Virus record (IMG/VR): IMGVR_UViG_3300043399_000179
Coordinates: 1 to 42,012 of that record
DNA: 42,012 nt
Source: a virus
Reading direction: 5' to 3' (one strand)
The stretch's first letter is position 1; the number at the start of each line of letters is the position of its first letter. Shown here piece by piece: positions 1 to 42,012 of this stretch. The notes under the pieces are model-generated. The model was not told where the DNA came from and did not search any database. It saw nothing but the letters and a program-made list of their open reading frames with translations. A program made the translations under genes and the position numbers.

Positions 1-35
1 TAAAGATAGATTCGTTATAAACTTTGTTTTCGCCA

Positions 36-665
36 ATGCAAATAGTAGATAATATTTTACCAACAGATGAGTTCCAAGCCTTACAGAATTTGTTGCTTGG
101 TCCATCAATGCCTTGGTATTATTTGAGTAATATTTCAGCACCAGATTGGTTAAAGGTAGAAGACCCACTTGCTGTAGAAACTGAAGCGTGTCAGTGTTTA
201 ATCTTGGATAATACTAGACATTATAAGTCTGAAGAGTATAGAATATTAAGACCATATCTTCTTGAATTAGCTCATCGTATCGGTAAACGAGAAGAAGATT
301 ATATGCGTATTCGCGCAGTTATGAAATGGCCAAAACTTGGTATAACTGATGACTACTATAATCTTCCGCATATAGATTCTATTGATTCTACCTTAACTGG
401 TATATTGTACATCAATGATTCTGATGGAGATACTAGGTTATTTCATCAAAAGCAAAAACTATTCTCCAGTAAGATAACAGATAATTCCACAGACGAAGAG
501 GTAAAAGAATACGCCAGTAACTTTATCAGATCTGGTTTTACAACTGAGCATAGAGTCACACCCAAGGCTAATCGCTTATTATTATTTGATGGTTTACAAT
601 ACCACACCGCTGGAATGCCAGTGAATACTGAGCGCAGAGTTATTATTAACATAAACTTTGTATAA
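36..665 (+). CDS. 2OG-Fe(II) oxygenase-like phage protein
   Basis: A 209-residue protein that resembles the 2-oxoglutarate/Fe(II) dioxygenase-fold proteins common in T4-like phages. The presumed iron ligands are visible as an H-x-D in LPHIDSIDS (about residue 112), a distal His in QYHTAGMPV and an Arg in TERRV that would hold 2-oxoglutarate. An in-frame stop at 18-20 shows the gene begins inside the window. ATG at 36 is preferred over TTG at 24 because the protein then opens with MQIVDNILP, typical of the family, though no good ribosome site is visible. Substrate unknown. The stop codon lies against the palindrome of the following regulatory cassette. Confidence 0.6.
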   Translation: MQIVDNILPTDEFQALQNLLLGPSMPWYYLSNISAPDWLKVEDPLAVETEACQCLILDNTRHYKSEEYRILRPYLLELAHRIGKREEDYMRIRAVMKWPKLGITDDYYNLPHIDSIDSTLTGILYINDSDGDTRLFHQKQKLFSSKITDNSTDEEVKEYASNFIRSGFTTEHRVTPKANRLLLFDGLQYHTAGMPVNTERRVIININFV

Positions 666-736
666 AGTAATACCTAAGTGTTACATTCCCCTACTAAGTT
701 TAGGGGCTTGTCTTTTATTGTTGTTTACTGTATAAT
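664..736 (+). promoter_or_regulatory. terminator-promoter cassette 1
   Basis: First copy of a recurring intergenic cassette. An imperfect palindrome (AAGTAATAC...GTGTTACATT, 664-686) starts within the stop codon of the upstream gene. A short hairpin follows (CCCCTA 688-693 with TAGGGG 701-706). Then comes a sigma70 promoter: TTGTCT at 708-713, a 17-base spacer and TATAAT at 731-736, with an extended -10 TG. It should end transcription of the first gene and start that of the alarmone hydrolase gene. Confidence 0.75.
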
Positions 737-762
737 TAAGTTACTGATTAGGAGAAGAGATT

Positions 763-1233
763 ATGAGAAAAGGTGAGATGTTAGACAAAATGCTTCATAT
801 CGCTGTGAATGCTCACCACGGTCAATTTGACAAGGGTGGTAATCCTTACATCCTGCATCCGCTGAAGGTTATGCACTACCTAAAGACTGATGACGAAGAA
901 CTGATGTGTATGGCTCTGGGTCATGATGTCATTGAAGACACTGATGTGACTTACCAAGACCTACGCGATGCTGGTATCTCTGAGCGTGTTATCGAAGGGT
1001 TGAAGTGTCTCACTAAGCAACGTGGACAAACCTACGAAGAGTACAAGACTGGTGTGTTTTCTAGCTACGATGCCATGCGCGTTAAGATGGCTGACTTGCG
1101 ACACAATACCGATATCCGTCGACTAAAGGGTGTCACTGAAAAAGACATTGCTCGCATTGCCAAGTATCAAGTCTTTTACATGGAGATCAAGGCTCGTGTA
1201 GAATTCTTCCAGAAAAATGGATTGATCGCTTGA
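763..1233 (+). CDS. small alarmone hydrolase (SpoT/MESH1-type HD protein)
   Basis: A 156-residue single-domain HD hydrolase matching the (p)ppGpp hydrolase domain of RelA/SpoT and the small alarmone hydrolases. Visible motifs: AHHGQFDKGG near the N-terminus, YILHP with His32, the metal-binding GHDVIEDT (His54, Asp55, Glu58, Asp59), LTKQ, and KMADLRHN with Asp111. No synthetase or regulatory domain is present. Expected reaction: removal of the 3' pyrophosphate of ppGpp or a related nucleotide using Mn2+. ATG 763 follows GGAGAAG with good spacing. It has its own promoter and precedes the NAD+ genes. Family assignment is strong; the true substrate is inferred. Confidence 0.8.
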   Translation: MRKGEMLDKMLHIAVNAHHGQFDKGGNPYILHPLKVMHYLKTDDEELMCMALGHDVIEDTDVTYQDLRDAGISERVIEGLKCLTKQRGQTYEEYKTGVFSSYDAMRVKMADLRHNTDIRRLKGVTEKDIARIAKYQVFYMEIKARVEFFQKNGLIA

Positions 1234-1258
1234 CTTTAAAGTGATTTTGCGGTAAGAT
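1230..1258 (+). promoter_or_regulatory. sigma70 promoter of NMN adenylyltransferase gene
   Basis: TTGACT (1230-1235), 17-base spacer, TAAGAT (1253-1258). The -35 box contains the TGA stop codon (1231-1233) of the alarmone hydrolase gene. Confidence 0.65.
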
Positions 1259-1268
1259 ATATAAACAA

Positions 1269-1289
1269 AGAGTCTGGTAGTCAGACTCT
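1269..1289 (+). promoter_or_regulatory. 5' leader hairpin
   Basis: Perfect 8-bp inverted repeat AGAGTCTG / CAGACTCT around loop GTAGT in the untranslated leader, about 20 bases before the start codon and just upstream of the ribosome site TTAGGAG. There is no T-tract, so it is not a terminator. It probably stabilises the mRNA or acts as a protein-binding or operator site. Confidence 0.5.
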
Positions 1290-1308
1290 AGATTCTTAGG
1301 AGTTAAGA

Positions 1309-2292
1309 ATGAAATCAAGAACTGGTATTTTCATCGGACGTTTTCAACCCGTCCACCACGGTCATGTCCATGCTCTGGGCGTGGCTGCATCCCAAGTAGA
1401 AAAACTCTACATCCTTGTTGGTTCTGCCAACCAATGTCGAAGCATTAAAAATCCATGGACGTTTTCTGAACGTGCCAACATGATTCGTGCCAAAATGCAC
1501 GCGAATCGGATTCAAAACTTTGAAATCATTCCCCTGAACGATTATCGTTACTCAGACACTCAGTGGATGTCTGATGTTCGTGCCACTATCGAACACTACT
1601 CAATGGGCTCACCCATCTTGTTTGGTCACATGAAAGATGGCAACAACTACTTGCGTTGGTTCCCAGAATTGAAATTCAAAGACATTGAATCTCAGTACAC
1701 TATCAATGCCACTGCTGTTCGTCAAGAGATGTTCGAAAATGCAGACTCAGATATGCCTGAGACTGTTCGCGGTGACTATGCCTTCTACCAAAAAGAAAAA
1801 CAAACCTTTGCTAACTATCCATTCCCCGAAACACTCAACTTCAACTGCTCTGACGCCATCCTTGAATGTCAAGGACACATCTTGCTTATCCAACGCAAGT
1901 TCAGTCCAGGTCGAGGTGCGTGGGCACTTCCAGGTGGTTTTCGCAATCAGCGAGAAACATTTCTCGACTGTGCCATCCGCGAGTTGATTGAAGAAACCAA
2001 CGTGCGAGTACCAGAGAAAGTTCTGCGTGGCTCTATCGTAAAGACCGAATTGTTTGACGATCCAAGTCGTTCGTTCGGTATTCCACGCAACACTATGGCT
2101 GTGTACATGCGAATCAGTCCAAATCCAGACGGTTCTCTGCCACGTGCCAATGGTGCTGACGATGCTGCTCTTTGCAAGTGGGTGCCACTTACTGATGCAC
2201 TGAACAACATCGAGATGTACGATGACCACAAGGACATCGTATCGAAGGTAACTGGTGTCATGCCAATTCCAGCCTTCGCAAAAATTGCTTGA
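1309..2292 (+). CDS. nadM: bifunctional NMN adenylyltransferase / Nudix hydrolase
   Basis: A 327-residue two-domain protein. The N-terminal nucleotidyltransferase domain (about 1-170) has GRFQPVHHGH (HxGH, His16-His19) and NATAVRQEM, the ISTxxR-like motif; it joins NMN and ATP into NAD+. The C-terminal Nudix domain (about 180-327) has GGFRNQRETF...RELIEETN, matching GX5EX7REUXEE with Asn replacing the usual final Gly; it probably hydrolyses ADP-ribose or a similar nucleotide. The start follows TTAGGAG. With the next gene it forms a complete nicotinamide-to-NAD+ route (the NARP2 type known from phages), which can refill NAD+ drained by host defences. A leader hairpin precedes it. Confidence 0.92.
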   Translation: MKSRTGIFIGRFQPVHHGHVHALGVAASQVEKLYILVGSANQCRSIKNPWTFSERANMIRAKMHANRIQNFEIIPLNDYRYSDTQWMSDVRATIEHYSMGSPILFGHMKDGNNYLRWFPELKFKDIESQYTINATAVRQEMFENADSDMPETVRGDYAFYQKEKQTFANYPFPETLNFNCSDAILECQGHILLIQRKFSPGRGAWALPGGFRNQRETFLDCAIRELIEETNVRVPEKVLRGSIVKTELFDDPSRSFGIPRNTMAVYMRISPNPDGSLPRANGADDAALCKWVPLTDALNNIEMYDDHKDIVSKVTGVMPIPAFAKIA

Positions 2293-2317
2293 CTAAAAAT
2301 CAAGATTGTAGTATAAT
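2289..2317 (+). promoter_or_regulatory. sigma70 promoter of nadV
   Basis: TTGACT (2289-2294), 17-base spacer, TATAAT (2312-2317). The -35 box again spans the TGA stop of the gene before it. Confidence 0.75.
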
Positions 2318-2347
2318 CAAATCGTAAAAACAGATTAGGAGTTAATC

Positions 2348-3748
2348 ATGAAACTTGCAAAAAACATCCTCTTGAACACTGACAGCTACAAAGTCTCTAT
2401 GTTCAAACAATATCCAGCTGGTACAACTGGTGTCTATTCTTACATCGAATCACGTGGTGGTCGTTACGACGAAACCGTGTTCTTCGGTCTCCAAGCATTC
2501 ATTAAGGAGTACTTGCTTGAACCAATCACCCAAGCCGATATTGATGTTGCAGATGAGATTCTTACAGCCCACGGCGAGCCGTTTAATCGTGAGGGCTGGC
2601 AATACATCCTTGATCAACACAAAGGTTTCCTTCCTGTGGCCATTCGTGCTGTACCTGAAGGCACTGTGGTGCCTGTCAAAAATGTACTGGCGACTATCGA
2701 AAACACAGACCCAGAATGTTTCTGGCTGACCACTTATCTTGAAACTGCTTTGCTTCGCGCAGTCTGGTATCCTACCACTGTAGCAACCCAAAGCAAGTCT
2801 ATCAAGAACATTATCAAAGACTTCTTGGAGCGCACTGGTGACCCATCTACTATTGATTTTAAGTTGCACGATTTTGGTGCTCGTGGTGTCTCTTCAATGG
2901 AGTCTGCTGGCATTGGTGGCGCTGCCCACTTGGTTAATTTTATGGGCTCCGACACTATTACTGGTGTACTGTTCGCTCGTGAATATTACAATGCTGGCAT
3001 CGCTGGCTTTTCAATTCCAGCTGCCGAACACAGTACTATCACTTCTTGGGGTCGTGATAACGAGGTAAAAGCATATGCTAACATGGTTGCTCAATTCGCC
3101 AAACCTGGTTCCATTGTTGCTATTGTCAGCGACAGCTATGATGTATATAATGCCGCTTCCAAACTCTGGGGTGAACAACTTCGTCAACAAGTTATTGATA
3201 GCGGTGCAACTATCGTTATTCGTCCTGACAGTGGCGATCCTGTTGCTGTTAACCGTCAATTGATTGAGATTCTTGGAGAGAAATTTGGATACACTACAAA
3301 CACCAAAGGTTTCAAAGTGCTTAACAATGTCCGACTTATCCAAGGGGATGGGGTCAATGAAATGTCCATCCGAAGTATCCTTGGTGCACTCATGGCAATG
3401 GGATGGTCAGCTGACAACATTGCCTTCGGTATGGGCGGTGCTCTGCTCCAACAGATCGATCGAGACACTCAAAAGTTCGCAATGAAGTGTTCGGCTGCAT
3501 TGATCAACGGTGAGTGGGTTGATGTTCAGAAGGATCCTATCACTGATAGTGGCAAGAAGTCTAAAGCTGGTCGTGTTACCCTTTGGACCAACTCTGGTGG
3601 TGAATTCGCTTCTGGCGTAACTCCACCAACTGGTTGGACTGATCGAGGTATCGGTGGCTGGACTAATGCTCTAGAAATGGTGTTCATGAACGGACAACTG
3701 ACCAAAGATACATCCTTCGCCGAAGTTCGTGCCAACTCTAACAAGTAA
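2348..3748 (+). CDS. nadV: nicotinamide phosphoribosyltransferase
   Basis: A 466-residue protein of the Nampt/NadV family, close to the usual family length (about 460-490). Recognisable blocks are LLNTDSYKVSMF at the N-terminus, HDFGARGVSS, IVSDSYDVYNA, VIRPDSGDP and the late GMGGALLQ. It makes nicotinamide mononucleotide from nicotinamide and PRPP, the substrate for the adenylyltransferase encoded immediately upstream. ATG 2348 follows TTAGGAG. It has its own strong promoter, so the two NAD+ genes can be expressed independently. The stop codon lies inside a perfect 22-base palindrome belonging to the next cassette. Confidence 0.95.
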   Translation: MKLAKNILLNTDSYKVSMFKQYPAGTTGVYSYIESRGGRYDETVFFGLQAFIKEYLLEPITQADIDVADEILTAHGEPFNREGWQYILDQHKGFLPVAIRAVPEGTVVPVKNVLATIENTDPECFWLTTYLETALLRAVWYPTTVATQSKSIKNIIKDFLERTGDPSTIDFKLHDFGARGVSSMESAGIGGAAHLVNFMGSDTITGVLFAREYYNAGIAGFSIPAAEHSTITSWGRDNEVKAYANMVAQFAKPGSIVAIVSDSYDVYNAASKLWGEQLRQQVIDSGATIVIRPDSGDPVAVNRQLIEILGEKFGYTTNTKGFKVLNNVRLIQGDGVNEMSIRSILGALMAMGWSADNIAFGMGGALLQQIDRDTQKFAMKCSAALINGEWVDVQKDPITDSGKKSKAGRVTLWTNSGGEFASGVTPPTGWTDRGIGGWTNALEMVFMNGQLTKDTSFAEVRANSNK

Positions 3749-3833
3749 TACTTAAGTATTACTTTTAAAGACCCTACACTCGGTAGGGTCTTTTCATTTA
3801 GTTGTTGTCTTTTATTGATGTTTGCTGTATAAT
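3743..3833 (+). promoter_or_regulatory. terminator-promoter cassette 2 (archetype)
   Basis: The cleanest copy of the recurring cassette. It opens with a perfect 22-base palindrome (3743-3764, half-site AAGTAATACTT) that includes the nadV stop codon. A perfect 11-bp terminator stem follows (AAAGACCCTAC 3767-3777, loop ACTCG, GTAGGGTCTTT 3783-3793); A and T flanks make it work both ways. The promoter is TTGTCT 3805-3810, 17-base spacer, TATAAT 3828-3833 with extended -10 TG. The promoter drives rIIA. Confidence 0.9.
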
Positions 3834-3865
3834 AACTGTATTGTGATTGAGAAAGTGACTTTGTA

Positions 3866-6064
3866 ATGATTCTGAACAGCACCCCTGAAAATCAAGCCAT
3901 CTTGTCCAACGTGGGCGAAGTCGGCGAGTTCCGTATCCGTAACTCTGCCAAGGCATTTAGCATTCTGTCTAGTGGCTTGTATGCCAACAAGATTAAAGCC
4001 ATCATCCGTGAGTTGTCTTGCAATGCTGTTGATAGTCATGTTGCAGCTGGCAAGACCGATGTTCCCTTTGAAGTTCATCTGCCCAATGCACTTGAACCAC
4101 ACTTCTCTATCCGTGACTTTGGCACTGGTCTTGACCATGACCAAGTGACCAACATCTACACAACTTACTTTGAGTCTACTAAAACCAACTCCAATGCATT
4201 TATCGGTGCCTTGGGTCTGGGTTCTAAGTCTCCATTCTCTTACACTGATAACTTTACAGTGACTGCCATCAAAGATGGTGTCAAGGGTATCTACTCTGCA
4301 TTTATCAACGGTGAAGGTGTGCCGTCTATCGCCAAGATGATGGATGAACCAACCGATGATCCTTCTGGCGTTGAGATCAAGTTCTCTGTGAATGATCGCT
4401 TTGACTTTCAAAAGTTCAAAGAAGAAGCTGTGTCTGTGTACAAGTGGTTTAAACTGCAACCTAAAATCACTGGCGCAACTGTTACTATCACTCAAGAAAA
4501 GTACGAAACTGAAAACCTGATTCAAGGTGTTCATGTTCGTGAGAATGATCGTTATCGTTCCAAGAGTTCTAGCATTGCTTTGATGGGTAACATTGCATAT
4601 CCAATTGATGTGCCAAACCCTGAGCAGCTGGGCGAAGTTCGTCGTCTGCTTGAGTGTGGTCTTGTGATGGAGTTTGGTATCGGTGAATTAGACTTCCAAG
4701 CATCTCGCGAAGGTTTGTCTTACATCCCACAGACTATCGAGTCTATCAAAAAGAAACTTACTGCTGTCAATGACCAGTTGGTTAATCATCTTGCAAAAGA
4801 AGCAGATGGTTATGCCAACAAATGGGATCGTGCTATCTTTTTGTCTAAGAAAGTGGACCACCCGCTGTGGCTTGCTGCTGTGCGCACTTACGTTGCTAAC
4901 ACTAATCTTGAAACAGTTGATGTTGGTAGCAACCGATACAATTTCTTGCGAGAGTTCCGTATCAAGGTTGATGAATTGGCATCTAAGTATAACATTGCTG
5001 TTCGTGGTTTCACTCGCAGCAAAGGTTCTAGTAACTGTGGTAGTCTGACCCACTCGGCTGAACACAGTCGTACTGGTGGTGTGTACGCAACTACATACTA
5101 CTGGGGTTTCCATGTTTCAGAGAGCACTGAGTTTGTTATCAACGATACAAACGTCGGTGTTGGTGAACGTGCTAAGTATCATTATCGTAACACCAATGAT
5201 CTGGGCACTACTTATCAAAAGCATGTTTATGTTTTGGATAAATTAGATACTAGCAAGCCGATGGACACTGCACAATTCTTTGCAGATATCCAAGAGCCAC
5301 CTGCTAGCAAGCGTCATCTTGCATCGTCTTTGATGATCAAGCCACGCAAAGATTCTAGCGTTGGTCGCAATGTTTCTATCCTTGGTATGGAAAAGAAACG
5401 TCGCGGATACAGCACTGATGTTATTGTTTGGACGGATGCTGGCAAGCTAGATGGTTTTGATAAAACCAAAACACACTACTATGTGCCGCTGACTGGTTAT
5501 GTCATGGTTACCAACACCAAAGGTGGTTACACTGACGCCAAAGAATTGGTTGAGCACTTGAAGTCTTCTGGTATGTCGGCATTCGCCAACGTAACAGTTT
5601 ATGGTGTGCGTAAAACTGACCTCCCTGAAGTCAAGAAATTGTCTAACTGGGTTAACATTGAAGATCACATTAGCAAGACACTCAAGGTTCCTGACCAGAA
5701 CATTATCTTGACTGTGGCTCTTCAAGATTCCACCCTGACTGCTTTTGCATTCATGGGTAATGCTTACAGTTCTACATTGAAGGTTGACCACTCTGGCGTG
5801 AGCCAAAGTTCTCCATTCAAAGAATATGTAAAGAAATATGACAACTTCAAACGTGTACAGTTTTCTGAACATGCAATGAAGTCGTTGTACTCTGCGTATG
5901 GAAAGTCGATTAACTTCGACATGTCTGCCGCAGTCAAAGCGATTGTTTCAGAACATATCGCAGTTCGTAAACGCTATCCGCTGTTGGGTAGTATTGATAG
6001 TGGTGCATCTCATGGTGCCATCGCAGAGTATGTAAATTTGATTGACAATTTGAAAGGTATTTAA
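3866..6064 (+). CDS. rIIA: RIIA-like protein with GHKL ATPase domain
   Basis: A 732-residue protein, the size of T4 RIIA (725). The N-terminal Hsp90/histidine-kinase-type ATPase fold is clear: N-box ELSCNAVDSHVAAG (about residues 49-62), DxGxG box IRDFGTGLD, and the glycine-rich lid GALGLGSKSP. The C-terminal two-thirds has no motif I can name. In T4, RIIA and RIIB are membrane-associated, affect lysis timing and overcome the RexAB exclusion system; the same role is inferred here. rIIB starts two bases after the stop. The leader (TATTGTGATTGAGAAAG) is shared with the gene at 31320, and the ribosome site GAGAAAG is weak and distant. Confidence 0.9.
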   Translation: MILNSTPENQAILSNVGEVGEFRIRNSAKAFSILSSGLYANKIKAIIRELSCNAVDSHVAAGKTDVPFEVHLPNALEPHFSIRDFGTGLDHDQVTNIYTTYFESTKTNSNAFIGALGLGSKSPFSYTDNFTVTAIKDGVKGIYSAFINGEGVPSIAKMMDEPTDDPSGVEIKFSVNDRFDFQKFKEEAVSVYKWFKLQPKITGATVTITQEKYETENLIQGVHVRENDRYRSKSSSIALMGNIAYPIDVPNPEQLGEVRRLLECGLVMEFGIGELDFQASREGLSYIPQTIESIKKKLTAVNDQLVNHLAKEADGYANKWDRAIFLSKKVDHPLWLAAVRTYVANTNLETVDVGSNRYNFLREFRIKVDELASKYNIAVRGFTRSKGSSNCGSLTHSAEHSRTGGVYATTYYWGFHVSESTEFVINDTNVGVGERAKYHYRNTNDLGTTYQKHVYVLDKLDTSKPMDTAQFFADIQEPPASKRHLASSLMIKPRKDSSVGRNVSILGMEKKRRGYSTDVIVWTDAGKLDGFDKTKTHYYVPLTGYVMVTNTKGGYTDAKELVEHLKSSGMSAFANVTVYGVRKTDLPEVKKLSNWVNIEDHISKTLKVPDQNIILTVALQDSTLTAFAFMGNAYSSTLKVDHSGVSQSSPFKEYVKKYDNFKRVQFSEHAMKSLYSAYGKSINFDMSAAVKAIVSEHIAVRKRYPLLGSIDSGASHGAIAEYVNLIDNLKGI

Positions 6065-6066
6065 TC

Positions 6067-7032
6067 ATGTCTTATCCATTCCTGATCCAAGGTAACAACA
6101 TCGTTGTGGTGATCGGCAACAAGAGCCACACCATCTCTAAAACTCACATCACTTACAACAAAGTGCTTGATGCAATCAAAGCAGGTGATTGGGAAACTGT
6201 CAAGGACACCATCGAGCCTAAGAAGGTTGTGTTGAACTACGGCAAGGGCAATGTGTCCGTGCAAGGTGAACAACTGTTCTGGAAAGGCAAAGAGTTGAAC
6301 AGTGGTCTTGCCACTCGCATGATTGCCATGCTTCAAGAAGGTTTCCCAATTGAGCCCATGGTCAACTTCATGGAAAACTTGTACAAAAACCCATCAAAGC
6401 GTTCTGTTGATGAGTTGTACAACTTCTTGGAAAAGAGCCAGCTGCCTATCACTCCAGATGGTTGCTTCTTGGCTTACAAGAAAGTTCGCGACAACTACAT
6501 GGATTGCCACACTGGCACCATGGACAACTCTGTTGGCAAGATCGTAGAGATGGAGCGTAACGAAGTTGACGACAACAAGGATCGTACTTGCTCTGCTGGT
6601 TTGCACTTTTGCTCATTGGGTTACTTGAACCACTTTGGTGGTGAGCGTATCATGATCGTTAAGATCAACCCAGCTGATGTTGTGTCTATTCCTAGCGACT
6701 ACAATGACACCAAGGGTCGTGCATGTCGCTACGAAGTTATCGGTGAGTTGAACAAAGAAGAAGCACCTGCTGATGCTTTTACTGCTCCTGTTCAAGCCAA
6801 CGGCAACACTATCGTTCGCCCCGCTGTTCGCGAAGGTAACTCTGCGTTCTATCGTGGTTACGAAGTTGGTTTCCTTGAGTTGCCATCTCGTGTTTTTGCT
6901 GAATCTACTCCAGAAGAGTACAAGGCATACAACGAAGGTTTTGTCAAGGGCAGCGATGACGCTGTGATTGGCACTCGTCGTTACCGACTGGTTAGTCAAG
7001 CGACTAATCGTCCTGCTTGGACGCCAGTCTAA
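6067..7032 (+). CDS. rIIB: RIIB-like protein
   Basis: A 321-residue protein (T4 RIIB is 312) immediately downstream of rIIA, the order found throughout T4-like phages. Typical features are the N-terminal segment ending in KVLDAIKAGDWE, the central block LPITPDGCFLAYKKV, and the CSAGLHFCSLGYL motif seen in the family. It is translated from ATG 6067, coupled to the rIIA stop. The gene ends at a strong UUCG terminator. It is expected to act with RIIA at the inner membrane in lysis inhibition and exclusion of competing prophage defences; the molecular activity is unknown even in T4. Confidence 0.9.
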   Translation: MSYPFLIQGNNIVVVIGNKSHTISKTHITYNKVLDAIKAGDWETVKDTIEPKKVVLNYGKGNVSVQGEQLFWKGKELNSGLATRMIAMLQEGFPIEPMVNFMENLYKNPSKRSVDELYNFLEKSQLPITPDGCFLAYKKVRDNYMDCHTGTMDNSVGKIVEMERNEVDDNKDRTCSAGLHFCSLGYLNHFGGERIMIVKINPADVVSIPSDYNDTKGRACRYEVIGELNKEEAPADAFTAPVQANGNTIVRPAVREGNSAFYRGYEVGFLELPSRVFAESTPEEYKAYNEGFVKGSDDAVIGTRRYRLVSQATNRPAWTPV

Positions 7033-7034
7033 AG

Positions 7035-7057
7035 AATGCCCTTCGGGGCATTTTTTA
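7035..7057 (+). terminator. rho-independent terminator after rIIB
   Basis: Stem AATGCCC / GGGCATT around a TTCG tetraloop (7035-7052), followed by a run of T. Stable and well formed. Confidence 0.93.
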
Positions 7058-7058
7058 T

Positions 7059-7087
7059 TTGTTTTGCATTTGTAGTTGTGGTATAAT
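7059..7087 (+). promoter_or_regulatory. sigma70 promoter of AAA+ ATPase operon
   Basis: TTGTTT (7059-7064), 17-base spacer, TATAAT (7082-7087), just beyond the rIIB terminator. Confidence 0.7.
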
Positions 7088-7113
7088 TTCTGTATAGTTT
7101 TTTGGAGTTGTTG

Positions 7114-8193
7114 ATGTCTTATTTTATTCGTAATGCTAATATGTTCACTATTGCTTCTGAAGAAGCACTGGACATTCAGAAAGTTCTACCTGTTGGTAAC
7201 TACACTGTAAAACAAAACCCAATGAGTGGGCAATTCTTCTTGGAGATGGTTGACTCATTTGAGCCAATGAAAAAGTTGTATGGCAATACAACTAAAAACT
7301 CAGATCGTATCTTGCGCACGTTCATGGATCGCCCCAACTCAACTGGTGTGATGTTGACTGGTGAAAAAGGTTCTGGCAAGTCTCTGCTGGCTAAGACTAT
7401 TTCTATTGATGCTGCAAACCAAGGTATTCCTACACTGATTATCAATACTCCATTTACTGGAGATAACTTCAACAAGTTTATGCAGGACATCGAACAGCCA
7501 TGCGTTATCTTGTTTGATGAGTTCGAAAAAGTGTACACTGAGCAAGACCAAGAAGCTGCATTGACTCTGATGGATGGCGTGTTCCCATCACGTAAGCTGT
7601 TTGTGCTGACTTGTAATGACAAGTGGCGTATCAATCAGCACATGCGTAACCGTCCAGGTCGTATCTACTACATGATCGAGTTTGCTGGTTTGGATACTCA
7701 ATTCATCCGCGAGTACTGTCAAGATGTCTTGATTGCCAAGAATCACATTGACAAGGTTTGCGAGATCGCTGCGCTGTTCGAACAATTCAACTTCGATATG
7801 CTGAAGGCTCTAGTTGAAGAAATGAATCGTTACAACGAAACTCCTCAAGATGCTATCTCTATGTTGAACGCCAAGCCTGAGTACAACAACAAGGGTACAT
7901 TCGATGTAAACTTGGTTGTTAGTGGTCGTGAGATTCCAATGGAAGAGTTGGAAACCAAAGCATGGCATGGTAACCCACTGGTTGGCAACATCCACGTGGA
8001 GTACGACACTGATCCAAATGGATTGGTTGAAGATGACACTGTCAACACTTGGTTCACTAAAGTCTTTACTCCAAACGACTTGAAGAAAGTTGCTGCTGAA
8101 AAAGGTATCTTTACCTACACCAATGCAGCTGGAGATGTTCTGTTGCTGTCTCGCCAAAAGCAACAAACACAATTCAACTACTTGGCAATGTGA
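7114..8193 (+). CDS. AAA+ family ATPase
   Basis: A 359-residue protein with an AAA+ core: Walker A LTGEKGSGKS (about residues 86-95), Walker B VILFDEFEK (about 129-137), sensor 1 in FVLTCNDKW, and an arginine-finger region in MRNRPGR. The start is taken as ATG 7114, seven bases after GGAG, not the TTG twelve bases earlier. It is the first gene of a run extending to the Acb1-like gene. Related ATPases occur next to rII in other large phages, but a specific role (remodelling, replication, defence) cannot be read from the sequence. Confidence 0.85.
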   Translation: MSYFIRNANMFTIASEEALDIQKVLPVGNYTVKQNPMSGQFFLEMVDSFEPMKKLYGNTTKNSDRILRTFMDRPNSTGVMLTGEKGSGKSLLAKTISIDAANQGIPTLIINTPFTGDNFNKFMQDIEQPCVILFDEFEKVYTEQDQEAALTLMDGVFPSRKLFVLTCNDKWRINQHMRNRPGRIYYMIEFAGLDTQFIREYCQDVLIAKNHIDKVCEIAALFEQFNFDMLKALVEEMNRYNETPQDAISMLNAKPEYNNKGTFDVNLVVSGREIPMEELETKAWHGNPLVGNIHVEYDTDPNGLVEDDTVNTWFTKVFTPNDLKKVAAEKGIFTYTNAAGDVLLLSRQKQQTQFNYLAM

Positions 8194-8201
8194 GGTAAAT
8201 T

Positions 8202-8606
8202 ATGGATTTAGCATTATTGGTTTATGGTATCTCGCTGTTGCATGGTATCGGTGTATTTTTCACAGCGATTATTATGTTGTGTGGCGCTGTTGGTATCGGT
8301 AATTTTATCTATTGGGTTGATTCATACAGCCCATCAGCAGAGAAAATTGCTGGAATTAAGAAACGCCTGTGGAAAGCATTTTGGGTTGGTGTTGTGTCAG
8401 CATGGATGTTGATCCTGTTGCCCACAGAAAAGACTGCATACACTATGGTTGGTGCTTATGCTGCCCAGAAGGTTGCAGAGAACGAAAAGGTTCAGCAAAT
8501 GTCTGGCAAGGTGTTGACTATTATCGAGCAGAAACTTGATTCTTACATTGATGACGGTATCAAAGAAATCGAAGACAAAGCTGAGAAAGCCAAGAAAAAG
8601 AAATGA
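8202..8606 (+). CDS. small membrane protein with coiled-coil tail
   Basis: A 134-residue protein. Two hydrophobic segments (about residues 3-38, and 58-80 around FWVGVVSAWMLILL) predict two membrane passes. A charged helical tail, rich in Lys and Glu, ends EDKAEKAKKKK. It lies 8 bases after the ATPase gene with GAGG upstream, and its stop overlaps the next start (ATGA). No family recognised; it may be a membrane partner of the ATPase. Confidence 0.75.
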   Translation: MDLALLVYGISLLHGIGVFFTAIIMLCGAVGIGNFIYWVDSYSPSAEKIAGIKKRLWKAFWVGVVSAWMLILLPTEKTAYTMVGAYAAQKVAENEKVQQMSGKVLTIIEQKLDSYIDDGIKEIEDKAEKAKKKK

Positions 8607-9052
8607 CCGCTGTTAACAGAGAAGACTTTATTGTCATCCACGTTACACTGCCATCGGGATTTGAGTGTAAGATTCCTGCAAGGGGATTCAATCTCAAGTC
8701 TTGGTTGGCATTCGAAGATAGACTTGGTTCTAAGTATACATATGATGTAGTACCAGAAAAAGTATATCAACATGTTTTATTAGGAGACCCAGACGAATGT
8801 CTATCATCGCCACCTGTGGACACACCGTCCAAGAAATCGAAGACACCCTCGACATCGCCACAAAAGAGTGGACGATCAACGAAGACGGTTGGCAAAAAGC
8901 CATCGGCTACAAAACCGTCTGCAAAACCTGCTACCAAGAGTACAAGAAAAACGGTGCGCTCATCGACAGCGAAGCCGAAGAGTTCGACTGGCTCCACAAC
9001 AAGGAAGAAGATTAATGAACCTAGCAAGCCTACGCGAGTACGCAAAGCATAA
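8603..9052 (+). CDS. unknown protein with S/T/P/K-rich tail, overlapping two genes
   Basis: A 149-residue frame beginning in an ATGA overlap. Residues 1-65 look like an ordinary small folded domain (DFIVIHVTLPSGFECKIP, then a Trp/Phe-containing helix). Residues 66-149 are low complexity, nearly all Ser, Thr, Pro, Ala, Lys and Arg, and this part overlaps the complete downstream gene at 8797 in another frame. Because third positions of that gene are second positions here, its C-ending codons create the Ser/Thr/Pro/Ala codons. Either the tail is a real basic disordered segment in dual-coding DNA, or it is a passive by-product. Function unknown. Confidence 0.6.
   Translation: MTAVNREDFIVIHVTLPSGFECKIPARGFNLKSWLAFEDRLGSKYTYDVVPEKVYQHVLLGDPDECLSSPPVDTPSKKSKTPSTSPQKSGRSTKTVGKKPSATKPSAKPATKSTRKTVRSSTAKPKSSTGSTTRKKINEPSKPTRVRKA
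8797..9015 (+). CDS. small Cys/His zinc-binding-like protein
   Basis: A 72-residue acidic protein with ATCGHT near the N-terminus and CKTCY near residue 44, a possible C-x-H plus C-x2-C zinc site. ATG 8797 is preceded by TAGGAGA at ideal spacing, so translation is likely even though the gene lies wholly within the upstream frame. Codon use is strongly C-ending (GCC, ACC, ATC, GAC), unlike most neighbours. Its stop overlaps the start of the Acb1-like gene (TAATG). No named family recognised. Confidence 0.75.
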   Translation: MSIIATCGHTVQEIEDTLDIATKEWTINEDGWQKAIGYKTVCKTCYQEYKKNGALIDSEAEEFDWLHNKEED

Positions 9053-9518
9053 AGATGGCACATATGTGGCATTTGAGATGTCACAAGCCAGCAAAGATTT
9101 ACTGGATAATTTTGTCCAGATGAATCTTGGATTAACAGAACGAGTAGACAAGAGTGCATATCACACAACTGTGATCTACTCTAGAACACCTGTACCATCA
9201 GCCGAGCGACATAAAGGATTCAGTGAGAATCAATCAGCAAGTGTTATTGGCTATGAAGTATTTCCTACCAAGAACGATGGTAAGTGTTTGGTGATGCGTA
9301 TACAATGCCCATTTGCTGAAGAACTAAACAAGCAGTTGACTATTGAGGGTGCCACATCTGATTATCCAGAGTACAAACCTCATGTGACACTTGCTTACAA
9401 TATGACTCAAGAAGTTGATCCTGCTACTATGCCCTTGCCACAGTTCGATCTAGTTTTTGATACTCTAAAGGTAGAGCCACTTGATGCAGAATATACCCCA
9501 AAAAACGCAGACAATTAA
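9015..9518 (+). CDS. acb1: 2H phosphodiesterase, probable anti-CBASS nuclease Acb1
   Basis: A 167-residue protein of the 2H phosphoesterase fold, with the two signature motifs HTT at His50-Thr52 (YHTTVIYS) and HVT at His123-Thr125 (PHVTLAYN). The N-terminal GTYVAFEMS and the phrase HTTVIYSRTPVPS match what is known of T4 Acb1 (gp57B), which cleaves the cyclic di- and trinucleotide messengers of CBASS defence. The length is close to the T4 protein (about 150). ATG 9015 overlaps the previous stop and has AAGGAAG upstream; an open upstream extension to 8868 is judged spurious. The alternative is a generic 2'-5' RNA ligase-like enzyme. Confidence 0.8.
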   Translation: MNLASLREYAKHKDGTYVAFEMSQASKDLLDNFVQMNLGLTERVDKSAYHTTVIYSRTPVPSAERHKGFSENQSASVIGYEVFPTKNDGKCLVMRIQCPFAEELNKQLTIEGATSDYPEYKPHVTLAYNMTQEVDPATMPLPQFDLVFDTLKVEPLDAEYTPKNADN

Positions 9519-9813
9519 CGATCTGTTTGATAACATTAACTTCAATGTTTATGATTATCCAATAGGTGGCAAGATGGTAGTTGCAAAGTATGCGCTACCA
9601 ATTTACTACGCCACACTTGCAGAAACAGACTCTGCTGTTCGAGAACAAATTAAAACATCTCTGCTTCAACAAACGATTGACCATATATTGCAGAATAAAC
9701 TTTGCGAGTTCACTCAGATGCGATCTATTGATGGTCAAACGACAGTGGCTTGCAGGTTGTACTTGGCTCCAAATGACCAGATCAAGATTCTTAGAGTTGC
9801 CAATAAAATCTAA
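9484..9813 (+). CDS. hypothetical protein
   Basis: A 109-residue protein of unknown function starting inside the last 35 bases of the Acb1-like gene; ATG 9484 is adjacent to an alternative TTG at 9481, and no strong ribosome site is visible. The body has mixed alpha/beta character (DYPIGGKMVVAKYALPIYYA; TVACRLYLAPND). The stop codon lies at the start of the next palindromic cassette, and the gene closes this operon. Confidence 0.65.
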   Translation: MQNIPQKTQTINDLFDNINFNVYDYPIGGKMVVAKYALPIYYATLAETDSAVREQIKTSLLQQTIDHILQNKLCEFTQMRSIDGQTTVACRLYLAPNDQIKILRVANKI

Positions 9814-9888
9814 TACTTAAGTATTACTTTTAAAGACCCTACCGAGTGTAGGGTTTTTGTTGTCTTTTATGATTAACTGATGTATAAT
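9811..9888 (+). promoter_or_regulatory. terminator-promoter cassette 3
   Basis: Palindrome TAATACTTAAGTATTA (9811-9826) including the stop codon. Terminator stem AAAGACCCTAC 9832-9842 with GTAGGGTTTTT 9848-9858. Promoter TTGTCT 9860-9865, 17-base spacer, TATAAT 9883-9888. Same plan as the copy at 3743, with the terminator loop in the opposite orientation (CGAGT versus ACTCG). Confidence 0.88.
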
Positions 9889-9913
9889 AACTACAGTTGA
9901 TTAGGAAAACGAT

Positions 9914-10057
9914 ATGAACCGAAATGATCTGATTGAATTGATTCTTGACCATGCGATCCAACGTGGTGAGTATTCCCAGTTGTTTATGGATCGTCTCCAT
10001 GGTAGCAATGATGCTGAACTGAGCGAGTTGCTCGAGAAATTTGAAGAAACTGTCTAA
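9914..10057 (+). CDS. small acidic helical protein
   Basis: A 47-residue frame starting MNRNDLIELILDH, preceded by TTAGGA and directly downstream of cassette 3. It is helical and acidic (ends ELSELLEKFEETV). AAGGA at its stop codon serves as the ribosome site of the RNA ligase gene. Too short for family assignment; it could be a leader peptide or a small regulator. Confidence 0.65.
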   Translation: MNRNDLIELILDHAIQRGEYSQLFMDRLHGSNDAELSELLEKFEETV

Positions 10058-10067
10058 GGAATTTGTT

Positions 10068-11093
10068 ATGCGTAAACTTGCTAAAATTGTTAAGATTGAT
10101 GAACTGAACCCCATCGAAGGTGCTGACGCCATCGAGTGCGCTGTTGTTGGTGGTTGGAAGGTAGTGGCTCAGAAGGGTCTGTACAATGTCGGTGATCTGG
10201 CTGTGTACTTCGAGATCGACTCTTGGATTCCTACCGAGTTGGCTCCATTCCTGTCTAAAGGTAAAGAGCCTCGCGAGTTCGAAGGTGTTAAGGGTGAACG
10301 CCTGAAGACTATCAAGCTGCGTGGTCAGTTGTCTCAGGGTCTGTTGATGCCAATTCCATCCGAATTTAATGATCCAAATCATTTCGTCGAAGGGTTTGAT
10401 GTTACTGAATTGCTTGGTATCAAGAAGTGGGAGAAGCCTGTTAATGCCCAGCTGGCTGGTGTGTGCCGTGGTAACTTTCCATCTCTGATTCCCAAGACTG
10501 ATCAAGAACGTGCTCAAAACCTAAAGAAAGAAATTGGTCAAGCCATGGCTGTTGAGCAAGCATTCGAAGTCACTGAGAAGCTGGAAGGTTCTTCAATGAC
10601 TTGCTACTTGATTGATGGTGAGTTCGGTGTTTGCTCTCGTAATCTTGACTTGAAAGAAACCGAAGGCAACTCTTTCTGGTCTACTGCTCGTCGTGATGGT
10701 GTCGAAGAAAAGATGCGTGAGCAATTTGGTCTTCGAGACTTTGCTCTACAAGGTGAGCTGATTGGTCCAGGGATCCAAGGTAACATCTACGGATTGAAAG
10801 ATACACAATTCCGTATCTTTGATATCTACGATATCCGTCGTGGCGAGTACGTTGATCCAATGACTCGTCAAGCTATCGTTGGAGAGATGGAACTTGCACA
10901 TGTGCCTGTTCTGACTTACCAAGCTAAGTTGACGGACACTCTTGGCATCACTGACATCGATGGCTTGCTGAAGTTCGCTGAAGGTAAGTCTACTCTGGCT
11001 GATGTTGAGCGTGAAGGTGTTGTGTTCAAGGAAATCAATGGTGGTTTCACCTTCAAAGCAATCTCTAACAAGTACCTGCTAGGAGAAAAGTGA
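10068..11093 (+). CDS. RNA ligase, DraRnl/Rnl5-like
   Basis: A 341-residue ATP-dependent RNA ligase. The N-terminal about 125 residues form an OB-fold-like module (VVGGWKVVAQKGLYNVGDLAVYFEID) as in the Deinococcus DraRnl family, not the T4 Rnl1 or Rnl2 arrangement. The nucleotidyltransferase motifs follow: motif I EKLEG with the adenylated Lys171, motif III-region FALQGELIGPG, motif IV EGVVFK and motif V FKAIS. It seals 3'-OH/5'-phosphate RNA ends in the cytoplasm. ATG 10068 is chosen because AAGGA lies just upstream. A 5'-kinase gene follows two genes later, so a break-repair role against RNA-cutting defences is likely. Confidence 0.88.
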   Translation: MRKLAKIVKIDELNPIEGADAIECAVVGGWKVVAQKGLYNVGDLAVYFEIDSWIPTELAPFLSKGKEPREFEGVKGERLKTIKLRGQLSQGLLMPIPSEFNDPNHFVEGFDVTELLGIKKWEKPVNAQLAGVCRGNFPSLIPKTDQERAQNLKKEIGQAMAVEQAFEVTEKLEGSSMTCYLIDGEFGVCSRNLDLKETEGNSFWSTARRDGVEEKMREQFGLRDFALQGELIGPGIQGNIYGLKDTQFRIFDIYDIRRGEYVDPMTRQAIVGEMELAHVPVLTYQAKLTDTLGITDIDGLLKFAEGKSTLADVEREGVVFKEINGGFTFKAISNKYLLGEK

Positions 11094-11419
11094 TGGATCT
11101 AGAAATGTCGCAAAAACACAAGATGTGGACAAAGCAAATACTGATTCACGGTTATTACTTGCAACGCACTTGTTCGGCTTGTCCCGAACAGTACGATGTG
11201 TTTGATAATAAAGATCAGCAAGTTGCTTATCTGCGTCTGCGACATGGACATTTCTATGCGTCAGTGCCAGACGTTGGTGGTGACGTCGTTTACGAAGCTG
11301 ATCCAGAAGGTGATGGTTGCTTTATGGATCATGAGCGTGTCAAGTATTTGACCGAAGCAATTCTTGCATTGCAAGAGTATTATATCAATCGTCGTTGGGA
11401 CACTGGAGAATATCTGTGA
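11093..11419 (+). CDS. hypothetical protein between ligase and kinase
   Basis: A 108-residue protein with no recognised family. It opens MDLEMSQKHKMWTKQI after a good AGGAGA site, overlaps the ligase stop (TGATG), and its own stop overlaps the GTG start of the kinase. It contains two Cys (CSACP) and an acidic central segment. Position between two RNA-repair enzymes suggests a linked role, but nothing in the sequence proves it. Confidence 0.7.
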   Translation: MDLEMSQKHKMWTKQILIHGYYLQRTCSACPEQYDVFDNKDQQVAYLRLRHGHFYASVPDVGGDVVYEADPEGDGCFMDHERVKYLTEAILALQEYYINRRWDTGEYL

Positions 11420-11883
11420 ATAAATTATACGTATTGGTCGGTGTTCCAGCATCTGGTAAGTCCACGTGGACAAGCAACCAGATCTGGGCTAAAGATATTC
11501 CTGTCGTATCCACCGATCGATTCGTTGAGGAATATGCTGCCAAGCATGGCAAGACTTACTCTGAAGTGTTTGAAGAGTACATGCCAATTGCAGTTAAACT
11601 GATGGCTAACCAAGTATTGATCTGTCAAGCTAACAAGACAGACATTATCTGGGATCAAACATCTACAACTGTGGCAACACGTGCAAAAAAGATTCGTATG
11701 TTGCCTGAGTATTACAAAATTGCAGTGGTGTTCAAGACTCCACCAACAGCTGAATTGCAACGTCGTTTGGCTAGTCGTCCAGGGAAAACAATTCCTTGGG
11801 ATGTGGTGTCCAATATGGCTGCACAATTAGAAGCTGAACCTCCTACAAAGGAAGAAGGTTTCGATGAAATCTGGTACACATAA
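11416..11883 (+). CDS. polynucleotide 5'-kinase-like P-loop protein
   Basis: A 155-residue kinase of the T4 Pnkp 5'-kinase type. It has P-loop GVPASGKST (residues 9-17), VVSTDRF with an acceptor-site Asp, IIWDQT with a conserved Asp/Gln, and a lid-like RRLASRPGKTIP. The start is GTG 11416, overlapping the previous TGA, with GGAGA upstream. It covers only the kinase domain; the 3'-phosphatase half of T4 Pnkp is absent. It is expected to phosphorylate 5'-OH RNA or DNA ends for the ligase three reading frames upstream. A small-molecule kinase is the alternative. Confidence 0.8.
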   Translation: MNKLYVLVGVPASGKSTWTSNQIWAKDIPVVSTDRFVEEYAAKHGKTYSEVFEEYMPIAVKLMANQVLICQANKTDIIWDQTSTTVATRAKKIRMLPEYYKIAVVFKTPPTAELQRRLASRPGKTIPWDVVSNMAAQLEAEPPTKEEGFDEIWYT

Positions 11884-11891
11884 GGAATCGT

Positions 11892-12143
11892 ATGACACTT
11901 GAAGAACGAATCACACAGTTGGAACAACGTCTGGCTTTTATGGAAGGTCGTGTTGCTGCACTCGAGGCAAAGAATATGACCTATGGTCCACTGCCAACTA
12001 TTCCAGCACCAACCACACCAGTGAATCCTTGGTTGCCTAAGAATCCTTGGGAACCACCATATACAGTTACATGTAAGTTGGCTGATGGTACAACCAAAGA
12101 ATTTACATTAGATTCTCCAATATTGGCGATGACAAACAAATGA
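11892..12143 (+). CDS. coiled-coil plus proline-rich small protein
   Basis: An 83-residue protein. Residues 1-28 form a short leucine-heptad coiled coil (LEERITQLEQRLAFMEGRV). A Pro/Thr-rich linker (30-57) follows, then a compact beta segment ending with LADGTTKEFTLD. It probably oligomerises through the coiled coil. Preceded by AAGGAA; overlaps the next gene by ATGA. Confidence 0.7.
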   Translation: MTLEERITQLEQRLAFMEGRVAALEAKNMTYGPLPTIPAPTTPVNPWLPKNPWEPPYTVTCKLADGTTKEFTLDSPILAMTNK

Positions 12144-12505
12144 ATGAAACTCTAATTCTTATTGCTCTGTTGTTCACAAAGCATTTTGTTGTGGACTTTC
12201 CACTGCAAAAGCCATATCAGTGGATGAACAAAGGTACGTACGGACATCTTGGTGGCATCTTGCATGCTTGGTTGCATGGCTGTGCAACGGTGTTGTGCTT
12301 TTACTGGTGGGCACCAATGGCTGCTATCTATCTTGGTGTTATGGATATGATTATCCACTACCATATCGACTGGGCTAAGATGAACATCAACAAACACTAC
12401 GGATGGCGAGCAGACACCCATGAGCAGTTTTGGTGGTTGTTGGGCTTGGATCAATTCCTGCATGCACTGACTTACATTGGCTTGGTAGCAATGGTGACCC
12501 CATGA
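12140..12505 (+). CDS. DUF3307-like membrane protein
   Basis: A 121-residue, strongly hydrophobic protein with about three or four membrane segments and many His residues (LFTKHFVVDFPLQKPYQW; GGILHAWLHG; MIIHYHIDWAK; DQFLHALTYIG). This pattern fits the DUF3307 family found in phages and bacteria, whose function is unknown; the clustered His/Asp pairs might bind metal. It is flanked by ATGA overlaps on both sides, so it is translated together with the SLOG gene. Confidence 0.7.
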   Translation: MNETLILIALLFTKHFVVDFPLQKPYQWMNKGTYGHLGGILHAWLHGCATVLCFYWWAPMAAIYLGVMDMIIHYHIDWAKMNINKHYGWRADTHEQFWWLLGLDQFLHALTYIGLVAMVTP

Positions 12506-12960
12506 GTAATATCTACGAATGGATCGATGAGGGTGGATACTCTGAAGGTAAAACAGATGATCCTAAGTTCTTGGAGACTCAAGCCAAGTGGCATTCACTG
12601 ATTCCCAAACGCAGAGTTATCATTGCTGGTGGTCGTGACTACCATAACTACGATGCGCTGTTGGAAGCTGTCACTGAATCTGGTTTCACTATTGATGTGG
12701 TTGTTTCTGGTGGTGCCAATGGTGTTGATGCCATGGGTGAACGCTGGGCTGAAGAAAACGGTGTTAATCTAACTATATTCAGAGCCGACTGGCAAACTCA
12801 TGGTCGTGCTGCTGGTCCAATTCGTAACCGAAAGATGGCAGAGAATGCCGATGCGCTAATTGCTCTTTGGGATGGCAAGAGTCGTGGCACTAAGAATATG
12901 ATTGAAACTGCAACCAAACATGGGTTGATGGTTTATGTAAAAAGGATTGATAATGCTTAA
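12502..12960 (+). CDS. SLOG-domain protein (DUF2493 / YspA-like)
   Basis: A 152-residue protein. After a 38-residue N-terminal extension comes a Rossmann-like SLOG fold: VIIAGGRDY, then VVSGGANGVDAMGERWA, RAAGPIRNRKMAE and ALIALWDGKSRGT. These are the phosphate-binding loops of the cpYpsA/DUF2493 branch, a family proposed to bind nucleotide-derived ligands; a SLOG domain is also the sensor part of the Thoeris effector ThsA. ATG 12502 overlaps the previous stop. It lies directly before a macro-domain gene (8-base overlap), so both may act on related ADP-ribose-like ligands; that link is inference. Confidence 0.85.
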   Translation: MSNIYEWIDEGGYSEGKTDDPKFLETQAKWHSLIPKRRVIIAGGRDYHNYDALLEAVTESGFTIDVVVSGGANGVDAMGERWAEENGVNLTIFRADWQTHGRAAGPIRNRKMAENADALIALWDGKSRGTKNMIETATKHGLMVYVKRIDNA

Positions 12961-13429
12961 ACATACACAAGGTAATTTGATTGATCTTGCCGAAGGTGGA
13001 CATTTCGATGTCATCGTGCAAGGATGCAACTGCTTCAACACCATGGGTGGTGGTATTGCTCGCGAGATTCGTGGACGCTATCCCAGCGCTGCTGCTGTTG
13101 ATGCAGATACCCAACGTGGTGATATTATGAAGTTGGGTAACTGGACTGAAGTTACCATTGATGCGCCAACTGAAGGACACCAATTTATTATCGTCAATGC
13201 TTACACTCAATTCAAGATGAGCACTGGCGAAGATGTGTTTGAATATGATGCATTCGGTTGTGTTATCCGTAAACTTATTCGCTCTTTCCCAGCGCGACGT
13301 ATTGGCTTGCCTTACATTGGTATGGGCTTGGCAGGTGGAGATCCCGATATCATCATGGCTTATATCGAGAACTTTGCTGAAGAGCACGCAAAGAGTGGTG
13401 GCACTGTTACATTGGTAGAATTCAAATGA
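12953..13429 (+). CDS. macro-domain protein (ADP-ribose binding / hydrolase)
   Basis: A 158-residue single macro domain. Signature loops are visible: FDVIVQGCNCFNTMGGGIA (adenine and ribose-binding region with Asn and the GGG stretch) and LPYIGMGLAGGD (phosphate-binding loop). The early TQGNLIDLA also fits. It resembles the Poa1p/ADP-ribose-1''-phosphate phosphatase and de-ADP-ribosylase branch. Expected role: removing ADP-ribose from macromolecules, or processing ADP-ribose products of tRNA splicing or NAD+-consuming defences. ATG 12953 lies inside the SLOG gene and continues as ATGA into the next. Confidence 0.9.
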   Translation: MLKHTQGNLIDLAEGGHFDVIVQGCNCFNTMGGGIAREIRGRYPSAAAVDADTQRGDIMKLGNWTEVTIDAPTEGHQFIIVNAYTQFKMSTGEDVFEYDAFGCVIRKLIRSFPARRIGLPYIGMGLAGGDPDIIMAYIENFAEEHAKSGGTVTLVEFK

Positions 13430-13857
13430 GTGTGCGTTGCTGGGTGATTGCTGGTAATCAAGATCAATACCAGCAATATGTTAATCGTAAGTCCAAAGAA
13501 ATTGATGGTGTGAAGTTTTCATACGTCAGTCGACCAGAAACTCTCCGTGGGTTTGTTAATCCACATGGTGTGTTTATTGGTTCATGGCGTAGCCGAGATG
13601 ATATACTAGAGATACTAGAAATGCTGCTGGTTAGCACCAATACAGACACTAGTAAATTACAGAGACTCAAGACTGAAGTTTGGCAGCAAGCCACGCATCA
13701 ACAAATAAACAGTACAGCTATCAATTCAGCTGCAAAGCGACTGGCAGATGCAATTGACCAAGAAGTGATGAATACCATAAAATCATCGGCTGGTCAACTG
13801 AGTGATGGCAGCGTCAAACAAACTCAAGGTTACGAACATTATTTTCTGGAACAGTGA
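13426..13857 (+). CDS. hypothetical protein following the macro domain
   Basis: A 143-residue protein. The first about 65 residues look like a small alpha/beta domain (CWVIAGNQDQYQQY; HGVFIGSWRSRDDILEIL); the remainder is helical and Gln/Ser/Asn-rich. The opening VIAG and the later GSWRSRD recall nucleotide-binding loops, but no family can be named. ATGA overlap with the macro-domain gene implies co-translation. Confidence 0.7.
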   Translation: MSVRCWVIAGNQDQYQQYVNRKSKEIDGVKFSYVSRPETLRGFVNPHGVFIGSWRSRDDILEILEMLLVSTNTDTSKLQRLKTEVWQQATHQQINSTAINSAAKRLADAIDQEVMNTIKSSAGQLSDGSVKQTQGYEHYFLEQ

Positions 13858-13858
13858 C

Positions 13859-14107
13859 ATGACCGAAGAACAAGTAATTAAGGATATCATCCGTCGCGCC
13901 AATGCCAAGGTCAAGCTGATTCGCAAACATCAGAAAGAACTACAAGAGATATACGATCAGTGTAATCACCACGGGACAGTTGAACAGAAATCATCTTATT
14001 TCGGTGGTTCATACTACGATCATGCATACACTCGCTATTGGGCTCAGTGCACAGTCTGTGGAAAGAAGTCCGAGGAAGTGACCAAAGAGCACAGTTATTA
14101 TGGTTAA
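13859..14107 (+). CDS. small zinc-finger-like protein
   Basis: An 82-residue protein: a basic helical N-terminus (IIRRANAKVKLIRKHQKEL), then C-x2-H-H (CNHHG) and C-x2-C (CTVCGK), a plausible zinc-binding site. It begins one base after the previous stop. Phage proteins of this kind often contact nucleic acid or host RNA polymerase; no specific role can be assigned. Confidence 0.7.
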   Translation: MTEEQVIKDIIRRANAKVKLIRKHQKELQEIYDQCNHHGTVEQKSSYFGGSYYDHAYTRYWAQCTVCGKKSEEVTKEHSYYG

Positions 14108-14294
14108 TGACACTAATCCCGCCAAAGACTGGCCAGAAGACTTTGCACACGAAAATGGTATGTACTACTGTCGTTGTATGGTTTGTAAGGAACAATTCAT
14201 AGGTTACAAGCGTAGAGTGGTGTGTAAAGAATGCGATTCTAAACCCAAGTCATGCCCTTGGAACGAATGGAAGCCCAACAAGGATATATCATGA
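14100..14294 (+). CDS. small zinc-ribbon-like protein
   Basis: A 64-residue protein with several Cys pairs (YYCRCMVCKEQF and VVCKECDSKPKSC), enough for a compact zinc ribbon. Starts at ATG 14100 within the end of the previous gene and overlaps the next by ATGA. Function unknown. Confidence 0.7.
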   Translation: MVNDTNPAKDWPEDFAHENGMYYCRCMVCKEQFIGYKRRVVCKECDSKPKSCPWNEWKPNKDIS

Positions 14295-14545
14295 ACCCGA
14301 CAAAAACACTTGAGTACTGGACAGTTGAAAATACTGGTTGGAGCGGTGGTATTTCTTGGTTTAAAACTGGTGGCAGCGAGGCTAATCCACTACGCTTTAA
14401 GACCTTTGATACTGCCCATGAGTTTGCAGTTCGTAACAAGAACAAGTTTGATGATCCAGATCAGCTGTGGCGTGTGGTTTACACAAAGATCGAGCGTAGT
14501 GACCCCAACAAACGTGTGACCACAGAAGAATACCACATGGTATAA
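14291..14545 (+). CDS. hypothetical protein closing the SLOG-macro operon
   Basis: An 84-residue protein with aromatic-rich segments (YWTVENTGWSGGISWFK; FDTAHEFAVRNKNKF; LWRVVYTKIE). It appears to be a small alpha/beta fold of a type common in phage early regions, without known function. The stop codon runs into palindrome 4, marking the operon end. Confidence 0.7.
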   Translation: MNPTKTLEYWTVENTGWSGGISWFKTGGSEANPLRFKTFDTAHEFAVRNKNKFDDPDQLWRVVYTKIERSDPNKRVTTEEYHMV

Positions 14546-14635
14546 AGTAATACCTAAGGATTACATTTAAAGACCTTCATTTATTGAGGGTTTTGTCATT
14601 TAATCGTTGTCTTTTATTGCAATCGGCTGTATAAT
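14545..14635 (+). promoter_or_regulatory. terminator-promoter cassette 4
   Basis: Imperfect palindrome (AAGTAATACC...GGATTACATT, 14545-14566), then a wobble-rich terminator stem (AGACCTTCA with TGAGGGTTT, about 14570-14594). Promoter TTGTCT 14607-14612, 17-base spacer, TATAAT 14630-14635. The -10 box ends exactly 7 bases before the next start codon. Confidence 0.82.
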
Positions 14636-14641
14636 AACTAC

Positions 14642-14818
14642 ATGGAAACGAAAAAGACCCCCACTCGCCTCTACTACGCCAACACTTGGTTCACGATGCC
14701 TTTCCGTGTCCACGGATACTGGGTTGAGGATGCCACTGGTAAGAACGTCGCTGAAGCTGCTAGCCGAGAGTTGGCTGAAGCAATTAAACAGACCCTGAAC
14801 GCTATGGAGCCAAAATGA
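14642..14818 (+). CDS. hypothetical protein, probable leaderless mRNA
   Basis: A 58-residue protein starting METKKTPTRLYYANTWF. Its ATG lies exactly at the expected transcription start of cassette 4, so no leader or ribosome site exists; translation is probably leaderless. The sequence has an aromatic N-terminal half and an Ala/Glu helix (VAEAASRELAEAIKQ). Codons are more C-ending than in adjacent genes. Function unknown. Confidence 0.65.
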   Translation: METKKTPTRLYYANTWFTMPFRVHGYWVEDATGKNVAEAASRELAEAIKQTLNAMEPK

Positions 14819-14967
14819 AGTACATTCTAGTTGAAGCAACAAACCCCAAAGAGCTAATGGTTCGTGTGAACGATTTTATTAGTGAAGGCTACAAGCCACA
14901 AGGTGGAATAAGCGTTGCCTGCCACTATAGCGGTAGCATCTACTACACTCAAGCAATGGTGAAATAA
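14815..14967 (+). CDS. DUF1737-like small protein
   Basis: A 50-residue protein beginning MKYILVEATNPKELMVRV and ending with YYTQAMVK. The phrase VNDFISEGYKPQGGISV followed by a Tyr-rich strand is the typical DUF1737 pattern of small phage and bacterial proteins with unknown role. Overlaps the previous gene by ATGA. Confidence 0.7.
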   Translation: MKYILVEATNPKELMVRVNDFISEGYKPQGGISVACHYSGSIYYTQAMVK

Positions 14968-14968
14968 C

Positions 14969-15199
14969 ATGTCTGAATACGTCGTAGTCCACCTCTCTCC
15001 CAACTACAAATGCGCCCACGAGGACGATGCTCCCATCCTCTTCGAATCCGACTGTCTAGCTCAGGCTATCACCTACTCATCCAAGCGTTGGGACTCCGAG
15101 AAGGTCGATATAGCCGTTTATCAGCCTCGTACAGAGGGTTATCGCCAGATCAATCGTCACCCTGCTCGGGACGCTAGAGGACGTTTCGAGGTTCGATAA
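14969..15199 (+). CDS. hypothetical protein with C-ending codons
   Basis: A 76-residue protein (EYVVVHLSPNYKCAH; AITYSSKRWDSEKVDIAVYQ; HPARDARGRFEVR). Codon third positions are unusually rich in C, as in the gene at 8797, unlike the T-ending preference of most neighbours, which may point to recent transfer. No family recognised. Confidence 0.65.
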   Translation: MSEYVVVHLSPNYKCAHEDDAPILFESDCLAQAITYSSKRWDSEKVDIAVYQPRTEGYRQINRHPARDARGRFEVR

Positions 15200-15263
15200 T
15201 AACCCTCAGAAGTGTAGGTTATTCCAGAAACTTGTTGTCGGAGTTGCAAATCGGCTGTATAAT
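15198..15263 (+). promoter_or_regulatory. hairpin plus sigma70 promoter
   Basis: A 7-bp inverted repeat (AATAACC 15198-15204, GGTTATT 15217-15223), possibly a weak terminator, then TTGTCG 15235-15240, 17-base spacer, TATAAT 15258-15263. The following leader (CTACAGTTGATTAGGAAA) nearly repeats the one after cassette 3. Confidence 0.75.
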
Positions 15264-15294
15264 AACTACAGTTGATTAGGAAAGAAAGACCCAA

Positions 15295-15684
15295 ATGTAT
15301 AGCTTCTCACCACTCGCCGATATCCCTGTTGATCACGCTGGTTTGTTTATTGTTGGTATGGGTTGCGCCATGTGGTTGGTAATCTGCTTGTTTAACTCTC
15401 CCGAAGACTTTTTCGTTAACTTTTTCTTTGTGGTGATTATCATGGCTATCGGTTACGGTGTGTCATTCCACTGGACCAATCAAGAGCCAAAAACCTTTAA
15501 GAATGAGAAGGTCACTGCTGAATTGGTTGGGTTTCAACCTGAAGGTTATCGCGAAAAGTCTGGTAAGAGTATGGTTGATCGTCACTATATGTACGTTGTA
15601 TATCGTGTTGGTGGTGAGCAAGTTATCTTGCAAGCTCAAACTGGTTTGGTGTATCCACAAACTGCAATCTTGTACAAAAACTAA
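15295..15684 (+). CDS. membrane protein with two TM segments and soluble domain
   Basis: A 129-residue protein. Two hydrophobic segments (about residues 15-33 and 38-56) are followed by a soluble domain of about 70 residues with beta character (VTAELVGFQPEGYRE; HYMYVVYRVGGEQVILQAQ). It is probably an inner-membrane protein facing the cytoplasm or periplasm with its C-terminus. Preceded by AGGAAAGAAAG. Function unknown. Confidence 0.75.
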   Translation: MYSFSPLADIPVDHAGLFIVGMGCAMWLVICLFNSPEDFFVNFFFVVIIMAIGYGVSFHWTNQEPKTFKNEKVTAELVGFQPEGYREKSGKSMVDRHYMYVVYRVGGEQVILQAQTGLVYPQTAILYKN

Positions 15685-15694
15685 GGAATACATC

Positions 15695-15910
15695 ATGACT
15701 ACTGTGGCACAAATGATTGAATGGATGAAGACTCTCCCACAAGACGCTGAAGTTGAGTGTGGTGTTGAGGTTACTAACGGATACAGTACTTACATGAATA
15801 TGGTTTCTGCTGATATTGAATCCTGTAATGTCATTGACTGTACTGGTCCAGCGTTCGAAAAGTATCCACATGTGTACGGCAAGGTTTTTGTCGAGATCCG
15901 AGGAGAATAA
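15695..15910 (+). CDS. hypothetical protein
   Basis: A 71-residue acidic protein with an N-terminal helix (VAQMIEWMKTLPQDAEVECG) resembling small proteins from phages and plasmids that open with an (I/L)xxLxxLPQDAxV pattern. ATG 15695 follows TAAGGAA. Function unknown. Confidence 0.7.
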   Translation: MTTVAQMIEWMKTLPQDAEVECGVEVTNGYSTYMNMVSADIESCNVIDCTGPAFEKYPHVYGKVFVEIRGE

Positions 15911-15911
15911 A

Positions 15912-16112
15912 ATGATAGGTACATATGAGCGCATTGCTCAGCGTCTGTTGGTGGGTCAACCCCGAGCAAAGCCATTCTGTAAGTTGATAGGTGGCAAGTT
16001 TATGGTGGGTACACAAAGCCTGCATCGTACACCACAAAGCCGTCGCTGGCGCACATTTTGGAGATTGAAATTCAATCGTATCGGTAGACCCACTGGAGTT
16101 ACCCATGACTAA
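15912..16112 (+). CDS. small basic protein
   Basis: A 66-residue, very basic protein (many Arg and Lys, e.g. PQSRRWRTFWRLKFNRIGRP). ATG 15912 lies just after the previous stop, with GAGGAGAA upstream. Its charge suggests nucleic-acid binding. No family recognised. Confidence 0.65.
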   Translation: MIGTYERIAQRLLVGQPRAKPFCKLIGGKFMVGTQSLHRTPQSRRWRTFWRLKFNRIGRPTGVTHD

Positions 16113-16416
16113 CCAACTTGATTATCATGACGCCATCCGAGAGATGCACAAGGGTCGGGTGGTGCAATACATCGGTACGGTCAATGGACCAGTGTGGCAT
16201 CGGGGAATATCTTTCTGCATGCAACGTGGGTGTATATTCGTGTTCGACGGCAGAGTGATTCCCAAGTCATATGGGCATATGGTGTACGATCCCGATTTTC
16301 GTTATGAGCTAACTGGTGAAACCGTGGACCCACGTGATTGGCCAAATAAACCCAAACGACATCCAGAAATCAAAGTGATTAGCGGATACTCTAGAATAGG
16401 ATTAAACAACGTATGA
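16105..16416 (+). CDS. hypothetical protein
   Basis: A 103-residue protein, basic and rich in Gly and aromatic residues (GRVVQYIGTVNGPVWHRG; CIFVFDGRVIPKSYGHM; TVDPRDWPNKPKRHP). It looks like a compact beta-rich fold. Preceded by GGAG at good spacing, and it overlaps its neighbours on both sides, so it belongs to the run of co-translated small genes from 15295 to 18106. Confidence 0.7.
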   Translation: MTNQLDYHDAIREMHKGRVVQYIGTVNGPVWHRGISFCMQRGCIFVFDGRVIPKSYGHMVYDPDFRYELTGETVDPRDWPNKPKRHPEIKVISGYSRIGLNNV

Positions 16417-16613
16417 ACAAAGTACTAGTAGAAAAATTAGCTGTGCAATCCCTAGTCTGGGTTGATACTGGATTAGCCGACGGACGTGAACAAGTGTTTA
16501 GTACAAGCGTGTTCGCCGAGTTGATTGTGCGAGAATGTGCATGTATCGCTGATGATATGAAAACAATTGAAACAGCAAGAGCAATCAAACAACATTGGGG
16601 AGTTACAGAATGA
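16413..16613 (+). CDS. small protein with FAELIVREC motif (paralogue A)
   Basis: A 66-residue helical protein. VFAELIVRECACIADDM and the C-terminal IKQHWGVTE match the gene at 21244, which carries KFAELIVRECIEQVW and IKQHFEVGG; the two are paralogues. This motif recurs in small proteins of many phages, function unknown. ATGA overlap with the previous gene. Confidence 0.72.
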   Translation: MNKVLVEKLAVQSLVWVDTGLADGREQVFSTSVFAELIVRECACIADDMKTIETARAIKQHWGVTE

Positions 16614-16786
16614 AACTAATTAGCAGACGAATAAAGATGAATCCAGATACCTTTGCTCCAGAAATGGAAATAGTATTTACTATGCCAATGGAAATGGCAA
16701 TGGATACACTTGTTCATATGACTGAAGAAGAATTCACAAATAAACTTGGACGAGAGTTGTTTGAAATGTTAAGGACAAAGGAATGA
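16610..16786 (+). CDS. small Met-rich protein
   Basis: A 58-residue protein with 10 Met residues (FTMPMEMAMDTLVHM) and an acidic C-terminal helix. ATG 16610 overlaps the stop of the preceding gene, with GGGGAG upstream. Function unknown. Confidence 0.65.
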   Translation: MKLISRRIKMNPDTFAPEMEIVFTMPMEMAMDTLVHMTEEEFTNKLGRELFEMLRTKE

Positions 16787-17133
16787 AAGACTTAATTCCA
16801 TTTAACACCCGAGTGATTGACCGTGATGGTGTGGCGGTGCATCAACGTCGTCCTGTATTTGCTTATGTAAAGACCGTTTGGTACAAGCCTTGGTCTTGTA
16901 GGATTGAATACGAAGTGGATGATTGGTACGATGTTGATGTTGTAAAATATCCAACTTACCGAGTAGGTGATCGTGTCCAAGTAAAGTCAGGTACATTTTC
17001 TGCTGGCTCCATGGGCGAAATCAAGTACATTGAACCTGTTAGTGGTACTCTGTGGGTGCTTAGAGACGGTGCAACCAACGATATTCAATATCAACCACAA
17101 GAAGTGGATCTGATCTGGAGACGACCACTATGA
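16783..17133 (+). CDS. hypothetical protein with KOW/SH3-like beta region
   Basis: A 116-residue protein. The C-terminal half (YRVGDRVQVKSGTFSAGSMG, then EIKYIEPVSGTLWVL) has the pattern of a small SH3/KOW-type beta barrel. The N-terminal half contains basic and Trp-rich strands. Such barrels often bind nucleic acid or ribosomal partners; the role here is unknown. ATGA overlaps at both ends. Confidence 0.7.
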   Translation: MKDLIPFNTRVIDRDGVAVHQRRPVFAYVKTVWYKPWSCRIEYEVDDWYDVDVVKYPTYRVGDRVQVKSGTFSAGSMGEIKYIEPVSGTLWVLRDGATNDIQYQPQEVDLIWRRPL

Positions 17134-17300
17134 CCTTAGAAAATGCCCTAAAGATCAAACAACTGCTACAAGAGCTAGTGCCAGATCCCGATATCGACTT
17201 TGGTCCAGCCTATGAAGGAACCAAGCAACGACAGCGGGAAGCAATACAAATACTTAATACAGAGATTCGATGGATGAAAGAATTGAGAAAGAAAGCATGA
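17130..17300 (+). CDS. small helical protein
   Basis: A 56-residue protein, mostly helical (LENALKIKQLLQELVP; REAIQILNTEIRWMKELRKKA) with a short Pro/Asp-rich turn between helices. Overlaps neighbours by four bases on either side. Function unknown. Confidence 0.65.
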   Translation: MTLENALKIKQLLQELVPDPDIDFGPAYEGTKQRQREAIQILNTEIRWMKELRKKA

Positions 17301-17461
17301 AAGAAGTATCAATCCTAATCTTAATCCTGTACGTGATGGCCAATGCAGCCATAGTCTATTACTTTTTCATCTACAAACAAGCCAAGATTGACAAGGAATA
17401 CCGTGAGCAACTCTGCAGAATACGACGTGGTTATAGCCACTCTTCAAGCCAAGAAAGATAG
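17297..17461 (+). CDS. single-pass membrane peptide
   Basis: A 54-residue protein with one strong transmembrane segment near the N-terminus (VSILILILYVMANAAIVYYFF) followed by a basic tail rich in Arg, Ser and Lys. It starts in an ATGA overlap and overlaps the next gene by 59 bases. It could be a small membrane effector; nothing more can be said. Confidence 0.6.
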   Translation: MKEVSILILILYVMANAAIVYYFFIYKQAKIDKEYREQLCRIRRGYSHSSSQER

Positions 17462-17615
17462 TCTGTGGCGTATGACCCAGCAAAACATGAACAGTGAGTT
17501 TATTGGAATGAATATTATGGATCAAATACGTCTAGACCAGATACAGGAACTAAACGAAGCCATGGGCATGTGGCTAATCTGGAAGGAAGAAAAACGTGAC
17601 CTTACTAAGATGTAG
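17403..17615 (+). CDS. hypothetical protein (GTG start)
   Basis: A 70-residue helical protein (AEYDVVIATLQAKKDSLWRM; MDQIRLDQIQELNEAMGMW). The GTG at 17403 is chosen because AAGGAA lies 6-11 bases upstream; no suitable ATG exists near the N-terminus. It overlaps both neighbours. Function unknown. Confidence 0.6.
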   Translation: MSNSAEYDVVIATLQAKKDSLWRMTQQNMNSEFIGMNIMDQIRLDQIQELNEAMGMWLIWKEEKRDLTKM

Positions 17616-17859
17616 TGCATGTCGTTGGGCAGGAATGACACACTGCTCCGAACCTGAATACTGTGGTGGAATGACCTTACCTACATGGGAAGAAACCGAA
17701 GATGATCTAAGGAAGATCCAAGAAGCATTCGTCGCTCTACATAATATCGGGGAAAAGAACTGGTCACCAGAGGAAAGGGAAAGAGCATATAGACTAAGAA
17801 AACGATGTGTGGAACTGGCAGAATATCGATACTCACTATTAAGGAACAACAATGGATAA
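17596..17859 (+). CDS. zinc-binding-like small protein (GTG start)
   Basis: An 87-residue protein with an N-terminal four-Cys cluster (CSAC, then HCSEPEYC) that could bind zinc, followed by a helical segment. GTG 17596 follows GGAAGGAAG. Function unknown. Confidence 0.65.
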   Translation: MTLLRCSACRWAGMTHCSEPEYCGGMTLPTWEETEDDLRKIQEAFVALHNIGEKNWSPEERERAYRLRKRCVELAEYRYSLLRNNNG

Positions 17860-18106
17860 ACTAACTGCCCAAGACGTAATTGATCTAGTAATCAACCGTG
17901 CTCAGAGAATGAGAGAAAGTGGGGAAAGCGATCTACGATCTATTATATGGTTATGTTCTGGTCTACGATCTGATATGATTGCAGGTAAGACTAGAGAAGC
18001 AATCTTGTCTGATCTAGAGGAAGACGAAGAAGAAGTATGCTCTGTGTGTGGAGAAGAATGGTCTGGTACTAGCTGTGGTGCCGAAGACTGTGGATGGATC
18101 AAATGA
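17852..18106 (+). CDS. hypothetical protein with C-terminal four-Cys finger
   Basis: An 84-residue protein. A helical N-terminal half is followed by an acidic run (DLEEDEEEVCSVCGEEW) and a C-terminal C-x2-C...C-x4-C zinc-finger-like end. It closes the run of overlapping small genes. Function unknown. Confidence 0.68.
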   Translation: MDKLTAQDVIDLVINRAQRMRESGESDLRSIIWLCSGLRSDMIAGKTREAILSDLEEDEEEVCSVCGEEWSGTSCGAEDCGWIK

Positions 18107-18149
18107 TGCTTATATAGGCAGCATCTAGGAGTGTGGTGTTCGTAGTCGG

Positions 18150-18157
18150 CTAAATAA
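18150..18157 (+). promoter_or_regulatory. possible late promoter CTAAATAA
   Basis: CTAAATAA lies 28 bases before the next start codon, in a short non-coding gap. The same octamer occurs on the minus strand upstream of the gp4-like gene, and it resembles the T4 late -10 box TATAAATA. A single motif without flanking proof. Confidence 0.4.
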
Positions 18158-18185
18158 GGCTTATCTGTGTTAATGAAGAAAAACG

Positions 18186-18470
18186 ATGGCATACAAAGAA
18201 AAAACTTGTCCTAAGTGCGGCGATAAACACACCAAGCGTGGTGAATACTGTTCACGCTCATGTGGTAACAGCAGACCAATGCCTGAATATCAAAAGCAAA
18301 CTATGTCTGAAGTCAAGCGTGAATGGGCATATAACACTGATACAGGCGAAGAGTCTAGATGGCGACTAAACAACCACGAAGAACCAGAGCCAGTGGCACC
18401 CTTACGCCATTCTCCATTGGGTGTCAACCAATTTATTGATCGAGACGGTGATCTTTGGACTGAAAACTAA
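18186..18470 (+). CDS. zinc-finger-like protein
   Basis: A 94-residue protein. The N-terminal TCPKCGDKHTKRGEYCSRSC is a treble-clef-like four-Cys site as seen in small HNH-associated or ribosomal-type fingers; the remainder is polar and acidic without an HNH triad. No clear ribosome site is present (only AATGAAGAAAAACG upstream). Function unknown. Confidence 0.65.
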   Translation: MAYKEKTCPKCGDKHTKRGEYCSRSCGNSRPMPEYQKQTMSEVKREWAYNTDTGEESRWRLNNHEEPEPVAPLRHSPLGVNQFIDRDGDLWTEN

Positions 18471-18498
18471 AGTATTACTGCAATATTGCAAAAAAGAC

Positions 18499-18527
18499 TT
18501 GACTCCACCTTGACTTTGGGGTATACT
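18499..18527 (+). promoter_or_regulatory. sigma70 promoter of the sigma-4 gene
   Basis: TTGACT (18499-18504), 17-base spacer, TATACT (18522-18527). Upstream lies the palindrome TGCAATATTGCA with an AGTATTACT half-site related to the cassettes. Confidence 0.75.
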
Positions 18528-18554
18528 CACTGTGTGAGTGGATGATAAGGATAG

Positions 18555-18764
18555 ATGATGTACGATTCGATTATTTCCCAGTGTGTTTCTAAGGGTATTC
18601 CTGAGCGAGAGATTATGGTCGTTCTCGATCGTATCCGTGGTGTAACCTTAGCTGAGATTGCTAGAGACGAAGGTGTGAGCCCAGAGAGAATCCGACAGAT
18701 CGAGGCTAAGGGTCTTCGTCGAATGAAGCAGAAAGGTGTTGTCGTCATTGCAAATATGGAGTAG
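18555..18764 (+). CDS. stand-alone sigma70 region 4-like HTH protein
   Basis: A 69-residue protein that is essentially one sigma70 region 4. The block VTLAEIARDEGVSPERIRQI followed by EAKGLRRMKQ is almost the canonical region 4.2 helix-turn-helix of primary sigma factors, which reads the -35 element and touches the RNAP beta flap. No regions 1-3 are present. It could act as a DNA-binding regulator at -35-like sites, or compete with host sigma at RNA polymerase. The start is ATG 18555 or the adjacent ATG 18558; AAGGA lies just upstream. Confidence 0.85.
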   Translation: MMYDSIISQCVSKGIPEREIMVVLDRIRGVTLAEIARDEGVSPERIRQIEAKGLRRMKQKGVVVIANME

Positions 18765-18788
18765 AATTCTGTCTTTACAGGAGAGACT

Positions 18789-18935
18789 ATGTTTAGTGTG
18801 ACGGACGAATCGGGTAATACTTTCGTTTTCGATAGTTTTGAGGAAATTTCACAGTTTTTTAGTGAGTGTGTGTGGGCTGTGGGGGCTGAAGACGCCCAAA
18901 TCACCGTGAAATTCGCTAATCCCCTCAACGATTAA
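18789..18935 (+). CDS. small acidic protein
   Basis: A 48-residue protein (MFSVTDESGNTFVFDSFEEI, ending KFANPLND) after a good AGGAGAG site, directly downstream of the sigma region 4 gene and presumably in the same transcript. Strongly acidic, which would suit a protein partner of a basic DNA-binding protein. Function unknown. Confidence 0.65.
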   Translation: MFSVTDESGNTFVFDSFEEISQFFSECVWAVGAEDAQITVKFANPLND

Positions 18936-18954
18936 GGGTTTTTCCAGAAAACGC

Positions 18955-18983
18955 TTGTCGTTAATTGCAATTTCGGCGATAAT
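18955..18983 (+). promoter_or_regulatory. sigma70 promoter of second AAA+ gene
   Basis: TTGTCG (18955-18960), 17-base spacer, GATAAT (18978-18983). The upstream text TTCCAGAAAACGCTTGTCG nearly matches that before the promoter at 15235. Confidence 0.68.
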
Positions 18984-19013
18984 TCTATTATTGAATCGAG
19001 AGAAAGAAAGATT

Positions 19014-19904
19014 ATGACTACTGTGAACTTTGACGCTGCAACTGGTAACTACATCGCCCGAGTGGGCACCAAGACTATCAAGTCTTACTCTAAGAGCTAT
19101 GTGGAGCGCAAGGTTCGTGCCTTGTCTGGTGATATGGATCGTGCCATTGCCGTGGCCACTGAAAAGTCCACACGTTACGACATCAATACCCGATTCGGTT
19201 TTGTCGAGAAACTGGTGACCATGGTTGCAACTGGTGTTCAGCCATCGGCAGTTATTACTGGTGAAGGTGGTTTGGGCAAGACTTATACTGTGTCTAAGAC
19301 CTTAGAGTCTGCTGGTTATACAGACATCTCTAGTCTCGCTGATTTTGAAGTGGGCAGTGTTATCAATACTCGCAAGTGCTACACCATGGTCAAGGGCTAC
19401 AGCACTGCCAAAGGTTTGTATCGTACCCTGTTCGAGAACAACAAAAGTATTATCGTGTTCGACGACTGTGACGCTGTGCTGAAGGATCCAGTGGCTCTGA
19501 ACCTGTTGAAAGGTGCACTGGACTCATACGGCAAACGTATCATCTCTTGGAATGCCGACATGCGTGACGATGATCTGCCACGCTCTTTCGAGTTTACTGG
19601 TCGTGTCATCTTCATCTCTAACATGGATCAGTCGCGTATCGACCAAGCCATTCGCTCTCGTTCTATGATGATCGACTTGTCCATGACCTTAGACCAAAAG
19701 ATTGATCGCATGGAACACATTGCCCTTTCCGCTGAGTTCTTGCCTGAGTACGATAAAAAGATCAAGACCGATGCTCTGTCTCTGATTCGTGAAATCAAAG
19801 ACGACTGCAAAGAAATCTCTCTTCGTACTCTTATCGCTGTGAGTAAGGTTCGTGCCAGTAACCGAGACTGGCGTGACTTGGCCACTTACATGCTGACTTG
19901 CTAA
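19014..19904 (+). CDS. AAA+ family ATPase (second)
   Basis: A 296-residue protein with Walker A ITGEGGLGKT (about residues 81-90), Walker B SIIVFDDCD (about 144-152), sensor 1 in VIFISNMDQS and a sensor-2/arginine region IRSRSMM. The first about 60 residues are basic and lie before the ATPase core. It differs in detail from the ATPase at 7114, so it is a distinct protein and not a recent duplicate. Possible roles include helicase loading or remodelling of a DNA-protein complex. The stop codon leads directly into palindrome 5. Confidence 0.85.
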   Translation: MTTVNFDAATGNYIARVGTKTIKSYSKSYVERKVRALSGDMDRAIAVATEKSTRYDINTRFGFVEKLVTMVATGVQPSAVITGEGGLGKTYTVSKTLESAGYTDISSLADFEVGSVINTRKCYTMVKGYSTAKGLYRTLFENNKSIIVFDDCDAVLKDPVALNLLKGALDSYGKRIISWNADMRDDDLPRSFEFTGRVIFISNMDQSRIDQAIRSRSMMIDLSMTLDQKIDRMEHIALSAEFLPEYDKKIKTDALSLIREIKDDCKEISLRTLIAVSKVRASNRDWRDLATYMLTC

Positions 19905-19952
19905 AGTAATACTTACGGGTTACTTGTGTTTTATGGTAATCTAGGGTATAAT
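19904..19952 (+). promoter_or_regulatory. palindrome and promoter (cassette 5, no terminator)
   Basis: Palindrome AAGTAATACTT...GGTTACTT (19904-19925) overlapping the stop codon, then TTGTGT 19924-19929, 17-base spacer, TATAAT 19947-19952. The GACCC terminator stem present in the other copies is missing, which separates the palindrome from the terminator. Confidence 0.75.
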
Positions 19953-19973
19953 AGGTGCAACTTAGGAGATACG

Positions 19974-20150
19974 ATGTACACAGTGATTTTCCCCAGCGGT
20001 CGAGTAATGCAATTCTACGTCAAGTCTGTAGCCCAGCTGTATGCCCAGAATGGTCGTGGTACTCTAGTGGACTTGCAAGAATCGGCTTTGGATCGTGTTA
20101 AGAATAACCCCCAAGTCTTAGAGGTTATTCAGCGTATGGCTTGCCAGTAA
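19974..20150 (+). CDS. hypothetical protein
   Basis: A 58-residue protein (MYTVIFPSGRVMQFYVKSVA) with a compact beta-hairpin start and a helical end. ATG 19974 follows TTAGGAGA; the longer open frame upstream is not used. A promoter for the next gene overlaps its stop. Function unknown. Confidence 0.7.
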   Translation: MYTVIFPSGRVMQFYVKSVAQLYAQNGRGTLVDLQESALDRVKNNPQVLEVIQRMACQ

Positions 20151-20169
20151 TTGCAATCTCCCGTATAAT
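20141..20169 (+). promoter_or_regulatory. sigma70 promoter
   Basis: TTGCCA (20141-20146, within the last codons of the gene above), 17-base spacer, TATAAT (20164-20169); the leader repeats AGGTACAACTTAGGAGA, seen also after cassette 5. Confidence 0.75.
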
Positions 20170-20193
20170 AGGTACAACTTAGGAGAGAACGAA

Positions 20194-20400
20194 ATGACAA
20201 AGATGCGATACAGTGAAGTGCGTGACCTGATTGAAACAGTTACCACACAAACTTACGGTAGTACTGCTCGTGCACACTACGCACTGGGTGCTCTGGAAAG
20301 TATCCTGAGCCATATGGTAGCCGAACTGCCTAAGCACAAACAAGCAGAGTTTGTCCGTGATATCCAATTCTTGGCTAACCGTATCTCTGAAATCAAATAA
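20194..20400 (+). CDS. small helical protein
   Basis: A 68-residue, mainly helical protein (SEVRDLIETVTTQTYG; HYALGALESILSHMVAELP; FVRDIQFLANRISEI). Well-formed TTAGGAGAG site. Function unknown. Confidence 0.7.
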   Translation: MTKMRYSEVRDLIETVTTQTYGSTARAHYALGALESILSHMVAELPKHKQAEFVRDIQFLANRISEIK

Positions 20401-20409
20401 GGAAAAACA

Positions 20410-20565
20410 ATGCGTGGATCGATTCGTACACTGGTGGGTTTTTTGATTGTTTTTGGCAGCGTTGGTGGACTGGACAATGACCAAAGTGTGGTCTTGTGTC
20501 TGGCAGCAGCTGTGGTGGGTATGGTGCTGATGGCAAGTGGTGTTCGTGCCATGAGTCGTCCCTGA
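20410..20565 (+). CDS. two-TM small membrane protein
   Basis: A 51-residue protein with two hydrophobic segments (LVGFLIVFGSVGG and VVLCLAAAVVGMVLMASG) joined by a short acidic turn (LDNDQS). AAGGA precedes it. The hairpin topology could suit a holin-like or membrane-effector role, but it is in an early-type operon far from the lysins. Confidence 0.65.
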   Translation: MRGSIRTLVGFLIVFGSVGGLDNDQSVVLCLAAAVVGMVLMASGVRAMSRP

Positions 20566-20593
20566 ATCTGTAGAGAGTTTCGTGAAATCTATA

Positions 20594-20761
20594 ATGAACG
20601 GGACTCCTACTCAATCCTCTCCAACCGATATAAGCCCCAACACATTTTCTTCAAAGCCCTCTATGTTACATCTACTCTTGCTCTTGGTTGGTCTCGGTTT
20701 AATCTTTAGTGGCGCTTACTGGTGGGCTCTGTTAGTATTATTCATAGTTGTTATACTGTAG
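20594..20761 (+). CDS. single-TM small protein
   Basis: A 55-residue frame with a polar Ser/Thr/Pro-rich N-terminus (1-23) and a long C-terminal hydrophobic segment containing LLLLLVGLGLIFSG and ALLVLFIVVIL. The ribosome site is poor (GAGAG about 20 bases upstream), which lowers confidence. Confidence 0.5.
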   Translation: MNGTPTQSSPTDISPNTFSSKPSMLHLLLLLVGLGLIFSGAYWWALLVLFIVVIL

Positions 20762-20834
20762 AGGTTTACACGTTTTGGAATCCATTTTCACCAAAAAATT
20801 CCCCGAGAAAAATTTTCATTCCCAAAGGTTTAAT

Positions 20835-21080
20835 ATGAGTCACAGTGATTTTAGCGGTCGTGCCCTAGTTGAGGGTGATCTAGTTGCTTACTTACCACCC
20901 AACTATCGTCATATGATACGTGGTATTGTCGTTGGTTTTACACCCAAGATGATACGCATTCAACGTATTCTACCAACTGCAGATCATGACCGATATATGG
21001 CCAATGGATGGGCACTACCCCTAGACTTACGCGATTCAGGATATGTAGTTAGACTTGGAGCAGATCATGAGCTTACGTGA
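20835..21080 (+). CDS. hypothetical beta-rich protein
   Basis: An 81-residue protein (ALVEGDLVAYLPPNYRHMIR; GIVVGFTPKMIRIQRI) whose GDxVAY...GxVVGF pattern suggests a small SH3-like barrel similar to the protein at 16783. ATG 20835 lies after a weak AAAGG. Function unknown. Confidence 0.65.
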   Translation: MSHSDFSGRALVEGDLVAYLPPNYRHMIRGIVVGFTPKMIRIQRILPTADHDRYMANGWALPLDLRDSGYVVRLGADHELT

Positions 21081-21234
21081 ATTGATGGTCGAGTACATAC
21101 TGTTTGCTTGGAGCGAGAGTGACTTGATGGATCGTTTCAATATCACTGCCACTGAGATAGCGGGATTGTCCGATGTAGACTTGTTAGAGATCTACGATAC
21201 TACCTTGCTGGCACCTGTAGACCCTTTCCCCTAG
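21067..21234 (+). CDS. small acidic protein
   Basis: A 55-residue acidic helical protein (MSLRELMVEYILFAWSESDL) ending LLAPVDPFP. It starts inside the previous gene, with GGAG about ten bases upstream. The pattern SESDLMDRFNITATEIAGL looks like a short helix-turn-helix, but this is not certain. Confidence 0.6.
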   Translation: MSLRELMVEYILFAWSESDLMDRFNITATEIAGLSDVDLLEIYDTTLLAPVDPFP

Positions 21235-21243
21235 AGAGATAAT

Positions 21244-21552
21244 ATGAACCAACTAATTGAAAAACTTGCTGAACAGGCTAGAAACTATGCCCTAGATGAA
21301 AAGCGAATTTATGAACGGGTGCATAACACTGAACAATGTATGGAAGAATATCGTGAAGTGTATAATACAAAGTTCGCCGAGTTGATTGTTCGGGAATGTA
21401 TCGAGCAGGTTTGGTATACTCGTGAAGATGGTATCAATGGCAATGTTTCCCAAATTATCAAAGACAGGATCAAACAACATTTTGAGGTTGGTGGTATGAG
21501 CACAGCAGATAAAAAGACCCTAATCAAACAATTACTAGGAGTTGAAAAATGA
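21244..21552 (+). CDS. FAELIVREC protein (paralogue B)
   Basis: A 102-residue helical protein. KFAELIVRECIEQVW and IKDRIKQHFEVGG are shared with the 66-residue protein at 16413; this copy has a longer charged N-terminus (MNQLIEKLAEQARNYALDE) and a C-terminal Lys-rich tail. GAGAG upstream. Function unknown. Confidence 0.75.
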   Translation: MNQLIEKLAEQARNYALDEKRIYERVHNTEQCMEEYREVYNTKFAELIVRECIEQVWYTREDGINGNVSQIIKDRIKQHFEVGGMSTADKKTLIKQLLGVEK

Positions 21553-21797
21553 AAGAAAGTACAGTAGTTGGTATTATCCTAGGATATATCATTGCCTTTG
21601 TCCTAACATTTGGTCATGCTTATCACAGTGTACCAGAAGTTGAGCAGCGTCAGTTTGCAGGACAGATGTATACCATGCACAACGGAGTTGGTACTCGTGC
21701 AACTGGTGCATTTTTGTCTTCTATATTCTGGCCACTGTATTGGTCAGTTAAAATTTGGTCACCCAGTGATCGTCAATCCAATGTAATAGGAAATTAA
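21549..21797 (+). CDS. two-TM membrane protein
   Basis: An 82-residue protein with a strong N-terminal transmembrane segment (VVGIILGYIIAFVLTFG) and a second, more aromatic hydrophobic segment (AFLSSIFWPLYWSVKIW). The loop between them is about 40 residues. Overlaps the previous gene by ATGA. Function unknown. Confidence 0.7.
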   Translation: MKESTVVGIILGYIIAFVLTFGHAYHSVPEVEQRQFAGQMYTMHNGVGTRATGAFLSSIFWPLYWSVKIWSPSDRQSNVIGN

Positions 21798-21798
21798 C

Positions 21799-22008
21799 AT
21801 GAATAGATTTGAACTTGAACAAGGGATTCTGGCTTGTTGGAATATTGTGGATGATATCAAGGCTCTTAATCGCCAGATGCTGGACGTGCGAGAGATGACG
21901 CCCGATGAGATCAGTAATTATCTGTTGGGTCTAGAAACCATCTATCAAGTTAAGTTTGAGCAGACATTTGCAACCTTTGAAGCGTGCATCAAGGATGGCA
22001 GTGTATGA
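21799..22008 (+). CDS. small helical protein
   Basis: A 69-residue acidic helical protein (FELEQGILACWNIVDDIKAL; EISNYLLGLETIYQVKFEQ), typical of phage early genes of unknown function. It begins one base after the upstream stop and overlaps the next gene. Confidence 0.7.
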   Translation: MNRFELEQGILACWNIVDDIKALNRQMLDVREMTPDEISNYLLGLETIYQVKFEQTFATFEACIKDGSV

Positions 22009-22142
22009 CAGACGAAGAAATCCAACGATTTATTGAGTGGTGTGGTTCGGATATGCCGCATCCTGATCACGAACCACGTAGGATGGCTTACTATGTTCGT
22101 CTGTGGCGGTATTATGAAGGGTTGTCTTGCAAGCCTGTATAG
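22005..22142 (+). CDS. small protein containing the next promoter
   Basis: A 45-residue protein (MTDEEIQRFIEWCGSDMPHP, ending GLSCKPV). ATGA overlap with the gene above. Its last codons encode the -35 element of the promoter for the phosphoesterase. Function unknown. Confidence 0.62.
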   Translation: MTDEEIQRFIEWCGSDMPHPDHEPRRMAYYVRLWRYYEGLSCKPV

Positions 22143-22150
22143 GGTATAAT
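22122..22150 (+). promoter_or_regulatory. sigma70 promoter inside gene end
   Basis: TTGTCT (22122-22127, coding), 17-base spacer, TATAAT (22145-22150), the -10 falling just after the stop codon. Confidence 0.75.
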
Positions 22151-22171
22151 ACAACTATTATGGAGAAACTT

Positions 22172-23113
22172 ATGAAAATTGCTGTTGCGTCAGACTTGCA
22201 CCTAGAGTTTGGTGATGTCATGATCAAGAACGATCAAGGCATCGATGTACTCATCTTGTCTGGTGATATTTTGGTTGAGCGTGACCTAGACATGTTGGAT
22301 CGTCGTCAAGTAGAGTTGGGATTTGCACGTGCCAGATCATCGCGTTTTCATGACTTTTTCTCTCGTGTGTGTTTTCAGTTTCCACATGTAATCTACGTTG
22401 CTGGCAACCATGAACACTACCACGGTGATTTTGCCCAAACTATTGGTGAACTAAAACGCAAGTTGGCTCATCACCCTAACTTGCACATCTTGGACAAAGA
22501 GTGCTGGACATTGGATGATGTAACTTTTGTTGGCGGTACTCTTTGGACAGACATGAACAAAGAGGATCCACTTACTCTACATGCAATGAAGAACATGATG
22601 AACGACTTTCGTTGTGTTCAAAACTCAAATAGAGTAGTTTCTTACCGCGCAGACGTCTTACGAGACAAGCCAACAGGTATGACTGATGATGAGTTTTTGG
22701 CTCTGCCCACTTCTGAGCGATTCAAGTCTGTGTTTAAGACTCGCGTTGCAACTTTCTGTGCAGAAGATGCTGTTGAAGAACATCGCAAGTGTCTTGGTTA
22801 CATCAAAACAATCGTGGAAAATCATCGCGAGCAAAAAACTGGCAACAAAATTGTTGTAGTTGGTCATCACACACCTTCTCACAAGTCTTGTCACCCAAGA
22901 TATGCTCATGATGACATCATGAACGGTGGTTACCACAGTGACTTGAGTGAATTTATTCTTGATCACCCAGAAATTGTGTTGTGGACGCATGGTCACACAC
23001 ATGAATTGTTTGATTACACCATCGGAGACACCAGAATTGTGTGTAACCCACGTGGTTATATCGGATATGAAGAAATCGCTGATAAATTTGAATTGAAAGT
23101 GGTTGAGTTATGA
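22172..23113 (+). CDS. calcineurin-like metallophosphoesterase
   Basis: A 313-residue protein with the complete metal-ligand set of the metallophosphoesterase fold: VASDLHLEF (DxH), LSGDILV (GD), VAGNHEHYHG (GNHE), VVGHHTPS and WTHGHTHE (GHxH). It should hydrolyse a phosphomono- or diester, substrate unknown; bacterial relatives act on nucleotides or cyclic nucleotides. The start is ATG 22172, after TGGAGA; an in-frame ATG at 22160 lies only 10 bases past the -10 box and would give a nearly leaderless mRNA. It is followed by nucleotide-metabolism genes. Confidence 0.88.
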   Translation: MKIAVASDLHLEFGDVMIKNDQGIDVLILSGDILVERDLDMLDRRQVELGFARARSSRFHDFFSRVCFQFPHVIYVAGNHEHYHGDFAQTIGELKRKLAHHPNLHILDKECWTLDDVTFVGGTLWTDMNKEDPLTLHAMKNMMNDFRCVQNSNRVVSYRADVLRDKPTGMTDDEFLALPTSERFKSVFKTRVATFCAEDAVEEHRKCLGYIKTIVENHREQKTGNKIVVVGHHTPSHKSCHPRYAHDDIMNGGYHSDLSEFILDHPEIVLWTHGHTHELFDYTIGDTRIVCNPRGYIGYEEIADKFELKVVEL

Positions 23114-23445
23114 GAGAATATACACCTGATACGTGGGTGATGTTGAAATTTGTTGTTAGAGGTGAAACAATCTACAAAATTCTAGCTGGTTGGTACGGTG
23201 GTTATATCACTGGCGACAGTTGGAAGTTAAATAGTGGTTGTATCAAGGTCGAACAAGATGAAAATCACTACATGTTCTACGGTTCTAGTGGCAGTGTTTA
23301 TCGCTGCCATAAAAAATCATATGGTATGAGTGGTTATACATCGCAAGTGTACAGAAACTTTTGTCAAGATGTCGATGGCGCTGATGATATCACAATGGAA
23401 GCGTTAGACGCTGATGTTAATTTTATGGAATTGGAATATAAATGA
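23110..23445 (+). CDS. hypothetical protein
   Basis: A 111-residue protein rich in Tyr, Gly and Ser (KILAGWYGGYITGDSWKLNS; FYGSSGSVYRCHKKSYGM). The pattern suggests a small all-beta protein, and similar proteins occur in T4-like phages without a known role. It has an ATGA overlap with the phosphoesterase and one with the MazG-like gene, so it is translated with both. Confidence 0.7.
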   Translation: MREYTPDTWVMLKFVVRGETIYKILAGWYGGYITGDSWKLNSGCIKVEQDENHYMFYGSSGSVYRCHKKSYGMSGYTSQVYRNFCQDVDGADDITMEALDADVNFMELEYK

Positions 23446-23816
23446 GTAATGTTTTTGAAGATGTTGAGAAGTTTTTGAATGCTGTTGGGCAAAATCCACC
23501 GCCATTCCTTGTTGATGATAATCCACAATCACTTTTGTACAAAGAGTTGATTCGCGAAGAAATCAAAGAGTTCTGGGAAGCTGATGACGCTAACGATGAT
23601 ACCGAACGTCTTGACGCTTGTTTTGACATGATTTGGGTTATTGTTGGCTATGCACGCTCACGTGGATGGGATATGGACGGTGCTTGGATCGAAGGCGCAC
23701 AAAGCAACCTTTCTAAGATTGATCCTGCCACTGGTCTAGTGCGTCGACGTGAAGATGGTAAGATTCTAAAGCCAGAAGGTTGGCAACCACCAAACTTCAA
23801 ACAATTTGTGGAGTAA
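23442..23816 (+). CDS. MazG-like nucleotide pyrophosphohydrolase
   Basis: A 124-residue all-helical protein. The motif LIREEIKEFWEADDANDDTE and then LDACFDMIWVIVGYA gives the ExxE...ExxD metal site of the MazG/dUTPase-2 (phosphoribosyl-ATP pyrophosphohydrolase-like) superfamily. Such enzymes turn NTPs or dNTPs into monophosphates plus pyrophosphate; phage MazG proteins have been discussed as modulators of nucleotide pools. Coupled to its neighbours by overlaps, next to the deoxyribonucleotidase. Confidence 0.82.
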   Translation: MSNVFEDVEKFLNAVGQNPPPFLVDDNPQSLLYKELIREEIKEFWEADDANDDTERLDACFDMIWVIVGYARSRGWDMDGAWIEGAQSNLSKIDPATGLVRRREDGKILKPEGWQPPNFKQFVE

Positions 23817-23817
23817 C

Positions 23818-24321
23818 ATGATTACACTTTATCTTGATATGGACGGAGTTCTAGCAGACTTCAACAAAGAGTACATTAAGTTGGATCCTAACAAAGAGGA
23901 TCGCAAGCGTTTCCGCACTGCAGTTATCGAAGACAAGATTTTCGAGAAGTTAGACTTTATGCCTGACGCTCAAGAACTGCTTAATTATGTTTCTGGCTTG
24001 AATGGTGTTACTGTAGAAATTCTAACATCTATGGGTACACATGAACCTTTCCAAGCCAATGAAGCCAAGATGCAAAAACTCAAGTGGTTGAATGCTAAAA
24101 ACATTCCATATCGCGCTAACTTTGTCAATGACAAGTTGGGTAAGGCAAAGTATGCAACGCCAACCAGTATTCTAGTCGATGACAGTATTGGGTGTATTGA
24201 TCCATTTAATGCAGCTGGTGGATATGGTATTCTTCACACTGATTCTGCCAGCACTATTGCCAAACTTAAATCTACAATCTTGCAGATTCATACACTGGCA
24301 GCACTTAAAGAGCATTCATGA
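23818..24321 (+). CDS. HAD-family 5'(3')-deoxyribonucleotidase
   Basis: A 167-residue HAD phosphatase of the NT5C type: LYLDMDGVLADF (catalytic Asp pair DxDGV, residues 7-11), VEILTSMG (motif II Thr/Ser), NDKLGKAKYATP (motif III Lys) and LVDDSIGC (motif IV acidic pair). It dephosphorylates deoxynucleoside monophosphates in the cytoplasm. ATG 23818 follows GGAGTAAC. In the same transcript as the MazG-like enzyme; together they could convert dNTPs to nucleosides. Confidence 0.85.
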   Translation: MITLYLDMDGVLADFNKEYIKLDPNKEDRKRFRTAVIEDKIFEKLDFMPDAQELLNYVSGLNGVTVEILTSMGTHEPFQANEAKMQKLKWLNAKNIPYRANFVNDKLGKAKYATPTSILVDDSIGCIDPFNAAGGYGILHTDSASTIAKLKSTILQIHTLAALKEHS

Positions 24322-24602
24322 AACAAATTATATTAAACACACTAACATGGATTCTAGATGACTTCAGATCTAATAAGTTTCGTTTTTGCGTTGAGTTACT
24401 GGCTTGGGCTATCAGTATTGGTTGTAGCATTACTATGGCTCTCACAGTACCTAATCCTCCACTTCTTGTCCTTTATCCTATATGGATCAGTGGCTGTGCT
24501 CTTTATGCTTGGGCTGCTTATACTAGGAAATCGTTTGGGATGTTGGCTAACTACCTCTTGCTGACTACTATTGATACAATTGGACTAATTCGTATGTTAT
24601 GA
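24318..24602 (+). CDS. small membrane protein
   Basis: A 94-residue protein with three hydrophobic segments (LLAWAISIGCSITMAL; LLVLYPIWISGCALYAWAA; MLANYLLLTTIDTIGLIRML). Similar small proteins occur in many T4-like phages. No transporter signature is certain. Overlaps neighbours by ATGA. Confidence 0.72.
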   Translation: MKQIILNTLTWILDDFRSNKFRFCVELLAWAISIGCSITMALTVPNPPLLVLYPIWISGCALYAWAAYTRKSFGMLANYLLLTTIDTIGLIRML

Positions 24603-24757
24603 GAAAAGCCTGGAGATTGTGGGCGAAAGCAATTGGAGAAAAGAGCGGTGCTAGTGTCAAAGAAGCTGACACCATCGCTCTTATTCGTACTTGCATCGTT
24701 CTTTGTTATATTATTACAAACTTTTTTATCGTTGCTGGTGTTATAAGGCACTGGTGA
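24599..24757 (+). CDS. small membrane protein MRKAWRLWAKA-type
   Basis: A 52-residue protein: amphipathic basic N-terminus (MRKAWRLWAKAIGEKSG), then a hydrophobic segment (TCIVLCYIITNFFIVAGVI) ending RHW. The pattern is widespread in phage genomes; function unknown. Paired with the preceding membrane gene. Confidence 0.72.
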   Translation: MRKAWRLWAKAIGEKSGASVKEADTIALIRTCIVLCYIITNFFIVAGVIRHW

Positions 24758-24786
24758 TTGACTTTAATGCAATTTTACGGTATAAT
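24758..24786 (+). promoter_or_regulatory. sigma70 promoter of uvdE-like gene
   Basis: TTGACT (24758-24763), 17-base spacer, TATAAT (24781-24786). Closely similar to the promoter at 1230 (TTGACTTTAA...ATTTT.CGG). The start codon follows 7 bases after the -10 box. Confidence 0.82.
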
Positions 24787-24792
24787 TAGATT

Positions 24793-25836
24793 ATGAATAC
24801 ACATATTATGAAACACGGTAAAATTGGTTTTGCATGCAAATGGATTGACACTGTCGATCAAGTCGATGGTATCAAACCCAAAGACGATGCAAAGAAATAC
24901 AGCACAGGTACAACTACTGTTGCTTGGCTTGGTCGTCAAAGTCGCACATCTGCAGAAGAAAAGTTGTGGGACATCACCAAACAAAATCTTCAAAACACAC
25001 TCAATCTAGTAACCAAGGTAGCCAGCTTACCTGAAGGTTTGCGCATGGTTCGTTTGAGCAGCGAAATTCTTCCAGTCTACACTCACGCTGATTGGAAATA
25101 CTTTTATCAGCAACAAGATGTGCTTGATGTTCTGCAACGTGGCTTTGCCAAGATTGGTGACACTGCCCGTGCAGCAGGTGTTCGCCTAAGTTTCCATCCA
25201 GGTCAGTTTACAGTTCTTGCCAGCGAGAACGATGGCATCGTCAATAATTCTATCGAAGAATTTGAGTATCATGCAGACATGGCTCGTATGATGGGTTATG
25301 GTCGCACATTCCAAGACTTTAAGATCAATGTACACATCTCTGGCAAACGTGGTCCAGCAGGCATTCGCGCAGCTTACAAACGTCTGTCTACAGTTGCACA
25401 AAACTGCATCACTATCGAAAACGAAGAAAACGCATGGGGTCTTGATGACTCTCTAGAATTGGCAGACTTATTGCCAATTGTTCTCGATGTACATCACCAC
25501 TGGTGTCGTGAAGGTGAGTGGCTTGATCATAATGACGATCGTGTCAAACGTGTTATTGACTCTTGGCGTGGTGTTCGTCCAACTATGCACTACTCTCAAT
25601 CTCGCGAAGACTACCTTGTTGATCATTGCATCAAGACAAAACCAGACTATGCTGTGTTGCTGGAAAACGGTTTTAAGAAAGCCAAACTTCGTGCACACTC
25701 AGACTTTTACTGGAACACTGCTTGTAACGATTGGGTTCTAGATTATCTCAAGACTCACGATATCATGTGCGAAAGTAAAGCAAAAAATCTGGCAAGTTTT
25801 TCTCTATATGAGAGTTCTAAACAATTATCTGTATAA
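24793..25836 (+). CDS. uvdE: UV damage endonuclease (UvdE/UvsE)
   Basis: A 347-residue TIM-barrel UV endonuclease. Typical blocks are MVRLSSEILPVYTH, VRLSFHPGQF with its metal-binding His, TIENEE, VLDVHHHWC (metal His pair) and PTMHYSQSRE. It nicks DNA 5' to UV photoproducts and other lesions, starting alternative excision repair. The ATG coincides with the predicted transcription start, so the mRNA is probably leaderless; an internal ATG (residue 6) also lacks a ribosome site. Confidence 0.92.
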   Translation: MNTHIMKHGKIGFACKWIDTVDQVDGIKPKDDAKKYSTGTTTVAWLGRQSRTSAEEKLWDITKQNLQNTLNLVTKVASLPEGLRMVRLSSEILPVYTHADWKYFYQQQDVLDVLQRGFAKIGDTARAAGVRLSFHPGQFTVLASENDGIVNNSIEEFEYHADMARMMGYGRTFQDFKINVHISGKRGPAGIRAAYKRLSTVAQNCITIENEENAWGLDDSLELADLLPIVLDVHHHWCREGEWLDHNDDRVKRVIDSWRGVRPTMHYSQSREDYLVDHCIKTKPDYAVLLENGFKKAKLRAHSDFYWNTACNDWVLDYLKTHDIMCESKAKNLASFSLYESSKQLSV

Positions 25837-25839
25837 ATA
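25832..25839 (+). promoter_or_regulatory. T4-type late promoter TATAAATA
   Basis: Exact T4 late consensus TATAAATA, partly over the stop codon of the UV endonuclease gene and 17 bases before the next start codon. It should be read by phage late transcription factors (see the gp33-like gene) and drive the lysis-related block. Confidence 0.7.
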
Positions 25840-25856
25840 CAGAGTAAGGAGAAATT

Positions 25857-26096
25857 ATGCCAACATACACATTCCGCGACAATAACACGGGTGAACAATT
25901 TGAAAAGGTTATGAAGATTGCAGAACGTGAGGAGTATCTACAGCAGAATCCACACATTGAATCAATCATCGTTAGCGCTCCAGCTTTTTCTGGAGATCGT
26001 ATTGTGCTTAAAACTGATAATGGATTCAAGGAGGTCTTACAAAAGATACATCAAAAAACCCCAGGAAGCATTTTAAACCGAACAACTAAAATCTAA
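25857..26096 (+). CDS. FmdB-like small protein lacking zinc cysteines
   Basis: A 79-residue protein starting MPTYTFRDNNTGEQFE, the FmdB/CxxC regulatory-protein opening in which MPxYxFxCxxCG is normal. Here both Cys are absent (Asp-Asn-Asn-Thr instead), so it should not bind zinc. The remainder (MKIAEREEYLQQNPHIESII) matches T4-like phage versions. Good AAGGAGA site. Function unknown. Confidence 0.7.
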   Translation: MPTYTFRDNNTGEQFEKVMKIAEREEYLQQNPHIESIIVSAPAFSGDRIVLKTDNGFKEVLQKIHQKTPGSILNRTTKI

Positions 26097-26112
26097 TTAC
26101 AAAAGGACTTGC

Positions 26113-26904
26113 ATGGCAACAAAACGCCTTGCTGCTAAAAGTCTAGATAATGAACACAGTGATAAGCAGCCCAAACAAATTAATAATTCTTTAAGATTAA
26201 GAATGGATGATCTAAAAACTTTTGATCCATTGACTGGAAATCAGAAAAAGTTTTTTGATGCTTATAAAAGAGGGGACTATTTCGTAGCACTCCACGGAGT
26301 TGCTGGTACAGGAAAAACTTTCTGTGCGCTATACAAAGCTATTGAAGAGGTGTTGGATAAATCAAACCCATTCAATAAAATCATCGTCGTTCGTTCTGCT
26401 GTGCAGTCTCGCGAGATTGGTCATCTTCCAGGTGACGTGAACGAAAAGATGGAAATTTATGAGCAGCCTTATCGTCAAATTTGCGAAACACTATTTGGGC
26501 GTAAGGATGCTTGGGACAGACTCGAAGAACAAGGACATATAACTTTTATCTCAACGTCCTTTATTCGTGGTATGAGTTTTGATGACGCTATCATCATTGT
26601 TGATGAAATGCAGAACTTGACTTATGAAGAGATCGACACCGTTATGACTCGTGTCGGATATCGATCTAAAATTATATGGTGTGGTGATTATAGACAAACT
26701 GATTTGAATAAAAAGAAGAACGATGTTACTGGAATTTTAAAATTCTTTGACATTGCTCAACACATGAGTGCTTTTACTCGTATCGAATTTGACGTGAACG
26801 ACATCGTGAGATCTTCTCTCGTGAAAGACTATATTTTGGCTAAACTAAAATACGAAGACTTTTACGAAGGAAAATCTAATGCTACTAACAGTAGAGCAGT
26901 TTAG
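26113..26904 (+). CDS. phoH: PhoH-like P-loop ATPase
   Basis: A 263-residue PhoH-family protein: Walker A LHGVAGTGKTF (about residues 60-70), then VRSAVQSREIGHLPGDVNEK, the PhoH signature region, Walker B IIIVDEMQN and IWCGDYRQTD. Common in marine and freshwater T4-like phages; bacterial PhoH proteins can be RNA helicase/RNase modules, but here only the ATPase is present. Preceded by AAAGGA. The next gene begins inside its last 26 bases. Confidence 0.9.
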   Translation: MATKRLAAKSLDNEHSDKQPKQINNSLRLRMDDLKTFDPLTGNQKKFFDAYKRGDYFVALHGVAGTGKTFCALYKAIEEVLDKSNPFNKIIVVRSAVQSREIGHLPGDVNEKMEIYEQPYRQICETLFGRKDAWDRLEEQGHITFISTSFIRGMSFDDAIIIVDEMQNLTYEEIDTVMTRVGYRSKIIWCGDYRQTDLNKKKNDVTGILKFFDIAQHMSAFTRIEFDVNDIVRSSLVKDYILAKLKYEDFYEGKSNATNSRAV

Positions 26905-27502
26905 TCACCTATTCCCACGAAACACTGATCCACAAGGTTGGGTTGACTCAATGAATGAGGTATTCCCAACTTACGAGATTGATACTCCACAACGTGTTGC
27001 TGCTTTCTTAGCACAATGTGGACATGAGTCTGGTGGTTGGACAGTGTTTGAAGAAAACTTGAATTACTCAGCGAAGGGTCTAACTGGCATCTTCAAAAAG
27101 TATTTCCCAACTGAAGAATCTGCGTTGCCTTACCAGCGCCAGCCAGAGAAAATCGCTAACAAGATCTATTGCAATCGCATGGGTAATGGCAGCGAAGAAT
27201 CTGGTGATGGATATAAGTATCGTGGACGTGGACCAATTCAGTTAACTGGCAAAGCAAACTATACTCAGTTTGCCAAAGACATGTTTGAAAATTGGGAAGA
27301 AGTTGTGAATAATCCAGACTGGGTTACTTATGACAAAGACTTTGCACTGATGTCTGCTATTTGGTTCTGGAACAAAAACAAACTGAACAAAGAAGCAGAT
27401 GCTGGTGATATTAAAACAATGACAAGAAAGATAAATGGTGGATATATTGGTCTTGAAGATCGTATCAAGCACTATAATGAGGCTATCCACTTACTAACAT
27501 AA
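26879..27502 (+). CDS. GH19 chitinase-like endolysin
   Basis: A 207-residue glycoside hydrolase 19 lysozyme that cleaves the glycan backbone of peptidoglycan. AAFLAQCGHESGGW carries the catalytic Glu50, FEENLNYSA the second acid, and YRGRGPIQLTGKANY is the family's conserved loop. No signal peptide is present, so a holin is needed to reach the wall. It overlaps the phoH-like gene and touches the exonuclease gene. Confidence 0.9.
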   Translation: MLLTVEQFSHLFPRNTDPQGWVDSMNEVFPTYEIDTPQRVAAFLAQCGHESGGWTVFEENLNYSAKGLTGIFKKYFPTEESALPYQRQPEKIANKIYCNRMGNGSEESGDGYKYRGRGPIQLTGKANYTQFAKDMFENWEEVVNNPDWVTYDKDFALMSAIWFWNKNKLNKEADAGDIKTMTRKINGGYIGLEDRIKHYNEAIHLLT

Positions 27503-28155
27503 TGAAGAATTTTATACATCATGATTTTGCGAAATTAGAACGTGATACAAGCCCTGATGGTACCCGTTTATACAGGACTCCATCAGGGCTTTCTTATCCA
27601 AGTGTTACTACAATCACAAAACAAGCGACTGAAGACGGTATCCGAAAATGGAGACTTCGTGTTGGCGAAGAAGAAGCCAACCGTGTTTCTGCCAAAGCCA
27701 GTGCACGTGGCACAAGAATTCACTCACTGTGTGAAAACTATTTGTTGGGTAATGAGATTGTTCCAGACATGTTTGACGCAGAGATGTTTGGTTCTATTAA
27801 ATTTTTACTAGATCAGATCGACAACATTCACTGTTTAGAAACTCCACTGTATTGTGATCACTTTGAAGTTGCTGGTACAGTAGATTGTATCGCTGAGTTT
27901 CAAGGTAAGTTGTCTGTGATTGACTTTAAGACAGCAAGCAAACCAAAAGATCGCGATGACATCTATCATTACTTTATGCAGTGCGCAGCATACTCTGTTG
28001 CGTTTGAAGAACGCACTGGAATACCAATTGGTCGCCTTGTAGTTATCATGGCTGTTGATAACGATGACCCTAGATGGTTTATTGAGAAACGCGATAACTG
28101 GATTGGTGGTTTCAAGAAATTAAGATTAGACTACAAGTACAAAAATGGCATCTAA
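27502..28155 (+). CDS. PD-(D/E)XK exonuclease, MGME1-like
   Basis: A 217-residue nuclease. RIHSLCENYLLG supplies the N-terminal helix with Glu, EVAGTVDCIAEFQGK the catalytic Asp, and LSVIDFKTASKPK the D...(D/E)xK pair. The fold is that of RecB-like and MGME1 single-strand exonucleases, frequent in phages. It probably processes DNA ends in recombination or replication. ATG 27502 is coupled to the endolysin stop; the next gene starts 11 bases before its end. Confidence 0.85.
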   Translation: MKNFIHHDFAKLERDTSPDGTRLYRTPSGLSYPSVTTITKQATEDGIRKWRLRVGEEEANRVSAKASARGTRIHSLCENYLLGNEIVPDMFDAEMFGSIKFLLDQIDNIHCLETPLYCDHFEVAGTVDCIAEFQGKLSVIDFKTASKPKDRDDIYHYFMQCAAYSVAFEERTGIPIGRLVVIMAVDNDDPRWFIEKRDNWIGGFKKLRLDYKYKNGI

Positions 28156-28615
28156 TATTTTATTCATAGAATCTGTTCTATCACCTGATCACTGCGAGAG
28201 ATTGATTAGCGATTTTATGATAGAACAAGTTGGTCCATCTCTAGACTATAATAAACTAGAACGTAAAAAAGTCACTGACAATACAATTGTAGTTGCTCTT
28301 GCTAAGAAATATGGTTTTGTTTATGACAGAGCATTTATACTTCGTTATAAGCAAGGTGACAAGAGCCCATTGCATGTTGATAATGTTTTTGTCAATAACT
28401 CCAAAATAGAATCACACGGCTGGATAAAGAGTGTTATTGTTTTCTTGAATGATAACTTTGAGGGTGGTGAGTTGGTGTATCCAGATCAAGGAGTTACCAT
28501 AAGACCAAAGGTTGGTAATATGGTCGTTGCTCCAGCTGATAGTAGTTCTCCGCATTATGTTACAGAGACTACCTCTGACCGTTATGTTCTTGTGTTACGT
28601 TTAGTTGACATGTAA
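28145..28615 (+). CDS. 2OG-Fe(II) oxygenase (prolyl 4-hydroxylase-like)
   Basis: A 156-residue dioxygenase with the 2-His-1-carboxylate triad: LHVDNVF (HxD), SPHYVTE (distal His), then Arg in DRYVLVLRL for 2-oxoglutarate. GWIKSVIVFLNDNFEGGELVY is the standard beta-strand core of P4H-like phage proteins. The substrate could be a protein or nucleic acid; unknown. It is the second such enzyme in the window, only distantly similar to the first. The consensus promoter of the tmRNA overlaps its end. Confidence 0.85.
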   Translation: MASNILFIESVLSPDHCERLISDFMIEQVGPSLDYNKLERKKVTDNTIVVALAKKYGFVYDRAFILRYKQGDKSPLHVDNVFVNNSKIESHGWIKSVIVFLNDNFEGGELVYPDQGVTIRPKVGNMVVAPADSSSPHYVTETTSDRYVLVLRLVDM

Positions 28616-28633
28616 TAAATATATAAGTATAAT
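28605..28633 (+). promoter_or_regulatory. consensus sigma70 promoter of the tmRNA gene
   Basis: TTGACA (28605-28610), 17-base spacer, TATAAT (28628-28633): a perfect match in both hexamers, the strongest promoter in the window. The -35 lies in the last codons of the oxygenase gene. Transcription should begin near 28640. Confidence 0.92.
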
Positions 28634-28639
28634 ATAAGT

Positions 28640-28980
28640 TATTGCTGTAATTCCTTCAAAGCGAAGGACTTCTGGACGGGGGTTCGACTCCCCCCATCTC
28701 CACCAAAAGCATCTATTCCCTTTAGTGAAACCCAAATGCTAGGGTGTAGCATTACTAAAGGGCGCAATGGGTGTTTTTGATGGGGATGCCATGGTTTCGA
28801 CAGGGGTAGATAGTAGCGACGGCAGCACGGTAGGCGATGACCGTAAATCAAGCAAACTAAGTAAATGCAAACGACAACGTTTTCGCATTAGCAGCCTAAT
28901 CACTGCTTAGGGTTTCGGTTGGTTTCCTCGTAACAGAATAACCAACCACTTTAAAGTATTGCCACAGCGGGTGCCAATAT
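28640..28980 (+). ncRNA. ssrA: circularly permuted (two-piece) tmRNA
   Basis: The 3' half precedes the 5' half. 28671-28705 holds a T arm (GGGGG TTCGACT CCCCC, 28678-28694), acceptor strand CATCTCC (28695-28701) and encoded ACCA. After an excised-looking spacer (28706-28781) with a hairpin (CCTTTAGT/ACTAAAGG enclosing AATGCTA/TAGCATT) comes acceptor strand GGGGATG (28782-28788), giving 7 pairs with a G3-U70 wobble, the alanine identity mark. GGTTTCGAC is the tmRNA D-loop. An ACGGT/ACCGT stem fits pseudoknot 1. The tag frame is at 28867, and GGTTGGTT/AACCAACC closes the coding piece. GCAGCA in the coding piece can pair with TGCTGT (28643) as helix P2. The 3' limit is approximate. Confidence 0.93.
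28867..28899 (+). other. tmRNA tag reading frame, peptide ANDNVFALAA
   Basis: Resume codon GCA after GTAAAT, then AAC GAC AAC GTT TTC GCA TTA GCA GCC TAA. With the alanine carried by the tRNA-like part, the tag is A-ANDNVFALAA. The E. coli tag is AANDENYALAA; the shared AND start and ALAA end are the SspB-side and ClpX-recognition ends of proteobacterial tags. Confidence 0.92.
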
Positions 28981-29015
28981 TATGAACAACAATATTTTTA
29001 AAGGAAAATTATAAA

Positions 29016-29576
29016 ATGAAAATGGCTTTAGCCTCAGCTTTGTTATTTGTATCTGGTGTTGCATCTGCTCAATCATCTATGAGCGTTAATTATGCAGTTC
29101 AAAATGATGACTCTCCTGCAGTACAAAAACATGTTACTGCATTGAAAGTCCAGACTAAGTTAACAAAGTCTATTGATGGTGATTTGGGTATCTCAGCTAC
29201 TACTGCTGATGTTGCAAACACTATCACTAATCGTTATGAAGCAGGATTGATTTATAGCCTTCCAGTATCCTCTAGCGTAACAGCTTCTGTTCGCGGTGGT
29301 CTTGGTACCAAGCAAGCATCTGGCAAACCAGATTATGCATACTACTCTGTCGAACCTGCAGTTTCTTTCAAACTACCAGTTGAAGGTTTTTCTGCTAAAG
29401 TTGGTTACCGCTGGCGCGATGGCTTTAATGATTTAGCAAAAGACACTAACCAAGCAACTCGTATGTCTTTGACATATGCTTTGACTAAGTTGGACAAAGT
29501 AACTATCGGTCACGATATTCAACGTGGCGATAGCGCGAACAAGACTACTTCACTTCAGTACTCTCGTTCTTTCTAA
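29016..29576 (+). CDS. outer-membrane beta-barrel (porin-like) protein
   Basis: A 186-residue protein with a clear signal peptide (MKMALASALLFVSGVASAQ, likely cleavage after ASA). The mature part is made of alternating amphipathic strands (YEAGLIYSLPVSSSVTASVR; AKVGYRWRDGFND; RMSLTYALTKLDKVTIGHD) and ends in Ser-Phe, the aromatic C-terminus read by the BAM complex. At about 167 mature residues it would form a barrel of roughly 8 strands. In a phage it may alter the host surface, for example to block superinfection. AAAGGA upstream; it directly follows the tmRNA gene and may share its promoter. Confidence 0.82.
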   Translation: MKMALASALLFVSGVASAQSSMSVNYAVQNDDSPAVQKHVTALKVQTKLTKSIDGDLGISATTADVANTITNRYEAGLIYSLPVSSSVTASVRGGLGTKQASGKPDYAYYSVEPAVSFKLPVEGFSAKVGYRWRDGFNDLAKDTNQATRMSLTYALTKLDKVTIGHDIQRGDSANKTTSLQYSRSF

Positions 29577-29580
29577 TAGC

Positions 29581-29606
29581 AGGGTGGCTTGTCCACCCTT
29601 TCTTTT
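29581..29606 (+). terminator. rho-independent terminator
   Basis: Stem AGGGTGG / CCACCCT (29581-29599) with loop CTTGT, followed by TTTCTTTT. It closes the tmRNA-porin segment. Confidence 0.85.
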
Positions 29607-29619
29607 ATAGAGGAATAAA

Positions 29620-29823
29620 ATGAAATACCTTATCACTACAGCGTTTCTATTGGCAATGTCAGTTAGCTGGGCAGCAGAACCGACTAAAAAGCCAGAGCCT
29701 GTCAAGAAAGAGCAGAAAGCCCCTGCTAAAAAGAATTGTGATATGTTGAAGGACAAAAACTGCGATAAAGCACCTCCATCAGCAAACAAGCCAGTGCCTA
29801 AGAAAAAGGCAGAAGCAAAATAA
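29620..29823 (+). CDS. secreted Lys/Pro-rich small protein
   Basis: A 67-residue protein with a signal peptide (MKYLITTAFLLAMSVSWA) and a short, highly charged mature region rich in Lys, Pro and Ala, containing one Cys pair (CDMLKDKNC) that could form a periplasmic disulfide. It sits between the porin-like gene and the SleB hydrolase; preceded by GAGGAA. Possibly a periplasmic factor in lysis or surface change, but no family is recognised. Confidence 0.72.
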   Translation: MKYLITTAFLLAMSVSWAAEPTKKPEPVKKEQKAPAKKNCDMLKDKNCDKAPPSANKPVPKKKAEAK

Positions 29824-29870
29824 TCTACTGATCAATCAGACTAGCAAAAAGTCCACCTGATACGGGATCG

Positions 29871-29892
29871 GGGTGTGGAAACACACCCTTTA
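29871..29892 (+). terminator. hairpin, weak terminator
   Basis: GGGTGTG / CACACCC stem with a GAAA loop (29871-29888), followed by only a short T run. May be an attenuator or RNA-stabilising hairpin before the SleB gene. Confidence 0.55.
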
Positions 29893-29911
29893 ACTAATTA
29901 AGGAGATAATT

Positions 29912-30424
29912 ATGCACTTACGTGTAACTATTATTTTAGCCATCGCGGCATTGAGTTTATTGACTTTGGTTTCTTCTAATCCACCTAGAGAAAAAATCAT
30001 AGAAATAACTTATAATTCATTAACACAAGAATCACAAAAACAAGTTGATTGTCTTGCACAAAACATTTATTTCGAAGCTGGTCATGAACCACATGAAGGA
30101 AAGATGGCTGTTGCTCTTGTGACACTAAACAGATTACAAGATCCTAGATTTCCAAAAGATATTTGTTCTGTAGTCAAACAAAAGGTAAAATCAACGTGTC
30201 AGTTCTCTTGGTTCTGTGAACGTAAAAAGAACATCAAAGAAGAAGTTTATGATTCTTCTAAACAGATGGCTATATACGTTTATGCTAACTATGAAAAGTT
30301 AAAGGACATTACTCATGGAGCGCTGTTCTATCATGCTGATTATGTGAATCCCCGTTGGAGAGGATTAGAAGTGACAACTAAGATAGGTAGACATATTTTT
30401 TATAAAGAAAGAGAACGCATATGA
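29912..30424 (+). CDS. SleB-like cell wall hydrolase
   Basis: A 170-residue protein. An N-terminal hydrophobic segment (VTIILAIAALSLLTLV) acts as signal peptide or signal anchor, followed by the SleB/hydrolase_2 domain: CLAQNIYFEAGHEPHEGKMA with the catalytic Glu, VALVTLNR, and CQFSWFC. Members cleave peptidoglycan glycan strands as lytic transglycosylases. Because it is exported, it may act from the periplasm without a holin, in addition to the GH19 enzyme. Strong TAAGGAG site. Confidence 0.88.
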   Translation: MHLRVTIILAIAALSLLTLVSSNPPREKIIEITYNSLTQESQKQVDCLAQNIYFEAGHEPHEGKMAVALVTLNRLQDPRFPKDICSVVKQKVKSTCQFSWFCERKKNIKEEVYDSSKQMAIYVYANYEKLKDITHGALFYHADYVNPRWRGLEVTTKIGRHIFYKERERI

Positions 30425-30978
30425 TGTCCAAAATGAATTTACAATTAAAAGAAGAAACATCTCGCCACTCATTCTTCCTAATGATGGAAGAAGTTAATCT
30501 AGCTAGTTGTAAGCAAGCAGTTGAATGGATTTTCGAAGCAAACTTTGCTGAAGAACGTCCAGAGATGTTAAACTTGTTAATCACAAGTCCAGGTGGTGAT
30601 TTAAATGCCGCATTTGCTTTAATTGATGTTATGCGTGGTTCAGCCATTCCAGTTCGTACAATTGGTTTAGGTCAGATTGCTTCTGCTGGTTTAATGATCT
30701 TTATTGCTGGTGATAAGGGGTTGAGACTATTGACACCAAATACTTCTATTCTTTCTCATCAATACTCTTGGGGTGCTATTGGTAAAGAACACGAATTGTT
30801 TGCCACTGTTAAAGAATTTGACTTGACTACCAAGAAAATGATCGCTCATTATAAAAAATGTACTGGTCTAACTGAAGCCAAGATTCGCGAAGTATTATTG
30901 CCACCACAAGATGTTTGGTTGAGCCCAACTGAGGCAAAGAAACTTGGTTTGTGTGATGATGTTAAAGATTTATCATAA
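30421..30978 (+). CDS. clpP: ClpP-like serine peptidase
   Basis: A 185-residue ClpP-family peptidase with the catalytic triad in order: Ser88 (GQIASAGL), His113 (ILSHQYSWG) and Asp164 (PPQDVWLSP). ITSPGGDLNAAFALIDVM is the conserved oxyanion/handle region. Length is close to bacterial ClpP without propeptide. It needs a ClpX- or ClpA-type unfoldase, absent here, so would use the host's. Found 1.5 kb from the tmRNA whose tag ends ALAA, the classic ClpX signal. ATG overlap with the SleB gene. An alternative role is prohead maturation, although it lies away from capsid genes. Confidence 0.9.
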   Translation: MMSKMNLQLKEETSRHSFFLMMEEVNLASCKQAVEWIFEANFAEERPEMLNLLITSPGGDLNAAFALIDVMRGSAIPVRTIGLGQIASAGLMIFIAGDKGLRLLTPNTSILSHQYSWGAIGKEHELFATVKEFDLTTKKMIAHYKKCTGLTEAKIREVLLPPQDVWLSPTEAKKLGLCDDVKDLS

Positions 30979-30979
30979 T

Positions 30980-31204
30980 ATGGAACGTAATATTTTTATT
31001 ATTTGTTTGACTATTTCATTATTGTCATTAATGGGTTCTGTTAGTTATTATAAGATTGCAGAACTAAAATCATTAGAGAAGAATATTGAAACTGCCATTG
31101 CAAAGGGTATTGACCCATTAGCCGTTAAATGTGCTTATAATAATAGCACTACTAATGTGTGTTTATCGTATAGTATCTCCCAGAGCCAAACCCCTAAAAA
31201 GTAA
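30980..31204 (+). CDS. small membrane-anchored protein
   Basis: A 74-residue protein with one N-terminal transmembrane segment (NIFIICLTISLLSLMGSVSY), a helical linker, and a soluble tail with two Cys (VKCAYNN...NVCLSY) that could be periplasmic and disulfide-bonded. Placed just after the ClpP gene and last before cassette 6. It could be a holin or spanin-like lysis component; the evidence is only topology and position. Confidence 0.6.
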   Translation: MERNIFIICLTISLLSLMGSVSYYKIAELKSLEKNIETAIAKGIDPLAVKCAYNNSTTNVCLSYSISQSQTPKK

Positions 31205-31290
31205 TACTTTAGGTTTACTTTTAAAGACCCTACCGAGTGTGGGGTCTTTCACATTTAGTTGTTGTCTTTTATTGCATCTTGCTGTATAAT
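31199..31290 (+). promoter_or_regulatory. terminator-promoter cassette 6
   Basis: Imperfect palindrome (31199-31220) over the upstream stop codon; terminator stem AAAGACCCTAC (31223-31233) with GTGGGGTCTTT (31239-31249); promoter TTGTCT 31262-31267, 17-base spacer, TATAAT 31285-31290. The leader beyond it copies the rIIA leader. Confidence 0.88.
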
Positions 31291-31319
31291 AACTCTATTG
31301 TGATTGAGAAAGGTTTGTT

Positions 31320-32015
31320 ATGAAATTGCTTAGCACTGGTAATCCAAAGTTGTTGAAGGGTCAAAAGAAAGGTTATATGTCTTTCGTCCTCCACTTGTCT
31401 CCTGCCGATGTTTCTGGTTACGAGACTTGCCCCAAGCGCACTGCTGGATGTACTGCTGCATGCTTGAACACTGCTGGTCGTGGTGGTATGTTCAAGAAGG
31501 GTGAAAACACTAACGTGATTCAACAAGCCCGTATTCGCAAGACCAAGATGTTTTTCGAGAATCGCGATCAATTCATGAAAGACTTGGTTGCTGATATCAA
31601 ACTGGGTATCAAGCAAGCTGAGAAAAAAGACATGATTCCAGCGTTTCGTCTCAATGGTACATCTGACCTAAGCTGGGAAAAATATGAAGTTGCAGATGGC
31701 AAGAACATTTTCCAGTTGTTCCCTGAAGTGCAATTCTATGACTACACCAAAGTGCGCAACCGTAAGGTGTCTCACCTGACTAACTATCACCTGACATTCT
31801 CTAAGGCTGATGGAAACGACATGGATGTTCGTTTGGTTGCATCGACTGGTATGAATGTGGCTGTTGTCTTCAAAGAAGTGCCAGATACTTACATCGGACG
31901 TACAGTTATCGATGGTGATGAAACCGACTTGCGATTCCTTGACCCTAAGGGTGTAGTTGTTGGTCTCAAAGCCAAGGGTAAAGCTAAAAAAGACACAACT
32001 GGTTTCGTAGTTTGA
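31320..32015 (+). CDS. Gp88-like phage protein
   Basis: A 231-residue protein of the family known from mycobacteriophage gene product 88 and relatives. Visible: HLSPADVSGYETCPKRTAGC with several conserved Cys (CPKRTAGCTAACLNTAG), RIRKTKMFFENRDQF, and FRLNGTSDLSWEKY followed by YDYTKVRNR. The Cys cluster may bind metal. Function unknown in all relatives. The gene shares its leader sequence with rIIA, suggesting common regulation. Basic C-terminal tail. Confidence 0.78.
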   Translation: MKLLSTGNPKLLKGQKKGYMSFVLHLSPADVSGYETCPKRTAGCTAACLNTAGRGGMFKKGENTNVIQQARIRKTKMFFENRDQFMKDLVADIKLGIKQAEKKDMIPAFRLNGTSDLSWEKYEVADGKNIFQLFPEVQFYDYTKVRNRKVSHLTNYHLTFSKADGNDMDVRLVASTGMNVAVVFKEVPDTYIGRTVIDGDETDLRFLDPKGVVVGLKAKGKAKKDTTGFVV

Positions 32016-32040
32016 CTTGCAACGCTGATTAAGGTATAAT
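32012..32040 (+). promoter_or_regulatory. sigma70 promoter
   Basis: TTGACT (32012-32017, spanning the upstream TGA stop), 17-base spacer, TATAAT (32035-32040); the next ATG lies 7 bases beyond. Confidence 0.8.
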
Positions 32041-32046
32041 AGAATC

Positions 32047-32382
32047 ATGCAGATGATACACACTTCACTTGGTAAATCTAAGAAACGTAAACCAACAGCA
32101 AAGCAACGCGAGTTGGATGCATCGTGGGAAAAGTTGATGAAGAAGTACGAACCAAAGAAGCCACTGAAGGTTGTGAAGCCAATCAGTGAGCCTAAACCCT
32201 TCATCCGTGAAACACCAAAGATTCCAAGTCTACCATTCTCTGGTGGAGTCTGTGCCAAGAAACCAAACCCAGTATATACAGGTTCTGCCATCAAGGGTAT
32301 TGGAACGATGCATAAGTCGAATGCAGTTCCAGTATTCTCTGATGAGCAAGCTATTGAAATTGCAACTATGAGGAGAGGATAA
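32047..32382 (+). CDS. basic unstructured protein, probable leaderless mRNA
   Basis: A 111-residue basic protein, low in hydrophobic residues and rich in Lys, Pro and Arg (SLGKSKKRKPTAKQRELDAS; EPKKPLKVVKPISEPKPF), with a short conserved-looking end (VPVFSDEQAIEIATMRRG). Similar proteins occur in T4-like phages. Its first ATG coincides with the predicted transcription start; a second ATG at 32053 also lacks a ribosome site. Confidence 0.72.
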   Translation: MQMIHTSLGKSKKRKPTAKQRELDASWEKLMKKYEPKKPLKVVKPISEPKPFIRETPKIPSLPFSGGVCAKKPNPVYTGSAIKGIGTMHKSNAVPVFSDEQAIEIATMRRG

Positions 32383-32386
32383 CGAA

Positions 32387-32415
32387 TTGCCTTGCAATAT
32401 CGTTTAAGATATAAT
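32387..32415 (+). promoter_or_regulatory. sigma70 promoter
   Basis: TTGCCT (32387-32392), 17-base spacer, TATAAT (32410-32415). Transcription should begin near 32422, which excludes ATG 32416 as a start. Confidence 0.68.
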
Positions 32416-32463
32416 ATGAATTATGTAGCTAAACACAATCAACTTTGCGCCGAGAGAATGAAA

Positions 32464-32628
32464 ATGGATCGGTTCTTTACTATGTTCTTGGACAAGTTTG
32501 GTAGTAAGATGGATCCAGAAAAACCCAATACTCCTCAATGGAAACTGTATCGAAAGAAACACGAGGAATATGGTAAACTTTCTCAGGAAATCCGCAATGT
32601 AGAATACTGGATTAAAAAGAATGTTTAA
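32464..32628 (+). CDS. small charged helical protein
   Basis: A 54-residue protein (MDRFFTMFLDKFGSKMDPEK, ending EIRNVEYWIKKNV). ATG 32464 is preferred because GAGAG lies 7 bases upstream; in-frame ATG 32458 is possible, while ATG 32416 precedes the expected transcript start. Overlaps the gp33-like gene by 8 bases. Function unknown. Confidence 0.6.
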   Translation: MDRFFTMFLDKFGSKMDPEKPNTPQWKLYRKKHEEYGKLSQEIRNVEYWIKKNV

Positions 32629-32836
32629 ATCGTCAAACGAATTTTCACTGCACATCGAGCAGATGGTAAAAGATCGAAAACTCAATCACATGGATGCGGT
32701 CTTAGAATATTGTAAAGAAAATTACATTGAGCCTGATGATGTTTCTTCACTCATCAACAAGTCTCTTCGTGATAAAATTGAAATGAATTTCCGTGAACTC
32801 AACTATCTTCCAAAACAAGCGCAACTTGATATCTAA
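32621..32836 (+). CDS. 33: gp33-like late transcription coactivator
   Basis: A 71-residue protein (NEFSLHIEQMVKDRKLNHMD; AVLEYCKENYIEPDDVSSLI; ELNYLPKQAQLDI) that resembles the short gp33 proteins of T4-like phages, in which the C-terminal part binds the sliding clamp and the body binds the RNAP flap. Synteny supports it: T4 has 33-59-32 in this order, as here. It would couple late promoter use to replication. Shorter than T4 gp33 (112). Confidence 0.72.
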   Translation: MFKSSNEFSLHIEQMVKDRKLNHMDAVLEYCKENYIEPDDVSSLINKSLRDKIEMNFRELNYLPKQAQLDI

Positions 32837-33014
32837 TATCGGTATTGGTATATTCGCAGCGATGTGGATTGGTGTTGGGTTTTACTTTTTAAATTCTATA
32901 CCCAAACAACCCGTTGTAGTTTACAACTGTGAATTATCTGAAATCTCTCCAGATTTTCCACCAGCAGCACGTGAAGCGTGCAGAAATATGAGAGCACAAA
33001 GTGGACGGTTATAA
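32793..33014 (+). CDS. small membrane protein (non-ATG start)
   Basis: Up to 73 residues with one hydrophobic segment (IGIGIFAAMWIGVGFYFL) and a C-terminal soluble part with two Cys (YNCELSEISPDFPPAAREAC). The start is uncertain: GTG 32793 within the gp33-like gene, or TTG 32826. No clear ribosome site at either. Comparable small genes lie near gp59 in other T4-like phages. Confidence 0.55.
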   Translation: MNSTIFQNKRNLISNIGIGIFAAMWIGVGFYFLNSIPKQPVVVYNCELSEISPDFPPAAREACRNMRAQSGRL

Positions 33015-33621
33015 AGCATATAGGTATTACCTAGCATTAAAATTACACTTTACCACAGACAAGTTTAACGTCTTCGAAAACAGAGGAAATGTTAAAATGT
33101 CAAGAGATTCGTTCAACTCTAGAAATGATCGATATATCTTTGAAAAATTGTCGAATAAGTATGATACAGACCGTGATATCATACAATTCTATGTAGCGAA
33201 CTTTGCTTATGGTGATGAAGCTGCTATTTACGAAGGATCGCAGTCTGTAGAAAATCTAACTGAGTGGACCAAACGCAAACAATCTATTACAAAGAATTTT
33301 ATAGATGACCTTGCCAATGTTGTAACTCATTTAGAAACTACTAAGATAGAATTCAATAAACTGTTCAATGCCGATTCTGGCGACATTCCAGTTCTTCTGA
33401 CACTTTACTTGTCAGGCAAGGTTTCTATAGAGTCTATGAGAATGATAGATGATATTGAGCCATACTTGTACAAGTGGGAAACAACACCTGTAATGTTTGC
33501 ATTTGAATCACAACTTAGACGCATTAAAAAGTTGACTGGATTCGTTAAATACGATAGAATTAAAGCTGAAAAGATTTTCCAGCACTTCAAGGAAGAATTT
33601 GTAGAGCAACAAAATGGGTAA
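33001..33621 (+). CDS. 59: gp59-like replicative helicase loader
   Basis: A 206-residue protein matching T4 gp59 (217) in size and pattern. DGYKAYRYYLALKLHF corresponds to the N-terminal YKLYLMIKQH of T4, and RNDRYIFEKLSNKYD to RRDKYFFQKLSEKY. gp59 loads the gp41 helicase onto gp32-coated forks and is all-helical. The start is GTG 33001, with GAGAG upstream. Position between gp33- and gp32-like genes is the T4 order. Confidence 0.85.
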   Translation: MDGYKAYRYYLALKLHFTTDKFNVFENRGNVKMSRDSFNSRNDRYIFEKLSNKYDTDRDIIQFYVANFAYGDEAAIYEGSQSVENLTEWTKRKQSITKNFIDDLANVVTHLETTKIEFNKLFNADSGDIPVLLTLYLSGKVSIESMRMIDDIEPYLYKWETTPVMFAFESQLRRIKKLTGFVKYDRIKAEKIFQHFKEEFVEQQNG

Positions 33622-33826
33622 GACTTACCACAAACAATCTAATCGCTACGATGATGATAATCCCTCTAGCCGTTCGGGGAAACACGCCAAACATTCAAAC
33701 AATAGAAAGTCTGGTGGTATGAGAACGCTAAATAGTTATGTAGAGGATGACCAATTCTATGACGACACATTCGAGGATGATGTTGGACTAGAAGACGAAA
33801 TTTCGATACAATACAATAAATCTTAA
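33614..33826 (+). CDS. small hydrophilic protein before gp32
   Basis: A 70-residue protein with a basic, Ser/Asn/His-rich first half (KQSNRYDDDNPSSRSGKHAK) and a very acidic second half (YVEDDQFYDDTFEDDVGLED). Probably disordered; the acidic end resembles single-strand-mimicking tails. Overlaps the gp59-like gene by 8 bases. Function unknown. Confidence 0.62.
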   Translation: MGKTYHKQSNRYDDDNPSSRSGKHAKHSNNRKSGGMRTLNSYVEDDQFYDDTFEDDVGLEDEISIQYNKS

Positions 33827-33851
33827 TACTACGTTTATACAAGGAAAATAT

Positions 33852-34772
33852 ATGGATATTCAAACACTTCGCAAAATGCGCAACTCTGACTTCGGTGCTA
33901 TCTCTAACGCATTCGAAAAGATTGCCAACCCTCAGACCGAAACTAAATCTTTTGCTGATGATCGCTTCTGGCGTTTAGAAGGCGACAAGGCTGGTAACGG
34001 TACTGCCACTATTCGATTCCTACCAAAGACTGACTCTGACGAACTACCATGGGTGAAAATCTTTTCCCACGGTTTCCAAGGTCCAACTGGTAAGTGGTAC
34101 ATCGAAAACTCTCTTACTACTCTCGGCGAGAATGACCCTGTTGGTGAATTGAACACTCAACTGTGGAACACTGGTACTGAGACAAACAAAGAAATTGCAC
34201 GTAAACAAAAGCGTAAGCTGGCGTTCATCTGTAACATTCTGGTTGTTTCTGACCCAAAGCATCCTGAGAATGAAGGTAAGGTATTCCTGTTCAAGTTCGG
34301 TAAGAAAATCTTCGACAAGATCATGGACAAGGCTCGCCCTACATTTGAAGATGAGAAACCAGTCAACGTCTTTGACTTTGATCAAGGTGCTAACTTCAAA
34401 CTTCGTATGCGTAAGAAAGATGGTTATGCGAACTATGACGAATCAGTATTCACTGAGCCATGCCCAATTTCTTCTGATGATGAAGAAATCGTTCGTGTGT
34501 TGTCTGCTCGCCATACTCTGGCAGAATTCACTGATCGTAAAAACTTCAAGTCTTACGATGAGTTGAAGAAGAAGCTGAATGAAGTTCTTTCTGGTGACTC
34601 TTTTGCACCTAAGTCTGCAGCTGAAATGGCTGAAGATGAACGTCCAAGTGCTCCAGCACCAGAAGCAAAGTCTGCTCCAGCGTTCACACCAAAGGCATCT
34701 AAACCAGCTCCAATGGAAGATGATGACGATGATGTGATGTCTTACTTTGAGAAGATCGCTAAAGAAGAATAA
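33852..34772 (+). CDS. 32: gp32-like single-stranded DNA-binding protein
   Basis: A 306-residue SSB (T4 gp32 is 301). Order: basic N-terminal cooperativity segment (TLRKMRNSDFGAISNAFEKI), OB core (NGTATIRFLPKT; WVKIFSHGFQGPTGKWYIENS; LAFICNILVVSDPKHPENEG), and an Ala/Pro linker leading to the acidic tail (EDDDDDVMSYFEKIAKEE) that recruits replication partners. The zinc ligands of T4 gp32 are missing: the segment after WYIE reads NSLTTLGENDPVGEL with no Cys. It coats single-stranded DNA in replication and recombination. AAGGAAA site; followed by a bidirectional terminator. Confidence 0.95.
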   Translation: MDIQTLRKMRNSDFGAISNAFEKIANPQTETKSFADDRFWRLEGDKAGNGTATIRFLPKTDSDELPWVKIFSHGFQGPTGKWYIENSLTTLGENDPVGELNTQLWNTGTETNKEIARKQKRKLAFICNILVVSDPKHPENEGKVFLFKFGKKIFDKIMDKARPTFEDEKPVNVFDFDQGANFKLRMRKKDGYANYDESVFTEPCPISSDDEEIVRVLSARHTLAEFTDRKNFKSYDELKKKLNEVLSGDSFAPKSAAEMAEDERPSAPAPEAKSAPAFTPKASKPAPMEDDDDDVMSYFEKIAKEE

Positions 34773-34791
34773 ACTTTTATCTCTAAAAGTT

Positions 34792-34815
34792 AAAAGCCAC
34801 CTTTCGGTGGCTTTT
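34792..34815. terminator. bidirectional terminator between gp32 and gp29
   Basis: Perfect 10-bp stem AAAAGCCACC / GGTGGCTTTT with loop TTTC, T tracts on both strands. It separates the convergent replication (plus) and tail (minus) operons. Confidence 0.93.
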
Positions 34816-34820
34816 TTGTA

Positions 34821-36620
34821 TTATGCGTATTTTCTTTGCATGTATCTCGATAACGTAGAGTCTTGATTTCGTATCGGAGATTTAATAAACTGATTCTGAA
34901 CTGTGCTGTTAGTCACTGGTGCGTTAACCACATTTGTTTTGTTTCCACCAGAAGACTTAGAAGCTGCGCCAGCATTTTCACCAGACTTAGCATAAACTAA
35001 ACCAGCTTGTCCCATCGCAGCACCCATAGCTGCAATCTTTTCTGTTGGAAGAGCAGCAATAGCCTTAATCTTATCAGTATCAATAGCAGAGAATGCTGTC
35101 ATACCACCAGCCAATTTCTCTATACCAATACCTGCCTTTTCGATGTTCTCACCTTTGTCAGCAAGACGCATTATTTGATCCATGGCAGAACCACCTGGAG
35201 TTACTGCTCCAAGTAAACCACCAACCAAATTGCCAACACCAGCCACTGCAGTACCTGCACCAAAAGCGGCAAGACCACCAGCAATAGCCAACAGACCAGC
35301 ACCAACTTTTAGTAAGTTGCCACCGTCGACTTCACTTAGACGTTCTACAGCACTAACAACAGAGTCTATAACTTCAACGATGGCGTCAGAGATTGCTCCG
35401 ATGATACCCATAACAACCTCGCCAACAGCTGTGATAACTTCTGGTAATTTTTCAATAGCTGCAACGAATACATTCTGAACAACATCTGCTATTTTGATTA
35501 AAACTGGAGCGAATGCTTCCATGAATGGTGCAGCATATCCTAGTGCTTTACCGATACCCATAATTGCTAGTGTTGCTGCGCCAAGACCAACTATAGTTGC
35601 TGGATTAGCCATTGCTGCTAATCCCATAGCTAGTCCACGTAGGAAACCAGCAATACCTCTACCTGCTCCACCACCTAATCTAGCTAAACCATTACCTAGT
35701 TTTTCTAGACCCTTTCCGATACCTCCAAGCAAACCACCACCTGAATCACCAGAAGCAGCAGAAGCCTTTTGTTCTGATCCACCACCTCTTGTGTTTTCTT
35801 CGATTTTAGATAGCAAGTCAGATTGAGCAGAAATTGCCTTTGTTTGTTCGGCTGCCATTTCTTGCTGTTCGCCTTGACTAGCAAATGCTTGTGATGGTGT
35901 TTCAGATACAGTTGCTAGGGCTTTAGAGCCTAAATCAAATTTAGAATACTCAGATTCAAAACCTTTTTTCTTATCGAGAAGTTTAGCCATCTCTGGGTTT
36001 GTTTTGGCAATCTGTTCAGCGCTGTACTTTCCACCAGTGTCTGAAACCATCTTATCGATCTGGGCTTTATTCTTATCTGCATCTTTCTTGATTGCATATG
36101 CAGATTCGAAATTACTAGACAATTCTTTTTCGGTGCCTTTAAAACCAAGAGCTTTTTGTTCGGTGGCAAATCTCTGCTTTTCTAACTTCTTATCATTGAT
36201 ACCTAAAATGTTAGTATTTTGTAAAAATGACTTTTTGATATTTTCACCAGAGAACTTTTCTTTTATATTTGAGAATGTGCTCTTTACTTTTTCCAATGGA
36301 GTCTTAAAGGACTTCATACCTTCCATGACTTTGGCCAGTTCTTCTTCTCTCTTTTTACGGTCAGAGATATCATCTTTCATCAACTGAAGTTGCTCTTGTT
36401 GCGCTTTTAGAGCGTCTTTCTGAACCTTTAAAGAGTCTGACTCAATTTTTTCTTGGCGATCACCATCATCATCAATTTTTTTAGTCTCCATAAGAGTTGC
36501 TATTTGAGCAAGTTGAGCTTCTTCTAGCAATGCTCTTATAGAGAATAGCTGTTCATTAGCCACTGCTTGTGCGTTAAGCATGGCTTGAAAACTTTTTGGT
36601 GATGCGGTTATAACTGTCAT
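34821..36620 (-). CDS. 29: gp29-like baseplate hub / tail tape measure protein
   Basis: A 599-residue protein (T4 gp29 is 590). Helical, charged N-terminal half with coiled coil (QKDALKAQQEQLQLMKDD). A central Gly/Ala-rich hydrophobic stretch follows (GLLGGIGKGLEKLGNGLARL; FLRGLAMGLAAMANPAT) with several membrane-like helices, typical of tape measures. The C-terminal part is Gly/Ser/Asn-rich. In T4 it sets tail length and enters the hub. Last gene of the minus-strand operon; its start overlaps the stop of the gp51-like extension (ATGA). Confidence 0.85.
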   Translation of the reverse strand: MTVITASPKSFQAMLNAQAVANEQLFSIRALLEEAQLAQIATLMETKKIDDDGDRQEKIESDSLKVQKDALKAQQEQLQLMKDDISDRKKREEELAKVMEGMKSFKTPLEKVKSTFSNIKEKFSGENIKKSFLQNTNILGINDKKLEKQRFATEQKALGFKGTEKELSSNFESAYAIKKDADKNKAQIDKMVSDTGGKYSAEQIAKTNPEMAKLLDKKKGFESEYSKFDLGSKALATVSETPSQAFASQGEQQEMAAEQTKAISAQSDLLSKIEENTRGGGSEQKASAASGDSGGGLLGGIGKGLEKLGNGLARLGGGAGRGIAGFLRGLAMGLAAMANPATIVGLGAATLAIMGIGKALGYAAPFMEAFAPVLIKIADVVQNVFVAAIEKLPEVITAVGEVVMGIIGAISDAIVEVIDSVVSAVERLSEVDGGNLLKVGAGLLAIAGGLAAFGAGTAVAGVGNLVGGLLGAVTPGGSAMDQIMRLADKGENIEKAGIGIEKLAGGMTAFSAIDTDKIKAIAALPTEKIAAMGAAMGQAGLVYAKSGENAGAASKSSGGNKTNVVNAPVTNSTVQNQFIKSPIRNQDSTLSRYMQRKYA

Positions 36621-36757
36621 CGCTTACTTTCTAATCTTTGTTTTTCTTCTTCTAGATACTGTACTAGCATCGCAACATAAACATCTCTCTCGAATGGAAT
36701 CATATTTTCTAGTTCATTCAATGAGTATTTGTGATACTGCATCAATGCAAAGTTCAT
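36617..36757 (-). CDS. 51: gp51-like tail assembly protein / frameshift extension of gp26
   Basis: From its first ATG this frame gives 46 residues (MNFALMQYHKYSLNELENMI, ending QYLEEEKQRLESKR). The frame is open upstream without a stop as far as the poly-T at the end of the gp26-like gene. It is therefore probably expressed mainly as a -1 frameshift extension (LINLCHESLFNFYK before the Met), and no ribosome site is visible for separate initiation. The Tyr/Trp-type motif with LENMIPFERDVYVAML recurs in tail assembly chaperone extensions. It sits between gp26 and the tape measure gene, where such chaperones lie. Confidence 0.72.
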   Translation of the reverse strand: MNFALMQYHKYSLNELENMIPFERDVYVAMLVQYLEEEKQRLESKR

Positions 36758-36795
36758 TTTATAGAAGTTGAACAGCGATTCATGACAAAGATTTA

Positions 36796-37518
36796 TTAAA
36801 AAAAACTTTGCATTCCTTCTAGGACTTTCTTGTGTTGCTTACCGCAAACAGGACATCCATATTCAACTTCTTTACTAATACGTGGCATTGTAGAAAAGAA
36901 CTCTTGTACTTTAACGAACTGCTCAGAAGTTAAATTATTCAAGAACTGAATCAACTCTTCTTTCTTTTGTTCCTTACCGTAGAAGATCTCATCTCCTTGA
37001 TAGATGTAATCAATAGACTCTGCAACTACAGAGAATACTGCATCTAAATCATTGCCGTTTAAATTTTCTAACTGCTTCATTATATCTAATGTTGGATACT
37101 TTAGAACAACTCCAACATCTCCGAACAGCTCAATCTTGTTTGTGTGTGATGGAACTTTTACTACTTCTAATTTTGTCAGATCAATAGAAATCTTAACACG
37201 AGCCTTGTCGTTGTCTTCTCCATGGTCATTATCGCATGGGAATAATAAGTCAATAACTTCACCAACAGATTTTGCTCTAATTTGGGTAAAGATGTATTCT
37301 AAATCGAATGTCGCTAGTTTATCGACGTCAACCTTGTCAATCAAACAAGATTTAATTACTGACTTCAAACTATCAACCATGATAGTGACATCTTCTGATT
37401 GTTGCGCGATAAGAAGAGCCTTTTCTTCTTTAACGAGAAACGGACGATATTTAACTGAAACTCCAGTTGAAGGTACTACCAAATTGTAGGTTGGTGTACT
37501 CATTATAGGTAAAGACAT
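36796..37518 (-). CDS. 26: gp26-like baseplate hub / tail assembly protein
   Basis: A 240-residue protein (T4 gp26 is 208). Features: an N-terminal beta segment (PTYNLVVPSTGVSVKYRPFL) followed by a helical body, and a C-terminal CPVCGKQHKKVLEGMQSFF with a C-x2-C...H finger. The start ATG 37518 follows AAGGAGA. Zero-frame translation ends at the eight-T tract; slippage would produce a 300-residue product. By analogy with lambda G/GT, both forms would chaperone the gp29-like tape measure encoded next. Confidence 0.78.
   Translation of the reverse strand: MSLPIMSTPTYNLVVPSTGVSVKYRPFLVKEEKALLIAQQSEDVTIMVDSLKSVIKSCLIDKVDVDKLATFDLEYIFTQIRAKSVGEVIDLLFPCDNDHGEDNDKARVKISIDLTKLEVVKVPSHTNKIELFGDVGVVLKYPTLDIMKQLENLNGNDLDAVFSVVAESIDYIYQGDEIFYGKEQKKEELIQFLNNLTSEQFVKVQEFFSTMPRISKEVEYGCPVCGKQHKKVLEGMQSFF
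36798..36806 (-). promoter_or_regulatory. predicted -1 ribosomal frameshift site
   Basis: On the minus strand the gp26-like frame ends AGT TTT TTT TAA, with eight consecutive T. The zero-frame heptamer T TTT TTT is an ideal X-XXY-YYZ slippery site placed directly before the stop. A -1 slip reads TTA ATA AAT CTT and stays open to 36617, adding about 60 residues. Confidence 0.75.
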
Positions 37519-37520
37519 AA

Positions 37521-37937
37521 TTATTCTCCTTTAGTCATATTCTTGATCATTTTGTTCAACTCAGCAGTGCTACCAACAAAGATAGCATTGTTATTAGTCA
37601 CTTGCTTAGACGCTTCTCCTTTTTCTGGAGTGTCTAACTTTTTCTTCTGTTGATGTATATCCATAAGTTGTTGGTTAACATCAGCCAGTTGTTTCATTAA
37701 GTTACCCACAACTTCAAATGCTCTTGGGTGTTCAGATTGTTTAGCTACTTCTAGTGCATGTTGCAGCGCTGCCTTACCAGAAGTTAACAACTCACGTAAA
37801 TTTCCTCTTGCTGCATCATAATCATCTTCTATTTTAGAATTAGAAGGTACAACAAGTTCACCATCTTTAGTCACTACATCTGTCACGTTTGATGGTGCTA
37901 CATCAAACACACTAGACAGGTTATCATCAATCTTCAT
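37521..37937 (-). CDS. 16: gp16-like small terminase subunit
   Basis: A 138-residue protein with the pattern of gp16 in T4-like phages: a disordered acidic start, a helical centre (DYDAARGNLRELLTSGKAAL; SEHPRAFEVVGNLMKQLADV) and the C-terminal NNAIFVGSTAELNKMIKNM. gp16 forms a ring that recognises DNA and regulates the gp17 packaging motor. Here it lies among tail genes, and no large subunit is in the window. The start follows AAAAGG located in the end of the gp54-like gene. Confidence 0.82.
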   Translation of the reverse strand: MKIDDNLSSVFDVAPSNVTDVVTKDGELVVPSNSKIEDDYDAARGNLRELLTSGKAALQHALEVAKQSEHPRAFEVVGNLMKQLADVNQQLMDIHQQKKKLDTPEKGEASKQVTNNNAIFVGSTAELNKMIKNMTKGE

Positions 37938-37940
37938 AAA

Positions 37941-38594
37941 TTACCTTTTAAGTTTACCAATCAAACTTGGAAGTTTAGTGACTGCATAAGAACCAGCAGC
38001 ACCCATTAAGAACTTTCCAACTTTACCATACTTATCAACAAGGCTCTTGTCTGTTGCGCCACCAGCAGCTGATGTGGATACAGTTTTAGATGTCCAGTGT
38101 TTATATTGCATTGTCACATTTAATTTTAGAGTGTCCTTAGAAGAATAATCTAGAGCCACTGCTCCGATATTCTTTGGATAACACTCAAACAGTTCTACTT
38201 CATAACGAGAATTATCATTTATGTCTTGAACTTGAATCTTCATAGATCCGATATAGTCTTTATAATAACTGAATGTTCTATCGTATGGATTTTGAATCAA
38301 TCCCATCCAAGCATCAAAGAAGAACTTAACTTCCATGTCTTGATCCATATAGAACGACAAGTTAATATTGTCAAATAACTTCTCGTATGGCACTTCTCTA
38401 ATCTCGCCAAAAACTCTGTTTGGTGTGGTAGAAAGATTGAGACCTGGAAGTTGTGCTTGATCGCAGAACATCAAAATCTTTTGCATGTTACCGATAGCAC
38501 TCATACCAATAGGTGGTGTTATTTCAACAGCATAGTGAGACCCTCGAGCCAGCCCACCAGTCTTTACTTGAGCGATGAAATCTTTTAAAGCCAT
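37941..38594 (-). CDS. gp54/gp19-type tail tube protein (probable tube initiator)
   Basis: A 217-residue protein with a tail-tube fold: ARGSHYAVEITPP, CDQAQLPGLNLSTTPNRVFG, VPYEKLFDNINLSFYMDQDM, FFDAWMGLIQNPYDRTFSYY and LKLNVTMQYKHW. It is longer than a gp19 tube subunit (163 in T4) and shorter than T4 gp54 (320). Its C-terminal Gly/Ala-rich extension and position among baseplate genes favour the gp54-like tube initiator. Starts one base after the overlapping stop of its upstream neighbour. Confidence 0.72.
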   Translation of the reverse strand: MALKDFIAQVKTGGLARGSHYAVEITPPIGMSAIGNMQKILMFCDQAQLPGLNLSTTPNRVFGEIREVPYEKLFDNINLSFYMDQDMEVKFFFDAWMGLIQNPYDRTFSYYKDYIGSMKIQVQDINDNSRYEVELFECYPKNIGAVALDYSSKDTLKLNVTMQYKHWTSKTVSTSAAGGATDKSLVDKYGKVGKFLMGAAGSYAVTKLPSLIGKLKR

Positions 38595-39193
38595 TAGCGT
38601 TTTCTCATAATTCGTCTGGATTCTGCCCAGACTGCTTGTTTATCCAACTTGACGAATTTCTCTACAGGTAGAAGCATAGCAGTAGTCCAATCATTGGCAT
38701 CTACTTTTCTGAACTGGCTTCTAACATGATCACCCAAGTATCTTTTCACGCATGGTTGAGCAGCAGCAAATTTGGAAACTCCATCTATAACTGCCCAAGA
38801 ATACTTTAATCTTGTCAACTCATCCATTCTATTATTTGTTCTGAACATCATTAAGTTATCCAACAAACCAACTCTTAGTTGATATGGAAGATAATGCATA
38901 TTCAATCCATAGAAACCGTCTTCTGTTCTTCTGTATGGGAAAACCAACGGGAATCTATCGTAATACGGTAGTTTATCTTTAGTCTTTGGATCATACATGA
39001 ACATATAAAGATGCCCAGCTTGGATCCTATTTTCTAGCTTGTCTGGGTTTGTAGCCAGTAGCTTTTGTGGCGTGAGGTTTTCCCCAGCCAGCATTCTGAC
39101 TTGTTGATCGAACCAACTTCTTGATCTCTTGGCAGCTGTAGCCAAGTCATAGCGGTTACGTTCGAATACGTCTTTTACGGGTTGTTTTGCCAT
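38594..39193 (-). CDS. virion assembly protein, tentatively gp2-like
   Basis: A 199-residue basic protein (SRSWFDQQVRMLAG; LYMFMYDPKTKDKLPYYDRF; LNMHYLPYQLRVGLLDNLMM; AQPCVKRYLGDHVRSQF). The pattern is widely conserved in T4-like phages. Placement next to a gp4-like gene suggests the DNA-end protector gp2 (T4 order 2-4-53), but the sequence link to T4 gp2 cannot be confirmed by eye. Confidence 0.6.
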   Translation of the reverse strand: MAKQPVKDVFERNRYDLATAAKRSRSWFDQQVRMLAGENLTPQKLLATNPDKLENRIQAGHLYMFMYDPKTKDKLPYYDRFPLVFPYRRTEDGFYGLNMHYLPYQLRVGLLDNLMMFRTNNRMDELTRLKYSWAVIDGVSKFAAAQPCVKRYLGDHVRSQFRKVDANDWTTAMLLPVEKFVKLDKQAVWAESRRIMRKR

Positions 39194-39197
39194 TTAA

Positions 39198-39644
39198 TTA
39201 TTTAGGTTGTTTGAGACCGAGTTCATATTCTGTTATGATCTTAAATTCCCACCCACGATCCTTGGCATACTCAGTTGCAGCTTTCCACTTGGCTTGGTTT
39301 TTTAAGAATGTCATTGATTCTGTTAGATAACGCTTGGTTTGTTTCCCTGGATACACAGGTGGAATCGTTTGAGCAGCTGGTTTTATCTCAACCAGATATG
39401 TTTTTAGAATACCGTCTGTTGTGCGAACTTGTATTTTAAAGTCAACAAAATAACGGTGGATATAGTTATCGGTTGGGCAACGATATGGGATTATGGTTTC
39501 CTCTGAACTCCATTTGACTATGTTCGGGTTTTTATCGCACCAATTTGCAAAACGAGTCTCCCAACTAGACCTCATTATGATATTTGATGGGTCTCCTGTG
39601 TATTTCTCTGGAAATACAGGTGTGTACTTTCTTTTATGGAACAT
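39198..39644 (-). CDS. 4: gp4-like head completion protein (nuclease fold)
   Basis: A 148-residue protein, the length of T4 gp4 (150). IIMRSSWETRFANWCDKNPN, VKWSSEETIIPYRCPTD, HRYFVDFKIQV and TYLVEIKPAAQ give an E...D...ExK nuclease-like arrangement seen in gp4/gp50 and TnsA-type folds. It completes heads after DNA packaging so tails can join. First gene of the minus-strand operon, with a late promoter upstream. Confidence 0.85.
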   Translation of the reverse strand: MFHKRKYTPVFPEKYTGDPSNIIMRSSWETRFANWCDKNPNIVKWSSEETIIPYRCPTDNYIHRYFVDFKIQVRTTDGILKTYLVEIKPAAQTIPPVYPGKQTKRYLTESMTFLKNQAKWKAATEYAKDRGWEFKIITEYELGLKQPK

Positions 39645-39679
39645 AAATAATAGAAGATAATTTCATACCCTTTATTTAG
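39642..39679. promoter_or_regulatory. divergent late promoter pair
   Basis: Plus strand: CATAAATA (39642-39649), about 41 bases before the gp48-like start. Minus strand: CTAAATAA (read from 39670-39679), about 26 bases before the gp4-like start. Both resemble the T4 late -10 TATAAATA and lie in the only gap between the two divergent virion operons. Confidence 0.65.
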
Positions 39680-39690
39680 AAGAACACCCG

Positions 39691-41193
39691 ATGGCAACAG
39701 TCGCAGAATTAGAGTTACAATACGCTCAAACGCAAACTGCCTTAGACGCAGAGAACGAGAAGAATAAAAAGATTCGAGATGAAGCTGACGCACTTCGCGA
39801 CAAGGCGAGACAATTACGTCAGGGTGGAGACGTTGCTGGCGCTAATCAACTGCGCGATCAAGCAGAGGCACTTGAAGCAACTACAACTAGCACAGCTGCA
39901 GACGCCAATCAAGCTAAGTGGAGAGAATTAGAAGCTGCAAAAAATGCTGAATATGAGGCTTCTCAGAAAGCTAAGTATGAAGCTGAGCGAGCTTCTGAAC
40001 AAAAAGTTACCGAAGCTGCTCCATCTTCTACATCTGCAGGCGCAGCAGCTGCTTCTACGAGCGAGGGGACATCTTCTAGCACTACTGCTTCAGAACAAGC
40101 AGCGCCAGTACAAGAACCCGCTTCAGCAGCAACATCTTCTCCAACAGCAACTCCGACTACAGCTAAGTCTTCTACTAATGCAAACAAGTATGAAGTCAAG
40201 AATCATATGTATCCAGATGACTTAATGTCAGACGAATCAAAGTATGGTAAGCATTATGTTATTTTCTATATTAACGTAGCAAGTGATTCTAAGTTAGTTA
40301 ATGGAAAGAATGCTGCAGCAACGGTCAATGATATGACGCCAAGAGATGCTGGAGATATGGTTGGAAGTAAAATGACCAAAACTGGCTTGATTGCTTCTAA
40401 TGCCACTGTTAATACAATCGGAGGCGTAGCAGCTGGTTCTATTGCATTGGGCGGTGGTATAAAAGGTGCGGCAAAGGGTGCAGCAATAGCAAACATTGGA
40501 ACAGTTGGTGTTGGCGTTGCATCAACACTAGCTCCAGAAGTTCTTCGTGGTAAGAAACGACTAAAGACTGCGATTGCCTTACACGTACCTAACCAGCTAC
40601 AAATTAGATACGGTGTTCAGTGGTCAGATGAAGATACTGCTATATTGGCTATGGCATCAGAAGGTGGAGAAGAAATCGTTAAGGCTTTGAGTGGAGACAA
40701 GAACAGTGATGTTACTGGTGTTGGTGCCGCAATTATAGCAAACTTAGCGCTATCTAAAGGACCAAACGCTGGAGCAAATTCTGCAGCACTTGGTTTGGCG
40801 GCAAACCCAAAGAAAGAACAAGTATTTAAAGGTGTTGATTATAGATCATTCCAGTTTGAATATCAGTTTTTCCCAAGAAGCATCAACGAAGCTAGAAATG
40901 TTCTACGAATAATCGAAGAATTTAAATATCATATGCATCCTGAATTCAAGGATGACAACAATTTTGTTTATGTGTATCCATCTGAGTTTGACATTTTTTA
41001 CTACCAGAACGGTAAAGAAAACCCAAACCTACACAGACATACCTCTTGTGTTTTAACAGAAATGAGTATTAACTATACACCTAACGGTTCGTTCAATACT
41101 TTCGCTAATGGTATGCCAACACAGATTAACGTACAATTATCATTCAGAGAACTGGCTCTATTGACAAAAGATAAAATCAAGGCTGGACTATAA
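39691..41193 (+). CDS. 48: gp48-like baseplate tail-tube cap with long N-terminal extension
   Basis: A 500-residue protein, much longer than T4 gp48 (364). Residues 1-115 form an Ala/Glu/Lys-rich coiled coil (TALDAENEKNKKIRDEADAL). Residues about 110-160 are a Ser/Thr/Ala linker. Gly/Ala-rich segments follow, and the C-terminal 130 residues carry the cap signature (YRSFQFEYQFFPRSINEARN; EFKYHMHPEF; FNTFANGMPTQINVQLSFRE). It caps the baseplate where the tube begins. The ribosome site (AGAAGA) is modest. Adjacent to gp53-like gene. Confidence 0.82.
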   Translation: MATVAELELQYAQTQTALDAENEKNKKIRDEADALRDKARQLRQGGDVAGANQLRDQAEALEATTTSTAADANQAKWRELEAAKNAEYEASQKAKYEAERASEQKVTEAAPSSTSAGAAAASTSEGTSSSTTASEQAAPVQEPASAATSSPTATPTTAKSSTNANKYEVKNHMYPDDLMSDESKYGKHYVIFYINVASDSKLVNGKNAAATVNDMTPRDAGDMVGSKMTKTGLIASNATVNTIGGVAAGSIALGGGIKGAAKGAAIANIGTVGVGVASTLAPEVLRGKKRLKTAIALHVPNQLQIRYGVQWSDEDTAILAMASEGGEEIVKALSGDKNSDVTGVGAAIIANLALSKGPNAGANSAALGLAANPKKEQVFKGVDYRSFQFEYQFFPRSINEARNVLRIIEEFKYHMHPEFKDDNNFVYVYPSEFDIFYYQNGKENPNLHRHTSCVLTEMSINYTPNGSFNTFANGMPTQINVQLSFRELALLTKDKIKAGL

Positions 41194-41684
41194 TGTATTT
41201 TAAAGAATTTCCTGAAACTCTTTATGATTTCAATATCGCTGGAAAAGACAAAGTTATGTTGGTTAAAGACATAACTAGAAATATCAGATTCCGTCGCGAT
41301 GTATTGGCTAACATAACTCTCTACGATTTATACGATATCGTTGATGGAGAGACACCAGAGATTATTGCTGAGAAGTTTTATGGTGATGCTCAGTATCATT
41401 GGATTGTTATGCTTGCCAATGATCGTTATGACTATGTCGCAGATTTTCCTATGACATATAATGTTCTATGGGAATACATAAAAGCAAAATATGGAGATCA
41501 AAAATACTACCCACACCATTGGGTTTCTCCTTCTGGTTATATTGTTGATTCTGATTTTCCAGGTGCATTGCCGATATCAAACATCAAATACGAAGAAGAC
41601 CTTAACGAGAGCAAAAGAAGAATAAAGATAATTTCACCATCTCTTATTAGTTCTATATTAAAGAATTTCGCTGAAGAACTATAA
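41193..41684 (+). CDS. 53: gp53-like baseplate wedge protein
   Basis: A 163-residue protein (T4 gp53 is 196). LANITLYDLYDIVDGETPEI then IAEKFYGDAQYHWIVMLAND and YDYVADFPMT reproduce the gp53 core, which has a LysM-like fold. The protein links wedges around the hub. It shares one base with the stop of the gp48-like gene and its stop overlaps the next ATG, so the three genes are translated in series. Confidence 0.9.
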   Translation: MYFKEFPETLYDFNIAGKDKVMLVKDITRNIRFRRDVLANITLYDLYDIVDGETPEIIAEKFYGDAQYHWIVMLANDRYDYVADFPMTYNVLWEYIKAKYGDQKYYPHHWVSPSGYIVDSDFPGALPISNIKYEEDLNESKRRIKIISPSLISSILKNFAEEL

Positions 41685-42012
41685 TGACAACAAACACTAA
41701 TTCTATTAGGTTTGCTGGTGATGTCAGTGTCACTAAAGCAAGAATAACATCGAGTACTGGATTTTTCCAAGATATAACTGCACAGGTTATAACTATCCAA
41801 GTATACGAGGATTTGTTTTCCCCATTTATTTCTGGAAGTTTGATTTTAAAAGAATCTATAGATTTTGTTAACTTATTTCCATTTATAGGCGAAGAAACCT
41901 TAGAATTAGAGATAACAACACCTGCTATCAAGACTGGTAGCATCAAAGGCACTTTTTATATCTACAAATTAACTGATAGAGAACTTGTTGGCGATCGTTC
42001 TGTTGTGTATCA
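41684..42012 (+). CDS. baseplate hub/structural protein, gp27-like (partial)
   Basis: The first 109 residues of a gene that continues beyond the window. It begins MTTNTNSIRFAGDVSVTKAR and has ITIQVYEDLFSPFISGSLIL, FVNLFPFIGEETLELEIT and GTFYIYKLTDRELVGDRSVV, a beta-rich start like the gp27-type hub proteins of T4-like phages. Overlaps the gp53-like stop by one base. The product name is tentative because the C-terminus is missing. Confidence 0.65.
   Translation, partial: MTTNTNSIRFAGDVSVTKARITSSTGFFQDITAQVITIQVYEDLFSPFISGSLILKESIDFVNLFPFIGEETLELEITTPAIKTGSIKGTFYIYKLTDRELVGDRSVVY

Follow-up and report, generated by a model that had tools for sequence, protein, structure and literature searches.

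One-piece tmRNA genes of phages have the standard, unpermuted gene order. Carried by phages like the gene analyzed here, they have been described in the mycobacteriophages Bxz1, its relatives and Wildcat, and in Bacillus phage G (PMC4131195). Two-piece tmRNAs were reported in 2022 in T4-like and other phages, with 53 found among 18,146 phage genomes and that of phage Melnitz described in detail (PMC9004378). In this work, we analyzed a 42-kb IMG/VR viral record (IMGVR_UViG_3300043399_000179), taken over its whole length of 42,012 nucleotides (hereafter, the window; GC 41%). As two-piece phage tmRNAs are already published (PMC9004378), the gene that it contains is to be seen as a beta-type variant of known phage genes, with a hairpin as spacer; its relatives, however, reveal a broader picture that is in part new.

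Melnitz, a T4-like phage of Methylophilales assigned to the Kyanoviridae (MZ577097), carries, like the window, a permuted ssrA with an intact tag, and both genes were found by the same models. The ends of the Melnitz spacer can pair and the spacer finishes in TGAT before the 5' piece, again as in the window. However, the Melnitz gene is of the alpha type (RF01849, 106.7 bits) and that of the window of the beta type; its tag is ANDNYVPVDYALAA instead of ANDNVFALAA; a glutamine riboswitch lies behind it, whereas none was found at the window gene (cmscan, all Rfam families); and its spacer of ~142 nt holds a candidate ORF, whereas the 76-nt spacer of the window is non-coding. With the permuted tmRNA of betaproteobacteria (RF01850), the window gene shares the gene order, the tRNA-like domain, P2 and the tag frame, although the former is bacterial and the latter phage-borne. 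They also differ in the spacer, which measures 25-256 nt in phages and 24-48 nt in nearly all the sampled bacterial genes (one was parsed as 239), and in the bases preceding the 5' piece, which are TGAT in 158 of 185 phage genes and mostly AGGT or GGGT in bacteria. As far as the literature searched shows, the finding of a family of beta-type genes among many uncultivated T4-like phages, also present without annotation in cultured Pseudomonas and Acinetobacter phages, is new.

Layout of the permuted gene

An intact circularly permuted ssrA gene occupies positions 28640-28953 of the window, on the + strand as are all its parts, with the tRNA-like 3' half preceding the 5' half and a spacer separating them. 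The initial annotation had proposed such a gene from the sequence alone; the observation is confirmed, and every element that it named was located where it had been placed. The 3' piece, which comes first (28640-28705), comprises a P2 strand, the T arm, the acceptor 3' strand and the encoded CCA, as delimited by ARAGORN, the Rfam models RF01850 and RF04321, and covariation. Within it, the P2a strand ACTTCTG (28668-28674) has its covarying partner, CAGGGGT (28801-28807), in the other piece; the T arm GGGGG TTCGACT CCCCC (28678-28694) is evident from the sequence, the Rfam match and pairing in relatives; and the acceptor 3' strand CATCTCC (28695-28701), which includes U70 and covaries with 28782-28788, is followed by ACCA (28702-28705). 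The 76-base spacer (28706-28781), defined by its fold, stem and end motif, is expected to be excised. The 5' piece opens with the acceptor 5' strand GGGGATG (28782-28788), so that the two acceptor strands pair in 7/7 positions with G3-U70 present, and continues to 28866 with the D-like region CATGGTTTCGACAGGGG (also given as GGTTTCGAC), P2 strands, the hairpin CGGT-AGGCGATG-ACCG and the resume region, all supported by ARAGORN, Rfam and covariation. The tag frame (28867-28899; GCA AAC GAC AAC GTT TTC GCA TTA GCA GCC TAA) encodes ANDNVFALAA, with a hydrophobic AA end and a TAA stop, and was placed both by ARAGORN and by alignment to the tag region of RF04321. The 3' remainder of the 5' piece, containing the hairpin GGTTGG...CCAACC (28900-28953), extends to the end of the RF01850 match.

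Covariance models, suggested beforehand as a check, scored far above threshold in the permuted arrangement: RF01850 (beta_tmRNA) gave 163.4 bits (E 8.5e-51) and RF04321 (tmRNA_permuted) 156.4 bits (E 2.2e-31) in a cmscan against all Rfam families, the gathering cut-offs being 84 and 47 bits, respectively. ARAGORN likewise called a permuted tmRNA* at 28613-28990 with the tag ANDNVFALAA. The alpha model reached 83.6 bits on the same gene vs. 163.4 for the beta model, and the gene is therefore assigned to the beta type by this direct comparison, beta also being the model reported within the clan.

The spacer hairpin noticed in the initial annotation proved real, with a folding energy of -32.8 kcal/mol (z -4.5 relative to shuffled sequences). 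The ends of the spacer form a 12-bp stem that encloses an inner hairpin, the spacer terminates in the family-wide TTGAT directly before the mature 5' end, and no ORF was found in it. Among 185 phage genes, the uninterrupted stem closing the spacer has a median length of 10 bp, compared with 2 bp in shuffles. Upstream of the gene, the predicted perfect promoter is also present: TTGACA-17-TATAAT at 28605-28633 (+ strand), which would drive the precursor, matches the sigma70 consensus in 12/12 positions and is the sole perfect match on either strand of the window. Promoters with at least 11/12 matches occur at a similar distance upstream of 45 of the 185 related phage genes and of none of the 185 shuffled upstream regions, an enrichment that points towards early transcription by the host polymerase.

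Conservation among phages and origin of the gene

The acceptor strands covary among related phages, the test by which the initial reading could have failed. As many as ten different fully paired forms of the 7-bp acceptor stem were found in 137 distinct phage genes (e.g., GGGGGTG/CACCTCC, GGGGATG/CATCTCC, GGGCCTG/CAGGTCC and GGGCTAG/CTAGTCC), collected with a parser that required 6 of the 7 acceptor pairs. Because of this selection, helices free of it carry more weight. In a set of 78 distinct phage rows, P2a, which joins the separated halves, was paired in 99.5% of the cells vs. a shuffled mean of 76%, with 13 further pair types, and the T arm in 100% vs. 82%; the values for P1 were 95% vs. 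78%, its pairs being, unlike those of P2a, partly selected by the parser. G3-U70 is invariant across the related phage genes, and most of them keep an intact tag ending in ALAA or a near variant. Unusually long tags of 23-31 residues were noted in L219, L222, L229, L271 and L405 (e.g., ANAKAITTEAEVMTFTWDLPANESRYALAA).

The genomic setting is that of a T4-like phage. The window encodes NAMPT, a UvdE-type endonuclease and an endolysin, and the tmRNA gene is flanked by the T4-type core genes for RIIA, PhoH, gp32, the T4 baseplate hub protein, gp53 and the tube cap protein; a protein with a TnsA-like endonuclease N-terminal domain is encoded amid the tail genes (39198-39644, - strand). Among cultured phages, cyanophages and pelagiphages come closest, at ~44-49% protein identity. 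They did not serve to name a host, as none is close and PhoH and baseplate proteins are at most ~49% identical. A DNA search against cultured phages matched only the T-arm/acceptor region, in 8 phages, and with the wider region only ssb was matched (Synechococcus phage S-CAM7, 74%). Contig L065, part of a 126-kb contig, is ~97.5% identical in DNA across long flanks and has a tmRNA at the same place. The mature halves of the two genes are nearly identical, but their spacers (76 vs. 115 nt) do not match and their tags differ (ANDNVFALAA vs. ANDSVYALAA), which indicates that spacer and tag evolve faster than their surroundings. When the neighbouring PhoH was used as IMG/VR query, 36 of the 80 loci retrieved had a permuted tmRNA downstream on the same strand, many of the remaining loci being fragments broken off near phoH; pattern scans revealed many further carriers. 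The tmRNA is absent from the available sequence of some related phages, such as L111 (a 157.7-kb contig), and is thus not essential to the group. Taken together, the covariance models, the covariation across the joint, the conservation in dozens of phages and the T4-like neighbours support the reading of the locus as a circularly permuted ssrA carried by a T4-like phage, its tag being intact.

Permuted tmRNAs that had escaped annotation were also observed in cultured phages of gammaproteobacterial hosts, namely the Pseudomonas Samunavirus phages PA_L9, UF_RH6 and PaMx31 (L212, L213 and L216), Stenotrophomonas phage BUCTxx99 (L214) and Acinetobacter phage BUCT628 (L215). All except L214 exceed the cut-off of the beta model, and their tags include ANDTSFDVRLAA and ANDNVFGAKTLAA. 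The beta type, hitherto described from some betaproteobacteria, is widespread among viruses, and phages of other hosts are among its carriers. Since these phages and Melnitz are cultured, maturation of the RNA and expression of nested genes are directly testable.

Regarding its origin, the initial annotation had proposed that the gene was transferred from a host with a permuted ssrA. Capture from such a betaproteobacterial host is in keeping with the best score being that of the beta model and with the composition of the sampled bacterial beta genes, which are mostly Rhodocyclaceae-like. However, diversity is greater among the phage genes than among the sampled bacterial ones, and phages of Pseudomonas, Stenotrophomonas and Acinetobacter, hosts outside the betaproteobacteria, have permuted genes too. 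Furthermore, in a quick tree based on the mature segments, rooted on 20 alphaproteobacterial genes and with rough bootstrap values, the bacterial beta genes fall inside the phage diversity. An origin in the opposite direction, from phages to bacteria, as read from the first tree, was not upheld by AU tests run after removal of odd and long-branched rows, in which monophyly could be rejected neither for the bacterial genes (p 0.996) nor for the phage genes (p 0.727). The direction of transfer is left undecided by the tree, and we regard betaproteobacterial capture as somewhat doubtful. A survey of permuted genes in Burkholderiales gave 17 of 300 above the cut-off, which is only a rough guide since the strict filter scored no more than 7 candidates per genome; at least three of the 17 (L196-L198) are one-piece according to ARAGORN, as are nearly all the lower-scoring loci.

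Proposed function of the phage tmRNA

We consider it highly probable (about 0.9) that a lytic T4-like phage has here a functional, circularly permuted ssrA of the beta type, whose RNA matures into two pieces and rescues ribosomes with the aid of host partners. Judging from its promoter, the gene would be transcribed early by the host sigma70 RNA polymerase. According to the computed fold and covariation, P1, P2 and the T arm would then fold the precursor into the tRNA-like domain, while the spacer ends zip up as the 12-bp stem adjoining the acceptor end. By analogy with known permuted tmRNAs, and in agreement with the anatomy of the gene, host RNase P would cut at 28781/28782 and the host 3' tRNA processing enzyme at 28705/28706, freeing the spacer and leaving two RNA chains joined through P1 and P2. 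The host alanyl-tRNA synthetase, on which we assume the phage to depend, would charge the molecule through G3-U70, and EF-Tu together with SmpB, also assumed to be that of the host, would deliver it to ribosomes that have come to a halt on broken mRNA. The ribosome would then move to the ANDNVFALAA frame and terminate, handing the tagged fragment over to host proteases. A likely benefit is that ribosomes blocked as mRNA decays in the infected cell would be recycled, with a supply of tmRNA independent of the host gene; charging, tagging and timing are, as this benefit, what we infer from the features described above. Ribosome rescue by two-piece tmRNA would accordingly be a recurrent function in uncultivated T4-like phages.

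With regard to the partners, searches for smpB were negative in the window record and in 17 related records, which are fragments or of uncertain completeness, and in three cultured carriers, whereas the control search was positive in 10 of 14 bacteria; the phage therefore presumably relies on host SmpB. The lack of a phage smpB would also fit a decoy, that is, a phage tmRNA that would bind SmpB and thereby block or dilute trans-translation by the host, and there is a precedent for it: the tmRNA of mycobacteriophage DS6A, reduced to the tRNA-like domain, is reported to inhibit the endogenous tmRNA in E. coli (PMC11915505, PMC4131195). Such a decoy would not need a tag frame, a resume region, a stop or the downstream hairpin, yet the window gene and most relatives have kept all of them intact, and the tag ends stay near ALAA, which makes this explanation improbable. 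That the locus is a nonfunctional captured host fragment or pseudogene, or bacterial DNA misassembled into a phage contig, is very improbable and already contradicted by the comparative data, since, although prophages integrating at host ssrA are known to contain pieces of it (PMC9004378), more than 100 distinct phage genes are complete with covarying helices and intact tags, T4-like phage genes lie on both flanks, and the 97.5% identical phage contig L065 has the tmRNA at the same place.

Genes nested in the spacers of relatives

Many relatives of the window gene harbour a real small protein gene, or a tRNA, within the spacer. In the 137 phage genes, a set not selected for spacer ORFs, an ATG-initiated ORF of 20 or more codons lies, together with its Shine-Dalgarno sequence, wholly within the spacer in 11 cases, vs. 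0.26 expected from shuffled spacers. We give the frequency for this set because the targeted scan, in which nested ORFs amounted to 40 of 185, chose genes with a Shine-Dalgarno sequence after the CCA. In the genes with nested ORFs, one strand of the closing stem contains the Shine-Dalgarno sequence and the other the last codons, and in 27 of the 40 the stop codon lies one base ahead of the mature 5' end. Differences between related ORFs number 0, 1 and 10 at codon positions 1, 2 and 3 for the pair L389/L428, and 9, 1 and 18 for L143/L303; their concentration at third positions shows that the nested ORFs code for protein. Carriers include L087, L143, L247, L317, L324, L375, L383, L386, L404, L449 and L477, among others. 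The L404 spacer ORF exceeds the Pfam cut-off for PGDYG, and no homologues of the L087 spacer protein were found in cultured phages.

A tRNA can also occupy this place: L104 (11582-11999) has a tRNA-Arg (CCG) with its own CCA inside the tmRNA spacer. Relaxed ARAGORN settings indicated tRNA-like folds in the spacers of L063, L085, L273 and L314 as well, but only that of L104 was also called at the normal threshold. A 2025 tmRNA database paper describes a single tRNA in an intervening sequence, which it calls unique; when its text was searched by term, no mention of protein genes in intervening sequences was found (PMC11915505). Our literature search, which left most subscription journals uncovered, found no report of protein genes nested in tmRNA spacers.

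These observations allow us to propose, tentatively, that the permuted tmRNAs of phages make up a large family maintained by phages, with the excised spacer serving as an exchangeable slot for small protein genes, tRNAs or, as in the window, a hairpin only. The nested protein genes have their Shine-Dalgarno sequence in the 5' strand of the closing stem and often their stop one base before the mature 5' end. RNA processing and nested expression would be coupled, and some two-piece ssrA genes of betaproteobacteria might be phage-derived. Permutation would thereby acquire a possible use, the nesting of a gene within an RNA gene.

Some further observations concern particular spacers. In Melnitz, whose tmRNA is annotated at 45984-46436, the Shine-Dalgarno sequence and ORF in the spacer are unannotated; the candidate ORF, read by eye, begins MFKWLSKTRLVVITRDYF... 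(also MFKWLSKTRLVVITRDYFRERNRKADAKIPKYL...) and continues into the 5' piece. In our copy of this locus (L508), the spacer lies between CCACCA at ~1558 and the 5' piece at ~1707. Finally, a GOLLD RNA was observed at 10928-11336 of L435, a 286-kb viral contig, where ~4 kb separate it from a permuted tmRNA that harbours a nested ORF.
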